Assembly (NCBI RefSeq): GCF_000013705.1 | Contig: NC_007947.1 | Span: 2,294,001-2,358,000, forward strand | Direction: 5' to 3' | From: Methylobacillus flagellatus KT | Lineage (GTDB): Bacteria; Pseudomonadota; Gammaproteobacteria; Burkholderiales; Methylophilaceae | DNA: 64,000 nt | Part shown: positions 1-64,000 of the stretch, in pieces | Position numbering within the stretch: position 1 is the first letter of the stretch | Layout: every line of letters begins with the position of its first letter | Program-made: the position numbers and the translations under genes | Notes under the pieces: generated by a model | What the model was told of the DNA's origin: nothing | Database searches by the model: none | Seen by the model: only the letters and a program-made list of their open reading frames with translations

Positions 1-573
1 TTTGCTCACCAGAGCATCATGCCCGTAGTGCTTGGTCTCACGCTCCAGGCCTGGGATGTCCGCCAGGCTGCGCCCGCCATCCGCCAGCACCGTCATCCTG
101 CTGTTGCAGGAATATGCCTGCGCTTGGTACTGGTATTCGACATGCGCCGCTTCACGGCCTGGCTTGATGGCAAGCGCTTCGGCTTCGTAGCGTACCTGAA
201 TGCCGGGAAACTGCCGGATGGCATCATCCAATGCTGCAGAAAGGTCGCCATAAGACAGCACGTAGCCCAGCGCAGGCTGGTCGTGATCCTCCGCCTTGAG
301 CAGGCTGCGCCCCAGGCTGCCGCGTTGTGAAACGTGGATGGTATTGATGGCTGTCGCCTTTGGCTTGAGGCCGGACCACAAGCCAAGGCGCTCAAGAATC
401 AGGATGCTGCCATAGGACAACGCCAGCGCGCGCTGGTCATGATGTGCGGCCCCGTGGGCACGGGCCTCGAGCACGGTAGCGTCGATGCCCTTATACTGCA
501 GGGCCAGGGCCAGGGTCGCCCCGACCGGCCCGCCACCCACGATCAACAGGTCATGTTCCATCGCCATGCTCAT
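1..573 (-). CDS. ubiH: UbiH/Coq6-family FAD hydroxylase, 3' end outside the window
   Basis: Partial gene; 191 codons are visible and the frame is open to the window edge. The N-terminus reads MSMAMEHDLLIVGGGPVG, the FAD-binding Rossmann GxGxxG of the ubiquinone-biosynthesis hydroxylases, followed further on by an LADGGRS segment like the family's second dinucleotide motif. Members hydroxylate the aromatic ring of ubiquinone precursors at the inner membrane. The ATG overlaps the pepP stop in an ATGA, so the two are translationally coupled; pepP-ubiH is the usual proteobacterial order. Which ring position it acts on (UbiH, UbiF or UbiI) cannot be decided from this fragment. Confidence 0.85.
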   Translation of the reverse strand, partial: MSMAMEHDLLIVGGGPVGATLALALQYKGIDATVLEARAHGAAHHDQRALALSYGSILILERLGLWSGLKPKATAINTIHVSQRGSLGRSLLKAEDHDQPALGYVLSYGDLSAALDDAIRQFPGIQVRYEAEALAIKPGREAAHVEYQYQAQAYSCNSRMTVLADGGRSLADIPGLERETKHYGHDALVSK

Positions 574-1889
574 GATACCGCCATCCAGTCCTCGATTTCC
601 TGCACGGTTTTCGGCGCGGCTGCCGTGGTGACTTCATGTCCGTCTACGGTGACAACCGCGTTGTCCTCAATGCGGATACCGATATTCCAGAAATGCTCCG
701 GCACGTCCTCCGCCGGCCGGATGTAGCAGCCCGGCTCCACCGTTAGCACCATACCTGGCTGCAACAGGCGCCAGGCGCCGTCCGCCTGCTTATATTCTCC
801 TGCATCATGCACGTCCAGTCCGAGCCAGTGCCCCGTGCGGTGCATATAGAAGCGCCGGTAATCGCCCGACTCCAGCACGCCGCCCAGCGATCCCCTGCAC
901 AAGCCAAAATCGATCAGCCCCTGTACCAGCACATTCAGTGCAGCCTCATGCGGCGCATTCCAGTGCTGCCCGGGCCTGACCTGCGCAATCGCCGCCTCCT
1001 GGGCGGCCAGTACCAATTCGTAGATGTCCTTCTGCACTGGGCCGAATTTGCCATTCACTGGAAAGGTGCGTGTAATGTCGGCGGCATATCCTGACAACTC
1101 ACACCCGGCATCAATCAACAGCAGATCGCCATCATTGAGCCTGTCTTGGTTGGTGACATAGTGCAGCACGCAGGCATTGCCGCCCCCGGCCACAATAGAA
1201 GTATAGGCAGGAGCGCGGCTGCCCCGCCGGTAGAACTCATAAAGGATTTCGGCTTCGACTTCGTACTCCATCATGCCTGGCTTAGCCGTCCGCATCGCCC
1301 GCTTATGCGCATCCACCGTGATTGCTGCGGCCTTGCGCATCAGCGTCAGCTCATCAGGGGACTTGATCAAGCGCATGTCATCCAGCAAGCGGCGCACATC
1401 GACTATCGCTGCCGGAGCGACGATGCCACTACGCGCCTGGCTAGCAAGCTGCTTGAACCAGCCGCCAACTCTCAGGTCCCAGGCTGGGTCAGTCCCCAAC
1501 GCAAAAAACAGCTGCTGCTGGTTGGCAAGATATTCGCCTACGCGCTGGTCGAGTTCGCTGATGCTGTATGCCTCTTCGAACCCAAAGACCTCACGCGCGC
1601 CTGCCGGCCCGTGACGGAAACCGTCCCAGATTTCACGCTCGATATCCTTGTCGCGGCAGAACAGGATGCTTTTGGGAGTTTCGCCGGCGACGAGCACGAT
1701 GACAGCCTCAGGCTCGTCAAACCCGCTCAGATAATAGAAATAGCTATCGAAGCGGTAGGGATAATGGCTGTCGCGGTTACGCACCGCCTCGGCCGCAGTG
1801 GGAATGACCGCCACGCCATGAACCATTTTCTGCATCAGCGCCTGCCTGCGCGCCTTGAATTCCTCGATTTTCACTGTTTCAACTGGCAC
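570..1889 (-). CDS. pepP: Xaa-Pro aminopeptidase PepP
   Basis: A 439-residue M24B metallopeptidase that removes the N-terminal residue from peptides with proline at position 2, in the cytoplasm. The C-terminal pita-bread domain carries the dinuclear metal ligands: Asp in LLIDAGCE, Asp in YAADITRTF, His in HRTGHWLGLDVHD, Glu in VEPGCYI and Glu in GIRIEDNA. Length matches the E. coli enzyme (about 440). The start is GTG; the in-frame protein from here aligns in style with the family N-terminus (FKARRQALMQKM), while the nearby upstream ATG is in another frame and runs into a stop. It lies 48 bp after murU and overlaps ubiH by 4 bp. Confidence 0.95.
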   Translation of the reverse strand: MPVETVKIEEFKARRQALMQKMVHGVAVIPTAAEAVRNRDSHYPYRFDSYFYYLSGFDEPEAVIVLVAGETPKSILFCRDKDIEREIWDGFRHGPAGAREVFGFEEAYSISELDQRVGEYLANQQQLFFALGTDPAWDLRVGGWFKQLASQARSGIVAPAAIVDVRRLLDDMRLIKSPDELTLMRKAAAITVDAHKRAMRTAKPGMMEYEVEAEILYEFYRRGSRAPAYTSIVAGGGNACVLHYVTNQDRLNDGDLLLIDAGCELSGYAADITRTFPVNGKFGPVQKDIYELVLAAQEAAIAQVRPGQHWNAPHEAALNVLVQGLIDFGLCRGSLGGVLESGDYRRFYMHRTGHWLGLDVHDAGEYKQADGAWRLLQPGMVLTVEPGCYIRPAEDVPEHFWNIGIRIEDNAVVTVDGHEVTTAAAPKTVQEIEDWMAVS

Positions 1890-1937
1890 GGTGGTGGGTG
1901 CGCTCCATGAAGGTGGTGGTGAATGATGCCGGTGTTT

Positions 1938-3624
<1,687 letters not shown>

Positions 3625-3845
3625 GAGCGATTCGTCCTAGAGTAATGCGACCATTACGATGGTCTTGAAAAAGGAAACCATGCATATTTTCAAGGCATGG
3701 GGGAAAATTTAAAATTTCTTTTAATTCAAATACAAAGCAATGTCACAAGTGATTTATGGATTGCCTAAAATAGCAAATTATGCGATTTTATCATCCATAA
3801 AACAAACACGCGCTTACTTTAAAGTCTCGCCACCACTGAATCATT
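3625..3845. other. Divergent intergenic region amgK/lptD
   Basis: This AT-rich stretch of about 220 bp must hold the promoters for both amgK and lptD. I see no well-matched sigma-70 or sigma-E promoter and no hairpin terminator; only scattered TTTTAT-like -10 candidates. Confidence 0.4.
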
Positions 3846-6257
3846 GTGAAAATTCGCCCCATCACTTTTCTTGTCGCGCTTGTTTGCCTGGGATTCGGCC
3901 ATGCACATGCCAAAGACACCCAGGATACAAACGTCATCGATCCATCGCCTGAAAACCTGCCAGATCCTGATGCCATCATCATCGAAGGCGACAAGGTGCA
4001 GGTATATCTGGATCGCAGGCTCAAATCCATTGGCAACGCGTCACTGTCCACCGGGCAGCAAAAAGTGCATGGAGACACTATCGAATATGACGTGCAGAAC
4101 GAAGAACTGCACGTGATCGGCAATGTGCGCCTGGAAACCAAGGGAGGACGCATCACAGGCCCTGAGCTGCGCATGAAGCCTTCGGAAAGCATAGGTGAAA
4201 TGAAGAAACCAGCTTTCGAACTTGATTCGCAGTTCGCCAATATGCCCCAATTCGGCACCTCGGGGAATAGGCGCCAGGACAATGACAATCTTGTTTACAG
4301 CTCCAACAGTACCACGCCCCTGACCCAGCAGAACATTGAGGATAGCGGTTATGCCCCCGGCTTGAGCCGCAAACAGGGGGTTTCACGTGGCGATGCCTCC
4401 GGTGTCGTGTTCGAAGGCCCGGACCGCAAGCGCCTGAAGGATGCGCGCTATACCACGTGTGAAGTAGGTTCGGACGACTGGTACATCCGCGCCAAGGAGC
4501 TGGAGCTGGACGACTATACGAGAACCGGCACCGCCCGCAATGCGCGCGTGGAGTTCCAGGGCGTCCCCATTCTCTGGACACCCTGGATCAATTTCTCCTT
4601 CCTCAATCAGCGTAAATCAGGCTTCCTGGCGCCCACCTGGGGTACTACCAGCCGCAGCGGTTTCGAGTTCCTGGTCCCGTTCTATTGGAATATTGCGCCC
4701 GATATGGATGCTACGATTGGCACCCGCTTCCTGAGCAAGCGCGGTGTGCAGTTTCAGGGTGAATTCCGTTACTTGAACGAGAATTACCAGGGAACGGCCA
4801 ATCTGGAGTACCTGCCGAGCGACAGCAGCACTGGGGAGAACCGCTACTATGCCAAGTTCGCCCACCTGCACAACTTTCATAACGGCTGGACGGCGGCATA
4901 TAACTTGGAGAAAGTCTCCGATGACAGGTATTTCTCTGAAATGTCCACCCGCATCGTCACCACCAGCCGGGTGAACCTGCCGCAACAGGCTTATGTCAAC
5001 TATGCCGATGAAAACTGGACCTTCAACGCCCTGGTGCAGAAATTCCAGACACTGGATGGGCTCAACTATCCCCTGCAGCGCCTGCCGCAACTCACACTGA
5101 CCGGCGACAATGAATGGGGTCCGTTCGACGTCAAGTTGTTTACCCAATGGGCGAATTTTGACCGCAACAATGATGCCATCAGTACCCAGGCCACATTGGG
5201 GGGCGGCACATTGGATACACTGGTTACGGGCAAACGCCTGGTAGCCTATCCCAGCATCAGCCTGCCCATGGCGCGCCCTTATGGATACATCACTCCCAAG
5301 CTGGGGCTGCATTACACCCAATACCAGGTCGACAATGGCGCCTTTACGCTGAGGGATAGTAACGGCAACATCACATCACAAGACGAATACCAGTCACAAA
5401 GCCGCACCCTGCCGATTTTCAGCATAGACAGCGGCCTTTACTTTGACCGCGACGTCCGCATCGTCAAGAATCGCTACACGCAGACACTGGAGCCGCGGAT
5501 GTATTATGTTTATATCCCTTATCGCGACCAGTCGCTGATTCCCGTTTATGACTCCAGCATCTCGGACTTGAACATGGGCTCCTTATTTTTGGAGAACCAG
5601 TTCACCGGCCAGGATCGCATCAATAATGCCAACCAGCTGACACTGGCATTCACGAGCCGCATGATCAGCAAGAATACCGGCGAGCAGCGCCTGGCTGTGA
5701 CAGTAGGCCAGCGCTATTATTTTGCTGATGAAAAGGTATACCTGCCTGGAGTCAACCCGCGTTCCGGCGACACATCCGACATCATCGGCGAAATTACTGC
5801 GCGGCTGCTCAACAACTGGAATATCGACATCTTCGGTCAATACAACACTGACCGTAGTGTTTACGTGCGCAACAACATCAGCGCACGCTATAACCCCGAG
5901 CCTGGCAAAACACTCAATATCGGCTACCGCTATACCGAAGACCGCCTGGACCAAATCAACCTTTCCGGCCAGTGGCCTCTGGGCAAGGGCTGGTACGGCC
6001 TTGGTCGCTGGAACTACTCCCTGCGCGAGAACCAGCCGATCGAAGGCATTGCCGGCCTGGAATATGATGCCGGTTGCTGGCAAGCCAGGACCGTCATGCA
6101 ACGCGTATCTACCGCCACTGCAGACGCCAACTATGCACTCTATTTCCAGCTTGAGCTGGGTGGCCTGGCCTCCATCGGGCAAAACCCGCTCAAACTTCTT
6201 AACCGCGCTATTCCCGGCTATACTAGCTCCAGCCTGATCCCGGACTCCTACCAGTAA
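3846..6257 (+). CDS. lptD: LPS assembly outer-membrane protein LptD
   Basis: An 803-residue beta-barrel that, with LptE, inserts lipopolysaccharide into the outer leaflet of the outer membrane. An N-terminal signal peptide (ending near GHAHA, about residue 22) is followed by an OstA/LptA-like periplasmic domain (about 45-190) and a large barrel rich in alternating aromatic residues. Conserved cysteines of the family occur in [13 protein letters not shown] and, near the C-terminus, in [14 protein letters not shown]; these usually form disulfides needed for maturation. The start is GTG with no strong ribosome site in view. It heads a run lptD-surA-pdxA-rsmA with 7-10 bp gaps; its partner lptE is at 14.8 kb. 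Confidence 0.95.
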
Positions 6258-6264
6258 TTACCTT

Positions 6265-7578
6265 ATGCACAATCACGTTTTCAAGACTATCGCCAGACAT
6301 GGCCTGATCGCTCTGTTTTTTTTCTTCAGCATTTCCGCCATGGCAGCAGAGGTCGCCAAGATGGACCGCATCGTCGCCATCGTCGACCAAGGCGTGATCA
6401 CGGAGAAAGAGCTGGAAGACCGCATCCAGACTGTTATTGCGCAGCTGGAAAAACAAGGTACCCAGCTTCCCCCACGCGACGTGCTACAAAAGCAGATCCT
6501 CGAGCGGCTCATCAATGACAGGCTGCAGCTGCAATATGCTGCGCAGACCGGATTGCGTGTGGACGACGCCCAGCTCGACAAGACCATAGAGCGCATTGCA
6601 GAACAGAACAAGCTCAGCACGGGAGAGTTCCGCAAGGCACTGGAGGCTGAAGGCATTCCCTACCGCAAGTTCCGGGAAGACATCCGCAACGAAATCATCC
6701 TCGCCCGGCTGCGCGAGCGGGAAGTAGACAACCGCGTCAATGTCACGGAATCGGAAATCGATAATTTCCTGACTACCCAATCTTCGCGCAATGACATTCA
6801 GGATGAATTCGAAGTGGCCCATATCCTGATCCGTGCCCCGGAAGAAAGCACACCGGAAGAACTACAAAAGCTCAAGGCAAAAGCAGAAGCCGCACTGAAG
6901 GAATTGCAGAGCGGCGCAGATTTTGCCCAGGTCTCTGCAGGGTACTCTGATGCCCCCAATGCGTTGGAAGGCGGGATACTGGGATGGAAGGCTTCATCCC
7001 AGCTACCCTCACTCTTCGTGGACGCCTTGCAAGCCCTGCAGCCTGGCCAGCTTTCGCCTGTATTGCGCAGCCCCAACGGCTATCATATCCTCAAGCTGCT
7101 CAACCGGCGTGGCGGCAGCTCACCGCTCGTGGTGGACCAGACCCATGTGCGCCATATCCTCATCAAACTCAGTGAAGTAGTATCAGAACTGGAAGCTGAG
7201 CAGAAAATCAACTCCATCAAGGAACGCTTGGACCATGGTGCCGATTTTGCCGAACTGGCTCGCCAGTATTCGGAAGATGCCTCTGCCAACAACGGCGGAG
7301 ATCTGGGCTGGACCAACGCAGGCGACACCGTTCCTGCATTTGAGAAGGCCATGAATGCGCTAGACATCAACGAGATTAGCGCACCTGTACGCACTCCATT
7401 CGGCTGGCACATCATTCAGGTGCTTGAGCGACGCAAGCAGGATATGACGCAGGAATCTGCTCGACTCAAGGCCAGGCAGGAAATCCGCGCGCGCAAGGCC
7501 GACGACGCATTCCAGGACTGGCTCAGCGAGCTGCGTGACCGCGCCTACGTGGAATATCGCCTGGAAGACAAATACTAG
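6265..7578 (+). CDS. surA: Periplasmic peptidyl-prolyl isomerase/chaperone SurA
   Basis: A 437-residue periplasmic chaperone for outer-membrane proteins such as LptD. It has a signal peptide (to about AMAAEV, residue 28), an N-terminal SurA helical domain beginning MDRIVAIVDQGVITEKEL, and two PpiC/rotamase domains, each with the hallmark EVAHILIR / HVRHILIK start and GGDLGW / GGILGW core. A short C-terminal helix closes the protein. It starts 7 bp after lptD, its main client, as in E. coli. Confidence 0.96.
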   Translation: MHNHVFKTIARHGLIALFFFFSISAMAAEVAKMDRIVAIVDQGVITEKELEDRIQTVIAQLEKQGTQLPPRDVLQKQILERLINDRLQLQYAAQTGLRVDDAQLDKTIERIAEQNKLSTGEFRKALEAEGIPYRKFREDIRNEIILARLREREVDNRVNVTESEIDNFLTTQSSRNDIQDEFEVAHILIRAPEESTPEELQKLKAKAEAALKELQSGADFAQVSAGYSDAPNALEGGILGWKASSQLPSLFVDALQALQPGQLSPVLRSPNGYHILKLLNRRGGSSPLVVDQTHVRHILIKLSEVVSELEAEQKINSIKERLDHGADFAELARQYSEDASANNGGDLGWTNAGDTVPAFEKAMNALDINEISAPVRTPFGWHIIQVLERRKQDMTQESARLKARQEIRARKADDAFQDWLSELRDRAYVEYRLEDKY

Positions 7579-7593
7579 GCTAGCACATTGGAG

Positions 7594-8586
7594 ATGATGC
7601 CCCGTATCGTCGTCACCGCCGGCGAGCCCGCCGGTATCGGGATCGACTTGTGCGTCATGCTGGCAGGGCACCCCCTCCCTTGCTATCTTGCCGTCATTGC
7701 CGACAGAGATGTGCTAGCATCGCGTGCCCATGCATTGGGCTTGCCCCTGAATATACATGTCTACGATCCAGCCCACTGGGCACCTCACCAGGGACAATCC
7801 CGGCTCGTGGTCTTGCATCATCCATGCGCAGCCCCAGTCACTGCTGGGCAACTTGACCCGCGCAACAGCACTTATGTACTACATACACTAGAGCGCGCAA
7901 TTGACGGCTGCATGCAAGGCGAGTTTGGTGCCATGGTCACCGCTCCCGTGCATAAAGGGATCATCAACGAGGCTGGCATTGCCTTTACCGGCCACACAGA
8001 ATTTCTAGCCGAACGCACCCATACCCCGCATGTCGTCATGATGCTGGTGGGCGGAAGCCTGCGCGTTGCGCTGGCCACCACCCACCTGCCCCTGGCGGAA
8101 GTCAGCCAGGCCATTACACAGGAAAGCCTGGACACCACGATCCGCATCCTGCATCGCGACCTGGTCCAGAAATTCGGCATCGCAAACCCACGCATTCTGG
8201 TGACAGGGCTGAACCCCCATGCAGGAGAAGGTGGCCACCTGGGGATGGAAGAAATCACCACCATCAATCCGGTGCTGGAAAAACTGCGGCGGGAAGGCAT
8301 GCAATTGAGGGGCCCCCTGCCTGCCGATACTTTATTTACTCCGCACAATCTGGCACAGGGCGACTGCGTGCTCGCGATGTATCACGACCAGGGCCTGCCC
8401 GTGCTCAAGCATGCCAGCTTCGGCACTGGCGTCAATGTCACGCTGGGGCTACCCATGATACGCACCTCGGTTGACCATGGCACTGCACTGGACCTGGCCG
8501 GCAAAGGCAATATCGAGATTGGCAGCCTGCTCAGCGCCATTCAGCTTGCGATCAATTTGGCAGGAAATCGTCCCCAACCATCATGA
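7594..8586 (+). CDS. pdxA: 4-hydroxythreonine-4-phosphate dehydrogenase PdxA
   Basis: NAD-dependent enzyme of the DXP-dependent vitamin B6 route, oxidising 4-phosphohydroxy-threonine. About 330 residues. It shows the N-terminal [14 protein letters not shown], the GHTEFLA active-site stretch and [11 protein letters not shown], which supplies a divalent-metal histidine. The start is uncertain: ATG 7594, ATG 7597 and TTG 7588 are all in frame, and GGAG at 7590-7593 sits too close to the two ATGs to decide. It lies between surA and rsmA and overlaps rsmA by 4 bp. Confidence 0.93.
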
Positions 8587-9350
8587 AACATGTTGCAAAA
8601 AAACGCTTTGGCCAAAACTTTCTCACTGACCGCGCCATCATCAACAGCCTGATTGACGCCATTGCTCCTCAACCGCAGGATTGCATGGTGGAAATCGGCC
8701 CGGGCCTGGGCGCCATGACGCAGCCGTTGTTGGAGCGCCTGCAGCATCTGCACGTGGTAGAAATCGATCGTGACATCATCCAATGGATGCAGGGTCACTA
8801 TCCGCAGGACAAGCTCACCATCTATGCCAGCGACGCGCTCAAGTTCAATTTCGGCAATATCAGCGACCGCCTGCGCGTCGTCGGCAACCTGCCCTACAAC
8901 ATCTCCACGCCCATCCTGTTCCACCTGCTCGACAATGTGCCACACATCATCGACATGCACTTCATGCTGCAAAAGGAAGTCGTGGAACGCATGGTAGCAG
9001 CCCCCTCCAGCGCGGCCTATGGGCGGCTTTCCGTGATGCTGCAATACCGACTGCACATGGAATACCTGCTCACCGTTCCGCCCGAGGCCTTTGATCCAGC
9101 ACCCAAGGTAGAGTCAGCATTCGTACGTGCGGTACCTTATACCGTCCTGCCCCATCCGGCTAAGGACGAAGCCCTGCTTGGCAGGATCGTGACCGCTGCG
9201 TTTGCCCAGCGCCGCAAGACCTTGCGCAATACGCTCAAAGGCCTGCTGGACGACACTGGTTTTGCATCCCTGGGCATAGACCCACAGTTACGGGCGGAAA
9301 ATATTGCCCCTGCCGGCTTCGTTGCCATCGCCAACTATCTGGCGGCATGA
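8583..9350 (+). CDS. rsmA: 16S rRNA A1518/A1519 dimethyltransferase RsmA (KsgA)
   Basis: A 255-residue SAM-dependent methyltransferase that dimethylates two adjacent adenines in helix 45 of 16S rRNA during small-subunit maturation. It begins [11 protein letters not shown] and has the SAM loop [11 protein letters not shown] and the catalytic NLPYNIST (NLPY) motif; [10 protein letters not shown] near the C-terminus is typical. It overlaps pdxA in an ATGA, and is the last gene before the adk promoter. Confidence 0.96.
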
Positions 9351-9358
9351 AAGCCGGC

Positions 9359-10048
<690 letters not shown>

Positions 10049-10097
10049 CAAACCCCTCCGCCGATGCAGGTCGGCACATTGATTTCATCATCAATAT

Positions 10098-10127
10098 CAA
10101 AAAGCCGAACATTCTGTTCGGCTTTTT
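10098..10127. terminator. Bidirectional intrinsic terminator adk / chemoreceptor
   Basis: AAAAAGCCGAACA and TGTTCGGCTTTTT form a 13-bp stem with a 3-base loop and T-runs on both strands. It lies between the convergent adk and methyl-accepting chemotaxis genes. Confidence 0.92.
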
Positions 10128-10141
10128 GCATGTCAAGCGCG

Positions 10142-11851
10142 CTAGAATTCTTCCCACTCGTCAGCCGAGCCTGCTACCGCAGGCACCATGGCAGTTCTTG
10201 TCCTGGTTGTCGTCACAGGCTTGGAGGCCACTACCACCTTGGGCTTTGAAACGGCGACTGGCTTGGGTTTGCTGACTTTATGCACTGCAGCCTGTACCTG
10301 CATGCCATTGACCTTGAATACGCTCACTGCTTGGGCAAGGCTTGCCGCCTGATCCTGCAATGATTGAGAAGCCGCCGCTGCCTCCTCTACCAGGGCCGCA
10401 TTCTGCTGGGTGACTTCATCCATCTGGACAATCGCCTGGTTCACCTGCTCAATGCCGGTGCTTTGCTCATGGCTGGCTGCGCTGATCTCACTGACGATAT
10501 CGGTCACACGCTGCACGCTATCCACCACATGCTTCATCGTCGTCCCCGCCTGCTCCACCAGACGGCTACCGGCATCAACACTTTCCACCGAGTCCGTAAT
10601 CAACCCCTTGATTTCCTTGGCCGCATTGGCTGAACGCTGCGCCAGGTTGCGTACCTCGCTCGCCACCACGGCAAACCCACGCCCCTGCTCACCGGCACGC
10701 GCAGCCTCCACCGCAGCATTCAATGCCAAGATGTTGGTCTGGAAAGCAATGCCGTCGATCACACCAATGATGTCGGCAATCCGTTTCGAAGATTCACTGA
10801 TCGACTGCATGGTCGCGATGACCTGATCCACGACTTCGCCTCCCTGCGTGGCGATCCCTGAAGCAGAAACCGCCAGCTGGTTAGCTTGCTGGGCATTATC
10901 CGCATTCTGCTTCACGGTGGAAGTCAGTTCCTCCATGGCAGAAGCGGTTTCCTCAAGCGAACTCGCCTGCTCCTCGGTGCGTGACGACAAATCCAGGTTG
11001 CCCGATGCAATTTGCGAGGAGGCAGTGGCAATCGTCTCCGTGCCGCTTCGCACCTCACTGACTATCCTGGCCAGGTTATCGTTCATGGATTTCAGCGCAT
11101 TCAACAACTGTCCTATTTCATCTTTTGAGTCGATGGCGAGAGTGCTGGTCAAGTCTCCAGCAGCCACTGTCTCGGCCAGCTTGACAGCGTTGGCAAGTGG
11201 ACGGGTAATCCCAAGGGAAAGCCGCCAGGCAAAGATCGCGCCGAGCACGACTGCCACCAGGCCGATCACCAGCATCCATAGGCTCGCAGCATTTTTCACC
11301 CGCTGGATATCTGCCCCGGCCTCATCAATCAGGTGCCGCTCGAATTCAAGCAATTCATTCATGCTATCGAAATAAGCCTTGCGTGCAGGAAGGAACACCT
11401 CTTGCACATTCTTTTCGATAAGCGATGCTTCGGCACCATCTTTTCTTAATTGCAACAATTCACTGCGAACCTTGCTGAAGGCATCTGCCTTTTCCTTGGC
11501 ATCCGCGAATTTCGCCTTCCCTTCGGGCTTGACCAGCAACGTTTCAAGCTGCTGTTTCAAACTATCGTTAGCTCGTGCTGTTTCAGCAATTTGCTGGATG
11601 TACATGTCATACATGGCCGCATCGGAACTCTTGATCGCGGCGAGGGTGCGCAATCCATTCTGGGTGGCATTCGACACCCACTCCGTGGTGATGCGTTCCT
11701 TTTTCAGCTCAGTTTCCACCACTTGCTTCGCCGTGCTTCCCACATTGGCAAGCTGAGCCAAGCCGAAAGCCACCATGATCATCATCAGCAACAAGATCAC
11801 AGCAAACCCCGCCCCCAAACGCACCCCTATCCTCAAATCTGAAAACTTCAC
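10142..11851 (-). CDS. Methyl-accepting chemotaxis protein with CheR-tether tail
   Basis: About 569 residues. An N-terminal transmembrane helix (residues about 10-33), a periplasmic four-helix-bundle sensor of about 150 residues, a second membrane helix, a HAMP domain and a long cytoplasmic signalling coiled coil. The hairpin tip reads IIGVIDGIAFQTNILALNAAVEAARAGE-like, the hallmark of chemoreceptors that dock CheA/CheW. The C-terminus ends EWEEF, which fits the xWxxF pentapeptide that tethers CheR/CheB. GTG 11851 is preferred over GTG 11860, since AGGAG is about 10 bases from the former and abuts the latter, and relatives start MKFSDL. The ligand is unknown. It stands alone, convergent with adk. 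Confidence 0.93.
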   Translation of the reverse strand: MKFSDLRIGVRLGAGFAVILLLMMIMVAFGLAQLANVGSTAKQVVETELKKERITTEWVSNATQNGLRTLAAIKSSDAAMYDMYIQQIAETARANDSLKQQLETLLVKPEGKAKFADAKEKADAFSKVRSELLQLRKDGAEASLIEKNVQEVFLPARKAYFDSMNELLEFERHLIDEAGADIQRVKNAASLWMLVIGLVAVVLGAIFAWRLSLGITRPLANAVKLAETVAAGDLTSTLAIDSKDEIGQLLNALKSMNDNLARIVSEVRSGTETIATASSQIASGNLDLSSRTEEQASSLEETASAMEELTSTVKQNADNAQQANQLAVSASGIATQGGEVVDQVIATMQSISESSKRIADIIGVIDGIAFQTNILALNAAVEAARAGEQGRGFAVVASEVRNLAQRSANAAKEIKGLITDSVESVDAGSRLVEQAGTTMKHVVDSVQRVTDIVSEISAASHEQSTGIEQVNQAIVQMDEVTQQNAALVEEAAAASQSLQDQAASLAQAVSVFKVNGMQVQAAVHKVSKPKPVAVSKPKVVVASKPVTTTRTRTAMVPAVAGSADEWEEF

Positions 11852-14798
<2,947 letters not shown>

Positions 14799-14801
14799 AC
14801 C

Positions 14802-15341
14802 ATGTATATGCGCATCGCCCGCTGGATTCTGCTTGCCATGCTCCTGGCGCTCACTGCCTGCGGCTTCAAGATGCGCGGCGTGGCTGACCTCAAGTTCAAT
14901 ACCTTGTTCATTCAGGGGCCGACCATTTCCATCTCCAAGCCATTCAAACGCTCGCTGACGGTGAATGGCGTCAAGATCGTCAGTTCGCCGGACCAGGCCG
15001 ACCTGCTCCTTGAAATCATGAGCGAGTCGCAGGAACAGCGCATTCTTTCTTTGAGCGGCCGCGGCCTGGTGCGCGAATTCGAGCTTTTCTATACCGTGAA
15101 TTTCCGTGTGCGCGATCCCTCCAGTGAAACCTGGGGCGATGTGCAGACTATCAGGGGCCGGCGTGAGATCACTTATGACGATGCGCAGTTGCTCGCCAAA
15201 CAGCTTGAGCAGGAGCGGCTCTACAATGACATGAAGGATGATGCTGTGCGCGAATTGCTGCGCCGCCTCATGGTCATCAAACCGGCCAAAGGCAAGCCGC
15301 GCGCACCTGACCTACGCTCGCTGGACGACACCGTGGAATGA
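14802..15341 (+). CDS. lptE: LPS assembly lipoprotein LptE
   Basis: A 179-residue outer-membrane lipoprotein that plugs the LptD barrel. The signal peptide ends in the lipobox LTAC with the lipidated Cys near residue 20, followed by GFKMRG typical of LptE. The body shows the family pattern of a short domain with two strands and a C-terminal helix rich in Arg/Glu. An alternative ATG lies at 14808. Located 3 bp after leuS and overlapping holA in an ATGA. Confidence 0.92.
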   Translation: MYMRIARWILLAMLLALTACGFKMRGVADLKFNTLFIQGPTISISKPFKRSLTVNGVKIVSSPDQADLLLEIMSESQEQRILSLSGRGLVREFELFYTVNFRVRDPSSETWGDVQTIRGRREITYDDAQLLAKQLEQERLYNDMKDDAVRELLRRLMVIKPAKGKPRAPDLRSLDDTVE

Positions 15342-16354
15342 GGATCAAGCCGCAGGAGCTGGAGCGGCACCTGGCCCAAGGCCTGGCACCGCTTTATGTC
15401 CTCATGGGCGATGAGCCCCTGGCCCAGCGCGAGAGCCTGGATGCCATCCGTGCTGCCGCGCGGGCCGCAGGCTACGACGAACGCACCCGCCTCACTGTGG
15501 AGCGCAATTTTAACTGGCAACAAGTGGCAGCCTTCGGTCAATCCATTTCCCTGTTCGCCAGCCGGCGCATCCTCGAGATCGCGGTTCCGTCGGGCAAGCC
15601 CGGCGTGGACGGCGGCAAGGCCCTGACCGCACTGGCGGAACACGCCATCCCCGATACAGTGACCATCGTCATCCTGCCCAAGCTAGAGCGCGACGCCAAG
15701 AACAGCGCCTGGTTTGCTGCATTGGAAAATCACGGCGTCTCGCTTGCACTCCATGAAGTCGCGCCATCGGCCTTGCCGCAATGGATCGCGAACCGCCTTG
15801 CCGGTCAGGGCCAGAATACCGATCAGGAAACGCTGGAATTCCTCGCCCACCAGGTTGAAGGCAACCTGCTCGCCGCACACCAGGAAATCCAGAAACTCGG
15901 CCTGCTGTACCCTGAAGGCACGCTGGATGGCAGCAAGGTGCGGGAAGCGGTATTGAATGTTTCGCGCTATGATGCCTTTCAACTGGGCGATGCCGTGCTG
16001 AGTGGCGATAGCGAGCATGCGGTGCGCATATTGCATGGCCTGCGCGAGGAAGGCGCACAACCGGTTGCCATCATGAGCGCCCTGGCCTGGGTGTTGCGCG
16101 GGCTGGTCAAGGTAAAATATGCTGAAAGCCGCGGCGGCAATCTCAACAGCGCCATGCAGCAAGCCAGGATTTACGGCGAACGGCAAAACCTGGTGAAACG
16201 GGCGCTCTCTCGTCTTAGCATGCGCCAGCTTGAGGCTGCGCTGCAAAAACTGGCTGAAATCGACAAAGCCGCCAAAGGCCTGTTGAACCAGGATCCATGG
16301 CTGGAAATCTCGCGCCTGTGCTTCGGTCTGGCGCGCATAGGCAGCAGGAAATAG
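15338..16354 (+). CDS. holA: DNA polymerase III delta subunit
   Basis: A 338-residue clamp-loader subunit that opens the beta clamp. The N-terminus ([20 protein letters not shown]) and the VLMGDEPL segment are typical; the fold is AAA+-like without a working P-loop, as expected for delta. It overlaps lptE by 4 bp, the standard lptE-holA coupling. Confidence 0.93.
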
Positions 16355-16362
16355 AGGCAGGA

Positions 16363-17622
16363 ATGGAAGACATCAAACACTACATGCAACAGCTCGGCAG
16401 CGAAGCCCGCACCGCTTCACGCGCAATGGCGCGCGCCGACACCGAGACCAAAAACAAGGCCTTGCGCGCCATCGCCACCGCCATCCGCCGCGAGCGCGAC
16501 ACATTGCTGGCCGCCAACGCAGCCGACCTGGAAGCAGCGCGCCGTCACGGCCTGGAGCCCGCCATGCTGGACCGCCTCGTGCTGAGCGAAAAAGGCATCG
16601 ACACCATGGCGGAAGGCTTGGAGCAAATCGCCGGCCTGCCCGACCCTATCGGGGAAATGTCGGACTTCAAATACCGCCCATCCGGCATCCAGATTGGTAA
16701 GATGCGCGTGCCCTTGGGCGTGATCGGCATCATCTACGAAGCGCGCCCCAATGTCACTGTCGACGCCGCCGGCCTCTGCATCAAGTCCGGTAATGCCGCC
16801 ATCCTGCGTGGCGGCTCCGAAGCCATCCAGTGCAACCGCGCCCTGGCCGCCATCGTGCATGAAGGCCTGGCTGCCGCAGCGCTGCCTGCCAGCGCAGTGC
16901 AAGTGGTAGCGACGACCGACCGCGCCGCTGTCGGCGAACTCATCACCATGAAGGATTATGTCGACGTCATTGTGCCGCGCGGCGGCAAAGGCCTGATCGA
17001 GCGCATCTCCAACGAAGCGCGCATCCCTGTCATCAAACATCTTGATGGCAATTGCCATGTCTATATTGACGAAAGCGCCGACCTCGCCAAGGCATTGCGC
17101 ATCCTGGAGAACTCCAAGACCCAGCGCCTCGGCACCTGCAACACCGCGGAATCGCTGTTGGTAGCGCGCAGCATTGCGCAAGAAGCGTTGCCACCGCTAA
17201 CTGCGATGCTGATCAGCAAGGGCGTGGAAATCCGCGGCTGCAGCGAAACCCGCGCGCTGGTGCCGCAGGCCAAGCCTGCCACCGAAGAGGACTACTACAC
17301 CGAATACCTTGCCGCGATCATCTCGGTGAAGGTGGTTGCGGATGTGGACGAAGCCATCGCCCATATCAATCAGTACTCTTCCCAGCATACCGAGGCCATC
17401 GTCACCGAGAACTACACCAACGCGCGCCGCTTCTTGCGCGAAGTGGACTCCAGCAGTGTCATCGTCAACGCTTCCACCCGCTTTGCCGATGGCTTCGAAT
17501 ACGGCCTGGGTGCCGAGATCGGCATTTCCACCGACAAGCTGCATGCCCGCGGTCCGGTCGGTCTCGAAGGATTGACCAGCCTCAAGTACATCGTGCTGGG
17601 CGATGGTGAAGTCAGGGCCTGA
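16363..17622 (+). CDS. proA: Gamma-glutamyl phosphate reductase
   Basis: A 419-residue aldehyde-dehydrogenase-fold enzyme of proline synthesis, reducing gamma-glutamyl phosphate to the semialdehyde. The catalytic cysteine sits in [29 protein letters not shown] and GADIG-like [18 protein letters not shown] are family signatures. ATG 16363 has GAGGCAGGA just upstream and gives the usual length; the frame stays open to 16297 but that would run into holA. nadD starts on the A of the proA stop (TGATG). Confidence 0.95.
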
Positions 17623-18335
17623 TGCCCTCACACCTGCATTTCACCAGCATGACGCTTGGCATGGCACCTCCAGCAACACCCTTGCCGCTCATCGGCGTGA
17701 TGGGCGGCACCTTCGATCCCATCCACTTCGGTCACCTGCGCATGGCGCAGGAACTGGCCGAGTCCTTGGGTTTGGCGGAAGTCCGCTTTATCCCCTCCGC
17801 CACGCCTCCCCACCGTGAACAGCCCATGACCTCTGCCACGCAACGCGCGGAAATGGTTGCCCTCGCGATTGCCGGCAATCCCTTATTCAAGCTGGATACG
17901 CAGGAGCTGGAGCGGCAAGGCTACTCCTATACCATAGACACCCTGCAATTCCTGCACGAAGGATTGCAGGGCAAGGCCAGGCTCTGCCTGCTGATGGGCA
18001 TGGATGCCTTTGCCGGTATCACCAGCTGGCACCGCTGGCAGGAGCTATTGCAATTCGCGCATATTGTGGTGACCACACGACCTGGCGCGGCATTGCCTTC
18101 AAGCAACCTGGTATTGGACGCATTCCTCCAGACGCATATGCTCTCGGACGCACAACAATTGCCTATTCAAGCGGAGCATGGGATATGGGTGCAGGAAATC
18201 ACCGCGCTGGACATCTCGGCGACCAAGATCCGGGAATCTCTTGCATATGGCTGCACACCGCGCTACTTAGTACCTGACAAGGTATTGGAATTTATTTGCC
18301 AGCATGATTTGTACAGCGGCACTTCAAGGTATTGA
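17622..18335 (+). CDS. nadD: Nicotinate-nucleotide adenylyltransferase NadD
   Basis: Makes deamido-NAD from NaMN and ATP. The nucleotidyltransferase motif GGTFDPIHFGHLR and the C-terminal ISATKIRESL (SxTxxR) are both present. 237 residues from ATG 17622, which overlaps the proA stop; ATGs at 17649 and 17661 would give lengths nearer the family norm of about 215, so the start is uncertain. The genes that often follow nadD in proteobacteria, rsfS and rlmH, are absent; instead bioD converges 9 bp away. Confidence 0.92.
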   Translation: MPSHLHFTSMTLGMAPPATPLPLIGVMGGTFDPIHFGHLRMAQELAESLGLAEVRFIPSATPPHREQPMTSATQRAEMVALAIAGNPLFKLDTQELERQGYSYTIDTLQFLHEGLQGKARLCLLMGMDAFAGITSWHRWQELLQFAHIVVTTRPGAALPSSNLVLDAFLQTHMLSDAQQLPIQAEHGIWVQEITALDISATKIRESLAYGCTPRYLVPDKVLEFICQHDLYSGTSRY

Positions 18336-18344
18336 AATACTTCC

Positions 18345-19031
18345 TCACTGCCACAATACACTCACAATATCCGTGTCTTCAGCAGTGCTTGCTTGATCCT
18401 GCCATGGAATAAACCCTAGATAGATCGAAGGCATACGCTGCTTCAACGTCTGCAGGTTGTCTTCCAGCATCGCCATCCCAGGATCCACTTGGTTCGCGAC
18501 CCAGCCAGCCAGCGTCAGGCCGCGTTGCCTGATCGCCTCGGCTGTCAACAATGCATGATTGATGCATCCCAGGCGCATGCCGACCACCAGAATCACCGGC
18601 AAACCAAGCTTGGCAGCAAGGTCGGCCATATCATGCTGCTCATCCAACGGCACATAGAAACCGCCCGCGCCCTCGACGATCACGACATTCGCTTGCGCCT
18701 GCAAACGCCTGAAGGCAGCTGCAATAGGCTCCAGATCGATCCGCACGCCTGCCTGTTTGGCGGCGATATGCGGTGCAATCGCCGGCTCGAAGGCATAGGG
18801 GTTGATATCGGATAATGGTAAATCGACATTGCTGGCCGCCAATAGCTGCGTAACGTCTTCTGAAATCAATCGCCCGTCACGTCGCTCGCAGCCGGAAGCA
18901 ACAGGTTTCATGCCTACGCTGCGCAAGCCACGCGCTGAAAACTGTCGCACCAGCATACTACTGACCATGGTCTTTCCGACGCCCGTATCGGTGCCAGTGA
19001 CGAACCAGGCCTGTTGACGGTTGCTACTCAA
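18345..19031 (-). CDS. bioD: Dethiobiotin synthetase
   Basis: A 228-residue ATP-dependent carboxylase that closes the ureido ring of dethiobiotin. The P-loop TGTDTGVGKT lies close to the N-terminus and VEGAGGFYVPL is the family's second core motif. The start must be TTG 19031 (TTGA overlap with the bioC stop), because the first in-frame Met falls after the P-loop. Last gene of the bioBFHCD operon, convergent with nadD with no terminator seen. Confidence 0.94.
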   Translation of the reverse strand: MSSNRQQAWFVTGTDTGVGKTMVSSMLVRQFSARGLRSVGMKPVASGCERRDGRLISEDVTQLLAASNVDLPLSDINPYAFEPAIAPHIAAKQAGVRIDLEPIAAAFRRLQAQANVVIVEGAGGFYVPLDEQHDMADLAAKLGLPVILVVGMRLGCINHALLTAEAIRQRGLTLAGWVANQVDPGMAMLEDNLQTLKQRMPSIYLGFIPWQDQASTAEDTDIVSVLWQ

Positions 19032-19903
19032 CGCGGCCTCCTCGGGTGCACAGTCACCGTGGCAAGCCCCGCCTGTTTGGGCTGGGGTTTCCAGGCATGT
19101 CCGTAGACTACCTCATAGGTTGCGGGCAATTTACCTTCATGGCGGAATTGCTCGTATGCCTCGGTCAAGCGGTTGAGGAATCCGCGTCCCAGCAGGCCGC
19201 GTGGGCGCCCCGTTGCAGCATTGTGCGCGCCGATGGCCTTGAGGTCGCGCATGACGGAGAGGACGTCGTCATAGGTGAGAACGAAATGCTCCACGTCGAG
19301 CACAGGATCGGAAAAACCGGCGCGCACCAGGGCGTCGCCGATATCGTGCATATCGATGAAACGGCTGACATGGACATGGTCGCCCCCCGACGCTGCACGC
19401 AATTCCTTTAGCGTATCCGGCCCGAAGGTGCTGAACATGAGCAGGCCCTCCGGTCGCAATACGCGCGCCATTCCCGCAAAAGCACTGTCAAGGTCGTTGC
19501 ACCACTGAATCGCCACATTCGACCAAACCAAGTCGACGCTGGCATCTTTCAGTGGAAGCTGTTCGATATCCGCACACAATGCGGCAGGCCGCCTTTGCCC
19601 CGGCATCGGCAATACACGCTTGATCCATGGATAGTGCGCCAACGTCTGCTGCAACATACCCATGGCAATATCCAGCGAGATGATGTCGCTACCGCGATAG
19701 CGCTTGCCCAATGCCACACTGGCGTGGCCGGTGCCGCAGCCTGCATCCAGGATGACGCCGGGCGTGATCTTCACCAGCTCCAGGCGTTGCAACATGCGCT
19801 CGCGCACTTCGCGCTGCAATATCGCGGCAGCGTCGTAACTGCCTGCCGCACGATCAAACGACGCACGCACCCTGGCCTTGTCGATCAAATACCCGTCGCT
19901 CAT
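19028..19903 (-). CDS. bioC: Malonyl-ACP O-methyltransferase BioC
   Basis: A 291-residue SAM methyltransferase. It methyl-masks malonyl-ACP so the fatty-acid machinery can build the pimeloyl chain. ARVRASFDRAAGSYDAAA is the typical BioC start, and VILDAGCGTGHAS is motif I for SAM. It overlaps bioH upstream by 4 bp and bioD downstream by 4 bp. Confidence 0.94.
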   Translation of the reverse strand: MSDGYLIDKARVRASFDRAAGSYDAAAILQREVRERMLQRLELVKITPGVILDAGCGTGHASVALGKRYRGSDIISLDIAMGMLQQTLAHYPWIKRVLPMPGQRRPAALCADIEQLPLKDASVDLVWSNVAIQWCNDLDSAFAGMARVLRPEGLLMFSTFGPDTLKELRAASGGDHVHVSRFIDMHDIGDALVRAGFSDPVLDVEHFVLTYDDVLSVMRDLKAIGAHNAATGRPRGLLGRGFLNRLTEAYEQFRHEGKLPATYEVVYGHAWKPQPKQAGLATVTVHPRRPR

Positions 19904-20700
19904 CGTGCACTACCTGGGTTAGGTTGGAAAAAGTCACATACGCTGTCGATGAACTGCGCCGTATGTGAGAGGAAAGGCGCGTGGCCTGCGCCCGCGATCA
20001 CGCGCAGGCTGGCATGCTGCAAATGTCGGGCCAGCCAATGGGCAGCCTGCACTGGCGCGAGGCTGTCGCGATCGCCGTGGACCAGCAACACAGGTTGCTG
20101 CAATGCAGACAGCTCAGGACGCAAGTCGTTCTGCAACAACACGTCAAGCGCGGATTCGAGCGCCAACGGTGCTGGCGCAGGGCGATCGGACAGCGACCGG
20201 CGTAACTCCTTGATGGTGGCGCGCGCGTCCCGGGCTCCCATGCATTGTAATGTCAGGAACTTGATCAGGGTGTTGGCATAATCCTCACCCACTTGTTGCG
20301 CGAATTTCTGAAACACGGGGGCAGCGATGCCGTATTCCCATGGCTGGGCATGCCCCGGCTCGGTATTGATGAAGCGCGGCGTGCTCCCTACCAGCGCCAG
20401 GCGCCGCACCCGCGCAGGCTGGCTCAAAGCCAGCCGCATGGCAACCAGGCCGCCCAATGACCAGCCGACGATATCGGCATGCGCAGGCAAGGCAGGCAGC
20501 AGCGAAGCCACCATTTCGTCGAGATTACTCGCGATCACCTCCTGACTCAGGCCCATGCCGGGCAAGTCCAGGACATGGACTTCGAAGGACTTGGCCAGCC
20601 TTTTAGCCACCGGTTGCCACACGCCACCATGCATGCCCCAGCCATGAATCAGCGCTACAGGTTGGCCTTTGCCGACGATATCGACATGAATACCGCTCAT
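19900..20700 (-). CDS. bioH: Pimeloyl-ACP methyl ester esterase BioH
   Basis: A 266-residue alpha/beta hydrolase that removes the methyl mask put on by BioC. The oxyanion region ALIHGWGMHGGVW, the nucleophile elbow GWSLGG and a C-terminal GAGHAPFLSH with the catalytic His all fit. The catalytic Asp is probably in VHGDRDSLAP. It overlaps bioF and bioC by 4 bp each. Confidence 0.93.
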   Translation of the reverse strand: MSGIHVDIVGKGQPVALIHGWGMHGGVWQPVAKRLAKSFEVHVLDLPGMGLSQEVIASNLDEMVASLLPALPAHADIVGWSLGGLVAMRLALSQPARVRRLALVGSTPRFINTEPGHAQPWEYGIAAPVFQKFAQQVGEDYANTLIKFLTLQCMGARDARATIKELRRSLSDRPAPAPLALESALDVLLQNDLRPELSALQQPVLLVHGDRDSLAPVQAAHWLARHLQHASLRVIAGAGHAPFLSHTAQFIDSVCDFFQPNPGSAR

Positions 20701-21896
20701 GCCTCCTCCAGTCTATGCAAGATGTCCAGCAATCGCTGGACATCTTCATGCGTATGCGCTGCTGATAGCGATATCCTTAGTCTTGCCGTGCCCCTGGGTA
20801 CAGTGGGTGGGCGGATAGCAGGGACCAGCACGCCATGCTCAAGCAAACGCTTGCTTACCTGCACCGCCTCTTCATTGCTGCCGATGACCACGGGCTGTAT
20901 CGCAGTCTCGGATGCCATTAACTGCCAGCGCTGCAATCGGCATGACGCCCTGAAATCTGCGATCAAGGCACGCAGATGGGCACGGCGTGCATGATCGTGT
21001 TCGATCAATTGCACGCCGGCCATTGCAGCAGCCGCCACTGGCGCCGGGCTCGCTGTGGTGTAGATATAGGGCCGCGCAGTCTGCATGAGGTATTCCGTCA
21101 AAATTGTCGGTCCGGCCACGAATGCGCCCGCCGCCCCTGCCGCCTTGCCCAAGGTCGCCATATAGATGATGCGCGGCGAATCCAACCCGAAGTGTTCCAG
21201 CACGCCGCGACCATGGGCGCCCAACACGCCAAAGCCATGGGCATCATCCAGCATGAGGTAGGCATCGTATCGCTCGCAGAGCGATAGCAATGCCGGGACG
21301 GGCGCCAGGTCGCCATCCATGCTGAACACGGCATCGGCCACCACCAGCTTGCGCCTGGCCTGACTTTGCGCCAGCAAGCGCTCGAGCCCTGTCAAATCGT
21401 TGTGTGCGTAACGCTTGAGCTCGGCACGCGACAGCAAGGCCGCATCATTGAGCGAGGCATGATTGAGCTTGTCGGCAAAGATGGCGTCCTGGCGTCCGCA
21501 CAGCGCAGTGATAATGCCCAGGTTCGCCATGTAGCCGGTGGTGAACAGCAGGACACCGGGCAAGCCCATGAAAGTCTGTAGCGCATGCTCAAGCGCCTCG
21601 TGCGCCTGCTGATGCCCAGAGACAAGGTGAGATGCACCAGTCCCTGCGCCAGTCGTCACAGCACAATCCCGCATTGCAGAAATCAAGGATGGATGAGAAG
21701 CCAGACCAAGGTAGTCGTTGCTGCAAAACGAAAGCAAGCGCTTACCTTCGATCTCGACATACACGCCCTGCATACCGTGAAGCACGCGGCGCTGGCGCAG
21801 CAAACCCAGGCGCGCGCGATCAGCGAGCTCGGCTTGTAATGCGTCCAGCAATGGGGTGGCTGCTTCTGCCGGGTGAGATTCCAGCATGGAAGGCAT
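20697..21896 (-). CDS. bioF: 8-amino-7-oxononanoate synthase
   Basis: A 399-residue PLP enzyme condensing pimeloyl-ACP/CoA with alanine. The motif FCSNDYLGLASHP near the N-terminus, LMLDDAHGFGVLG, and the PLP-lysine stretch MATLGKAAGAAGAF are present. ATG 21896 lies 6 bp after the bioB stop; ATG 21887 is an in-frame alternative. Confidence 0.95.
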   Translation of the reverse strand: MPSMLESHPAEAATPLLDALQAELADRARLGLLRQRRVLHGMQGVYVEIEGKRLLSFCSNDYLGLASHPSLISAMRDCAVTTGAGTGASHLVSGHQQAHEALEHALQTFMGLPGVLLFTTGYMANLGIITALCGRQDAIFADKLNHASLNDAALLSRAELKRYAHNDLTGLERLLAQSQARRKLVVADAVFSMDGDLAPVPALLSLCERYDAYLMLDDAHGFGVLGAHGRGVLEHFGLDSPRIIYMATLGKAAGAAGAFVAGPTILTEYLMQTARPYIYTTASPAPVAAAAMAGVQLIEHDHARRAHLRALIADFRASCRLQRWQLMASETAIQPVVIGSNEEAVQVSKRLLEHGVLVPAIRPPTVPRGTARLRISLSAAHTHEDVQRLLDILHRLEEA

Positions 21897-21902
21897 CGTG
21901 AC

Positions 21903-22910
21903 TTAAAGCGGATGGATGCCGAGTTTGTCGAATAACTTGCGGTCAGCTTCGGCTTCAGGGTTGCCCGTGGTCAGCAGCTTCTCACCATAGAAAATCGAGT
22001 TGGCACCAGCCAGGAAGCACAAGGCCTGGATGCCCTCATGCATGCTTTGGCGGCCAGCGGACAACCGCACGAAACTCTGCGGCATCGTGATGCGGGCAGC
22101 CGCGATCGTGCGCACGAATTCAAACGGGTCCAGCTCGTCCATGCCATACATCGGTGTGCCTTCCACCTGCGTCAGCAGGTTGATCGGCACGCTTTCGGGC
22201 GGACGCTCCATATTGGCAAGCTGCGCCAGCAGTCCGGCACGCTGGACGCGGGACTCCCCCATGCCGATAATGCCGCCACAGCAGACGTTGATGTCCTGTT
22301 CGCGCACACGATCCAGCGTATCCAGGCGGTCCTGGTAGGTGCGGGTCGTGATGACTTCGCCGTAGTATTCAGGCGCAGTGTCCAAGTTATGGTTGTAGTA
22401 GTCGAGGCCCGCTTCCTTCAATTGCTCGGCCTGCCCATCTTTCAGCATTCCAAGAGTAGCGCAAGTTTCCAGGCCCATGGCTTTCACTTCGCGAATCATG
22501 GCCAGCACGGGCTCGAGGTCGCGCTGCTTGGGGCTGCGCCATGCAGCGCCCATGCAGAAACGGCTGGCGCCATTCTCCTTGGCAGCACGCGCTGCCGCGA
22601 GTACCTCTTCCAGCTGCATCAAATCCTGCTTTTCCACATCGGTGTGGTAGCGGGCGGCCTGAGGACAATAGCCACAGTCCTCAGAACAACCACCGGTCTT
22701 GATGGAAAGCAAGGTACTGACCTGCACACCATTGGGATCGAAATTCTCGCGATGCACGGACTGTGCCCTGTGCATCAGATCTGAAAATGGCAACTCGAAC
22801 AATGCCACAATATCATCCACACTCCAGCGTTTTGGCGCTTCTTCCTTCGCCTGCACCCTTGCACGTTGGACACGGTCAAGGCCGCGTATGTCAATCACTG
22901 AGTCTCGCAT
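21903..22910 (-). CDS. bioB: Biotin synthase
   Basis: A 335-residue radical-SAM enzyme that inserts sulfur into dethiobiotin. The [4Fe-4S] motif reads [12 protein letters not shown] (CxxxCxxC), and [15 protein letters not shown] and GGIIGMGES are family blocks; cysteines for the sacrificial 2Fe-2S cluster are in TCATLGML and CCGG. AGAGAGGA lies just before the ATG. It follows a small membrane-protein gene by 15 bp, so transcription may begin ahead of that gene. Confidence 0.96.
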
Positions 22911-22925
22911 GCTGTCCTCTCTGAC

Positions 22926-23312
22926 TTATTCTGTCTTGATGGTTAAATCCTGCCATGGCTCCCTGCGCGCTCGCAGTATGTCGCGCACCCCCAGCGGGAC
23001 GATCACCAGGATGCTGACTCCCCATATGATCAAGGCGAGATTCATCCCTCCGCCTACCCAGCCTGCCATGTTGGAGCTGAAATTGAGTAGCACCACCCAC
23101 GCCCCCATCAATCCATAGAATCGATAGCCTGCAGGCACAAGATATTCGCAGACTCGCGTACAGGGATGATTGGCAATGGAGCAATAGGCAAAGATGGAGG
23201 CAGCAATCCAAAAAGGAATCAATACTGGAATCACTATTGCAAGGCTAGAGAAGAAGGGAAAGCTTTGTGCTGCCCGCATCTGCTGCTTGGCAGTGATGGT
23301 TTTGGTAGCCAT
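22926..23312 (-). CDS. Unknown three-helix membrane protein at the head of the bio operon
   Basis: 128 residues that I do not recognise. Hydrophobic segments around residues 19-43, 62-80 and 86-107 suggest three membrane helices, with a basic N-terminus and a charged C-terminal tail (RARREPWQDLTIKTE). Three cysteines lie in the loop after helix 1 (FAYCSIANHPCTRVCEY). It ends 15 bp before bioB in the same orientation and is probably cotranscribed. A role in biotin uptake or precursor handling would be a guess from position alone. Confidence 0.75.
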   Translation of the reverse strand: MATKTITAKQQMRAAQSFPFFSSLAIVIPVLIPFWIAASIFAYCSIANHPCTRVCEYLVPAGYRFYGLMGAWVVLLNFSSNMAGWVGGGMNLALIIWGVSILVIVPLGVRDILRARREPWQDLTIKTE

Positions 23313-23338
23313 GATATGAAAATGGAATTTAAAGGTGG

Positions 23339-23344
23339 ATTATA
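23339..23344 (-). promoter_or_regulatory. Probable -10 of the bio operon
   Basis: On the minus strand a perfect TATAAT stands 27 bp before the membrane-protein ATG. The -35 is weak. A short dyad TTGTC...GACAA (23349-23367) lies directly upstream. It does not match the proteobacterial BirA operator well. Confidence 0.4.
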
Positions 23345-23549
23345 TCTTGTCAAGCGCCAAGACAACAATCCATTTACATCTGATCAAAAATTAGACAGAT
23401 TTGACTCTATTTGTTTAACCCAGCATCTGCTTGTATGACAGGAAAGCAAGCCCCATTTTTCAAGATGGGAAGATAATGAAGGCAGTATCTGGCAGGGCAC
23501 AAAATAAACTACAGGTTTGATCTCGATACAAAGCTCATCCTAGCAGTGA

Positions 23550-23577
23550 GGAGCCACCACCCAACATTGGTGGCTCC
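23550..23577. terminator. Strong hairpin after the porin gene
   Basis: GGAGCCACC and GGTGGCTCC pair over a 10-base loop, 16 bp beyond the porin stop on the minus strand. No T-run follows on the minus strand, so it may be a Rho-independent terminator of weak type or an mRNA-stabilising end. Confidence 0.5.
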
Positions 23578-23592
23578 AATTATGTGGGGTTT

Positions 23593-25041
23593 TTAAAAGC
23601 TGTACATTAACGTCACCCAGGTTTTTTCAGTATCTCTGAATCGACCTCGGTTTCCTGCAACGGTATTTGCAGCAGGTAGAGAAGTGTAATGATCTCCTTC
23701 CTTGAAACTACCATACTCAAATCTTGCCATCCAATTTTCGGCGAAATTGTAAGTAACAGATGCATTCCACTCTTTGCCCAACCTGGATCCAGTACCTCCT
23801 CCTACAGTATTGAACCCCACATCAGAGTCTAAGATGTGATAATCCATAAAGAAGGTGAAGTTTCCTGCTTTATATCCAGCGGTAATGAAGGTGTCCTTAA
23901 TACCTTCTTGAGGAGTAGATAAAAATTTATCTACCCAGCCCTGGAATAAGTGATTGGTGCCATAAGGCATTTGGAACCCATATTGCCCGTCATTGCTAGA
24001 TAACAGCTCTTGATCTGCTCTTAATGAAAATCCATTGTAGGCAAACCCGCCTCCAATCTTGTAATAGTGAGCATCAATACGGGAGTCCCCGTCACTATAA
24101 TCTGTCTGCTTAGCATACTCTGCCGTGTATAAGCCTTTCCAGGACTGATTGACTGGATGCACTCCATCCAATCTTACTCCTATAATCTTGTTACCCTGGT
24201 CTGCTTCCTGGTTGATCGCACCATTCTTCCCTTGAGCAATACCTGCCGTCCCTGCCGCATTGCCAAACCATGCTCGCCCGAACCCCAAGTCATCGAAACT
24301 AGAAAAATAACCATACCCACTCAATGACTCTGTGGGGGAAAGTCGGTATTTCATGTTAATGATCTCCAAGGCGCCATCATCACGCAGCTCTGTAGTCAAC
24401 TGCCTCACTCGTTCAATGTGCCCCACATAAAGCTCTGTATTGGAGATGGACTGATTAAGCATCGTTACCCCATCAAAGACTTGCATCACCTGCCTGAATA
24501 TGACATCCCCGATAAACCTGAAGTTATCCAAATTGATTTGCTGGCGCCCAAAGCGAATACGAGTGTCTTTAAGTCCCGTCCAATCAACATAAAGTTGGTT
24601 AATTTCAGTGATATCAGGATCTACGATTTTGGCTCTATCGATATTACTTGGATTATTGGAAATAGCATCGATCAAAACGCCATTGGTACCATCGTTGAAA
24701 TTGTCTATGAACTTGGTGACATTGATTAACTGGCCAGCAAAACTAATATTCTGATATGGCGCAGTTTGCCATCCAAGCAATGTCCTGAGCGTGAGCGCAG
24801 AGGCGCTTCTCAGATCTTCATTAGCAGTGGGATTAGCCTGCGCCCCTATGATTGTTGGCGGCTGCAGCCCATCCTGATCCACATGCTCGTATCTCAATCT
24901 CAGGCTGGACAAGCTTTTGCCGGCCTTGATTGCCTCCATCAAGGATTGCGGGACACGTTCTTCTGCCTGCGCTGAAAATGCAGTGATTCCAAGCAGGGCA
25001 CTGATCATGCCAAGTCTTGCGGTTGGGCTGATGACACTCAT
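23593..25041 (-). CDS. Outer-membrane porin, alginate-export/OprB-like family
   Basis: A 482-residue exported beta-barrel. A signal peptide ends near AFSAQAEE (residue 26); the body has many alternating aromatic strands (RLRYEHVDQ, FAGQLINVTKF, RIRFGRQQINLDNFRF, WNASVTYNFAENW) and ends in a terminal Phe (TLMYSF), the usual outer-membrane insertion signal. RFGRQQI and the SLRLRYE opening recall the alginate_exp-type porins. It is the last gene of the same-orientation run that includes the ABC importer and cyanase, so it may be the outer-membrane gate for that importer's substrate or a route out for products. Specificity cannot be read from the sequence. Confidence 0.8.
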   Translation of the reverse strand: MSVISPTARLGMISALLGITAFSAQAEERVPQSLMEAIKAGKSLSSLRLRYEHVDQDGLQPPTIIGAQANPTANEDLRSASALTLRTLLGWQTAPYQNISFAGQLINVTKFIDNFNDGTNGVLIDAISNNPSNIDRAKIVDPDITEINQLYVDWTGLKDTRIRFGRQQINLDNFRFIGDVIFRQVMQVFDGVTMLNQSISNTELYVGHIERVRQLTTELRDDGALEIINMKYRLSPTESLSGYGYFSSFDDLGFGRAWFGNAAGTAGIAQGKNGAINQEADQGNKIIGVRLDGVHPVNQSWKGLYTAEYAKQTDYSDGDSRIDAHYYKIGGGFAYNGFSLRADQELLSSNDGQYGFQMPYGTNHLFQGWVDKFLSTPQEGIKDTFITAGYKAGNFTFFMDYHILDSDVGFNTVGGGTGSRLGKEWNASVTYNFAENWMARFEYGSFKEGDHYTSLPAANTVAGNRGRFRDTEKTWVTLMYSF

Positions 25042-25106
25042 GGATGGCTCCTTGATTTATGGTTTAAAAAAATGGAAAACATTGCATATTCGTGGACATT
25101 CGCTCC

Positions 25107-25913
25107 TTAACTTATTAAGGCAAACAGGATGGCTGTGATCACCATCAACGTGCCCAACCCCCATTTGAGAGTCAGAGAAGAGAGCCGCAGGCTCAGCAGC
25201 CGACCGATCACTGCGCCTACACATGCCGCGCCGATAAAAGTTAGGCCCGTCTGGTTGATCGTGACGCCATCAAGCACCATGCCGCCAGCAACAATCGATG
25301 ACATCAGCGCGATCACCATGAGCGACGTGGCCGTGGTTGCTTGCACACTGATATTGGTGGACCTGGATAAGGCCGGTACAAGGATGAATCCGACACCGAC
25401 ACCATAAAGTCCCAAAAACACCCCCGAGCTAATCCCTGCGGCGGTAAGTTTGGCCGCACACTTTTTAGTCCAGATCAGCCGGCCAGTCTTCTCACTCAGC
25501 ATGCAAGGCCGCTGGATGCTGTCATTGTCAGAGCATCGCGATCCAACCATGGCAAATGCCTGCCTGAACAAATTTGATGCCATGACCAGCATCAGTATCG
25601 AAAACGAATACACCAGCCATTGGTGCGACAACTGGAAAGCAATCCATTGCCCTAAGGGAGAGGCCAGGCTGCCGATGAACACAATAAAAAGAGCGGCCCG
25701 CCATCTCAAATGGCCAGACTTGGCCGACTGTAACGCACCGACAAAGGCTGCAATCGCGACGGCAATCAAGGCAATGGGTTTGGCTTCCATGAAGCTGAAC
25801 CCCATCAACAGGGTTAGAAGCGGAATGGCAAAAACACCAGCCCCACCCCCCGTCAGGCCAAGCAGAACCCCTACTGCTGTTCCTGACAGCAGCACAATAA
25901 TCAAAGTAATCAT
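25107..25913 (-). CDS. TauE/SafE-family sulfite/organosulfur exporter
   Basis: A 268-residue membrane protein with about eight hydrophobic helices. The opening GVLLGLTGGGAGVFAIPLL and the second-half repeat SSGVFLGLYGVGVGFILVPAL are the two family half-repeats (DUF81). Known members export sulfite or sulfoacetate, or move other small anions. It starts 6 bp after a persulfide dioxygenase gene, whose product is sulfite, which makes sulfite export the likeliest task here. Confidence 0.85.
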   Translation of the reverse strand: MITLIIVLLSGTAVGVLLGLTGGGAGVFAIPLLTLLMGFSFMEAKPIALIAVAIAAFVGALQSAKSGHLRWRAALFIVFIGSLASPLGQWIAFQLSHQWLVYSFSILMLVMASNLFRQAFAMVGSRCSDNDSIQRPCMLSEKTGRLIWTKKCAAKLTAAGISSGVFLGLYGVGVGFILVPALSRSTNISVQATTATSLMVIALMSSIVAGGMVLDGVTINQTGLTFIGAACVGAVIGRLLSLRLSSLTLKWGLGTLMVITAILFALIS

Positions 25914-25919
25914 ATGAAT

Positions 25920-26774
25920 TTAAAGTAGATTCAGCGGTATTCTGAGGTATTGAACGCCATTATCTTCGGCCTCTGGAAATTGGCCTGCCCTGAGGTTCAC
26001 TTGCACTGCGGCAAGCATCAGTGCGGGCAAAGCAAGAGTTGCATCGCGTAAATTCCGCATCCGACAAAATTCAGCTTCATCTACACCGTCATGTATATGA
26101 ATATTTGAACTTCGCTGTTCTGCGATGGTGCTACTCCACCTGGCCTCCCTGCCATCAACCGGATAGTCATGACATGTGTAAAGAATGGTGTCTGGTGGAT
26201 AATTAAGGAGAGTCTTGATTGATCGATACAAACGCCTGGGATCTCCCCCTGGAAAGTCGCAACGGGCGGTCCCGACATCGGGCATAAAGATGGTATCCCC
26301 GACAAAGATGCCGACATGATCGACCTCATATGCAGTATCTGCCGGTGTATGGCCGGGCACATGGTGAGCTATTACCTTGAGTTTCCCGATAAAAAACATC
26401 TGGCCATTGTCAAAAAGCTGATCAAAACCTGCAAACTCAGTGTCCACCGTGTTATAGATCAGGTTGAATTTACCCAGCACACTCTGCACCTCCGACCCGA
26501 TGGCAATTGATCCGCCAAGCCGCTTTTTAAGATATGGCGCGGCAGAAATGTGGTCCGCATGAACATGGGTTTCCAGCAGCCAGACCGTCGTGAGATCCAT
26601 TTCCTTCACAAATGCCGCAATTCTATCGGCACTGGTCGTTGAGGTTCTGGCGGATCTAGGGTCAAAATCCAGTACGGGATCAATCACCGCACAGTACCCA
26701 CCAGGCTCGTCAAAAACGACATAGCTCACGGTGGAGGTCGCCTGATCATAAAACGCTTTTACTTGACCATTCAT
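25920..26774 (-). CDS. MBL-fold persulfide dioxygenase (ETHE1/Blh type)
   Basis: A 284-residue metallo-beta-lactamase-fold protein. The metal motif is THVHADH (His70, His72, Asp74, His75), with VPGHTPAD and VGDTIFMPDVGTARCDFPGGD further on. That last block is diagnostic of ETHE1-like persulfide dioxygenases, which oxidise glutathione persulfide to sulfite with one iron. It sits between cyanase and a sulfite-type exporter (gaps 16 and 6 bp), which points to sulfane-sulfur disposal during use of the operon's substrate. Confidence 0.88.
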   Translation of the reverse strand: MNGQVKAFYDQATSTVSYVVFDEPGGYCAVIDPVLDFDPRSARTSTTSADRIAAFVKEMDLTTVWLLETHVHADHISAAPYLKKRLGGSIAIGSEVQSVLGKFNLIYNTVDTEFAGFDQLFDNGQMFFIGKLKVIAHHVPGHTPADTAYEVDHVGIFVGDTIFMPDVGTARCDFPGGDPRRLYRSIKTLLNYPPDTILYTCHDYPVDGREARWSSTIAEQRSSNIHIHDGVDEAEFCRMRNLRDATLALPALMLAAVQVNLRAGQFPEAEDNGVQYLRIPLNLL

Positions 26775-26790
26775 CGTGAGCCTCTTTTAC

Positions 26791-27234
26791 CTAGAACTGC
26801 TTATAGGGAAGAAACTTGCCATTCAATACGATGTTGACGCGATCTCCCATCGGGTCGGCAACTCGCTGTAGATCCATCTTGAAATCGATGGCGCTCATGA
26901 TGCCATCACCGAACTCTTCATGAATAAGCTGCTTGATCGTTGTGCCATAGACATTGATCATTTCGTAGAAACGGTAGATCAGCGGATCAGTAGGTACTGC
27001 GGTTGGGAGGGAACCCTTGCATGGCGTGACCATCAACCATTTCTGGTCCTCATCACTCAAGTCAAAAATCTCGGCAATGATCTTGGCCTGCTCCGCATTC
27101 AAGGTCATCTGGCCCAGGCAGGCTGCAGTTACCCACTCCTTGCTGAGATTGAGTTTGGCAGCAACATCCGCCCATTTCAGGCCCTTCATTACTTTTGCAG
27201 TAATGATTTTTTCAGTGACATCAAGGCGACTCAT
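26791..27234 (-). CDS. cynS: Cyanase (cyanate hydratase)
   Basis: A 147-residue cyanase, which converts cyanate and bicarbonate to carbamate and CO2, yielding ammonia. The three catalytic residues of the E. coli enzyme (Arg96, Glu99, Ser122) align here as Arg88, Glu91 and Ser114 in PLIYRFYEMINVYG and EEFGDGIMSAIDF, at constant offset. The N-terminal half is the helix-turn-helix-like domain (WADVAAKLNLSKEWVTAACLGQ). It is embedded between an ABC importer of the nitrate/cyanate class and a persulfide dioxygenase. Confidence 0.96.
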   Translation of the reverse strand: MSRLDVTEKIITAKVMKGLKWADVAAKLNLSKEWVTAACLGQMTLNAEQAKIIAEIFDLSDEDQKWLMVTPCKGSLPTAVPTDPLIYRFYEMINVYGTTIKQLIHEEFGDGIMSAIDFKMDLQRVADPMGDRVNIVLNGKFLPYKQF

Positions 27235-27263
27235 AATTAGCTCCTGTTAAAAAAATTAAATAA

Positions 27264-28190
27264 TTAGGCGGTCTTGTGAATTGGCACTACCGATAGGTCA
27301 TCGACAGCGCTCTCTTCAGGTGATTGGTAATCCAAGCCCGGATACACAAGTGGTGGATGTTCCGGCGCCCGGCCATGGGATAAGTCCTTGGAGCGCGACA
27401 CGAGGTAATCAACAAAGTGATTCCGGATTTTGTAGTATTGGGGATCATGATGAAGCGAGGTGCGCTCGCGATTCTTCGACATGGTATTCACCACGATCTC
27501 AGCAACACGGGCACGCGGGCCGTTGCTCATCAGCAATACCTTGTCTGATAACAAGATCGCCTCATCGACATCGTGGGTGATCATGAACACTGTCTGTTGG
27601 GTTTCACGACAAATCTTCAGCAGCTCATCCTGAATCGTGCCACGAGTCAGGGCATCCAATGCCCCAAACGGCTCATCCAGCAACAACATCTTCGGTTCAA
27701 TCGCAAATGCCCGCGCTATACCTACACGTTGTTTCATACCGCCAGATAACTGGGAAGGTTTTTTATCCAATGCTGGTTGCAGACCGACAAGGGAGACATA
27801 CTTCATCACCTGCTCTTGGACTTTGGCCGCATTCCACTCGGGCCATTTGCTCTTGATGGCAAAGGCGATGTTTTGCCGAACCGTCAACCATGGCATGAGC
27901 GCATGGCCTTGAAACACAACACCGCGCTCCAGGCTTGGCGCAGAGACTTCCCGGCCATTCATGATGACCACCCCCTCTGTCGCGCTTTCCAGACCGGCCA
28001 ACACATTCAGAATGGTAGTTTTGCCACAGCCAGAATGGCCTATCAAACAGACAAACTCACCCTTGGCGATCGAAAAGTTGACGGCATCGAAGGTAGCCTC
28101 GGGCGCCCCAGGGTATCTCTTGGCTAGCCCTTCAACTTTAAGAAAATTCTTGGAGGTAGCGCCCCTCATCCCTTTTTTATCAGTCGACAT
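27264..28190 (-). CDS. ABC transporter ATPase, nitrate/cyanate/sulfonate class
   Basis: A 308-residue NrtD/SsuB-type ATPase. Walker A is GHSGCGKTT, the signature LSGGMKQR and Walker B LLLDEPFGALD, then the H-loop in MITHDVDEA. A C-terminal extension after residue about 255 is longer than in a minimal ATPase. It overlaps the permease gene by 11 bp. With the neighbouring cynS, the substrate is probably cyanate or a molecule that yields it. Confidence 0.92.
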   Translation of the reverse strand: MSTDKKGMRGATSKNFLKVEGLAKRYPGAPEATFDAVNFSIAKGEFVCLIGHSGCGKTTILNVLAGLESATEGVVIMNGREVSAPSLERGVVFQGHALMPWLTVRQNIAFAIKSKWPEWNAAKVQEQVMKYVSLVGLQPALDKKPSQLSGGMKQRVGIARAFAIEPKMLLLDEPFGALDALTRGTIQDELLKICRETQQTVFMITHDVDEAILLSDKVLLMSNGPRARVAEIVVNTMSKNRERTSLHHDPQYYKIRNHFVDYLVSRSKDLSHGRAPEHPPLVYPGLDYQSPEESAVDDLSVVPIHKTA

Positions 28191-29046
28191 ACGTCACCGC
28201 CTTTTGTACTTGGGCAAAACACATATCCAGAACCATGCCCACGACCCCGATCATCAAGATTGCAAATATCACGTTGGCAAGTGAAAGGTTGTTCCACTGA
28301 TTCCAGACAAAGTAACCAATCCCCGTGCCGCCAACGAGCATTTCCGCCGCGACAATCACCAGCCACGCAATCCCCATGCTGATCCGCATGCCGGTGACAA
28401 TGGTGGGCGCTGCGGCAGGTAGAATCACGCAGAAGGCTTTCCTCAATTGACCTACTTCCAGGGTTCTCGCCACGTTGAGCCATTCTTTTCTGACATTGGC
28501 TACACCGAATGCAGTGTTCATGAGCATTGGCCAAAGTGAACAGATGAAAATCACAAAAATGCCCGAAGCCGTAGAGTCCTTGATCGTGTAGAGCGCTATT
28601 GGCATCCAGGCCAATGGCGATATCGGCTTCAGTATCTGGATAAAAGGATCCAGCACCTTGAAGGCAAGCGGGCTCATCCCGATCAGGAACCCGAATGGAA
28701 TCGCAACTAGCGCCGCCATGCTGAAGCCAACCGCTACCCTGCCCAGCGAATGTGCAATCTGAATACCGATCCCCTTGTCATTTGGGCCGTTGTCGTAAAA
28801 CGGATGCGCAAGTTGCGACACGATGGTCTGTCCCAGCTCACTCGGCCTCGGGAAAGACGACGTGGACTGTTGCTCAGCCGCGGGGTCTTTTCCCATCAGT
28901 TGCAGATACTCAAGCTCATCGGCAGAAATCTCGGTTAAGGCCACCGAGCTTGGTGCGGTGGCAATGGCCCAGACTGCCACAATCAACAGCAAAAGCATTA
29001 CCGAAAGAAAGCCTGCCTTCATATTCTGAGTGCTGAACTTTTTCAT
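28180..29046 (-). CDS. ABC transporter permease, NrtB/SsuC class
   Basis: A 288-residue inner-membrane permease with an N-terminal helix (about 13-33), a periplasmic stretch of about 60 residues and five further helices. The EAA-like coupling loop falls in the MLMNTAFGVANVRKEWLNVART region, and WLVIVAAEMLVGGTGIGYFV is typical of nitrate, bicarbonate and cyanate permeases. It starts 4 bp after the substrate-binding gene. Confidence 0.92.
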   Translation of the reverse strand: MKKFSTQNMKAGFLSVMLLLLIVAVWAIATAPSSVALTEISADELEYLQLMGKDPAAEQQSTSSFPRPSELGQTIVSQLAHPFYDNGPNDKGIGIQIAHSLGRVAVGFSMAALVAIPFGFLIGMSPLAFKVLDPFIQILKPISPLAWMPIALYTIKDSTASGIFVIFICSLWPMLMNTAFGVANVRKEWLNVARTLEVGQLRKAFCVILPAAAPTIVTGMRISMGIAWLVIVAAEMLVGGTGIGYFVWNQWNNLSLANVIFAILMIGVVGMVLDMCFAQVQKAVTYVD

Positions 29047-29050
29047 GGCC

Positions 29051-30433
29051 TTACCTCTTTATCCCGAAACTATCGACGTAGGATTGCGGTTTTAGGGGAT
29101 CAAAGGCTTTCCCCATCACAACAATCTTCCCGCTTGATTGAGGCACTTCCAACCCAAGACCCTGCATTGCTTTCTTGGCATCCGTCATCATGAATACCTT
29201 TTCCGCAATGGCCTGATAACTGACATCGCCCTTGAGGTAACCCCAACGCTTCATTTGCGTCAGCATCCATAGCGCCATTCCCTCCCAGGGAATCGCCTCG
29301 AACCCAACACGTCCAGGAGCATTGACGATGTTCCCCAGCCCATCTGCGTATCTCCCGGTAATCACTTGGTTAACGATAATCTCGGGCTGATTGAGATACT
29401 TTGGCTTTGAAATAATGGCGGCGACCTCTTTCCGGTTGTTTTTGTCATGAGCAAAAGCGGATGACTTGAGAAATGCCCGGTACAAGGCAGCAAATGTGTT
29501 GGGGTTTTGCTGGATGAAGCTGGCGGAAGCACCGAATGAACAGCATGGATGGCCATTCCAGATATCCTGTGACAAGATGTGGATGAACCCGACACCTTCA
29601 AAGACTGCCCGCTGCGAAAATGGATCAGGCCCCAGGAAACCATCAATGTTGCCTGCACGCAGATTGGCCAGCATCTCGGCGGGAGGAACCACTCTCAACT
29701 GCACATCTCGATCCGGATCAATTCCAGCCTCGGCCAAGTAGTAACGCAGCAGGAAGTTGTGCATTGAGAATTCAAATGGAATGGCGAACTTGAAACCCTT
29801 CCAGTTTTTTGGATCACGATTCGACTTGTGCTTTAGTGCAAGCACAATGGCTTGGCCATTGACATTCTGAATCGCGGCAACATTCACCGTCTGTGCGCTT
29901 GACCCTGCACCCAAGGTCATTGCCAATGGCATAGGCGCCAGAAACTGAGAGGCGTCGTACTCATGGTTCATGATCTTGTCGCGGACCAAGGCCCACCCAG
30001 CTGTCTTGTTGAGCTCTACATTCAAGCCTTGTTCTTTGAAAAACCCCATTGGTTCAGCCAAGATCAATGGCGCTGCACAGGTGATAGGGATGAATCCGAC
30101 TTTGAGGGTCGATTTCTCGATCGATCCTTTTTCCATCGCCATGGCCTTCAAGGACCCCAGGGGGAAAACCGCACTGATGGCTGCCATTGCCGCACCTTTG
30201 CCGACAGCCCTCAGGAAATCGCGGCGTTGCCTCTCATGTGGCAGAATTGCCTTGACCAACGCGGCCTCGATGAAGTCATTCGAGAACTCCTCCTCCGTAC
30301 TGCGCCCGGTCTCTTGATGCTCAAGCGTGCTCATGCCGGCCTTTAGGTGATCTTCTTCACTCGCATGCTGTCCGCAAGAACAAGTAGCAAATAAAGGTTT
30401 GTCAGCATCGTATGGTGAAAAATGTTTTGTCAT
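29051..30433 (-). CDS. NrtA/CynA-type substrate-binding protein with Tat signal
   Basis: 460 residues. After an unusual N-terminal part of about 70 residues with a Cys-rich motif (FATCSCGQHASEEDH) comes a Tat-like signal HERQRRDFLRAVGKGAA. The rest is a periplasmic-binding-protein fold of the NrtA/CmpA class (LKVGFIPITCAAPLILAEPMGFF; GNIDGFLGPDPFSQRAV). I recall similar CTCG-bearing proteins annotated as nitrate or cyanate binding proteins. First of the three transporter genes, 22 bp after the rubredoxin reductase gene. Substrate is inferred from context as cyanate or thiocyanate; nitrate is less likely because no nitrate reductase is nearby. Confidence 0.88.
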   Translation of the reverse strand: MTKHFSPYDADKPLFATCSCGQHASEEDHLKAGMSTLEHQETGRSTEEEFSNDFIEAALVKAILPHERQRRDFLRAVGKGAAMAAISAVFPLGSLKAMAMEKGSIEKSTLKVGFIPITCAAPLILAEPMGFFKEQGLNVELNKTAGWALVRDKIMNHEYDASQFLAPMPLAMTLGAGSSAQTVNVAAIQNVNGQAIVLALKHKSNRDPKNWKGFKFAIPFEFSMHNFLLRYYLAEAGIDPDRDVQLRVVPPAEMLANLRAGNIDGFLGPDPFSQRAVFEGVGFIHILSQDIWNGHPCCSFGASASFIQQNPNTFAALYRAFLKSSAFAHDKNNRKEVAAIISKPKYLNQPEIIVNQVITGRYADGLGNIVNAPGRVGFEAIPWEGMALWMLTQMKRWGYLKGDVSYQAIAEKVFMMTDAKKAMQGLGLEVPQSSGKIVVMGKAFDPLKPQSYVDSFGIKR

Positions 30434-30455
30434 GGCAGTCCTTAGGTCTAGTCAA

Positions 30456-31703
30456 TCAAACGCTTAAGTAAAGAGAAGATGTTTTAATACGGATTACTGG
30501 GATTGAATGCGTGTAATAAATGGGTTCGCAACAAGCGATCTTGGCTGCAATCACTTTGGCTTGACGATGAATAGGCTCAATGAAGCGGATTGCCTGGCCG
30601 CTGATGCTCACGCAATCACCAAGGGCATGGATATTGGCTACATTGGTATCCAGGGTGACAGGATCAACACAAATACCCTCGTTCCATTGCAAGCCGGCGG
30701 TTCTTGCCAAGCGCCCAGGGGTTTGAAGCCCTGTTGCTGCAATTACAAAGTTCACATCCAGTGCATGCCCATTACTTAGTTCAACGTGCTTCAAATCACC
30801 TTGCTTGATGATCTGTTTGACAGTAGCCTCGCCAATGAAGGCAATCGGCAAGTATTTCCAGGCGTCCAACAGGCGCCGGGCATCCTCTGAATTCAGCAGA
30901 TTGCCCACCGGAGTGGGATTGGGGTCAGTCAGGAAAATACTATGTCCTGCGAGTGCCAGATCATTGGCCAATTCGCTACCGACCAATCCAGCTCCGGCAA
31001 TCAAGATATTACTTTTTGCGGGAATGGCATCCAGCCGGCTCCGGAAATCGATATACGTTTGAAGATTGTTAATCTGCCAGCAGATATTGGCAGGCAATGC
31101 ATCCATCTTCCGGGGGGTGGCCCCATGCGCCAATATCAAGTGAGTGTATTTTAGAGACCCCCTGGTGGTGCGCAATATTGAAGCCGCAGTATCAATGCTG
31201 ATTGCATCCGTCAGGGTCATGAGCCTCACACCCAACTTCAGTGCAGCTTCCTGCCCGCTTTCCTTGATGAGCGACCGTGGATCAATTCCCTTGGATATTG
31301 CAACAGAGAGCATGGGTTTATCATAAATATCGCCGCTACAAGCTGTGACGATAGTAATAGGCATGTCCTGGTCCAGAGCCCGGATGGCCCGGGCGGCCTG
31401 CCAGCCTGCATTGCCTGCGCCAACAATGACCACACCAGTTTGATGACGGCCTGCCGCAAAGCCAAAGCTGGTTGAGCAAGCCAATGTTGACATGTCCTGG
31501 GCGACATATAGCTCAAAATCTGTTTTCGTTACACCACAGAGCGGGCAGGACCAATCATCGGGAATATCCTCAAACCGTGTACCAGGCGCTAAACCGCTGT
31601 CAGGGTCCCCCAACGCTTCATCATAAATGAGGCCACATGCCAGGCAGATATATTTGCGCCATTCCACCACTGGTTCACCCTGCTTGGAAACTGCGCTAGT
31701 CAT
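30456..31703 (-). CDS. Rubredoxin fused to NAD(P)H:rubredoxin reductase
   Basis: 415 residues with two domains. Residues about 14-65 are a complete rubredoxin with its four iron cysteines in CLACG (Cys20, Cys23) and CPLCG. From about residue 88 a pyridine-nucleotide-disulfide-oxidoreductase-like flavoprotein follows ([17 protein letters not shown] for [18 protein letters not shown] for NAD(P)[11 protein letters not shown] and IHALGDC near the end). The single chain could pass electrons from NAD(P)H through FAD to the iron centre and on to an oxygenase. The start overlaps the stop of the acyl-CoA-dehydrogenase-like gene (ATGA), so that product is the natural partner. Confidence 0.92.
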
Positions 31704-32848
31704 GATGGCTGCTCCATCTTGCTAAGACGCGCCATTTCACGACGCAAATGCTTCAGCGCCGGGGTAACAATCGCGACGAAATGCGACTCCCGGACTTTGC
31801 GTTGTACTGGCGAGGACATCAGATAGCCTCTGGCCCCAGTGTGCAACACCGCCGACTGGGCTGCACGCAAGGCAAGTTCAGAGGCATGCGCCCGGACATC
31901 CAGCACATCAATCAGGTATTGCTTATCAGTTTCGTAGGGAGTTGCGGCAAGCTCCAATGTTCTGGACTTCAGTGCGTCCAGTTCGGCTTGCAATGCAAGC
32001 GGACGGTCTTCCAGGAACTCGTTCACATGACCCAATTGCTGCTCGACATTCCAAATCTCGTTGATTGAGCTCTGCGTCACACCCCAGCCCATGCCGCACT
32101 GCAGCAAAATGAATGAGGCGCGGATTTTATTGAGGAATGCTGGCACATTCTCGGCAATCACTTCAGAATCATTGATAAAAGCGTCTTTAAAGCGTAATGC
32201 CCACGTCCCGGTGCCTTCCATGCCAGCAAACGAAGGGCAATCCTTCAGCTCTATTCCCTGGCCATTGCAATGGCCCATGAACATCAACTCCCGCTCACCT
32301 TGCTCAGACTGCACAATGGCAATAGCCCCGAAGTAATGCTCTTTCCCAAGGTTGCTGACCCACGGCAATGTGCCGTTGATGAGATAACCACCGTCTACCT
32401 TCTGGGCTTTAAGCAGCATTTTCTCGATACCTGCCATTGCCTTCATGGGATTACTCAAGGCTGTACCGCCCAACGTCTTGCCCTGCAGGTGATTTTGCAG
32501 AGCAACTCCCTTCAAAGCGGGATTGTTTGAGTGATCCATATACAGGCCGCATGCAGCATGGCACCACATCATGAACCCTGTGGCTGCACAGACCTCGGAC
32601 ACCGCTGCGATCGCCTTCATGGTGGCCTGAAGGTTGACAGAACCTGCTTCTTGGTCACGACAATCGTATGCCCCTGCTTCCCCCAATTGCTTGAGGACGG
32701 TCTCTGGATAGGTACCGCGGCGATCGATATCCTCAACCATGTCCGCTAGGGACGTGCGGGCGATCTGCATGACGGCATGGAGCATATCGTCATGATGAGC
32801 GGTCATTGTGGCGTCAAATTCCATGGTAGGCTCGACTAATGCAGACAT
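31700..32848 (-). CDS. Acyl-CoA-dehydrogenase-fold flavoprotein, possible monooxygenase
   Basis: 382 residues with the acyl-CoA dehydrogenase layout: helical N-domain, a central beta-domain ([37 protein letters not shown]) and helical C-domain. The catalytic Glu region of true dehydrogenases is not obvious, and the neighbourhood holds no CoA ligase or hydratase. Members of this fold also work as FMN-dependent monooxygenases (DszC, SfnC type). Coupling to the rubredoxin-reductase fusion by an ATGA overlap favours a redox or oxygenase role. The substrate is unknown. Confidence 0.8.
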
Positions 32849-32864
32849 GGATCACTCCCTTTAA

Positions 32865-33422
32865 TCAAGCGAGTGAAATATCAAATGGAATTGGGTTACG
32901 CATGGTATTCGCCACGGGCGAGAAGAAATTAGCATGCTTGACGATTTCTTCCAGGACTTCACGCGGCGCATCGCCTTCAACATCGACCTTGACGCGGATT
33001 TGCTGAAAACCCATTTCATGCGGCTGTTTTTCAGCACCACCGGCACCCCACGCAGCCGGGTTTCCGATATCACCTTCCAAGTAGATTTCCAGCTTGCTGA
33101 GTTTTACGTTGCGATACGTGGCAACGGCAGTAATTCCCACGCATAGGCAACCGCCCAAACCGGATAAAACGATTTCACCTGGCGCAGGCGCAGTATCCTG
33201 GCCAAATAAATGCAATGGCTCATCGACCACCACTGCCTTATGATCACCCACATAACTCAAAGTGCGGAATTTGCCATCCACAACAGTGTGAACCTTGTTA
33301 GTGCCGCGCGATGCAGGATTATTGCGGCCTTTCTCAGCAAATTGCAGCAAGCCTTCTCGATCAATGGGCCGTAAAAACTTGGTGAAGGTGGACTCTTGCT
33401 CCTGAATTGTGCATGTACTCAT
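32865..33422 (-). CDS. OsmC-family protein lacking the second cysteine
   Basis: A 185-residue OsmC/Ohr-fold protein, a family that reduces organic hydroperoxides with a Cys pair. The first Cys region is SGLGGCLCVG (Cys92, Cys94), but the usual second motif CPV reads FFSPVANTM, with Ser in place of Cys. It may therefore not be a peroxidase; a thiol or persulfide carrier role is conceivable in this sulfur context. It is the first gene after the sigma-54 promoter and 16 bp ahead of the flavoprotein gene. Confidence 0.85.
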   Translation of the reverse strand: MSTCTIQEQESTFTKFLRPIDREGLLQFAEKGRNNPASRGTNKVHTVVDGKFRTLSYVGDHKAVVVDEPLHLFGQDTAPAPGEIVLSGLGGCLCVGITAVATYRNVKLSKLEIYLEGDIGNPAAWGAGGAEKQPHEMGFQQIRVKVDVEGDAPREVLEEIVKHANFFSPVANTMRNPIPFDISLA

Positions 33423-33465
33423 TGAGTATTACTCCAGTGATTAAAGAAAAGACATTTCTCTAACC

Positions 33466-33480
33466 GCAAGAGGTGTGCCA
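33466..33480 (-). promoter_or_regulatory. Sigma-54 (-24/-12) promoter of the cyanase/ABC operon
   Basis: The minus strand reads TGGCAC-ACCTC-TTGC, a perfect match to the TGGCAC-N5-TTGC core. It lies 44 bp before the OsmC-like ATG and points into the ten-gene run. A sigma-54 activator is encoded just upstream. Confidence 0.88.
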
Positions 33481-33507
33481 ACAGGCTGCAACAGCAAACC
33501 AATTACT

Positions 33508-33520
33508 TATCAAGCAATTG
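33508..33520. promoter_or_regulatory. IHF consensus site between enhancer and promoter
   Basis: TATCAAGCAATTG fits WATCAANNNNTTR at every defined position. It lies between the putative enhancer (33593-33623) and the sigma-54 promoter, where IHF bending is usual. Confidence 0.6.
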
Positions 33521-33592
33521 ATTAATAATAAACTTTAAAGAAATTACAGCAACAACACCAAGTGTAAGGAGCGGAGCTTATGCAAGACATTT

Positions 33593-33623
33593 TGTTAACA
33601 ATGATTGACAAAATGTTAACAAT
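33593..33623. promoter_or_regulatory. Tandem TGTTAACAAT sites, putative activator enhancer
   Basis: Two direct repeats TGTTAACAAT (33593-33602 and 33614-33623) are spaced exactly 21 bp, two helical turns; each contains the palindrome TGTTAACA. An overlapping inverted repeat CATTTTGT/ACAAAATG (33588-33615) surrounds the first. They abut the activator stop codon and lie about 115 bp upstream of the -24 element, a classical enhancer distance. The sequence differs from the NifA site TGT-N10-ACA. Confidence 0.65.
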
Positions 33624-35219
33624 CTAGCCGTTTATGATTTTTTGCCAACGATATCTAAATTGGCGAAGCGTGAGACCCAATGATTGGGCAGCACGAGACT
33701 GGTTATTGCCAAAACGCTGCATTGCCTGCACTAGGCTCTCCGCATCATGAGATTCCGCTTTCAAATATTCGCGTATCAATGGCTGCTCTTTCATTACAGG
33801 CTGAAGGACAGATTTTTTGCGAGACTTACTTGCCTTGCCAAGCAGGCGGATGACATCCCTCACGCCGACCGATTGTTGCTCGGCCAATAGCACAATCCGC
33901 TCAATGGCATTGCTCAATTCCCGGATATTCCCGGGCCAGTCCATGCTTTCCAGATGATCCAGCGCATCAGGCGAAAAATAGACATTGCGCTCATTCGCCT
34001 GATTTGCACGATTCAGGAAATGCAACGCCAATGCGCGAATGTCCTCCCGCCGCTCTTCCAGTGAAGGGAGCTGAATCGGCACCACATTCAAGCGGTAAAA
34101 CAAATCCTCCCGGAAATTGCCCAACTCCACCTCATGCTGCAGATCCCTATTGGTGGCCGCCACAACACGCACATTCAGACTGATTTCCTTTTTTCCGCCA
34201 AGACGCACAATAGTGCCTTCTTGCAGGGTTCTGAGAAGCTTGGTCTGCATAAGCAATGGCATTTCCCCGATTTCATCCAGAAATATAGTGCCGTGGTTAG
34301 CCTGCTCGAACCAGCCAACCCGGGTGGTATTGGCGCCAGTGAAAGCACCTCGCTCATGACCAAACAACTCGGATTCGAATAGCGACTCTGGAATAGCAGC
34401 GCAATTCACCTTTACGAATGGCGAGTCCCTCCTCGGGCTCGCCATGTGCAATGCCCTGGCAAACAGCTCCTTGCCGCTGCCCGACTCACCCAGCAAAAGC
34501 ACGATAGCTGTTGAAGTGGATACCCTTTCCAGATCCGCAATCGCTTTCAACAAAGCGGGAGACTGGCCAACAATGCCATACCGCGCAGTTGATGACTCCA
34601 GCGCATTTGTGAGGATCTCGTTTCGCGCTTCCAGTGAACGGGTTTTTTCCTCCACCAGCCCCTGAAGCTGCAGAAGCTGGCCGGTCAGGGTGGCCAACAT
34701 TTTGAGGACGGACACATCGTCACTGATCAACCGGTTGCGGCGGCGAATACGGTGGACGGCCAAAACGCCTTCGACTCTTTTGTTGACCTCAATGGGGACA
34801 GCAATAAACGCGACAGTTTCTTGAGGCAGGTCGGCCCGGCTAACAGCTCGCCCAAGAAAGCGGGGATCAGCATCGATATTCTGCACAATGATCGCCTGGC
34901 CGGTAGCAAGGACAGCGCCCGTAATGCCTTCCCCGACCTTATAGACCCCCCGGCCTATTTCACTACGCGTAAGACCATATGCATAGGCTATCCTGGCCAC
35001 ATTACCGTCCTCATCAGGATGAAGTTGCTTTAATACGACGCGACCGCGATTCAGACCCAGCAGCTCCGACGCCAGATGCAGCATTTCCCTGAAAACGATA
35101 TCAGACGATAAGCTCTGGCCAACCAAGCGCATCACTTCGCCTAGCAACAATCGTTCTTGTTCATTCCAGGATGGCTCGGTGGAGATAATTTCAGATTTTT
35201 GATTGGCGTCTTGGTCCAT
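33624..35219 (-). CDS. NifA-like GAF/AAA+/Fis sigma-54 activator
   Basis: 531 residues. An N-terminal GAF domain (about 35-180; [25 protein letters not shown]) precedes a sigma-54 AAA+ domain (about 215-445) with Walker [14 protein letters not shown], the sigma-54-contacting GAFTGA in [12 protein letters not shown], and Walker [14 protein letters not shown]-terminal Fis helix-turn-helix ([21 protein letters not shown]) binds DNA. The GAF part resembles NifA, but no nif gene is near. It lies directly upstream of, and in the same orientation as, the sigma-54 promoter operon it probably controls. The signal sensed by the GAF domain is unknown. Confidence 0.94.
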
Positions 35220-35328
35220 GTGGGCTCCAACTCAATATAAGCAGTGGCAGCTTACCAGACCGCATATTTTAAGTGAGTAATAGTGTTGCACTATGGATCG
35301 CCCCTAGCAATCTGGACAGGGGACAATC

Positions 35329-35700
35329 TGAATTGCCCCGGTTTTCGAGGAGGCAGTCTGGTTAAAGTACAGCACTCATCGGCACAGATTCAGAGAGATT
35401 GCGGTAATAGCATTCTTCAGCCTGCGCAGGAGGAATATACCCGATGGCGCCGAGCAGGAGCTGATGGTCTCGGCTAGGGCATTGTCGTAACTGTCGCCCC
35501 GACTGCCGACAGACGGCTCAATACCAGCCTCTGTCAGGCGCCCTGTATCGCGGATGGTCACGGATTGCGATCCTCCGTCGGAATGATGAATCAGGACGTC
35601 GGTCATATAGGGCATGCTCCATGGCATCCAGCACGAACTCCGTACTCATGGTACCACTCACCCGCCAACCGACGATGCGGCGGGCGAATACCCGGAAGCG
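35329..35700 (-). pseudogene. Decayed IS3-family transposase (OrfB) remnant
   Basis: Conceptual reading of the minus strand gives pieces of an IS3-type DDE transposase in different frames: VFARRIVGWRVSGTMSTEFV, then after a frameshift LIHHSDGGSQSVTIRDTGRL and EPSVGSRGDSYDNALAETI, then, after an internal deletion, IGYIPPAQAEECYYRNL and a TAA at 35362-35364. An IS-end-like stretch (35331-35356, TGAATTGCCCCGGTTTT onward) follows the stop. The 5' half, OrfA and the other end are missing. It marks a past insertion next to the sigma-54 operon. Confidence 0.85.
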
Positions 35701-35827
35701 CTCTCTCTGCAGGCATATCCGATGAAAGCCTCCCCCCTACTAAGCATTATCCCGACAGCATTCCTACCTCCCGGGACAACTTCAGCGGAAACATTTTCTT
35801 GCAAACTGCAGAGCTTGGTATATGATA

Positions 35828-35855
35828 AAAATATATACAGATCTGTATATATTTT
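35828..35855. promoter_or_regulatory. 28-bp perfect palindrome ahead of a membrane-protein gene
   Basis: Two 14-base arms meet at 35841/35842; the core reads TATACAGATCTGTATA. It ends 21 bp before the ATG at 35877, over the likely promoter or leader, so an operator for a dimeric repressor is plausible. The two halves are AT-rich, so hairpin formation in RNA is the alternative. Confidence 0.55.
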
Positions 35856-35876
35856 AAACCCGAAAGGAGAACCCAA

Positions 35877-36272
35877 ATGGTCGCTTTATTGATAGGCGCC
35901 GTCGCCTGCATCACAGCATTGATTCTTTCCGCCTGGCTCATGACATTTGCCAAATGGTTTCCGATCAAGGGCGTTGATGAGTTCCTGATTGATTACAAGA
36001 CCATGATACGCGCGCACATCGACTACGCCTTGATGGCGCTCTTCGGGCTTGGTTTTTACGGCCTAGGAATCCCACTCCCCGCAGCCGCATGCATCTGCCT
36101 GGCCGTTGGTGGGTTCACCAACCCCACGATATTCACCATCGCAGCTTTTGACACGGACTTCTGGTCGAAGAAAAGGTGGAAAGTATTCACCGCCTTGAGC
36201 TTCATCGTATCGACCATCGGCTTCATGTGGATTGCTTTCACTATTCTGGTGTATGCGATCAACACCCTATGA
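35877..36272 (+). CDS. Unknown four-helix membrane protein
   Basis: 131 residues that I do not recognise. Hydrophobic segments at about 1-25, 48-72, 72-95 and 104-130 suggest four membrane helices, with a short charged loop KWFPIKGVDEFLIDYKTMIR after the first. AAAGGAG stands 8 bp before the ATG, a strong ribosome site. It lies alone behind a 28-bp palindrome and next to the IS remnant; nothing in its context names a function. Confidence 0.8.
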   Translation: MVALLIGAVACITALILSAWLMTFAKWFPIKGVDEFLIDYKTMIRAHIDYALMALFGLGFYGLGIPLPAAACICLAVGGFTNPTIFTIAAFDTDFWSKKRWKVFTALSFIVSTIGFMWIAFTILVYAINTL

Positions 36273-36595
36273 AGAAATACAAACTTGTATATAAAGTGCA
36301 AATCAAATGCTAAATCTTTATTGGCGTGACAAAAGACCACCCATCAGGATGAGGCATTATTTCGGGCTGTATATTTCATTGAGCATCATTGATCGGGAAA
36401 ATTGCTTGCAGTGGCGGAAATCAGCCCAATGGGCAGCCCAGAGCAAATATGCACGATAAATTTACCGCCTCACCTGCGCCAGCATGTCATGCGGGAGTGG
36501 GGCATTCTCTGGACAGGTGGTGGAAAGTCGCACGTCAATATCATCGCAAGACGTTCATCATGTGGACGGACGGGAAAAGTTTCCCACTTCCGCAA
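36273..36595. other. Intergenic region without recognised features
   Basis: About 320 bp. An open frame on the plus strand from 36389 has no ribosome site, no family resemblance and runs through the terminator below and into the opposite gene, so I do not call it. Confidence 0.5.
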
Positions 36596-36633
36596 ACAAA
36601 ATGGCCTACACCGATCACCGGCATAGGCCATTT
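36596..36633 (-). terminator. Intrinsic terminator of the small exported protein gene
   Basis: AATGGCCTA (36600-36608) pairs with TAGGCCATT (36624-36632) over a 15-base loop. On the minus strand the stem is followed by TTTGTTTG, about 50 bp beyond the stop codon. Confidence 0.7.
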
Positions 36634-36680
36634 CCAACCTGTACGATCAAAGACAGGGATATCGGAATTCGCCAATCGTA

Positions 36681-36980
36681 TTAATGCTTTTTCGGCTGGT
36701 TGACATCGGTGCCGCCTTGCTCCGGCTCCTTCTTGAATCGCTGACTCTTTTCCTTGGCATTGATCGGAACCGCGCCATCCTTCAGGCTTTCGCTGCGACT
36801 CCCTTCCGTTGTACCTTGATCCTGATGCTCGAGATAATTCCCGCTAGCATTGCCCTCAGGCACTGCATGCTTCTGATCATGGGCAGCGGGTCCCTCAACG
36901 GTGGTGTTTCCTGCATAGGCATGAGGCATCAGTATCACCATCAAGGCTGACATAAGCATACTGTAAACATTCTTCATCAT
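36681..36980 (-). CDS. Small exported, highly charged protein of unknown function
   Basis: 99 residues. A signal peptide (MMKNVYSMLMSALMVILMPH, cleavage near AYAG, residue 23) precedes a polar, probably disordered mature part rich in Glu, Lys, Gln and Gly (HDQKHAVPEGNASGN; KSQRFKKEPEQGG). No cysteine or known motif. GGAGAAC lies before the ATG, and a terminator follows. Likely periplasmic; function unknown. Confidence 0.7.
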   Translation of the reverse strand: MMKNVYSMLMSALMVILMPHAYAGNTTVEGPAAHDQKHAVPEGNASGNYLEHQDQGTTEGSRSESLKDGAVPINAKEKSQRFKKEPEQGGTDVNQPKKH

Positions 36981-37468
36981 GTTCTCCTTCCAGTTTGTTA
37001 TGGATACGAAGCTTCATACTAAGGGATTTGTTCAGGACTTCATGTAGGCTCAAGCTTGAACTCCATGTCAGTCCTGACTGTGATCACTGTAGGAAATCGC
37101 TTCGAACCATCCAGCCCATGACCATGTATCTCATACCACCCACGGACCCAGCTCCATGAAAGAAATGATTGATATTACAAGTCGCTGGATTTCATGCTTT
37201 TACACTCAAAAAATCTTTCGTCATTTCTCTATGATATTTACTGGCATCCTGATTACGCTCGTTGGAGTGCATTGCACGCTTGGCCCATTGCATTTTTCGT
37301 TGCCACACCGCTGGCGTATCATCATTGATAAAAACCCTCAAACAAGCATGGCAGGACATCAGCATCAACGTGCCATTACATGCTACCCCAAAGTAGAAAG
37401 TGGCTTATCTCAGTCTGCGAGCAACACAATCAGGCTTGAGGCATTACAATTCACCCCATCGCGCCCTC
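36981..37468. other. Intergenic region ahead of comF
   Basis: About 490 bp. It must hold the promoter of the minus-strand small protein gene and that of comF. A plus-strand open frame from 37156 (114 codons) has one hydrophobic stretch but no ribosome site and overlaps comF in another frame; I leave it uncalled. Confidence 0.5.
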
Positions 37469-38167
37469 ATGCACATTCTCGATATGGCCGGATTGATTGA
37501 AAGACTTTTCCCCCAATCTTGCCTGCTTTGTTCAAGCTGGCGGGCAGGCTCACTGGGCCTTTGCCATGACTGCCTCCATGATATGCCGTGGCATACAGAC
37601 CACGCCTGCCCACAATGCGCGCTACCCAGCGGCAACAGCATGCTGTGCGGCCAATGCCTGCAGGCCCCGCCCGCTTTCGATGCCACCCGCAGCCTGTTTC
37701 AATACCGATTCCCGCTATCTGCAACACTGCAGCAATACAAATACGGGCAATTGCTACCCCTGGCCCGCACGATGGGATTGCTGCTTGCAGAGCATGTAGG
37801 CAGGCATTCAGCAGCGGACTGCATCATTCCGATGCCATTGCATCGCAAGCGGTTGCAGGAGCGCAGCTTCAACCAGTCTGCGGAGATCGCCAAGATAGTC
37901 AGCAAGCAGTTGCATATTCCCCTGCAACTGCAGGCATGCACGCGCATCAAGCCGACGCCACCACAGGCGAGCCTGCCTTACAAACAGCGCATCAAGAACA
38001 TGCAGGGAGCCTTTGCATGCCAAGCAGAACTGACCGATATGCGCGTGATATTGCTGGATGACGTCATGACCACAGGCGCCAGCCTCAATGCACTGGCAAA
38101 AACAGTGAAGGCTGCCGGCGCCAGCCGTGTAGAATGCTGGGTGATCGCCCGCACCATTGCAGAATGA
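37469..38167 (+). CDS. comF: ComF-family phosphoribosyltransferase-like protein
   Basis: About 230 residues. An N-terminal four-Cys zinc finger (SCLLCSSW, CHDCLHD, CPQCALP, CGQCLQ) is followed by a phosphoribosyltransferase fold with the PRPP loop VILLDDVMTTGAS near residue 200. ComF proteins act in DNA uptake and recombination with ComM/PriA in some bacteria; GntX is the E. coli form. In-frame ATGs at 37469 and 37484 are both possible starts; neither has a clear ribosome site. trmL starts 3 bp after the stop. Confidence 0.9.
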   Translation: MHILDMAGLIERLFPQSCLLCSSWRAGSLGLCHDCLHDMPWHTDHACPQCALPSGNSMLCGQCLQAPPAFDATRSLFQYRFPLSATLQQYKYGQLLPLARTMGLLLAEHVGRHSAADCIIPMPLHRKRLQERSFNQSAEIAKIVSKQLHIPLQLQACTRIKPTPPQASLPYKQRIKNMQGAFACQAELTDMRVILLDDVMTTGASLNALAKTVKAAGASRVECWVIARTIAE

Positions 38168-38170
38168 ACC

Positions 38171-38635
38171 ATGTTTGAAATCGTGTTATACCAGCCCGAA
38201 ATTCCGCCCAATACCGGCAATATCATCCGCTTGTGCGCTAACAGCAATACCCGCCTGCATCTGGTCAAGCCGTTGGGGTTCGAACTGGAAGATAAACAGC
38301 TCAAGCGCGCGGGGCTGGATTACCATGAATATGCCAGCCTGGTCGTGCACGAAGACTGGGAAGCCTGCAAACAGGCGCTGGCGGGCCGAAGGACATTTGC
38401 GCTCACGACCAAGGGCAGTACCCGCCACAGCGATATTCGCTTCCTGCCAGGAAACGTGTTTGTATTTGGCCCGGAAACACGCGGCCTGCCGGAAGAAATC
38501 CGCGCCGAATTCAGCCCGGAATACAGGATCAGGCTACCGATGATGCCGCAGAGCCGCAGTCTCAACCTGTCAAACTCGGCCGCCATCCTGCTGTACGAAG
38601 CATGGCGTCAACATGACTTCGCCGGCGCGGTCTAG
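38171..38635 (+). CDS. trmL: tRNA (cytidine/uridine-34-2'-O)-methyltransferase TrmL
   Basis: A 154-residue SPOUT (trefoil-knot) methyltransferase that 2'-O-methylates the wobble base of leucine tRNAs. It begins MFEIVLYQPEIPPNTGNIIR, and carries FGPETRGLP and the knot motif QSRSLNLSNSAAILLYEAWR. Length fits the family (about 155). Coupled to comF. Confidence 0.96.
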   Translation: MFEIVLYQPEIPPNTGNIIRLCANSNTRLHLVKPLGFELEDKQLKRAGLDYHEYASLVVHEDWEACKQALAGRRTFALTTKGSTRHSDIRFLPGNVFVFGPETRGLPEEIRAEFSPEYRIRLPMMPQSRSLNLSNSAAILLYEAWRQHDFAGAV

Positions 38636-38714
38636 TGCGCGGCCTCTGACACAAGGTCAAAAGGCATACAGCGCGGGATCAAATCCACACGCCCGACTCA
38701 CACCCATACCACAA

Positions 38715-38738
38715 AAAAGCACCATGGCTGGTGCTTTT
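38715..38738. terminator. Bidirectional terminator trmL / gpsA
   Basis: AAAAGCACCA and TGGTGCTTTT form a 10-bp stem over TGGC, with A/T tracts on both sides, between two convergent genes. Confidence 0.88.
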
Positions 38739-38762
38739 AAAATTCCCGCATTCGCGCCGATG

Positions 38763-39752
38763 CTACAGCGCTTCGGACTTCTGCTCCCGGCTGAGCAGGT
38801 TTTCCATCGCCTGCCGCGGCGAACGGCCATGCGACAGCACCTGATCCACCTCCTGCGTAATCGGCATCTCGACCCCCAACTGGCCTGCGCGCTTGACCAC
38901 TTCCCGCGCAGTATGCACCCCTTCCGCCACATGGCCCAAGGTTTTGAGGATTTCCTGCAGGGTTTGGCCATTGGCAAGGCGCAGGCCTACTTCCCGGTTA
39001 CGCGAGTATTGTCCGGTGCAAGTCAAGATCAAGTCACCGGCGCCGGTCAAGCCCATGAAGGTTTCCTTGGCACCGCCCAAGGCCACGCCGAAGCGCGTCA
39101 TTTCGGCTATGCCGCGTGTAATCAGCGCCGCGCGGGCGTTATTGCCGCATTGCATGCCGTCGCTGATACCCGCGGCAATGGCCAATACGTTCTTGAGGGC
39201 GCCGCCAACCGACACCCCAATGACATCCGTGCTGGTATAGACGCGGAAATTACCGCCATGCAGCATCGCACCAGCCCTGGCGGCAAACTCCGCATCATTG
39301 GCAGCCAAGGTTACCGCCGTGGGTAACCCGCGCACCAGCTCAGCCGCAAAACTCGGCCCGGACAACACGCCCCAGTGGCGGCTGTCACCCAGTTCGTCCT
39401 GGGCAACTTCGTGCGGCAACTTGGCCGTCGCCGCTTCCAACCCTTTGGAGGCCCAGACCACTGGCGCATCACAGCCAAGCCGCTTGATTTCCTTCAATGC
39501 ATTTCGGAAACCGTTGGTCGGCACGACAGAGACAATCAGGTCTGCGCCATCCAGCGCGCGCCCCAGATCGCCTTCCACCGCAAGCTGATCACCGAAGGCA
39601 AAGTCGCCCAGGTATTGCAGGTTGGCACGCGTCACCTGCATATCCACGATATGCGCCTGGTTGCGCGTCCAGAGAGAAACCTGGTGCCGACGGCTGATTT
39701 GCAGGGCCAGGGCTGTGCCCCAGGCCCCGGCGCCTAAGATAGAGATTTTCAT
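38763..39752 (-). CDS. gpsA: Glycerol-3-phosphate dehydrogenase [NAD(P)+]
   Basis: A 329-residue enzyme making sn-glycerol-3-phosphate for phospholipids from DHAP. The N-terminal ISILGAGAWGTALA binds the nucleotide; GGALKNVLAIAAGISDG contains the catalytic lysine and GNNARAALITRG is a family block. It is last in a minus-strand run secB-SH3-gpsA, a proteobacterial neighbourhood. Confidence 0.96.
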   Translation of the reverse strand: MKISILGAGAWGTALALQISRRHQVSLWTRNQAHIVDMQVTRANLQYLGDFAFGDQLAVEGDLGRALDGADLIVSVVPTNGFRNALKEIKRLGCDAPVVWASKGLEAATAKLPHEVAQDELGDSRHWGVLSGPSFAAELVRGLPTAVTLAANDAEFAARAGAMLHGGNFRVYTSTDVIGVSVGGALKNVLAIAAGISDGMQCGNNARAALITRGIAEMTRFGVALGGAKETFMGLTGAGDLILTCTGQYSRNREVGLRLANGQTLQEILKTLGHVAEGVHTAREVVKRAGQLGVEMPITQEVDQVLSHGRSPRQAMENLLSREQKSEAL

Positions 39753-39776
39753 AATGGATAATCTAAGCTGGACGCA

Positions 39777-40226
39777 TCAAAAGCCCCACAGGGAAGAGGC
39801 TAATATATAGCCCGTGATGCCGTCCCGGTGCTTGACCTTGATCCAGCCATTGACCGGCGGCTCCAGCATGTCGAGCACAACATCCGTATCGGCTTTTCCC
39901 AGCAGGGCCGAGGCTGCATCCGCAGCCTGGCGTATGTCAGCCTGGCCGCCCTTCACCAGCACCGTGCGCTTATTTGCAAGCTGCTTGGCTTCAATCCAGT
40001 TGAGGCTGCCTTGCGCATCCCGCACTTTCAGCCAGTCTCCCAGATCGACGATGATCTCGACCGGGTAGCCCTGCCCAAGAATAAATGTCTTCTTGCCCTG
40101 AGCGGAGGGCGCGTCATACACCACCGCCTTGGGCACGGCAACGGAGCGGAACTCAACCGCTGATGCCATGACCGGCATCAGCAGCATGGTCACAGCCAAC
40201 AACAGCTTAGTGTGTGGTCGCACCAT
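39777..40226 (-). CDS. Exported SH3-domain protein
   Basis: 149 residues from ATG 40226 (MVRPHTKLLLAVTML), which gives a clean signal peptide ending near VMASAVEF. The mature part holds two bacterial SH3-type repeats, AVVYDAPSAQGKKTFILGQG with WLKVRDAQGSLNWIEA, and a second ending DGITGYILASSLWGF. A longer frame to 40271 would add a basic stretch inside secB and spoil the signal. It overlaps the secB 3' end by 20 bp. Probably periplasmic and possibly wall-related. Confidence 0.85.
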   Translation of the reverse strand: MVRPHTKLLLAVTMLLMPVMASAVEFRSVAVPKAVVYDAPSAQGKKTFILGQGYPVEIIVDLGDWLKVRDAQGSLNWIEAKQLANKRTVLVKGGQADIRQAADAASALLGKADTDVVLDMLEPPVNGWIKVKHRDGITGYILASSLWGF

Positions 40227-40680
40227 TCGCCTTGGCCTGTTCCTGCTTCTGTTGTGCATAAAGCGCTTCAAAATTGACAGGGTTGAGCAGTACGGGTGGG
40301 AACCCTGCGCGCGTCACGACATCGGAAATGGTCTCGCGGGCGTAAGGGAAAATGATGTTCGGGCAAGTCACGCCGAGAATGATGTCGATATTTTCCTGAG
40401 GCACGTTGCGGATCTGGAAGATACCGGCCTGAGCCACCTCTACCAGGAACACCGTCTTGTCTGCGATCTTGGAAGTCACGGTCACGGTGACCACGACTTC
40501 GTATATACCTTCTTCCAACTGGGCAGTGGCATTGCTCAGCTCGATGGAAACCTGGGGAGCCTCACGTTGAATGAAAATCTGCGGAGCATGCGGGATTTCC
40601 AGCGAGAGGTCCTTGACGTAAACTTTCTCGATACCGAATGCCGGTTGTTGCTCTTGTGCTGCTGCCTGTTCTTCTGCCAT
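40207..40680 (-). CDS. secB: Protein-export chaperone SecB
   Basis: A 157-residue tetrameric chaperone that holds precursors unfolded and delivers them to SecA. The family core is visible: IEKVYVKDLSLEIPHAP, FLVEVAQAGIF and LGVTCPNIIFPYARETI. ATG 40680 is chosen over 40710 because GGGAAGAG stands just ahead of it. It neighbours grxC and a rhodanese gene, as in many beta- and gammaproteobacteria. Confidence 0.96.
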   Translation of the reverse strand: MAEEQAAAQEQQPAFGIEKVYVKDLSLEIPHAPQIFIQREAPQVSIELSNATAQLEEGIYEVVVTVTVTSKIADKTVFLVEVAQAGIFQIRNVPQENIDIILGVTCPNIIFPYARETISDVVTRAGFPPVLLNPVNFEALYAQQKQEQAKANGATTH

Positions 40681-40814
40681 GTCTCTTCCCTTGACTTCGG
40701 GTTGCGCCAAGCGCTTCCCCTACTATTGATAAATTGAAAACCAAAAAGTGTCTAAAACGCAAGCCTGCCATTCTATCCGCTTAAGCCCAGGTTTTGTACT
40801 ACAAAACCGTGACA

Positions 40815-41072
40815 CTATTTCGCCAGCATTGCATCCAACTTGCCGGCCATATCGAGCGCACGCAGGTCATCAAACCCGCCCACATGCACATCATCGATAT
40901 AGATTTGTGGAACAGTGCGCCTGCCGGTCTGCTCCATCATTTTCACCCTGAGCTCAGGCTCAAGGTCGACGCGTACCTTATTAATCTGCTGCACGCCCTT
41001 GCTCAGCAGCAAGCGCTCGGCGCTCATACAGTAAGGGCAAGTACCGGTGGTATACATGAGGACATTCGCCAT
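40815..41072 (-). CDS. grxC: Glutaredoxin 3
   Basis: An 85-residue glutathione-dependent thiol oxidoreductase with active site TGTCPYCMSAERLL (CPYC) near residues 12-15, RRTVPQIYID with the cis-proline, and VGGFDDLRAL for glutathione binding. It starts 3 bp after the rhodanese gene. Confidence 0.95.
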   Translation of the reverse strand: MANVLMYTTGTCPYCMSAERLLLSKGVQQINKVRVDLEPELRVKMMEQTGRRTVPQIYIDDVHVGGFDDLRALDMAGKLDAMLAK

Positions 41073-41075
41073 GGC

Positions 41076-41489
41076 CTACCCCTTCACCAGCGGCAGCTTG
41101 GCATCCTGCCAGGCTCTGATACCGCCCTGCAATTGCTGAACTTGCTTGAATTCGTTTTTTGCCAGGATGGCCGCTGCCTTGCTGGCGCGCGCGCCGCTTT
41201 CGCAGTACACCAGTACCGGCCTCTCCTTGAATTTGTTCAGCTCCTTGATGCGCTCAGGTAACTGTGACAGCGGGATATGCTTGGCTTCGGCAATATGGCC
41301 AGCCGCAAACTCGGCGTCGTCGCGCACATCCAGCACCACGGCATGGGACCGGTTGATCAAGATCACCGCATCACTGGCGCTGATCGCCGCGCCAGCACCA
41401 CGCTTGATCGTCGGCCACACCAACATGATGCCGGAACCTATTGCCAAGCCTATCCACAATGCATTATTTGCAAAAAACTCCACAGTCAC
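41076..41489 (-). CDS. Membrane-anchored rhodanese-domain protein
   Basis: 137 residues: an N-terminal membrane helix (about 8-27) then one rhodanese domain with the active-site loop VYCESGARASKAA (Cys in CESGAR), preceded by VLDVRDDAEFAAGHI. Such proteins move sulfane sulfur to acceptors such as cyanide or protein thiols. Cotranscribed with grxC and secB; the general context is protein export and thiol balance rather than the thio-/cyanate island at 24-35 kb. Confidence 0.9.
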   Translation of the reverse strand: MTVEFFANNALWIGLAIGSGIMLVWPTIKRGAGAAISASDAVILINRSHAVVLDVRDDAEFAAGHIAEAKHIPLSQLPERIKELNKFKERPVLVYCESGARASKAAAILAKNEFKQVQQLQGGIRAWQDAKLPLVKG

Positions 41490-41711
41490 CTCACGGTATG
41501 TCCGAAACCATTATTGTACTCAAATTACCAGCACTCACTAAAAGCCGATTTCAAATAGATGATGCCAAACGGGAGGAATTCAAGCCCATCGGGCGAAGAA
41601 AGTGAACAAAAACCATTTTCCATGTGCTCCATCGGCGATTAAGCATGCGTGATTGGCAAAAACTCTCTAAAATACAGGGCTATTTCTTGAGTTCACCGGA
41701 TCCTGATCGCA

Positions 41712-43265
41712 ATGACTGTAACGCCTGCCTTACTCGTTATCCTCGATGGCTTCGGCTACCGCGAAGATAGCCATGACAATGCCATCGCCCTGGCCAACAC
41801 TCCCAATATCGACCGCTTCTGGACACAGTACCCCCATACCCTGATCAACGCCTCCGAGACGTTTGTCGGATTGCCACGGGGTCAAATGGGGAATTCCGAG
41901 GTAGGCCACCTGAACATCGGTGCCGGGCGCGTGGTATTCCAGGATTTTGAGCGCATCAATCAAGCCATCGCATCCAGGGAGTTCTTCAGCAACCCCGTGC
42001 TGATCGAAGCCGTCAACAAGGCCAAGGCCGGGCACAAGGCAGTGCATATCCTGGGTCTGCTATCCGACGGCGGCGTCCACAGCCACCAAGACCATATTCA
42101 TGCCACGATTGAGATGGCAGTGAACGCCGGGGTGGAGAAAGTATACGTCCATGCCTTCCTCGATGGGCGCGACACCCCGCCGATCAGCGCCAAGCCTTAC
42201 CTGGAAAAGCTCGAGCAGGCCTGTGCCAGCATCGGTGGTGGCAAGATTGCCTCGATTTGTGGTCGCTTCTATGCCATGGACAGGGATAAGCGCTGGCCAC
42301 GTGTTGAGGCCGCCTACAACCTCATTACCGATGGCCAGGGAGAGTTTGCCTCGGCCAGTGCCTTGCAGGGCCTCGAAGCCGCCTATGCCCGCGACGAGAA
42401 GGACGAGTTCGTCAAGGCCACTGCGATTGCCGCCGCCGGGGAACAGCCCGTGACCATGGAAGACGGCGATGTCGTGATCTTCGTCAACTTCCGTTCCGAC
42501 CGCGCCCGCCAGCTCACCCATGCATTGCTCGACCCCGATTTCGAGGGCTTCAACCGCCGTCGGCAACCCAAGCTGGCCGGCTTCTATACCCTGACCTTGT
42601 ACGACAAGGCGGAAACCCGGGCCAAGCCGATCTTCGCCCCAGTGGAAATCCGCAATACCTTTGGCGAGTACGTTGCGCAGCATGGACTGAAGCAGCTCCG
42701 CATTGCCGAGACCGAGAAATACCCGCATGTCACTTTCTTTTTCAATGGCGGGGAGGAGCAAGTGTTTGCAGGGGAAGATCGTATCCTGGTTCCATCACCC
42801 AAGGTCGCCACCTATGACCTCCAGCCCGAGATGAGCGCCTACGAAGTCACCGACAGGCTGGAGGCCGCCATCCTGAGCAGGAAATACGATGCCATCATCT
42901 GCAACTATGCCAATTGCGACATGGTCGGCCACTCCGGGGATCTGAGCGCTTCGATCAAGGCCGTGGAAACCATCGATACTTGCATCGCCCGCATTGTCAA
43001 GGCGATGGAAAGCATAGGTGGGCAGATGATCATCACCGCCGACCACGGCAATGTCGAGCAAATGCGCGACTATGAGAACAACCAGCCTCACACGCAGCAC
43101 ACGACCAATCAGGTTCCGCTGTTCTTCATCGGCAAGCCGGCCACCCTGGCCGCCCCTGGCACCGGTTCTCTGTGCGATCTGGCGCCATCACTGCTGGCCA
43201 TGATGGGGCTCAAACAGCCACCTGAAATGACCGGAAAATCTCTGGTCGCGTTCCAGGCTGCATAG
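41712..43265 (+). CDS. gpmI: 2,3-bisphosphoglycerate-independent phosphoglycerate mutase
   Basis: A 517-residue alkaline-phosphatase-fold mutase of glycolysis and gluconeogenesis, dependent on Mn. VILDGFGYRED gives the first metal Asp, QMGNSEVGHLNIGAGR the phosphorylated Ser near residue 62, and IITADHGNVEQM a C-terminal metal site. Usual length (about 515). Followed by envC 3 bp on. Confidence 0.97.
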   Translation: MTVTPALLVILDGFGYREDSHDNAIALANTPNIDRFWTQYPHTLINASETFVGLPRGQMGNSEVGHLNIGAGRVVFQDFERINQAIASREFFSNPVLIEAVNKAKAGHKAVHILGLLSDGGVHSHQDHIHATIEMAVNAGVEKVYVHAFLDGRDTPPISAKPYLEKLEQACASIGGGKIASICGRFYAMDRDKRWPRVEAAYNLITDGQGEFASASALQGLEAAYARDEKDEFVKATAIAAAGEQPVTMEDGDVVIFVNFRSDRARQLTHALLDPDFEGFNRRRQPKLAGFYTLTLYDKAETRAKPIFAPVEIRNTFGEYVAQHGLKQLRIAETEKYPHVTFFFNGGEEQVFAGEDRILVPSPKVATYDLQPEMSAYEVTDRLEAAILSRKYDAIICNYANCDMVGHSGDLSASIKAVETIDTCIARIVKAMESIGGQMIITADHGNVEQMRDYENNQPHTQHTTNQVPLFFIGKPATLAAPGTGSLCDLAPSLLAMMGLKQPPEMTGKSLVAFQAA

Positions 43266-43268
43266 CTC

Positions 43269-44549
43269 ATGCCTGTGCGCTGGCTCAGCATGCTGCTTGC
43301 GAGCAGCCTTTATGCCACGCCAGCCGCATGGGCTGCCAAGAACGATCCTGAAAAACCGAAGGCGGCCCTCGATGAAATCCACCAACGCCTGGAATCACTG
43401 AAAAAAGAGCTTGATAGCTCCAAGGAAGCGCATGCCGAGGCTGCCGATGCGCTCAGGAAGAGCGAAAAAGCCATCAGTGACGCCAATCGCAAACTGCTTG
43501 AACTCAGACAGCAGCAGGAAAAAAGTCACCAGGCATTACAGGCCCTGCAGAAACAGAAGGCCGCGCATGAGGCCGAACTCAAGCAGCAGCAAGCGCTGTT
43601 GAAGCAGCAGTTCTACCAGCAGTACCTGCATGGCAAACCTAGCCAGGCACAGGTACTGCTGCAGCAGCACGACCCCAACGCTGCAGCCCGCCAGCTGCAT
43701 TACTTCGGCTATATCACCCAAGCCCGCAAGCAATTGATAGAGGCAGCCTCCGACAACCTTGAAAAGGTCGAGGCCCTCAACGCGGAAACCAGCAAGGCCC
43801 TTGCGGAGCTGGATGAGCTGCAGGCACAACAGGAAAAGCAACGCGCCGAGCTGCAACAACAGAAAAACCAGCGCGATAAGCTGGTCAAGCAACTCTCCAG
43901 CAAGATCAGCGCACAACGCAACGAAATCAACAAACTCAAGCGGGACGAACAGCGGCTGACGCAATTAATGGAAAAACTCGCCAAGGCCGCTCGCGAGCAA
44001 GCGGCGCGAGAAAAAGCCGCCAGGGAGAAGGCCCAGCGCGAAGCAGCGCGCGGGAAATCAGGCCAGAAAGCAGGCACCGACAACCAGGCCCCTAGTGGAA
44101 AAATCATTGGTCGCAACGAGGCACTGCCAAGCAATGCCTTTGACGGCACCAGCTTTGCTTCGCTCAAAGGCAAGCTCAACCTGCCGGTACGCGGTGAAAT
44201 CACCAATCGCTTCGGCAGCAGTCGCGCCGATACTGGCATCTCCTGGAAAGGTCTGTTCATCCGGGCCAGCGAAGGCAGTGAGGTGAAATCCGTTGCCAGC
44301 GGACAAGTCGTGTTTGCAGACTGGCTGCGCGGGTTCGGCAACCTCATCATCGTGGATCATGGCAGCGGCTACATGAGCCTGTACGGAAACAACCAGGCAG
44401 TCTTGAAACAAGTAGGGGACAAGGTCAAGGGTGGCGATACCATTGCCCTGGTAGGCAATAGCGGTGGCAACGAACAGCATGGTGTCTATTATGAATTACG
44501 CCATCAGAGCAAGCCTTTCGACCCACTGAGCTGGAGTATCGTCAAATAG
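43269..44549 (+). CDS. envC: Murein hydrolase activator EnvC
   Basis: 426 residues: signal peptide (cleavage near AAWAAK, residue 23), long coiled coil rich in Lys, Glu and Gln (about 30-265), and a C-terminal LytM/M23 domain. The domain keeps the fold motifs (GLFIRASEGSEVKSVASG, MSLYGNNQAVL) but lacks the zinc-binding HxxxD and HxH residues (YYELRHQ). This is the EnvC pattern: it activates AmiA/AmiB amidases at the septum rather than cutting itself. In E. coli envC also follows gpmI. Confidence 0.93.
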   Translation: MPVRWLSMLLASSLYATPAAWAAKNDPEKPKAALDEIHQRLESLKKELDSSKEAHAEAADALRKSEKAISDANRKLLELRQQQEKSHQALQALQKQKAAHEAELKQQQALLKQQFYQQYLHGKPSQAQVLLQQHDPNAAARQLHYFGYITQARKQLIEAASDNLEKVEALNAETSKALAELDELQAQQEKQRAELQQQKNQRDKLVKQLSSKISAQRNEINKLKRDEQRLTQLMEKLAKAAREQAAREKAAREKAQREAARGKSGQKAGTDNQAPSGKIIGRNEALPSNAFDGTSFASLKGKLNLPVRGEITNRFGSSRADTGISWKGLFIRASEGSEVKSVASGQVVFADWLRGFGNLIIVDHGSGYMSLYGNNQAVLKQVGDKVKGGDTIALVGNSGGNEQHGVYYELRHQSKPFDPLSWSIVK

Positions 44550-44623
44550 CTGCACACATGGAAGGTGCAGCAGGCAAGTGGCAGAAACGTTGTGGTGGAA
44601 ATGTTGGCCCCGCCAGCCATCTT

Positions 44624-45043
44624 CTATTCGCCGATCAAATGCAGCAGCACCTTGCGCTTATGCGCCATGCGCCGATGCTCATAGAGGAATATTCCCTGCC
44701 ACGTGCCCAATGCAACCCTTCCTTCCACCACGGGAATGGAAATACTGGTTTGCGTCAATGCGGAGCGCACATGGGCCGGCATGTCGTCCGGACCTTCTGC
44801 GGTATGGATGAACAAGGAGTCCCCATCAGGGACTAGGCGCTCGAAGAAACTCTCCATATCCACCAGCACATCGGAATCGTAATTTTCGTTGATGAGGATG
44901 CTGGCGGAAGTATGCTGGATGTATAGGGTCAACAATCCTTGCTGCATACCGCTATCCGCCACCCACCGCGTCACGGCAGGCGTGATGTCGTACAAGCGAC
45001 GTCCATTGGTATGCTGAATGATCTGGTGATGTTGCTGCTCCAT
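44624..45043 (-). CDS. YjbQ/UPF0047-family protein
   Basis: 139 residues from ATG 45043, preceded by TTTAGGAGC at good spacing; the frame is open to 45169 but that adds unrelated sequence. Family motifs are QGLLTLYIQHTSASILINEN, EGPDDMPAHVRSAL and LGTWQGIFLYEHR. Members have a conserved His-rich pocket and weak thiamin-phosphate-synthase-like activity in some reports; the cellular role is unclear. Convergent with envC. Confidence 0.92.
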   Translation of the reverse strand: MEQQHHQIIQHTNGRRLYDITPAVTRWVADSGMQQGLLTLYIQHTSASILINENYDSDVLVDMESFFERLVPDGDSLFIHTAEGPDDMPAHVRSALTQTSISIPVVEGRVALGTWQGIFLYEHRRMAHKRKVLLHLIGE

Positions 45044-45476
45044 GCAAATGCTCCTAAACATGCGTCGAACCAAGCATAGAAGAGTATCACGACTGATTTC
45101 ATGCAAAAAATCGCCGACACTAGCACGCGGCACCACCTCATGCAGCCAGTCGTTTCCTATGCTCTGCATTTTCCATCATCAGTTCGACTGCCACCTTTGC
45201 TGGCGAATCCAGCACCCAGACGCTTTTGCGAGAAAATGGGCGATTGCTGAATAGGCATGATGACATCACTTTCTTGTTCTAAATTACAATGAACAGCGGC
45301 ATATGCACCATGCTTCACCAATGCAACTCTAGAGAAAATCTTGCAAGAATATCGACGTTATCCACACCAATATTTTTCACTTTACAAGAACAAATAGTGA
45401 AAGAGAAATATAAGTTTTCACATCAGAAATTAAAAAAATGAATCTTCCTGCTACACCATGTTGCATGGTATGCATC
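45044..45476. other. AT-rich intergenic region yjbQ/yceI
   Basis: About 430 bp without a gene I can support. It includes one perfect 9-mer DnaA-box word at 45358-45366, probably chance, and a loose inverted repeat TTTCACT...AGTGAAA near 45380-45405. No clear promoter for yjbQ was identified. Confidence 0.45.
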
Positions 45477-45522
45477 ACAAAAAACAATCAGGATCAATCA
45501 TACTGAGTTGATTGATCCTGAT
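45477..45522 (-). terminator. Intrinsic terminator of yceI
   Basis: ATCAGGATCAATCA (45487-45500) pairs with TGATTGATCCTGAT (45509-45522), a 14-bp stem with an 8-base loop, followed on the minus strand by TGTTTTTTG. It lies 31 bp after the yceI stop. Confidence 0.9.
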
Positions 45523-45553
45523 GTGACGACAGCAATTGCCAAAGCAGCAAGAA

Positions 45554-46189
45554 TTATTTGCAGCTCTTTTTTACTGGAACTTCAAACTCAATATCCACAT
45601 CGCTCCATGATTTACCTTTATGAAAAGCCTGGGTACACACTTTCTCAAATTTGGCAAAGGCCTTGCTACCATTGAAGTCCTTGATGATGTCCAGAGTACC
45701 CTTGGCATGAAAATTACTGCCCTTTTCAGTCACCTTCATGGGAATGACCTTGGTCACATCATTCATGGTCACTGCGAGCTGCAATGTTTCACCTTCTATC
45801 TTGTCGATTTTTGCGGAAATCTTGCCAGGGTTTGCAAAGTTCTTGAATAGCCCACTGACTACATTCATATTCCGAATCATCGGAATGCCGGCATCCCATT
45901 TTCCACCCTCCCCATTATTCAGATCGGCCGAGGTATCCAAGGATGTGCTGTCAATATTGATCGTCGCGCCTTCGAGCTTGCCTGTGCTTGACGCAACCTC
46001 ATACTTCTTGAAAGTATTTTTGCTGACAACATAAGATTTGTCCGGCGCACCGAATGCTGTAAAAGAGAACTTGAACCCTTTTTCATCAGGCGTATAGCTG
46101 CAATTGGCAGCCATCGCAGCGTTACTTGCAGCCGCCATACATAGACTGCCGACCACCCCGAATAATAGATGACGAATACCGCTTTTCAT
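45554..46189 (-). CDS. YceI-like exported protein
   Basis: 211 residues: signal peptide (cleavage near AAMAAN, residue 28) and a YceI-type lipocalin-like barrel (KFSFTAFGAP, ATINIDSTSLDTS, FHAKGTLDIIKDF). YceI proteins bind isoprenoid or other amphipathic molecules in the periplasm. Two Cys (NCSYTP and near the end, KSCK) could pair. It follows the PCuAC-like gene by about 100 bp with a GC-rich palindrome between them, and has its own terminator. Confidence 0.85.
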   Translation of the reverse strand: MKSGIRHLLFGVVGSLCMAAASNAAMAANCSYTPDEKGFKFSFTAFGAPDKSYVVSKNTFKKYEVASSTGKLEGATINIDSTSLDTSADLNNGEGGKWDAGIPMIRNMNVVSGLFKNFANPGKISAKIDKIEGETLQLAVTMNDVTKVIPMKVTEKGSNFHAKGTLDIIKDFNGSKAFAKFEKVCTQAFHKGKSWSDVDIEFEVPVKKSCK

Positions 46190-46273
46190 TCAACCTCCCA
46201 TCAACATAATGTGTTTATTGAAAAAGCCCTGAGTGAGCATGATTATATTATGCCAATGAGAATTATTTTTAAA

Positions 46274-46290
46274 TGCGGCGAAATGCCGCA
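46274..46290. promoter_or_regulatory. RegA/RegR-type box upstream of yceI
   Basis: TGCGGC-GAAAT-GCCGCA fits GNGRC-N5-GNCGC on both strands and lies 85 bp before the yceI ATG. It also stands 4 bp after the PCuAC-like stop and is followed on the minus strand by TTTAAAAAT, so it could instead be that gene's terminator. Confidence 0.5.
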
Positions 46291-46293
46291 GTT

Positions 46294-46749
46294 TTACTCA
46301 CTGAAGGGGTGCCCCATGAATGAAAGTGTCACCATTTGCCTGCGCTGATCTTTCCCCATGAACTCCAAAGTGACAGGAATAGTTTCACCTGCTCGAATAA
46401 CTTGATCAAACCCGCTCAATATCAATTGATAACCTTCAGCTGTAAAATCAACCGGATTCCCTGCCGATAATGGCAGACGCTCCATCAACTTCATCCGAAG
46501 CGTGTTGCCAACACGGACGGTGCGAAAAAATGCTGCTTGTCTTGCGCGAGAAGAAGTGACATTGAGTACCACGATATCCTCGCTGGCCGTCAGCACCATG
46601 TAGGCTGAGGTAGATTTTTGTCCAGGCTCTGTCGTCCAGATGCGCAATCCTGTCCCGATAATTTCGGCACATGCGCTAGTAGAAAAAACCAGTATCAGAA
46701 AAACGCTGAAAAAAGAGAGAATCCTTGAATGGAAAAATAGATAAAACAT
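46294..46749 (-). CDS. PCuAC-like periplasmic protein without the copper ligands
   Basis: 151 residues: signal peptide (cleavage near TSACAEI, residue 28) and a small beta-domain with the layout of the PCuAC/DUF461 copper chaperones (IRIWTTEPG-like start, SAYMVLTASED, EGYQLILSGFDQVIRAGETIPVTLEF). The usual copper motif H-M-X10-M-X21-H-x-M is broken: the His/Met pair is replaced by Phe-Phe in ARQAAFFRTV and the His before the second Met is Gln in EGYQLIL. RMKLM keeps two Met. It follows the copper-type TonB receptor by 79 bp. Confidence 0.72.
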   Translation of the reverse strand: MFYLFFHSRILSFFSVFLILVFSTSACAEIIGTGLRIWTTEPGQKSTSAYMVLTASEDIVVLNVTSSRARQAAFFRTVRVGNTLRMKLMERLPLSAGNPVDFTAEGYQLILSGFDQVIRAGETIPVTLEFMGKDQRRQMVTLSFMGHPFSE

Positions 46750-46801
46750 GATGTTCTCGACAAAAAAACATCATGTTCTCTTGATTTTCCCTGATAGAAA
46801 A

Positions 46802-46816
46802 GTGACATATTGCCGC
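46802..46816 (+). promoter_or_regulatory. RegA/RegR-type box upstream of the PCuAC-like gene
   Basis: GTGACATATTGCCGC fits GNGRC-N5-GNCGC. It lies in the 79-bp gap between the TonB receptor stop and the PCuAC-like gene, 53 bp before that gene's ATG. Confidence 0.5.
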
Positions 46817-46828
46817 ATAGGATCATGT

Positions 46829-49126
46829 TCAAAAACTGTAGGAAAGTGCGACATTGATGGAGCGCCCACGTCCGGGAACACCCATGCCCCATGGAATACC
46901 ATTGGTAGTCATGGAATTCCCCTCTGCAAGATAAGCCCCGCCAAGTGGTAGATAATAGAAACGGTTGAACAGGTTTTCCACTGACAAATCCAGTCGGGCG
47001 CGCTGCCATTCCACGCTGCTGCGCAGGTTGAACAAGGTGTATCCGGGCGTGGTGATTTCGTTGCGTACCTGGGAGATTCTGTCTTTTTCGGCAACCGCAT
47101 GCATTTCCAAGGTATTGGTCCACAAGCCCAGCTTGTGCTCAAGCGCGAATTTCCCGTTCAACGGCATCATGTGATAAAGGTTGTCGCCTGTCGCCCGTCG
47201 TGCGTTCTCTCCACGGACATAGCTGACCATGCCCGTGACGGCAAAGCTGCCAATATTGGCAAGACTGCCGAGGCGATAGCTTCCGGAAACGTCAAGTCCA
47301 TAGAGCCTGGCATCCGCATTGGCATATTGCAGCAGCATATATTCGTCATTGCGGTTGTAACCCGGCAGTCGTACGGCATCGACGTAGTGCTCGACATAAG
47401 TTACATACCCTGTGGTCTTGACTTGCCACTTTTCCTTGTCGGCATCATGCCAATCACCGCTCGCACTGATGGTATAGGCGACTTCAGGTTTCAGGTCCGG
47501 ATTGCCGACGTAGCCATTACCATCGCCGACGAAATTATTCATGAGCGCAGCCATGGGAAGCTTGGACCATGGATAGCGTTCGTACAGATTGGGAGACCGG
47601 GTCTTGCGGGCAAAACCGAATTCGTAGCTTTGACCATCATCGGGAGTAAACCGAGACAATGCAGTCAGGTCATAATGATAATCCTCACGGCTGCGGTGCA
47701 AGGCGTTGAAAGCGTCAGCGTCTGCTTGATATGAGCCACTTGAGTAGCCTTGCACAGATCCGGTATTCGATTTGACCCGGTCTGTCCTGATGCCTAGCAA
47801 GGTAGTCCATTGCCGGCTCCATTGCGTTTCCCATTCGCCGAATACGCCAATGCGGTCACGCTTGCCGTCACGGATATTCCAAAAGTTGTCGCAGCACATT
47901 GAGTTCGGGAGCAACCCGATACCAGGCCACCAGTCATCCAGGCGATAGAACTGGAAATCCGTGCCAAGGCGCGCAATGTGCTGGTCACTCAATGCAATAG
48001 TGGCTTTTGCCATACCGCCATCCGTGGTAGCTTCTGACAGCATCGGCATCATCATGAACATATAGCGGTGGGGCAACATATCCATTGAGTGCTCGAGGCT
48101 CTGGTGGAAATAACGCATCTCCAGCTCACCCCAATCAAATTGTCCAGTGTAGTGAAGATTGGCAGTACGGTTTACATTGGCAGGTTTCTTGGTGTTGAGT
48201 AGGAAATTACCGGGATTGGCAGGGTCCGGCTCACTTGACACCATGTCCATACGCTGGTTGGGGAACCCCTCCCAGTCGATGGATTGCTCTCCCAACTTCA
48301 ATTCAAGCAGGTGATTGTCCAGGATTTTCCAGCCAAGACTGAGCTCGCGATGACGCGAGCCGCGGTAAGCTGTTCCTGCAACCGTACGCTCAGTGACCTT
48401 GTCAATGAAAGGTCTTAAAAAAGGATTGTTCTGCTGGTTCCACCCACCGGGCTTTTTAAAATCTCCCGCTGCCCTGTAGTTATTGGCCTGGGAATAAGAG
48501 TCGGTATAGGTCAGGCTGAGATTCTGGCTTGCCACAGTCAGCGCAATATTGCCACCTCTCGCCGCACCATTGCTGCGGTAAAACGTGCCGAGCTTGCCTG
48601 TTACCAACAGATCCTGGTCATCCTTGGCAAATTTGGGCCTGGCCGAATTGACCTGGATCGTCCCGCCGATGCTGTCGCCCCCCACGCTGACCGGCGTAAT
48701 CCCTGCATATACCTGCACGGTTTCCACATTGGATGGGTCAATGTATGAGAGTGCCGGGTTCATATGATTGGGACAGGCGCTCATGAGGTCCATCCCATCC
48801 ACCTGGGTGCGGATGCGGTCATCAGCAAAGCCGCGAATGGTTGGCAGGCTCGAAATACCACCTGCCCCATAAGTACTGACGCCCGGTATATCTTCCAGCA
48901 ACCTGGCGGTGTCGTTGGTATTAACGCGTTGCCTGGCCAGTGATGAAGAGGAAAGCGATTGACCTTCAAATGCGGGGCCTTCCATGCGGCTTGCCTGAAC
49001 ATCAAGCAGGGGCAACGCCTTGACTGGAATGCCATTCTGTCTGCTGTTGTCGCTGCTATCTGCCATGCCGATGGTTGGGCTGAATATAAGCGAGACAGCC
49101 AGGCTCAGCAAGGTGGGGTTATTCAT
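46829..49126 (-). CDS. TonB-dependent receptor, copper-receptor (OprC/NosA) type
   Basis: About 765 residues: signal peptide, plug domain (ARLLEDIPGVSTYGAGGIS, IRGFADDRIRTQVDGMDLMS, GDSIGGTIQV) and a 22-strand-type barrel ending in Phe (NVALSYSF). The plug loop SACPNHMNPALSY and a Met-rich barrel loop HRYMFMMMPMLSE resemble the copper receptors OprC/NosA, which bind Cu with Cys, Met and His. I start at ATG 49126 (MNNPTLLSLAV), because the longer frame to 49171 is inside the preceding terminator hairpin and hides the signal peptide. The next gene is PCuAC-like, supporting a metal role. Confidence 0.85.
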   Translation of the reverse strand: MNNPTLLSLAVSLIFSPTIGMADSSDNSRQNGIPVKALPLLDVQASRMEGPAFEGQSLSSSSLARQRVNTNDTARLLEDIPGVSTYGAGGISSLPTIRGFADDRIRTQVDGMDLMSACPNHMNPALSYIDPSNVETVQVYAGITPVSVGGDSIGGTIQVNSARPKFAKDDQDLLVTGKLGTFYRSNGAARGGNIALTVASQNLSLTYTDSYSQANNYRAAGDFKKPGGWNQQNNPFLRPFIDKVTERTVAGTAYRGSRHRELSLGWKILDNHLLELKLGEQSIDWEGFPNQRMDMVSSEPDPANPGNFLLNTKKPANVNRTANLHYTGQFDWGELEMRYFHQSLEHSMDMLPHRYMFMMMPMLSEATTDGGMAKATIALSDQHIARLGTDFQFYRLDDWWPGIGLLPNSMCCDNFWNIRDGKRDRIGVFGEWETQWSRQWTTLLGIRTDRVKSNTGSVQGYSSGSYQADADAFNALHRSREDYHYDLTALSRFTPDDGQSYEFGFARKTRSPNLYERYPWSKLPMAALMNNFVGDGNGYVGNPDLKPEVAYTISASGDWHDADKEKWQVKTTGYVTYVEHYVDAVRLPGYNRNDEYMLLQYANADARLYGLDVSGSYRLGSLANIGSFAVTGMVSYVRGENARRATGDNLYHMMPLNGKFALEHKLGLWTNTLEMHAVAEKDRISQVRNEITTPGYTLFNLRSSVEWQRARLDLSVENLFNRFYYLPLGGAYLAEGNSMTTNGIPWGMGVPGRGRSINVALSYSF

Positions 49127-49143
49127 TCGTAAGCTTTCAAGAT

Positions 49144-49169
49144 AAAAAGGCAGGTGCACTGCACCTGCC
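49144..49169 (-). terminator. Intrinsic terminator of the second PEP-CTERM gene
   Basis: GGCAGGTGC (49149-49157) and GCACCTGCC (49161-49169) pair over 3 bases, and the minus strand continues TTTTTATC. It separates the PEP-CTERM gene from the TonB receptor gene. Confidence 0.88.
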
Positions 49170-49199
49170 ATTCTTTTGAGATTTAAATGATCAATCAGG

Positions 49200-49931
49200 T
49201 CAGGCCTGGCGACGACGGCGTACTACGGCCCCCATCAATGCCAAGCCCATTCCCAGCATGGCATAGGTGCTGGGTTCGGGTACCGCTGCCGTAATTGTCT
49301 GTGACAAAGGGTAACCACTCATCGTGCCAATGGCGCCATAGACTTCGGCCGAGGTGCCGGTCATGCATACCGCGCCCATCATGCCGCCGGCAGCACAGTC
49401 TGCATAGGCCAGATGGTTGATCTGCGTTTGTGTCAGCGCCTGCAAGGGATCATCTGGAATGAACACCAGCGCATAGGCATTGCCAGGGTTATTGCCAGCA
49501 CCTGGGAAGCCATAGTAAACGCCGCCTGCATTTACACCAGATTGCGGGCTCCATCCATCACCACCCGTCCCAGTCCAGAAGGTATTGGTATTGTCGTTCT
49601 TGAATGTGGCAGCGAACGTACCACCAAGAGTGGCGTCATACCAGGATTTCAGCTGGTAATCGAGGGACAGCCAGGTCATGTTGTCATTGGGGTAGGCGAT
49701 TGGATCCCCTGTCATCGATTCGGACAATATTCCCCTGAGATTGGACACTGTCTTGGTAGCGCTATCGTAATCAAACGTACCGAGAAAAATAGTGTCCCGA
49801 GGCTGGGTATCTGGCTCATACCATACGGTTTCAATATTGTACGTACTGACGGCAGCCATGGACTGGCTCGCACCAGCTACCATCAAGAAGGCAGAAACTG
49901 CAGATGCAACATGCTTTTTGCTGAATTTCAT
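49200..49931 (-). CDS. PEP-CTERM sorting-domain protein
   Basis: 243 residues: signal peptide (cleavage near SMAAVS, residue 27), a glycine- and aromatic-rich body of unknown function, and a C-terminal PEP-CTERM signal: VPEPSTYAMLGMG, a hydrophobic helix and RRRRQA. Such proteins are cut by an exosortase and exported to the surface, often with exopolysaccharide. The body has a Cys/Met-rich stretch CAAGGMMGAVCMTG. Flanked by terminators on both sides, so possibly its own transcript. Confidence 0.88.
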   Translation of the reverse strand: MKFSKKHVASAVSAFLMVAGASQSMAAVSTYNIETVWYEPDTQPRDTIFLGTFDYDSATKTVSNLRGILSESMTGDPIAYPNDNMTWLSLDYQLKSWYDATLGGTFAATFKNDNTNTFWTGTGGDGWSPQSGVNAGGVYYGFPGAGNNPGNAYALVFIPDDPLQALTQTQINHLAYADCAAGGMMGAVCMTGTSAEVYGAIGTMSGYPLSQTITAAVPEPSTYAMLGMGLALMGAVVRRRRQA

Positions 49932-49954
49932 TTTATTCTCCTATCCGAGAAGAA

Positions 49955-49974
49955 AGAGGCTCGTCAGAGCCTCT
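49955..49974 (-). terminator. Hairpin between the two PEP-CTERM genes
   Basis: AGAGGCTC and GAGCCTCT form an 8-bp stem over GTCA, followed on the minus strand by TTCTTC, a weak T-tract. Confidence 0.6.
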
Positions 49975-49989
49975 GGATTGACTAAGGAA

Positions 49990-50743
49990 CTAGCGCACTG
50001 TGCGACGGCGGGCAGCAAAGCCCAGCATGACCAGACCGAGCGCCAGCATCGCGTAAGTGCTGGGTTCTGGAACCGCAGCCACGCTCAATGTGGTTGATAA
50101 ACCATAGTTGTAGGCAAGGGACAGCGGATCGTTCTGTGAGGCATAATCCGCACCGCCGACGATGAGGGTGTAGGTCCCTGCGCCCAGCAAGAAGCTGGCG
50201 CTGACAGAGCCATCCGCGACACCGTCTCCAATGACGCCCGGCAAGTCGCCGAAGTTGTCAGAGGTGCCGTCTACCGCATAGCCAATAAATGTCAGCTTAT
50301 TGATTTCACCTGCATCGTTGCCGATTTGGAAATCACCCAATGTATTCAGAGCGCCTTCGGTATCAAAACCCAATGTATCGCGATAGGCCAGCGTTACTGG
50401 AGTCGCATCGTGGGCTGCAGGTGGTGCCTTTCCTTCGAAGAGGCTGAACCCAGGCAGCAATCCATCAAGAGAACTAGCCGTTGCACCTGCAAATGCAGAT
50501 GCTGAAATGGTCACCAAGGCCTCATTGGCCAAGCTGAAGGTAAACCATTTGACCTGGTGCGAGTCTCCCCCAGTCGGCATCTGCGGCATCTGCCCAACCG
50601 AAACTTCGGGTGACTTGGTTGGAAACTGTGATTGACTGATCGCTCAGGCCATCAAAATTACCAAAATCCCGGCCCGTATAACTGACATGGGCAAACGCGG
50701 ATTGGCTGGCAATCAAACCTGCCAGCAATAACATTTTTTTCAT
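49990..50743 (-). pseudogene. PEP-CTERM protein gene with a one-base frameshift
   Basis: Two overlapping frames make one protein. The first (from ATG 50743) has a signal peptide MKKMLLLAGLIASQSAFA and runs to FGWADAADADWG; the second continues DSHQVKWFTFSLANEALV and ends with VPEPSTYAMLALGL and RRRTVR, a full PEP-CTERM signal. They join at a run of five G (minus strand, near 50571-50575); removing one G restores a single frame of about 250 residues. This may be a real mutation, slippage at the tract, or a sequencing error. No other lesion is seen. Confidence 0.82.
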
Positions 50744-50821
50744 TGGTTTTCCCTTTCAATAAGAGCAAATTGGCTATAAGCGCCATAGAGCAATATAAGG
50801 AAAGAGGGGACAAGTGAGAAT

Positions 50822-50851
50822 GTGACAAATTGTCGCATGACAATTTGTCAC
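50822..50851. promoter_or_regulatory. RegA/RegR-type palindrome upstream of the frameshifted PEP-CTERM gene
   Basis: Arms GTGACAAATTGTC and GACAATTTGTCAC meet over GCAT, 13 bp each, 79 bp before the ATG. The plus strand gives a full GNGRC-N5-GNCGC match (50822-50836); the other half misses by two bases. Confidence 0.55.
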
Positions 50852-50865
50852 ATTTGTGTTCAGTT

Positions 50866-50899
50866 AAAAAAGCTGACTATCCGCGAGGTAGTCAGCTTT
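50866..50899 (-). terminator. Intrinsic terminator of the cytochrome c gene
   Basis: AAAGCTGACTA (50869-50879) pairs with TAGTCAGCTTT (50889-50899); the minus strand then reads TTTAACTG. It lies 61 bp after the cytochrome stop. Confidence 0.85.
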
Positions 50900-50960
50900 A
50901 AACCACACTCAATATCAAGGATATATACAGAAAGATGGAAGAAGCAAGCCTAAGATGGTG

Positions 50961-51281
50961 CTACAAAGAAAGTATCCATTGGACGATGGTTTTAATGTCC
51001 TCATCCTTGACATGGGCATTAGGTGGCATTGGCATAGGTCCCCATACGCCGCTTCCGCCAGCCTTGACCTTAGCAATCAATGCTGCTTCTGCTGTTTTAT
51101 CGCCTTTATATTTTCCAGCAATTTCTTTGTATCCTGGACCGACAATTTTCTTATCGACTCCATGACATGCAAAGCATCCGTTCTTTCGTGCCAATGCTTC
51201 TGCAGCTTTTGTATCCGCAGCATAAACATGAGCAGTAAAAATGCCCTGCGCCACCAACAGCAACACACATAGTTTATTCAT
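50961..51281 (-). CDS. Small class I cytochrome c
   Basis: 106 residues: signal peptide (cleavage near VYAADT, residue 21) and a monohaem domain with CFACH (haem attachment, residues about 36-40), VGPGYKEIAGKYKG and the axial Met in WGPMPMPPNA. The size and the MPP loop match c551/c552-type electron carriers of the periplasm. It has a strong RegA-type palindrome upstream and a terminator downstream, so it is a single-gene unit. Partner oxidase or reductase is not in the window. Confidence 0.92.
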   Translation of the reverse strand: MNKLCVLLLVAQGIFTAHVYAADTKAAEALARKNGCFACHGVDKKIVGPGYKEIAGKYKGDKTAEAALIAKVKAGGSGVWGPMPMPPNAHVKDEDIKTIVQWILSL

Positions 51282-51392
51282 ACTTTCTCCAGATTATCTT
51301 TATCTTAAACATTGCATTTGAAAACAGTCTTCATTGAGAAACCATATTTCGAATGCGGACTAAATAATAATGACTCAGAGAAAGTTTAAGTA

Positions 51393-51424
51393 TGTGGCAA
51401 ATTGTCGCGCGACAATTTGCCACA
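51393..51424. promoter_or_regulatory. 32-bp perfect palindrome with two RegA/RegR boxes upstream of cytochrome c
   Basis: TGTGGCAAATTGTCGC is followed directly by its exact reverse complement, centred at 51408/51409. Each half is a full GNGRC-N5-GNCGC match, one per strand. It lies about 110 bp before the cytochrome c ATG. Confidence 0.62.
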
Positions 51425-51439
51425 CCTCAAGCACTGTTA

Positions 51440-51478
51440 AAAAGCAAAAAGGCTGGAATCACCAGCCTTTTTGCTTTT
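51440..51478. terminator. Strong intrinsic terminator after the lipoprotein gene
   Basis: AAAAGCAAAAAGGCTGG and CCAGCCTTTTTGCTTTT form a 17-bp stem over AATCA, with T-rich tails on both strands, 12 bp after the lipoprotein stop. Confidence 0.9.
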
Positions 51479-51490
51479 GCTAAATAAACA

Positions 51491-51985
51491 CTACCACCAG
51501 CCCCAGCGCGGGCCGTAATATCCGCGCCAGTAAGGTCCGTAGCCGGGGCCCCAGAAGGGATCATAGAATCCGCGATAGCGCCATTGGTATTCGCGGCGCA
51601 GCTTTTCCTGCTCCACCACTTTTTCCTTCTCGCGCTTGTTCAGCTCTTCAGCAAAACTATCTCGCAGCGCTTGTTCGCGGCTATTGTAAATATAATCCAG
51701 CACTTTGGGGTCCACTCCCTGCTTGCTCAACTCCAATGCCTTGGAGGGCGTCAAATCATAGCGGGAGTTAGTTTCCTTGATCTTGGCAATAATTTCGTCA
51801 GGGCTAGTACCGGCCTTGGACAAGCGCACCAACTCATCATAAGTGATGAAAGGAGCTGGCTTGGGCAGAAGCTTCTCCAGCTCTTCAGCGGAAATACGCT
51901 GGATCTGGGGTTCTTTCTGCTGCTGGGTAGTTGCGCATCCGGCCAGTAGCAAACTGCCGATTAGGGCAGCAACGATCAATCTCAT
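51491..51985 (-). CDS. Lipoprotein with aromatic Gly/Tyr/Trp tail
   Basis: 164 residues from ATG 51985 (AGGAGG at good spacing). Signal peptide with lipobox LLAGC, then TTQQQKEPQ, a helical middle with two repeated units resembling short SHOCT-like or EF-type motifs (TYDELVRLSKAGTSPDEIIAKI; LTPSKALELSKQGVDPKVLDYI), a charged coiled coil (EELNKREKEKVVEQEKLRRE), and a tail of alternating Tyr, Trp, Gly and Pro (GPGYGPYWRGYYG). Likely outer-membrane anchored. I recognise the architecture from other proteobacterial lipoproteins but not the function. Confidence 0.8.
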   Translation of the reverse strand: MRLIVAALIGSLLLAGCATTQQQKEPQIQRISAEELEKLLPKPAPFITYDELVRLSKAGTSPDEIIAKIKETNSRYDLTPSKALELSKQGVDPKVLDYIYNSREQALRDSFAEELNKREKEKVVEQEKLRREYQWRYRGFYDPFWGPGYGPYWRGYYGPRWGWW

Positions 51986-52115
51986 CTCATCCTCCTGGCG
52001 CATGCCAAATCAAACAAGGCCATTACAGGCCACACTGCTTGTATGACCTTGGACCTGTGGCCAAATTCCCATAACGTCTTCTTCAAGTGTAAAAATTTTA
52101 ACCTACGTATCAGGA

Positions 52116-52141
52116 TCAGGGCAGGGATACCCCTGCCCTGA
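52116..52141 (-). terminator. Hairpin after clpB
   Basis: TCAGGGCAGGG and CCCTGCCCTGA pair perfectly over ATAC, 7 bp after the clpB stop. The minus strand lacks a T-run right after the stem, so termination strength is uncertain. Confidence 0.6.
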
Positions 52142-52147
52142 CACGAC

Positions 52148-54733
52148 TCATGCCTTACTGAATACCATACGCCCGCCTTTGAAGTCCACATGGATGGTAT
52201 CCTTGGCAGCAAAGTTGCCATTGAGGATTTCCTTCGCAAGCGGATTCTCGATCTCGGACTGGATGGCCCGCTTGAGCGGTCTGGCACCATATACCGGATC
52301 AAAGCCAGCGTTGGCGATTTCTGCCAATGCAGCATCACTCACATCAAGGTGCATCTCCATTGCCGCCAGGCGCTTGGCCAGGTTCTGCAACTGGATGCGG
52401 GCGATCGACTTCACATGGGATTCACCCAGGGCGTGGAACACCACGACTTCATCGATACGGTTGACAAATTCCGGCCTGAAATTGGCCTTGACTTCGGCCA
52501 TGACCGCCAGCTTCACGACCTGGTATTCGTCGCCGCTCATGTTCTGAATCATCTGCGAGCCCAGGTTGGAAGTCATGATGATCACCGTATTCTTGAAGTC
52601 CACGGTACGACCTTGACCATCGGTCAAACGCCCATCATCCAGCACCTGCAGCAGCACATTGAACACATCAGGATGCGCTTTCTCGATCTCATCCAGCAGA
52701 ATCACCGAGTAAGGCTTGCGGCGCACTGCTTCAGTGAGATACCCCCCCTCCTCGTAGCCCACATAGCCTGGAGGCGCACCGATCAGGCGTGCCACGGAGT
52801 GTTTCTCCATGAACTCGCTCATATCGATGCGGATCAGGTGGTCCTCCGAATCGAACAGGAAGCCTGCCAAGGCCTTGGTGAGCTCGGTTTTGCCTACGCC
52901 AGTAGGGCCCAGGAACAGGAAAGAGCCATACGGCCGGTTCGGGTCAGCCAGACCAGAGCGCGAACGGCGGATTGCGTCACTGACAAGGCGCACAGCCTCA
53001 TCCTGCCCGACCACGCGTTCATGGAGTTTCTCCTCCATATGCAGGAGTTTGTCACGTTCGCCCTGCAGCATCTTGGAAACAGGAATGCCAGTGGCACGCG
53101 ACACCACTTCGGCGATCTCTTCCGCGCCGACTTGCGTGCGCAATAGCCGATGTGGCTTCTGGCCACCTTGTTCTTCCGCGCTGGCAGCCTGCTTGAGCTG
53201 GGTTTCCAGCTGCGGCAGCTTGCCATATTGCAGCTCGGACACTTTCTGCCATTCACCCTTGCGTGTGGCTTCCTCGATCTGCAGCTTGACCTTCTCGATC
53301 TCTTCCTTCAGATGCTTGCTGCCTTGGACCTGGGCTTTTTCCGCCTTCCAGATCTCCTCCAGGTCGGCGTACTCTTTTTCCAGGCGCCTGATTTCATCCT
53401 CGATCAGCGACAAGCGTTTCTGAGAAGCTTCGTCCTTCTCACGATGCACCGCCTCGCGCTCGATCTTGAGCTGGATCAGGCGACGCTCCAGCTTATCCAG
53501 TGCCTCGGGCTTGGAATCGATTTCCATCTTGATGCGTGCCGCCGCCTCATCGATCAAGTCGATTGCCTTGTCTGGCAGGAAGCGGTCAGTAATATAACGG
53601 TGGCTCAGCTCTGCGGCAGCCACAATGGCCGGATCGGTGATTTCCACGCCGTGATGCACTTCGTATTTTTCCTGCAATCCGCGCAGGATGGCGATGGTCG
53701 CCTCAACAGAAGGTTCATCCACCAGCACCTTCTGGAACCGACGCTCCAGCGCCGCATCCTTCTCGATGTACTTGCGGTACTCATCCAGCGTGGTCGCGCC
53801 CACACAGTGTAATTCGCCACGCGCCAGTGCCGGCTTGAGCATATTGCCGGCATCCATGGCGCCTTCCGCCTTGCCTGCGCCCACCATGGTATGGATCTCA
53901 TCAATGAAGACAATGGTTTTGCCTTCATCCTGCGCAAGCTCCTTCAATACGGCCTGCAAGCGCTCCTCGAACTCGCCACGGTACTTGGCGCCCGCCAGCA
54001 GGCCGGCCATATCAAGAACCAGCACGCGCTTATTCTTGAGGGTTTCAGGCACCTCACCGTTGACGATGCGCTGGGCCAGGCCTTCCACGATCGCGGTCTT
54101 GCCCACACCAGGCTCACCGATCAATACTGGGTTGTTCTTGGTACGGCGCTGTAAGACTTGGATCGTGCGCCGGATTTCATCATCGCGCCCGATAACAGGA
54201 TCCAGCTTGCCCAAACGGGCACGCTCGGTAAGGTCGATGGTGAATTTCTTCAGGGCCTCGCGATTGCTTTCGGCTTCCTGGCTATTGACCGTCTCATTGC
54301 CGCGTACGGCATTGATCGCTTGTTCCAGCGCAGCCTTGGTCAGGCCGTGGGTCTTCAGCAAACGACCCGTCTCGCCCTTGTCGTCAGCCAGCGCAAGCAG
54401 GAACATCTCACTCGCGATGTAGGCATCATTGCGTTTTTGGGCGTTCCTGTCCGTGATGTTCAGGAGGTTGTTGAGCTCACGCGAGATCGATACCTCGCCG
54501 CTATTGTTCTGCACCTTGGGCAGATTGTCGATGGCGGCTTGCAATCCGGCCCTTAGCGGTGCCAGGTTGGCCCCGGCACGGGCAAGCAGGGATGCCGTGC
54601 CGCCATCTTCCTGATTGAGCAAGGCCAGCAACAGGTGTGATGCTTCTATATTGGGATTGTCGTTGCCAACCGCAATGCTTTGCGCATCAGCCAGCGCTTG
54701 CTGGAATTTTGTAGTCAGTTTATCGAAACGCAT
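52148..54733 (-). CDS. clpB: ClpB disaggregase
   Basis: An 861-residue Hsp100 chaperone that, with DnaK, pulls polypeptides out of aggregates. Clp-N repeats (1-145), NBD1 with [17 protein letters not shown] and [22 protein letters not shown], the coiled-coil M domain (about 410-525), NBD2 with [15 protein letters not shown], and the C-domain with [10 protein letters not shown]. There is no ClpP-binding IGF loop, as expected. A sigma-32 promoter lies 38 bp upstream. Confidence 0.97.
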
Positions 54734-54770
54734 GCTTGCCTTCCTTCATGAATATGTTGAGTTGACTACT

Positions 54771-54799
54771 AAATGGTGATCAACCTGGCTGAATTCAAG
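54771..54799 (-). promoter_or_regulatory. Sigma-32 heat-shock promoter of clpB
   Basis: Minus strand: CTTGAA (-35, 54799-54794), 15-bp spacer, CACCATTT (-10, 54778-54771). This differs from the consensus CTTGAA / CCCCATNT by one base. Confidence 0.78.
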
Positions 54800-54829
54800 C
54801 ATCTCGCTTTAACAAAATCCTACAGGGTG

Positions 54830-55402
54830 CTAACGCCGCTCCCAACTCCGTCCATCATCCTCCGAAACCAACCGATGCAGTGAGGTAGAACCATCGCTAC
54901 GGATTTCCAGCCAGCTCAGCCTCACCTGGTTATTATTCGAGACCAGCTCAATATGACTGACATCGTCGGTCGTCATCCGCTTGGGTGGTGTGGAAACCCA
55001 CGCGGAACCATCCATGCGCGCATAGTAAACACCCTTGTTCATGCGCATCCAGACCAGGTGCCAGCCCCAACGCCCTCCGCGCACGATGGCCAGCAACGGG
55101 AAGTGGCAACCTAGGCTGCGGCTGCCATCATACGTGACACGCCTGATCCCCTGCAGCCGACCTTCGAGGGAGGCAGCCATCACCAGATCCCGCGTGCCGT
55201 CGCTGAATGTATGCTGCCAGAAAAACACCGGCTGCCCGTTGGCATCCCGCGTCGCCGCCACCCGGCAATTGCTCGGGATACGGTCAGCCAGCTGACGCAG
55301 CTCGATGTCCTCGTCGTTGACGGCATCCGGGCCGACTTCTACTGCAGCAGCCGGACAACAAGCCATCAATAGCCCGATAAATCCAATAATCTTCTGTTTC
55401 AT
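54830..55402 (-). CDS. Exported protein of unknown function with an Asp-box-like end
   Basis: 190 residues with a signal peptide (cleavage near PAAAVEV, residue 21). The body has beta-propeller-like strands and ends VSEDDGRSWERR, close to the SxDxGxTW Asp-box of sialidase and BNR repeats; GGRWGWHLVWMRMNKGVYYA is the most aromatic part. Two Cys (SNCRVA and LGCHFPL) may pair. Alone between clpB and a long gap. Only a fold hint; no enzymatic residues identified. Confidence 0.7.
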   Translation of the reverse strand: MKQKIIGFIGLLMACCPAAAVEVGPDAVNDEDIELRQLADRIPSNCRVAATRDANGQPVFFWQHTFSDGTRDLVMAASLEGRLQGIRRVTYDGSRSLGCHFPLLAIVRGGRWGWHLVWMRMNKGVYYARMDGSAWVSTPPKRMTTDDVSHIELVSNNNQVRLSWLEIRSDGSTSLHRLVSEDDGRSWERR

Positions 55403-56029
55403 ATTTCATCGATTCATGATGCGCATGACGCAAATGATACGCGTGCGACACATCTATCGCATCTCAAGAACAATGTGTGTTGTGATTATCCGGGCAAGCA
55501 TGTTGTGAGGTAAAGCACTGGAGCTTGCCTTTCCTTCCTGCGTCACATCCCATTCAGCAGGCATGGCCCTTGTCTGGGTTGTCTACTTGACCAGCAAGAA
55601 TGCCTGGATCCAATATATGCTTGGTCGAGTGAAAGGGCGGGTCGCGTTTTCCCTCATCACCGACGACACGCAATAGCCACACCCTCGCTATTCGAAGCAG
55701 CCTCCTAGTTACCTTCTTACTCTTCGTGATCCGTGCTGTCCTCGACTGGGCAGCGCCAAAATCCTGCCGCCATATTAGGCCGGAAACCACGATGCCAAGG
55801 CCAGCATCACCATGACGGGCAAGCGCACGCCGTCGCCATACGCACGCGGCATTTTGTCCTGTGCCGACGTCATCCGCAAGCGGGCCATTAAGGCTTGGTT
55901 GGCACAGAGCTACTCTCAATTGTTGTCCCGCCTGCCGCCGGGGAAGCAAAGAACCAGCAGCATATTAAATTTATGCGCACGGCCAGGCATACTATCGGGA
56001 CTGAGGCCATCGATGGTGGCAAATTCTGA
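55403..56029. other. Intergenic region with no recognised gene
   Basis: Over 600 bp. A minus-strand open frame (55554-55949) has Arg-rich, low-complexity content and no family look; frames elsewhere are short. This may be decayed sequence, but I cannot identify what it came from. Confidence 0.45.
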
Positions 56030-56090
56030 TAAAGAAAAAGGCTGGGCACCAGCAAGTACCCAGCCTCTGCAAAAAAAGCCATTGGCTTTT
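56030..56090 (-). terminator. Two hairpins, terminator-like on the minus strand
   Basis: AGGCTGGG (56039-56046) pairs with CCCAGCCT (56059-56066) and the minus strand continues TTTTTCTTT. Just upstream in minus sense, AAAAGCC/GGCTTTT (56074-56090) forms a short stem followed by TTT. No minus-strand gene ends here, so they may close a small RNA read divergently from regB, or be left from a lost gene. Confidence 0.5.
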
Positions 56091-56148
56091 AGATGAGGTA
56101 TCCTCAATTGGATAAGGGCATATTAAATGCAGCACCTGCGCCTGGGAA

Positions 56149-56165
56149 TGCGACATGTTGTCGCA
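56149..56165. promoter_or_regulatory. RegA/RegR-type box, distal, upstream of regBA
   Basis: TGCGAC-ATGTT-GTCGCA, matching GNGRC-N5-GNCGC on both strands, 90 bp before the regB ATG. Confidence 0.6.
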
Positions 56166-56201
56166 GCCTCCCGTATAGCCAGCAGAGCGCATTTACGCAG
56201 G

Positions 56202-56218
56202 TGCGGCATTCTGCCGCA
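56202..56218. promoter_or_regulatory. RegA/RegR-type box, proximal, upstream of regBA
   Basis: TGCGGC-ATTCT-GCCGCA, a full match to the published RegR box form GNGRCRTTNNGNCGC, 37 bp before the regB ATG. At this distance it may overlap the promoter and serve autoregulation. Confidence 0.65.
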
Positions 56219-56254
56219 TGCATTGCCAAGCCCTGCCTAAGGTAAAATCCTCCC

Positions 56255-57547
56255 ATGTCTTCGCTCGCTTTTGCCACAAATCTGCGCCGCCTGCTGTGGC
56301 TACGCGTCGTCATGATGGCCGCCCTGGCATTGGCCAGCATCGTTGCCACCCGCGCATTCGACATCGCGCTGCCCACGATAGAAGTCGCCAGCGCCATCGG
56401 CCTCATGCTGGTCGTCAACCTCTTCAGCTGGTTGCGCCTGTGGCGCCAGGCACGCATCCACGAACTCGAGCTGCTGACACAGCTACTGCTCGACATTGCC
56501 CTGCTGACTTGGCTGTTCTATGTCACAGGAGGCTACAGCAACCCCTTTGTCTGGATGTACCTGCTGCCACTATCCGTGGCCGCGGTTGCACTGCCCTGGC
56601 GCTACACTTGGCTGATCGCGGCCCTGGTCATTGCAGCCTACAGCCTACTGATGTTCTGGTATGAGCCACTGACGATTCATAGCGCCATGCACCACGGTGC
56701 TTCCTACCACGAGCATGACCAAGGCTTCAGCCTACATTTACTCGGCATGTGGGGCGGTTTCGTCGTGAGTGCGATCGTCATTGCATTCTTCGTGGAGCGC
56801 ATGGGGCGCAACCTGCGCGAATATGACAAGCTGCTGGCCGAATCCCGGGAAAAACTGCTCGCAAGCGAACGTATGTTGGCACTCGGTACCCTGGCGACCG
56901 GTGCGGCCCACGAGCTTGGCACCCCACTTTCCACCATGGCGGTCATCACCCAGGAGCTCGTGCAGGAGCATCAGCACGATCCAGGCCTATCCAGCTCGCT
57001 GACACTGTTACGCAAACAAATCGACCGCTGCAAGGAAATCCTTTCTTCCATTACTGCATCGGCGGGCATGATGCGCTCCGAGGCGGCCTCCTCCATGCCT
57101 GCAGACGCCTTTATCGGGCAAGTGACAGAGCGCTGGCAAGAGATGCGCCCGTCCACACCGATCAAGGTGGACATCCAGCTCCCACAGCCGTGCCCCCTCA
57201 TTGTGGCCGATCTTGCCTTGGGCCAGGCGCTCACCAACCTGATCAACAATGCTGCCGATGCATCACCCCACGGTATCAGTCTGTCTGCACGGGTGGAACA
57301 GAATATGCTCATCATCGATATTCATGATCAAGGCAGCTTTCCCAGTGCGGACCGACTCGCGCTCATAGGCAGGCCATTCCACAGCACCAAGCAGGACGCT
57401 GGCGGCTTGGGCCTGGGCATATTTCTCGCCAAGTCTGTACTGGAAAAATTCGATGGCGAAGTCGCGTTCACGCCCAGGCAACCCCAGGGCACATTGTCCC
57501 GGGTGCGCATTCCGTTGAAAAATCTCCAATTGAAACCTACGCCATGA
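56255..57547 (+). CDS. regB: RegB/PrrB-type redox-sensing histidine kinase
   Basis: 430 residues: six membrane helices (about residues 12-180) and a cytoplasmic kinase. The quinone-sensing motif GGYSNPF lies near residues 92-98. The H-box is TGAAHELGTPLSTM with His near 219, and the redox-active cysteine of the family is conserved in QIDRCKEIL, near residue 259. The ATP domain shows NLINNAADAS and GGLGLGIFLAKSVL. These three RegB hallmarks together make the call firm. It overlaps regA in an ATGA. Confidence 0.95.
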   Translation: MSSLAFATNLRRLLWLRVVMMAALALASIVATRAFDIALPTIEVASAIGLMLVVNLFSWLRLWRQARIHELELLTQLLLDIALLTWLFYVTGGYSNPFVWMYLLPLSVAAVALPWRYTWLIAALVIAAYSLLMFWYEPLTIHSAMHHGASYHEHDQGFSLHLLGMWGGFVVSAIVIAFFVERMGRNLREYDKLLAESREKLLASERMLALGTLATGAAHELGTPLSTMAVITQELVQEHQHDPGLSSSLTLLRKQIDRCKEILSSITASAGMMRSEAASSMPADAFIGQVTERWQEMRPSTPIKVDIQLPQPCPLIVADLALGQALTNLINNAADASPHGISLSARVEQNMLIIDIHDQGSFPSADRLALIGRPFHSTKQDAGGLGLGIFLAKSVLEKFDGEVAFTPRQPQGTLSRVRIPLKNLQLKPTP

Positions 57548-58095
57548 CCCAAGAATCTCTTCAAGATCAACCCAGCATGCTGTTAGTGGACGATGACGAA
57601 GTCTTTACGCAAGTCCTGCAAAAAGCCATGCAGAAACGGGGATTTCTGGTGCAAGTCGCCCACAACGTGGCCGAAGCCATGTCCATGTATGTGGACGAAA
57701 GCCCGGAATATGCCGTCATCGACCTGCGTATGCCAGGGGATTCCGGACTGGCACTGGTCAGGCATTTGCACCAGCTGGATAACCAGACCCGCATCGTGGT
57801 ACTCACAGGTTATGCCAGCATTGCCACCGCTGTGGAGGCGGTCAAGCTAGGCGCGACGCATTATCTTGCCAAGCCGGCGGACGCTGACCAGGTGCTTGCG
57901 GCATTCGAGCGCACGGAAGGTGACGTCAACGCCCCCGTTCCCGAAAATGCGCTCTCGGTCAACCGCATGGAGTGGGAGCACATCCAACGCGTGCTGCAGG
58001 AACATGACGGCAACATCTCCGCCACTGCGCGCAGCCTCAACATGCACAGGCGCACCTTGCAGCGCAAGCTGAACAAGCACCCGGCCAGGAAATAG
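57544..58095 (+). CDS. regA: RegA/PrrA/ActR-type response regulator
   Basis: 183 residues. The receiver domain has the acidic pocket DDDE (16-19), phosphoacceptor Asp60 in VIDLRMPG and Lys in HYLAKPAD. A short linker leads to a Fis-type helix-turn-helix NISATARSLNMHRRTLQRKL, almost invariant in RegA proteins. It is coupled to regB. RegA regulators control respiration, carbon and nitrogen genes under low redox; putative target boxes occur in this window. Confidence 0.95.
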   Translation: MTQESLQDQPSMLLVDDDEVFTQVLQKAMQKRGFLVQVAHNVAEAMSMYVDESPEYAVIDLRMPGDSGLALVRHLHQLDNQTRIVVLTGYASIATAVEAVKLGATHYLAKPADADQVLAAFERTEGDVNAPVPENALSVNRMEWEHIQRVLQEHDGNISATARSLNMHRRTLQRKLNKHPARK

Positions 58096-58519
58096 CAATA
58101 TACGGTCGACCGCTTTTCATGAAATACCTTGCAGGTAAAACAGTCGGATCAAGTTGGAGGTTGCGGAGGACGCTTGACCGGACGCCTGTTTAAAGTCACG
58201 CTTACCGCATGACAGAAACACCGAATGGACTTCAGGGAGTCCTAGCCCATTTGGACTAGTACCTATCCCAAGCGCTTGCACAGCGTTTACAATTCCGGAA
58301 ATATTGCGTCTGCACAGGGATAATTTGCCGCCAAAGTGCGGTGAGGCGTGACACCAACGCCGAGAATAAGGCAAAATATTGGTTTTCTTATCAGCATCCC
58401 CTTAAAATCTTTGAGCTTTTTGGTATTCCGCTCCCCCGACAGCACAACGCTTGATGGAAAGCTATACTGAAACAAAAACTTACGTGCGCCCAGCGTCATG
58501 TAATTGATGGAGAGTAAAC
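58096..58519. other. Intergenic region regA/ppsA
   Basis: About 420 bp. No gene I can support and no clear terminator for regBA. A TATACT at 58463-58468 could be a ppsA -10 but has no -35 partner. GGAG precedes the ppsA ATG. Confidence 0.45.
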
Positions 58520-60889
58520 ATGTTGGATTACGTAATCGCCTTTGACAAGCTGCGCATCTCTGATGTGCCTGCAGTTGGCGGCAAGAATGCCTCTTTGGGC
58601 GAAATGATCAGCCAGCTTACTGCCAAGGGCGTACGGGTGCCAGGTGGCTTTGCCACGACAGCCCATGCCTACCGCCAATTCCTGGCACAGGATGGTCTCG
58701 ACAAGCGCATCAATGCAGAACTCGACAAGCTTGATGTCGACGATGTCGATGCATTGGCCGCCACCGGCGAGAAAATCCGCCAATGGATTGTCGATACCGC
58801 CTTCCCCAAGGAACTGCAGGACGCCATTGCCGAGCATTACAAGGCGCTGACCGCCGATTCCGGCGACGACATGACATTTGCCGTACGCTCTTCCGCGACG
58901 GCTGAAGACTTGCCTGACGCCTCTTTTGCCGGACAGCAGGAAAGCTTCCTCAATATTCATGGCCTGGACAACATCCTGCACGCCATCAAGGAAGTGTTCG
59001 CCTCTCTTTACAACGACCGCGCCATCTCCTATCGCGTGCACAAAGGCTTCATCCATGCTGATGTCGCCCTCTCTGCCGGCGTGCAGCGCATGGTGCGCAG
59101 CAATCTGGGCAGCTCCGGCGTCATGTTTACCATGGATACCGAATCCGGTTTCCGCGACGTGGTCTTCATCACCTCCTCCTACGGCCTGGGTGAAACCGTG
59201 GTACAAGGTGCGGTGAACCCTGACGAGTTCTACGTCCACAAGCCATTGCTCGCCCAGGGCTTCCCCGCCATCGTGCGCCGCACGCTGGGCTCCAAGCTGA
59301 TCAAGATGGTGTTCAGCGACAGCAATGTCGCCGGCAAGAGCACCCATACCGTCGAGAACAGCAAGGAGGACAGCGCGCGCTACTCCATCACAGACGAGGA
59401 AATCCTCGAGTTGGCCCGCTTTGCTGTCCTGATCGAAGAACACTACAAGTGCCCGATGGACGTTGAGTGGGGCCGCGACGGCGTGGACGGCAAGCTCTAC
59501 ATTCTGCAGGCCCGCCCAGAGACAGTAAAATCGCAGAGCGGCAACGTGGTCGAGAAATTCCAGATCGACAGCAGCGGCAATACCGCGCTGATCACTGGTC
59601 GCGCCGTGACGCAGAAAGTCGGCTCGGGCCCTGTCCGCGTGGTTAAGCACGCCTCCCAAATGAATACTGTGCAGCCTGGCGACGTTCTGGTGGCAGACAT
59701 GACCGACCCTAACTGGGAGCCCGTCATGAAGCGTGCCTCCGCGCTGGTGACCAACCGAGGTGGCCGCACCTGCCACGCCGCCATCATTGCGCGTGAGCTT
59801 GGCATTCCTGCGATCGTGGGCAGCGTCAATGCCACTGACTTGCTGGAAGATGGCAAGGTCGTCACTGTCTCCTGTGCGGAAGGTGAAACCGGCTATGTCT
59901 ATGCCGGCGCAGTCCCTTTCTCCGTTACTCAGGAAGAGGAAGCCAAGCTGCCGCCAGCACCCGTCAAGGTCATGATGAACGTCGGCAACCCCGACATGGC
60001 GTTCAGCTTCGCACAGATCCCGAACGATGGCGTTGGCCTAGCCCGCCTGGAATTTGTGATCAACAACATGATCGGCATCCACCCCAAGGCCATCCTCCAC
60101 CTGGACAGCGTGCCTGCCGACCTTCAGGAAGAAATCAAGCGTCGCTCCAAGGGCTACGAAAGTCCGCGCCAGTTCTACATCGACAAACTTGCCGAGGGCG
60201 TGGCTACCATCGGTGCAGCATTCTGGCCCAAGCCCGTCATTGCGCGTATGTCTGACTTCAAGTCCAACGAATATCGCAAACTGATCGGCGGCGAAATCTA
60301 CGAGCCGGAAGAAGAGAATCCAATGCTGGGCTTCCGTGGAGCCGCACGCTATATTTCCCCCGATTTCGAGGACTGCTTCGAGCTTGAGTGCATTGCGATG
60401 CGCAAAGTCCGTGACCAGTTCGGCCTCACCAACGTAGAACTCATGATTCCGTTCGTCCGGACCCTGGACGAGGCACGCAAGGTCGTCGAGATTCTTGCCA
60501 AGCACGGACTCAAGCGCGGCGAAAACGGGCTGCGCCTGATCATGATGTGCGAAATCCCTTCCAATGCCTTGCTGGCTGAGCAGTTCCTTGAGTATTTCGA
60601 CGGCTTCTCCATCGGCTCCAACGACCTAACCCAGCTCTCCCTGGGTATGGATCGCGACTCAGGCCTGGTCGCTGCTGGCTTCGACGAGCGTGACCCTGCG
60701 GTCAAAGTGCTGCTGGAAATGGCGATTGACACCGCGAACCGCCTCGGCAAGTATGTCGGCATTTGCGGCCAGGGGCCATCTGATCATCCCGATTTCGCGG
60801 AATGGCTGGTGGAAAAAGGCATCAAGTCCGTGTCCCTCAACCCTGATACCGTGATTAGTACCTGGCAACGTATCAGCAAGAGCAAATAA
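58520..60889 (+). CDS. ppsA: Phosphoenolpyruvate synthase
   Basis: 789 residues. Makes PEP, AMP and phosphate from pyruvate and ATP, the entry to gluconeogenesis. N-terminal ATP-grasp-type domain ([30 protein letters not shown]), the swivelling phosphohistidine domain with [18 protein letters not shown] (His near residue 419), and the C-terminal PEP/pyruvate domain ending [17 protein letters not shown] with the catalytic Cys. Followed 26 bp later by its own regulatory kinase/phosphorylase gene. Confidence 0.97.
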
Positions 60890-60915
60890 CCATTCAGTCC
60901 AAGGGACAGCGCGTC

Positions 60916-61728
60916 ATGCAGAAACGCAGCGTATTTTTCATTTCCGACGGTACCGGGATTACTGCCGAGTCCGTCGGGCACCTGTTGGCGCACTTTCCCA
61001 CGGTCAGCTTCAAGCATATCCGCCTGCCCTTCACCGACTCTGAGCAAAAGGTACAGGAGGCATTGCTCAAGATTGCCGAAACGGAAAAAGCGGATGGTGC
61101 GCGGCCTATCGTCGTCATGACCCTGGTGAATACCGACCTGCGCGATATGCTCAAGCAAAGCAACGCCGTGCATCTGGATGTATTCGGCTCCTTCGTGGAT
61201 CCGCTGGCTGAAGAGTTGCAGGAACAGCCTTCCCGCACCTCTGGCATTGCCCATAGCGTGCTGGGCAATAGCTACTATGAGCGTATCGACGCGATCAACT
61301 TTACGCTCAACCATGACGATGGCATGACTGATTTCGGCCTCAGCGAAGCGCAAGTGATCTTGGTCGGTGTCTCCCGTTGCGGCAAGACGCCGACCAGCCT
61401 GTACCTGGCAATGCAGTTTGGTATCAAGGCTGCAAATTATCCTTTGATCCCGGAAGACCTGGAGCGCGGCTCCTTGCCCGAGGCACTCAAGAAGTACCCC
61501 GAAAAGCTGTACGGGCTCTCGATCAATCCTGAGCGCCTGCACAGTGTACGTAGCGAGCGCCGACCGGACAGCCATTATGCATCCCTAGACAATTGCAGGC
61601 GCGAGATCCGCTTGGCGGAAGATCTGATGCATCGAGAAGGCATCAGCTGGATCGATTCCACCAGTCGCTCGATTGAAGAACTCTCCACCATCATCCTGCA
61701 GAAAATCCGTGTGAACTCGAACCACTGA
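60916..61728 (+). CDS. ppsR: PEP synthase regulatory kinase/phosphorylase
   Basis: A 270-residue DUF299 protein that inactivates PpsA by ADP-dependent phosphorylation and reactivates it by phosphate-dependent dephosphorylation. The opening RSVFFISDGTGITAESVGH and the P-loop GVSRCGKTPTSLYLA (residues about 151-165) are diagnostic. The pair ppsA-ppsR on one transcript is the common proteobacterial arrangement, though often divergent. Confidence 0.95.
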   Translation: MQKRSVFFISDGTGITAESVGHLLAHFPTVSFKHIRLPFTDSEQKVQEALLKIAETEKADGARPIVVMTLVNTDLRDMLKQSNAVHLDVFGSFVDPLAEELQEQPSRTSGIAHSVLGNSYYERIDAINFTLNHDDGMTDFGLSEAQVILVGVSRCGKTPTSLYLAMQFGIKAANYPLIPEDLERGSLPEALKKYPEKLYGLSINPERLHSVRSERRPDSHYASLDNCRREIRLAEDLMHREGISWIDSTSRSIEELSTIILQKIRVNSNH

Positions 61729-61752
61729 CGGCTGGCACTACAGCACTACCAT

Positions 61753-61777
61753 AAAAGGGGCTTCAGCCCCTTTTTTA
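61753..61777 (+). terminator. Intrinsic terminator of ppsA-ppsR
   Basis: AAAAGGGGC and GCCCCTTTT form a stem over TTCA, followed by TT; 25 bp after the ppsR stop. Confidence 0.92.
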
Positions 61778-61972
61778 TTGCACCTGACTCCAGAACTCAC
61801 CAAGCATGCCTACACCCGGTATTGCTGGATGCTATGTGCTAGGTCGCTGTCCGAGCTGGATGAATATACTGACATGGCATACTCACTCATTTTGCTTTAT
61901 GGTGGAGCCTGGCAATGCATGCGTTTTTGTCACTGCCGATTATTCCAACACTAAATGCAGAGGAGATTATGA

Positions 61973-62347
61973 ATGAACCAATATGCACATCTAGTGGGCC
62001 GCATCCTGATCGCGATTATCTTTATCGTTGCAGGTGCAGGAAAGATTGCGGACCAGACGGGCACGATCGCCTACATGGAGTCCGTCGAGGTGCCAGGCAT
62101 CTTGCTTTGGCCCACGATTGCGCTTGAGCTCCTGGGTGGAATCGCCATTATCATCGGTTTCCAGACACGCCTGGTTTCCTGGCTGCTCGCCATTTTCTGT
62201 ATCGCGGCCGCCTTCCTGTTCCATTTCGACCTGAAGGACTCGATGCAGACCATCCTGTTCCTCAAGGATCTTGCCATCGCGGGCGGATTCCTGATCCTGG
62301 CAAGCACGCCCACACTCTGGCTATCTGTCGATAGCCGACGCAATTGA
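61973..62347 (+). CDS. DoxX-family membrane protein
   Basis: 124 residues with four hydrophobic helices (about 7-25, 45-64, 70-88, 100-117). The start VGRILIAIIFIVAGAGKI and LELLGGIAIIIGFQTRL are typical of DoxX/DoxD-like proteins. AGGAG at 61961-61965 favours ATG 61973 over the overlapping ATG at 61969, which is in another frame. Some DoxX relatives interact with thiosulfate or peroxide defence; here the function is open. Confidence 0.88.
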   Translation: MNQYAHLVGRILIAIIFIVAGAGKIADQTGTIAYMESVEVPGILLWPTIALELLGGIAIIIGFQTRLVSWLLAIFCIAAAFLFHFDLKDSMQTILFLKDLAIAGGFLILASTPTLWLSVDSRRN

Positions 62348-62515
62348 TGACCCAACCACATCCATAGGCACGCCCCGGCTAGAAATACCAGTCTAGCCGA
62401 GGCCAAACAATTCATATTTAAGGAATTGTGAAATTGAGATATTTCCATTTATTGGATCAATAAAGCACGGCATAATAGCAACATTTTCCATATTCATTTA
62501 CTGGAGTATTGCACC

Positions 62516-63574
62516 ATGACCAAAGCCATTAGTTATGCAGCACATGATCCCAAATCTCCTTTGGCCCCATTTTCTTTCGAGCGGCGTCAGGTTGGAGCGA
62601 ATGATGTCCAGATCGAAATCCTATTTTGTGGCGTTTGCCACTCCGACCTGCACCAGGCGCGTAACGAATGGGGAAACTCCATTTTCCCAGTCGTGCCTGG
62701 CCACGAAATCGTAGGGCGCGTGACCCAGGTCGGCAGCAATGTCAAAAAATTCAAGGTAGGCGACTTGGCAGGCGTAGGCTGCATGGTGGACTCATGCAAC
62801 GCCTGCCCCGACTGTGCGGAAGGCCTGGAGCAGTACTGCAACCACGCTGTATTTACGTATAACAGCCCGGACAAGCACATGCCCGGCCAGGTCACTTACG
62901 GAGGCTACTCCAACCTGATTGTGGTGGACGAACGTTTCACATTGAAGATTTCAGACAAGCTCGATCTAGCGGCGACAGCGCCACTGCTCTGCGCCGGCAT
63001 TACGACGTATTCCCCTCTGCGTCATTGGAATGTCGGCCCGGGACAAAAGGTCGGCATCGTGGGCCTGGGCGGTCTTGGACACATGGGCGTCAAATTCGCC
63101 AAAGCACTCGGGGCGCACACGGTGTTGTTCACCACCTCTCCCAGCAAGGTAGAAGACGCAAAACGCCTGGGTGCCGATGAAGTCATCATCTCCAAGGATC
63201 CTGAGCAAATGCAGCAGCACCTGCAAAGTTTCGATTTCATCCTCAACACAGTCGCCGCACCGCACGACCTTGACCAGTTCATGGCCCTGCTCAAGCGCGA
63301 TGGCTCCATGTGCCTGGTAGGCGTGCCCGACAGCCCGCACCCTTCCCCCAGCGTCGCCAACCTGATATTCAAGCGCCGCAAGCTGGCCGGATCCTTGATC
63401 GGCGGCATCAAGGAAACCCAGGAAATGCTGGATTTCTGCGCCGAACACAATATCACTTCCGACATCGAGCTGATCCCGATCCAGGAAATCAACAATGCAT
63501 TCGAGCGCATGCTGAAGAGCGACGTGAAATACCGCTTCGTGATTGATATCGCCAGCCTCAGGCAAGCGGCTTAA
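62516..63574 (+). CDS. Zinc-dependent NAD(P) alcohol dehydrogenase, YahK/CAD type
   Basis: 352 residues of the medium-chain dehydrogenase family. Catalytic zinc ligands in CGVCHSDLH and VVPGHEIVG, structural zinc in CNACPDCAEGLEQYC, and the NAD(P) Rossmann motif GLGGLGHMGVKFAKAL. The sequence is closest in style to the cinnamyl-alcohol/aldehyde reductases (YahK), which reduce a broad range of aldehydes with NADPH. TGGAG is present ahead of the ATG. Single gene with a terminator after it. Confidence 0.93.
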   Translation: MTKAISYAAHDPKSPLAPFSFERRQVGANDVQIEILFCGVCHSDLHQARNEWGNSIFPVVPGHEIVGRVTQVGSNVKKFKVGDLAGVGCMVDSCNACPDCAEGLEQYCNHAVFTYNSPDKHMPGQVTYGGYSNLIVVDERFTLKISDKLDLAATAPLLCAGITTYSPLRHWNVGPGQKVGIVGLGGLGHMGVKFAKALGAHTVLFTTSPSKVEDAKRLGADEVIISKDPEQMQQHLQSFDFILNTVAAPHDLDQFMALLKRDGSMCLVGVPDSPHPSPSVANLIFKRRKLAGSLIGGIKETQEMLDFCAEHNITSDIELIPIQEINNAFERMLKSDVKYRFVIDIASLRQAA

Positions 63575-63712
63575 GCACAACAGCTCGCAAAATCCCTGTT
63601 GCATCGCAGTCCTGCCTCGCCATACTAGTTATAGCACTGGCTGGGCAGGACAACACGTCCAGTCAAAATCACTTTGCTGGATGCATGTTGTTGACACTCC
63701 ATGAAATAAAAC

Positions 63713-63736
63713 AAGCACACCGAGGTGTGCTTTTTT
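63713..63736. terminator. Bidirectional terminator adh / lspA
   Basis: AAGCACAC and GTGTGCTT pair over four bases; T-runs follow on the plus strand (TTTTTT) and on the minus strand (TTGTTTTATTT). Confidence 0.88.
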
Positions 63737-63760
63737 CTGTCCACTCAAGCCTGCAACGGC

Positions 63761-64000
63761 TCAGGCTTTCTTCCTGAAGCTGTCCAGTATCAGCAACGCG
63801 ACGCCCACGCAAATCGCCGAATCCGCCACGTTGAATGCCGGCCAATAGTATTCTCCGTAATGGAAGAACAGGAAGTCCACCACATAACCCAAGGTCACGC
63901 GGTCATAGAGGTTGCCCAGCGCACCGCCCAGCACCAGGGCTAGCCCAAGACAGAACAAGTGCTGCTGCGGGTGCTTGCGCAGCAGGCGGATGATAATGAT
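63761..64000 (-). CDS. lspA: Signal peptidase II (prolipoprotein), 5' end outside the window
   Basis: The last 79 codons. Membrane-embedded aspartyl protease that cuts lipoprotein signal peptides. The catalytic aspartates are in [16 protein letters not shown] and [14 protein letters not shown], and the final helix and basic tail ([10 protein letters not shown]) are typical. The frame is open to the window edge. Confidence 0.93.

Follow-up and report, generated by a model that had tools for sequence, protein, structure and literature searches.

A sigma-54-controlled operon of Methylobacillus flagellatus that may draw nitrogen from thiocyanate

Which genes allow ordinary bacteria to draw nitrogen from thiocyanate? 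Heterotrophs of the genera Klebsiella, Sphingomonas, Ralstonia, Methylobacterium and Arthrobacter are listed as doing so in the available text of one paper (PMC5328954), and such users are no recent discovery. Two first enzymes, thiocyanate hydrolase and a copper thiocyanate dehydrogenase, are named in the accessible parts of the literature, and both are found mainly in sulfur oxidizers (PMC5328954, PMC5744179). The question is raised by a run of ten genes in a 64,000-nucleotide stretch of the Methylobacillus flagellatus KT genome, which we call the window. We lean slightly toward reading these genes as an operon under sigma-54 control, probably one repressed by ammonium, through which thiocyanate (SCN-) would be used chiefly as a source of nitrogen. 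As an answer to the question above, the operon is a good but unproven candidate.

An earlier note had described ten genes on one strand, in the order given in Table 1, with gaps mostly under 30 bp. The positions of the open reading frames (ORFs) confirm this grouping: all ten lie on the minus strand, and eight of the nine junctions (16, -4, 22, 4, -11, 29, 16, 6 and 65 bp in transcription order) fall below 30 bp. The protein classes assigned in that note agree with Pfam and NCBIfam.

Table 1. The ten genes, spanning positions 33422 to 23593 in the ORF list of the window, and their flanking elements, in order of transcription.
Feature	Positions	Strand	Basis or detail
Sigma-54 activator, NifA/CynF type, probable operon regulator	33624..35219	-	TIGR01817 NifA match
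Two 17-nt direct repeats (TTGTTAAC...), 21 nt apart	33586..33623	.	upstream of promoter
Sigma-54 promoter TGGCAC-N5-TTGC	33466..33480	-	58 bp ahead of first ATG
OsmC-like protein	32865..33422	-	Pfam OsmC
ACAD-fold flavoprotein	31700..32848	-	Pfam acyl-CoA dehydrogenase (ACAD) fold
Rubredoxin-NAD(P)H:rubredoxin reductase fusion; electron partner	30456..31703	-	Pfam, NCBIfam: rubredoxin + pyridine-nucleotide reductase
NrtA/CmpA/CynA-type substrate-binding protein	29051..30433	-	NMT1_2
ABC permease, NtrB type	28180..29046	-	TIGR01183, over cut-off
ABC ATPase, NtrCD type	27264..28190	-	TIGR01184, over cut-off
Cyanase CynS	26791..27234	-	TIGR00673, over cut-off
Persulfide dioxygenase (ETHE1/PDO type), MBL fold	25920..26774	-	motifs HVHADH, GHT, GDT, CHDY
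TauE/SafE-type exporter	25107..25913	-	Pfam only
Outer-membrane porin, alginate-export class	23593..25041	-	Pfam only, 34.9 bits
Hairpin directly after last stop codon	23550..23577	-	-20.2 kcal/mol in 55-nt fold

Beside these genes lie a sigma-54 promoter with two repeats, the gene for a NifA-like activator and a hairpin behind the porin gene, all absent from the earlier note. The activator scores 460 bits against the NifA model TIGR01817, under its cut-off of 528.85, and of the 80 named loci that ranked best among 307 relatives, 51 have a homologous sigma-54 activator within 11 kb. The direct repeats are probably its binding sites, and the hairpin probably marks the end of the transcript. Within 3.5 kb upstream of the flavoprotein gene, the promoter pattern TGGCA[CT]-N5-TTGC occurs at 70 of 104 related loci; the complementary strand of those stretches has it at none (0 of 104).

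The core of the grouping comprises the OsmC-like protein, the ACAD-fold flavoprotein and the rubredoxin reductase. The flavoprotein, our candidate for the first enzyme acting on thiocyanate, does not qualify as an acyl-CoA dehydrogenase enzyme because it carries the catalytic Glu at neither of the positions that we take to provide the base. Specifically, Thr362 replaces the Glu of the YEGT motif (20 of 20 rows), and Ser245 of the window protein stands opposite the Glu of isovaleryl-CoA dehydrogenase. Two cysteines, Cys87 and Cys96, are specific to the subfamily. Because the profile of the protein resembles acyl-CoA dehydrogenases more than known flavin monooxygenases, an oxygenase step is a guess. 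In the OsmC-like protein, Cys92 is the sole family-wide cysteine (86 of 91 aligned rows), whereas what is presumably the resolving position of the peroxidatic and resolving pair is Ser168 in the window copy and Ser in 87 of the 91 rows; the exceptions at both positions include mis-called ORFs. Thus, the window protein lacks the resolving Cys of the two-cysteine OsmC/Ohr peroxidases. It also carries Cys4 and Cys94, the latter present in 2 of 91 rows.

Downstream of this core, our data do not distinguish the importer from CynABD, which is known to import cyanate. The CynS motifs YRFYE and SAIDF, around Arg88, Glu91 and Ser114, which we take to be the catalytic residues, align with E. coli cyanase 1dw9. 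The window therefore holds the features of a cynABDS system: a cyanase with the catalytic Arg, Glu and Ser, the genes for binding protein, permease and ATPase directly upstream of cynS, and a sigma-54 activator with its promoter. The dioxygenase has the iron-ligand motifs of the ETHE1/PDO type, and its nearest PDB chain is 4ysk (328 bits), presumably the persulfide dioxygenase of Pseudomonas putida. The TauE/SafE-type protein is a probable sulfite exporter. A protein of the alginate-export family, to which the porin is assigned, is also encoded behind cynS in an Acetobacter cluster.

The reading put forward in the earlier note depended on conservation of the neighborhood elsewhere, and the grouping indeed recurs in alpha-, beta- and gammaproteobacteria. 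Genes within 11 kb of the flavoprotein gene were counted by tblastn at the best 80 loci of 307 relatives, a procedure that replaced ORF clustering because several ORF families (for example F9, F13 and F24) are probably shadow ORFs. Among these best 80, a rubredoxin reductase is nearby in 79 and OsmC in 72, or 78 when an AhpD-like stand-in is included. Rhodanese is near in 42, persulfide dioxygenase in 4 and TauE in 3. Cyanase is near in 45, and its grouping with the core is far beyond chance, but none lies within 11 kb in the remaining 35, with many contigs ending early. In a phylum sample, cyanase is present in 13 of 16 genomes with the flavoprotein (E<=1e-60) against 57 of 380, and in an order sample in 14 of 25 against 52 of 275, nine of those 14 having it within 10.5 kb; ancestry is ignored in both comparisons.

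The composition of the loci varies among lineages. A Methylobacterium-like genus contributes 17 window-type loci. In eight of them a dioxygenase gene lies between those for the reductase and the binding protein, and in one more it lies upstream; cyanase is near at only four, with some contigs ending early. Neisseria-type ACAD loci have neither cyanase nor importer nearby, and in several relatives neither type of reductase is close by. The rhodanese carries the active loop CFKGAR in all 34 aligned sequences, and most of the solved chains closest to it are thiosulfate sulfurtransferases. This loop speaks against the mercaptopyruvate type, whose loop is CG-S/T-G-V-T; in the other direction, the best NCBIfam match is to the 3-mercaptopyruvate model, at 82 of 250 bits and far below the cut-off, so that either compound may be the sulfur donor.

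From the association with cyanase, rhodanese and persulfide dioxygenase we infer that the core would release cyanate and sulfane sulfur, and this product set points to thiocyanate as the simplest small anion that could yield both. The interpretation offered in the earlier note, in which thiocyanate is the source of cyanate and persulfide, is thus partly supported: it gains from this association, whereas the persulfide dioxygenase and TauE turn out to be only accessory. In the proposed pathway, the porin and the NrtABD/CynABD-type importer would take up SCN- (and cyanate). The flavoprotein, receiving electrons from the rubredoxin reductase, would oxidize SCN-; hypothiocyanite, formed with O2, is the most likely product. 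The OsmC-like protein (elsewhere an AhpD-like one) would trap the oxidized sulfur on Cys92 as Cys-S-SCN, whose hydrolysis would give cyanate and a Cys persulfide. Cyanase would then convert cyanate to ammonium and CO2, while the sulfane sulfur would move to glutathione persulfide, be oxidized by the dioxygenase and leave as sulfite through TauE. In many relatives, rhodanese may take the place of the dioxygenase and TauE. We advance only tentatively the more specific idea of a third opening of SCN-, in which an ACAD-fold flavoenzyme with a Cys pair would oxidize the anion, its sulfur becoming a Cys persulfide on the OsmC/AhpD-like protein and its cyanate passing to cyanase.

Published observations touch on this proposal at several points. 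A title among the references of one paper describes a Methylobacterium species that can grow with either thiocyanate or cyanate as its only nitrogen source (PMC5328954). A heterotroph-dominated consortium, according to the available extract, needed oxygen to degrade SCN-, and ammonium inhibited it (PMC6440457). In the accessible text on a thiocyanate-fed fuel cell, cyanase was expressed and no thiocyanate dehydrogenase mRNA was identified, and thiocyanate hydrolase reads were implied as well (PMC6172326). The grouping had been unfamiliar to the author of the earlier note as a described pathway, and our literature search likewise found no account of it as a thiocyanate pathway, although subscription papers lay mostly outside that search and absence is not proven.

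The operon might instead combine plain cyanate assimilation of the cynFABDS type with separate genes sharing a nitrogen-starvation promoter, such that the flavoprotein, OsmC-like protein and reductase act on another nitrogen compound and the dioxygenase and TauE on unrelated sulfide. We consider this arrangement unlikely, even though the importer, cyanase and sigma-54 activator match a proven cynFABDS system, as described in the available text (PMC6627978). Cyanase often forms a separate, convergent unit, and in many Burkholderiales loci the cyn genes and the flavoprotein unit are parted in this way. However, parsimony on a 105-row tree counts at least 17 changes in the cyanase link (11 for rhodanese and 5 for the dioxygenase), and such repeated joining and parting of the units suggests that a pathway, rather than a promoter, is what they share. 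Moreover, of the 80 best among 307 relatives, 46 carry rhodanese or persulfide dioxygenase close to the flavoprotein.

Also improbable is a different small sulfur anion or organosulfur compound (a thiocarbamate, thioamide or sulfonate-like molecule) whose C-S bond the flavoprotein would cut, with cyanate as a side product in some hosts, an explanation that leaves the strong cyanase association unaccounted for. In its favor, as in that of the thiocyanate reading, the Synechococcus plasmid pANL carries the same ACAD subfamily, in a copy with a weak, sub-cut-off SfnB match. A possible link between sulfur regulation and thiocyanate use on this plasmid is not counted as evidence here. Many sulfur-related genes are encoded on pANL, according to the available text (PMC8049743). 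Relatives have another NMT1-type importer next to the ACAD, one grouped by NCBIfam, below cut-off, among sulfonate binders, and in a sister ACAD subfamily an AhpD-like/ACAD/importer operon is conserved (in this comparison L025 has no row, and L026 and L048 are one gene). The window flavoprotein itself matches an ACAD-fold desulfinase weakly and below cut-off in NCBIfam, where SfnB gives no match to it at E<=0.001. Cyanide is a very doubtful substrate: its oxidation to cyanate, an oxygenase activity of a pseudomonad, together with detoxification by rhodanese and the sulfur genes, would suit the rhodanese near 42 of the best 80 of 307 relatives, but HCN needs no ABC importer and yet importers adjoin the flavoprotein even without cyanase, the persulfide dioxygenase and the copy on the sulfur-related plasmid are left unaccounted for, and the Nit1C cyanide genes are not among the ten.

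If the thiocyanate reading is correct, the flavoprotein would join thiocyanate hydrolase and copper thiocyanate dehydrogenase as a third thiocyanate enzyme, related to neither, and would bring new chemistry to both the ACAD fold and OsmC. The pathway could be a main route by which proteobacteria that do not oxidize sulfur use thiocyanate, as a nitrogen source or, with the other importer, as a sulfur source. It would supply candidate genes for thiocyanate-using heterotrophs and a marker searchable in metagenomes, with possible use in the treatment of mining and coking wastewater.

Among known systems, cynFABDS of Pseudomonas pseudoalcaligenes CECT5344 has in common with the window a sigma-54 activator, an ABC importer, a cyanase and a sigma-54 promoter. 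Unlike the window, the accessible text names no OsmC, ACAD-fold flavoprotein, rubredoxin reductase, persulfide dioxygenase or TauE alongside it, and its stated neighbors are glutamate synthase subunits, HemE and a transposase (PMC6627978). The copper thiocyanate dehydrogenase of Thioalkalivibrio likewise would yield cyanate and sulfur from thiocyanate, but the available descriptions give a predicted Tat-exported copper enzyme clustered with flavocytochrome c and copper genes (PMC5328954, PMC5744179), none of which is among the ten genes; nor does the name of this enzyme occur among the Pfam and NCBIfam matches of the ten proteins. Homologues predicted in the alphaproteobacterial Afipia (PMC8061750, available part) indicate that this enzyme is not confined to gammaproteobacteria.

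Some organisms with the COS pathway also carry cyanase, by the same partial account (PMC5328954). The cobalt thiocyanate hydrolase ScnABC of that pathway likewise leaves thiocyanate nitrogen as ammonium; it differs from the proposed route as an NHase-related enzyme that hydrolyzes its substrate to COS. A search for NHase alpha (PF02979), which the gamma subunit of ScnABC resembles, gave no match in the M. flagellatus genome, and no control genome matched either. Units for sulfide detoxification with persulfide dioxygenase and TauE are known, and the same pair is adjacent in the window; there, in contrast, it follows cyanase downstream of a sigma-54 promoter, and the ten genes include neither a sulfide sensor nor SQR. 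Finally, SfnB/DszC-type enzymes and desulfinases, which function in sulfur acquisition, employ the ACAD fold for sulfur chemistry rather than for beta-oxidation; weak matches below cut-off tie the desulfinase to the window protein and SfnB to the pANL copy.

The ten genes of the operon run in the order that the earlier note gave, all on the minus strand from 33422 to 23593, and their families are confirmed by Pfam and NCBIfam. Successive junctions measure, in gene order, 16, -4, 22, 4, -11, 29, 16, 6 and 65 bp, and a hairpin lies 3´ of the porin gene. An exact -24/-12 sigma-54 box (TGGCACACCTCTTGC) is located 58 bp 5´ of the first gene's ATG, with two 17-nt direct repeats, 21 nt apart, farther upstream. 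The sigma-54 activator encoded upstream of the operon is nearest to the NifA model (460 bits, below that model's cut-off). The motif TGGCA[CT]-N5-TTGC is present in the 3.5 kb before the flavoprotein gene at 70 of 104 related loci, among them 59 of the 65 that have a homologue of the activator; the opposite strand of those same 104 stretches carries it in no case (0/104).

Positions and gene orders of the operon and related loci (ACAD, acyl-CoA dehydrogenase-fold flavoprotein; L-numbers denote loci in other genomes or plasmids)
Feature	Position	Strand	Family source or gene order
osmC	33422-32865	-	Pfam/NCBIfam
ACAD-fold flavoprotein	32848-31700	-	Pfam/NCBIfam
rubredoxin-reductase fusion	31703-30456	-	Pfam/NCBIfam
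NrtA-type binding protein	30433-29051	-	Pfam/NCBIfam
permease	29046-28180	-	Pfam/NCBIfam
ATPase	28190-27264	-	Pfam/NCBIfam
cynS	27234-26791	-	Pfam/NCBIfam
persulfide dioxygenase	26774-25920	-	Pfam/NCBIfam
TauE	25913-25107	-	Pfam/NCBIfam
alginate-export-type porin	25041-23593	-	Pfam/NCBIfam
transposase remnant	35300-35640	-	
Marinobacter shengliensis plasmid			activator-osmC-ACAD-reductase-cynS
Acetobacter ascendens plasmid			osmC-ACAD-rubredoxin-NrtABD-cynS-alginate-export protein-activator
Caballeronia plasmid			activator-osmC-ACAD-reductase-NrtABD-cynS (assigned by comparison)
Pseudosulfitobacter plasmid			importer-osmC-ACAD-sulfurtransferase
Rhodobacteraceae SC52 plasmid			importer-osmC-ACAD-sulfurtransferase-reductase
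Moraxella osloensis plasmid			AhpD-like-ACAD-reductase-NrtABD
Methylocystis plasmid			importer-osmC-ACAD
Neisseria gonorrhoeae plasmid			AhpD-like-ACAD, then rubredoxin ORF
Synechococcus plasmid pANL	L054 6376-10835		cysteine-type ACAD beside DUF4242 gene, importer, cysK
Neisseria-type loci	L042 8587-10322; L053 7300-9371		AhpD-like/ACAD pair
Rhizobium sp. AB2/73 plasmid	L166 4923-10356		
PAS histidine kinase/LuxR-type response regulator pair	L055 12509-14433 and similar loci		
sister ACAD subfamily loci	L018-L024, L026-L029, L048		

The neighbourhood comparison that the earlier note proposed drew on four sets of loci. Among 398 sampled proteobacterial genomes, 24 have a flavoprotein match at E<=1e-20, 16 of these at E<=1e-60 (the window's own counted), and the neighbourhoods of the other 15 strong matches and one weaker match were read. 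A tblastn search against plasmids matched 223 records, nine of which were opened. A scan of 84,980 named genomes yielded 307 relatives, of which the best 80, chiefly from Burkholderiales, were kept. Finally, 36 of 99 genomes of a Methylobacterium-like genus, so placed because the cyn region of one member is 83% DNA-identical to a Methylobacterium aquaticum plasmid, hold the flavoprotein at E<=1e-60, and 17 are of the window type (E<=1e-190). We regard the conservation of the system and its sigma-54 control as real. No assigned function was found for the core flavoprotein.

Within 11 kb of the flavoprotein gene, the best 80 named loci carry the reductase (79), osmC (72) or an AhpD-like stand-in (6; either one, 78), the activator (51), cyanase (45), an NrtA-type binding protein (44), rhodanese (42) and a second type of binding protein (9), counts that are lower bounds because many contigs end early. 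Persulfide dioxygenase and TauE, which the earlier note read as pathway parts, are present in the operon but are accessory only, being found at 4 and 3 of these 80 loci. The remaining 24 loci, of which L035 and the sister-subfamily member L048 share one genome, hold osmC (19) or the AhpD-like gene (5; either one, 24), cyanase (11), rhodanese (11), the reductase (7; a further 3 loci have one of a different type) and the dioxygenase (2). The 17 window-type Methylobacterium-like loci, some on contigs that end early, have osmC (17), the reductase (16), the activator (15), the binding protein (15), the dioxygenase (9), cyanase (4) and rhodanese (1). In 8 of these 9 loci the dioxygenase gene lies between those for the reductase and the binding protein, and in the ninth it is upstream. 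A PAS histidine kinase and a LuxR-type response regulator lie near the binding-protein gene at 26 and 27 of the best 80 named loci, and this pair is a possible sensor of the substrate.

Cyanase is not nearby at many related loci. Its gene frequently runs convergently to the flavoprotein unit, from the other strand, so the two are separate units that are inherited together. A quick tree of 105 flavoproteins, which has long branches and leaves short-contig rows without the gene unscored, requires at least 17 changes in the cyanase link (57 rows scored with it, 35 without), 11 in the rhodanese link and 5 in the dioxygenase link. In two proteobacterial draws (398 and 396 genomes), cyanase is present in 13 of 16 flavoprotein genomes (E<=1e-60) versus 57 of 380 others (Fisher p 2e-8, ignoring shared ancestry). 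Across 300 genomes of the window's order the values are 14 of 25 versus 52 of 275 (p 1e-4, again ignoring shared ancestry), and in 9 of those 14 the two genes are <=10.5 kb apart.

The window flavoprotein is 54-66% identical to 36 aligned named relatives and 37-57% across a wider set of 20; in a profile search its family is closer to short-chain/isovaleryl-CoA dehydrogenases than to known monooxygenases among its matches. At what we take to be the catalytic base positions of acyl-CoA dehydrogenases, Thr362-Pro occupies the YEGT Glu site (20/20 aligned rows), and Ser245 aligns with the isovaleryl-CoA dehydrogenase Glu. Cys87, Phe92 and Trp95 are found in 20/20 rows and Cys96 in 19/20. In a sister ACAD subfamily (~30% identity), position 87 is Ser and position 96 is Gly (Ala in one). 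Of the 11 distinct loci that were scored for this subfamily, 10 show it in an AhpD-like/ACAD/NMT1-type importer operon, and it perhaps serves sulfur acquisition. The pANL copy keeps both cysteines, 87 and 96, and would lend itself to asking whether thiocyanate serves as a source of sulfur; PMC8049743 describes this plasmid as coding many sulfur-related genes, including sulfur-starvation-induced srpI.

The OsmC-like protein is not a canonical two-cysteine peroxidase, since Cys92 is its single family-wide cysteine (86/91 rows) and Ser holds the resolving position (87/91 rows; the same SPV motif appears in the alignment to 2opl). The window protein has two further cysteines, Cys4 and Cys94; Cys94 is shared by only 2/91 rows. 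The AhpD-like stand-in carries a CxxC motif (11/11 aligned rows), the rhodanese loop CFKGAR is invariant (34/34 aligned), the dioxygenase most closely matches 4ysk, and the cyanase motifs are intact. The Rhizobium plasmid (L166) encodes an OsmC with 68% identity to the window protein. No ACAD is annotated in the cluster around it, which codes for a nitrile-hydratase/thiocyanate-hydrolase-like enzyme (three genes, split beta), CbtA/CbtB, an aquaporin and an alpha/beta hydrolase. This cluster may link the OsmC to C-N compounds a second time and independently, but the enzyme's alpha chain clears only the nitrile hydratase cut-off (249.9 vs 249.85 bits), not that for thiocyanate hydrolase (222.1 vs 291.45 bits).

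Three things point to thiocyanate as the substrate: cyanate plus sulfane sulfur as the product set, an importer of small anions, and a flavoenzyme of redox type. From the gene content and residues observed, we infer every chemical step: SCN- would be converted to hypothiocyanite, or directly to Cys-S-SCN, and hydrolysis at the OsmC cysteine would yield cyanate for cyanase and a persulfide for persulfide dioxygenase/TauE or rhodanese. We prefer an oxygen-dependent version because the reductase is present and because, according to PMC6440457, thiocyanate breakdown by a heterotroph-dominated consortium took place only with oxygen and ammonium inhibited it. A fuel-cell study (PMC6172326) assigns cyanase mRNA mostly to unclassified Proteobacteria and Betaproteobacteriales and identifies no thiocyanate dehydrogenase mRNA; thiocyanate hydrolase reads are also implied there, so these data are compatible with the proposal rather than proof of it. 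At the Neisseria-type loci, where a rubredoxin ORF stands directly behind the pair in L053, neither cyanase nor an importer was found near the AhpD-like/ACAD pair; these loci are not explained by a thiocyanate nitrogen pathway. Thiocyanate use is the best-supported reading of the system, with roughly an even chance of being correct.

The one cyanase match in the genome (a single contig of 2,971,517 bp) is the operon's cynS. In two further genomes of the genus, no flavoprotein match was found at E<=1e-60, and cyanase is present in one of them. The operon has 50.5% G+C versus 55.6% for the window minus operon and regulator. Immediately upstream of the activator is a transposase remnant interrupted by stops, whose motif HHSDGGSQ...YDNALAETI resembles the end of an IS3-type transposase. 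Taken together, the lower G+C, the lack of a flavoprotein match at that threshold in both congeners and the remnant suggest that the operon was gained horizontally.

Besides the Neisseria-type loci, the accessory place of dioxygenase and TauE and the many loci without cyanase nearby, two points on known systems weigh against the thiocyanate reading: copper thiocyanate dehydrogenase extends past Thioalkalivibrio, given the homologues predicted in an Afipia (PMC8061750), and the operon's importer belongs to the same class as the proven cyanate importer (PMC6627978).
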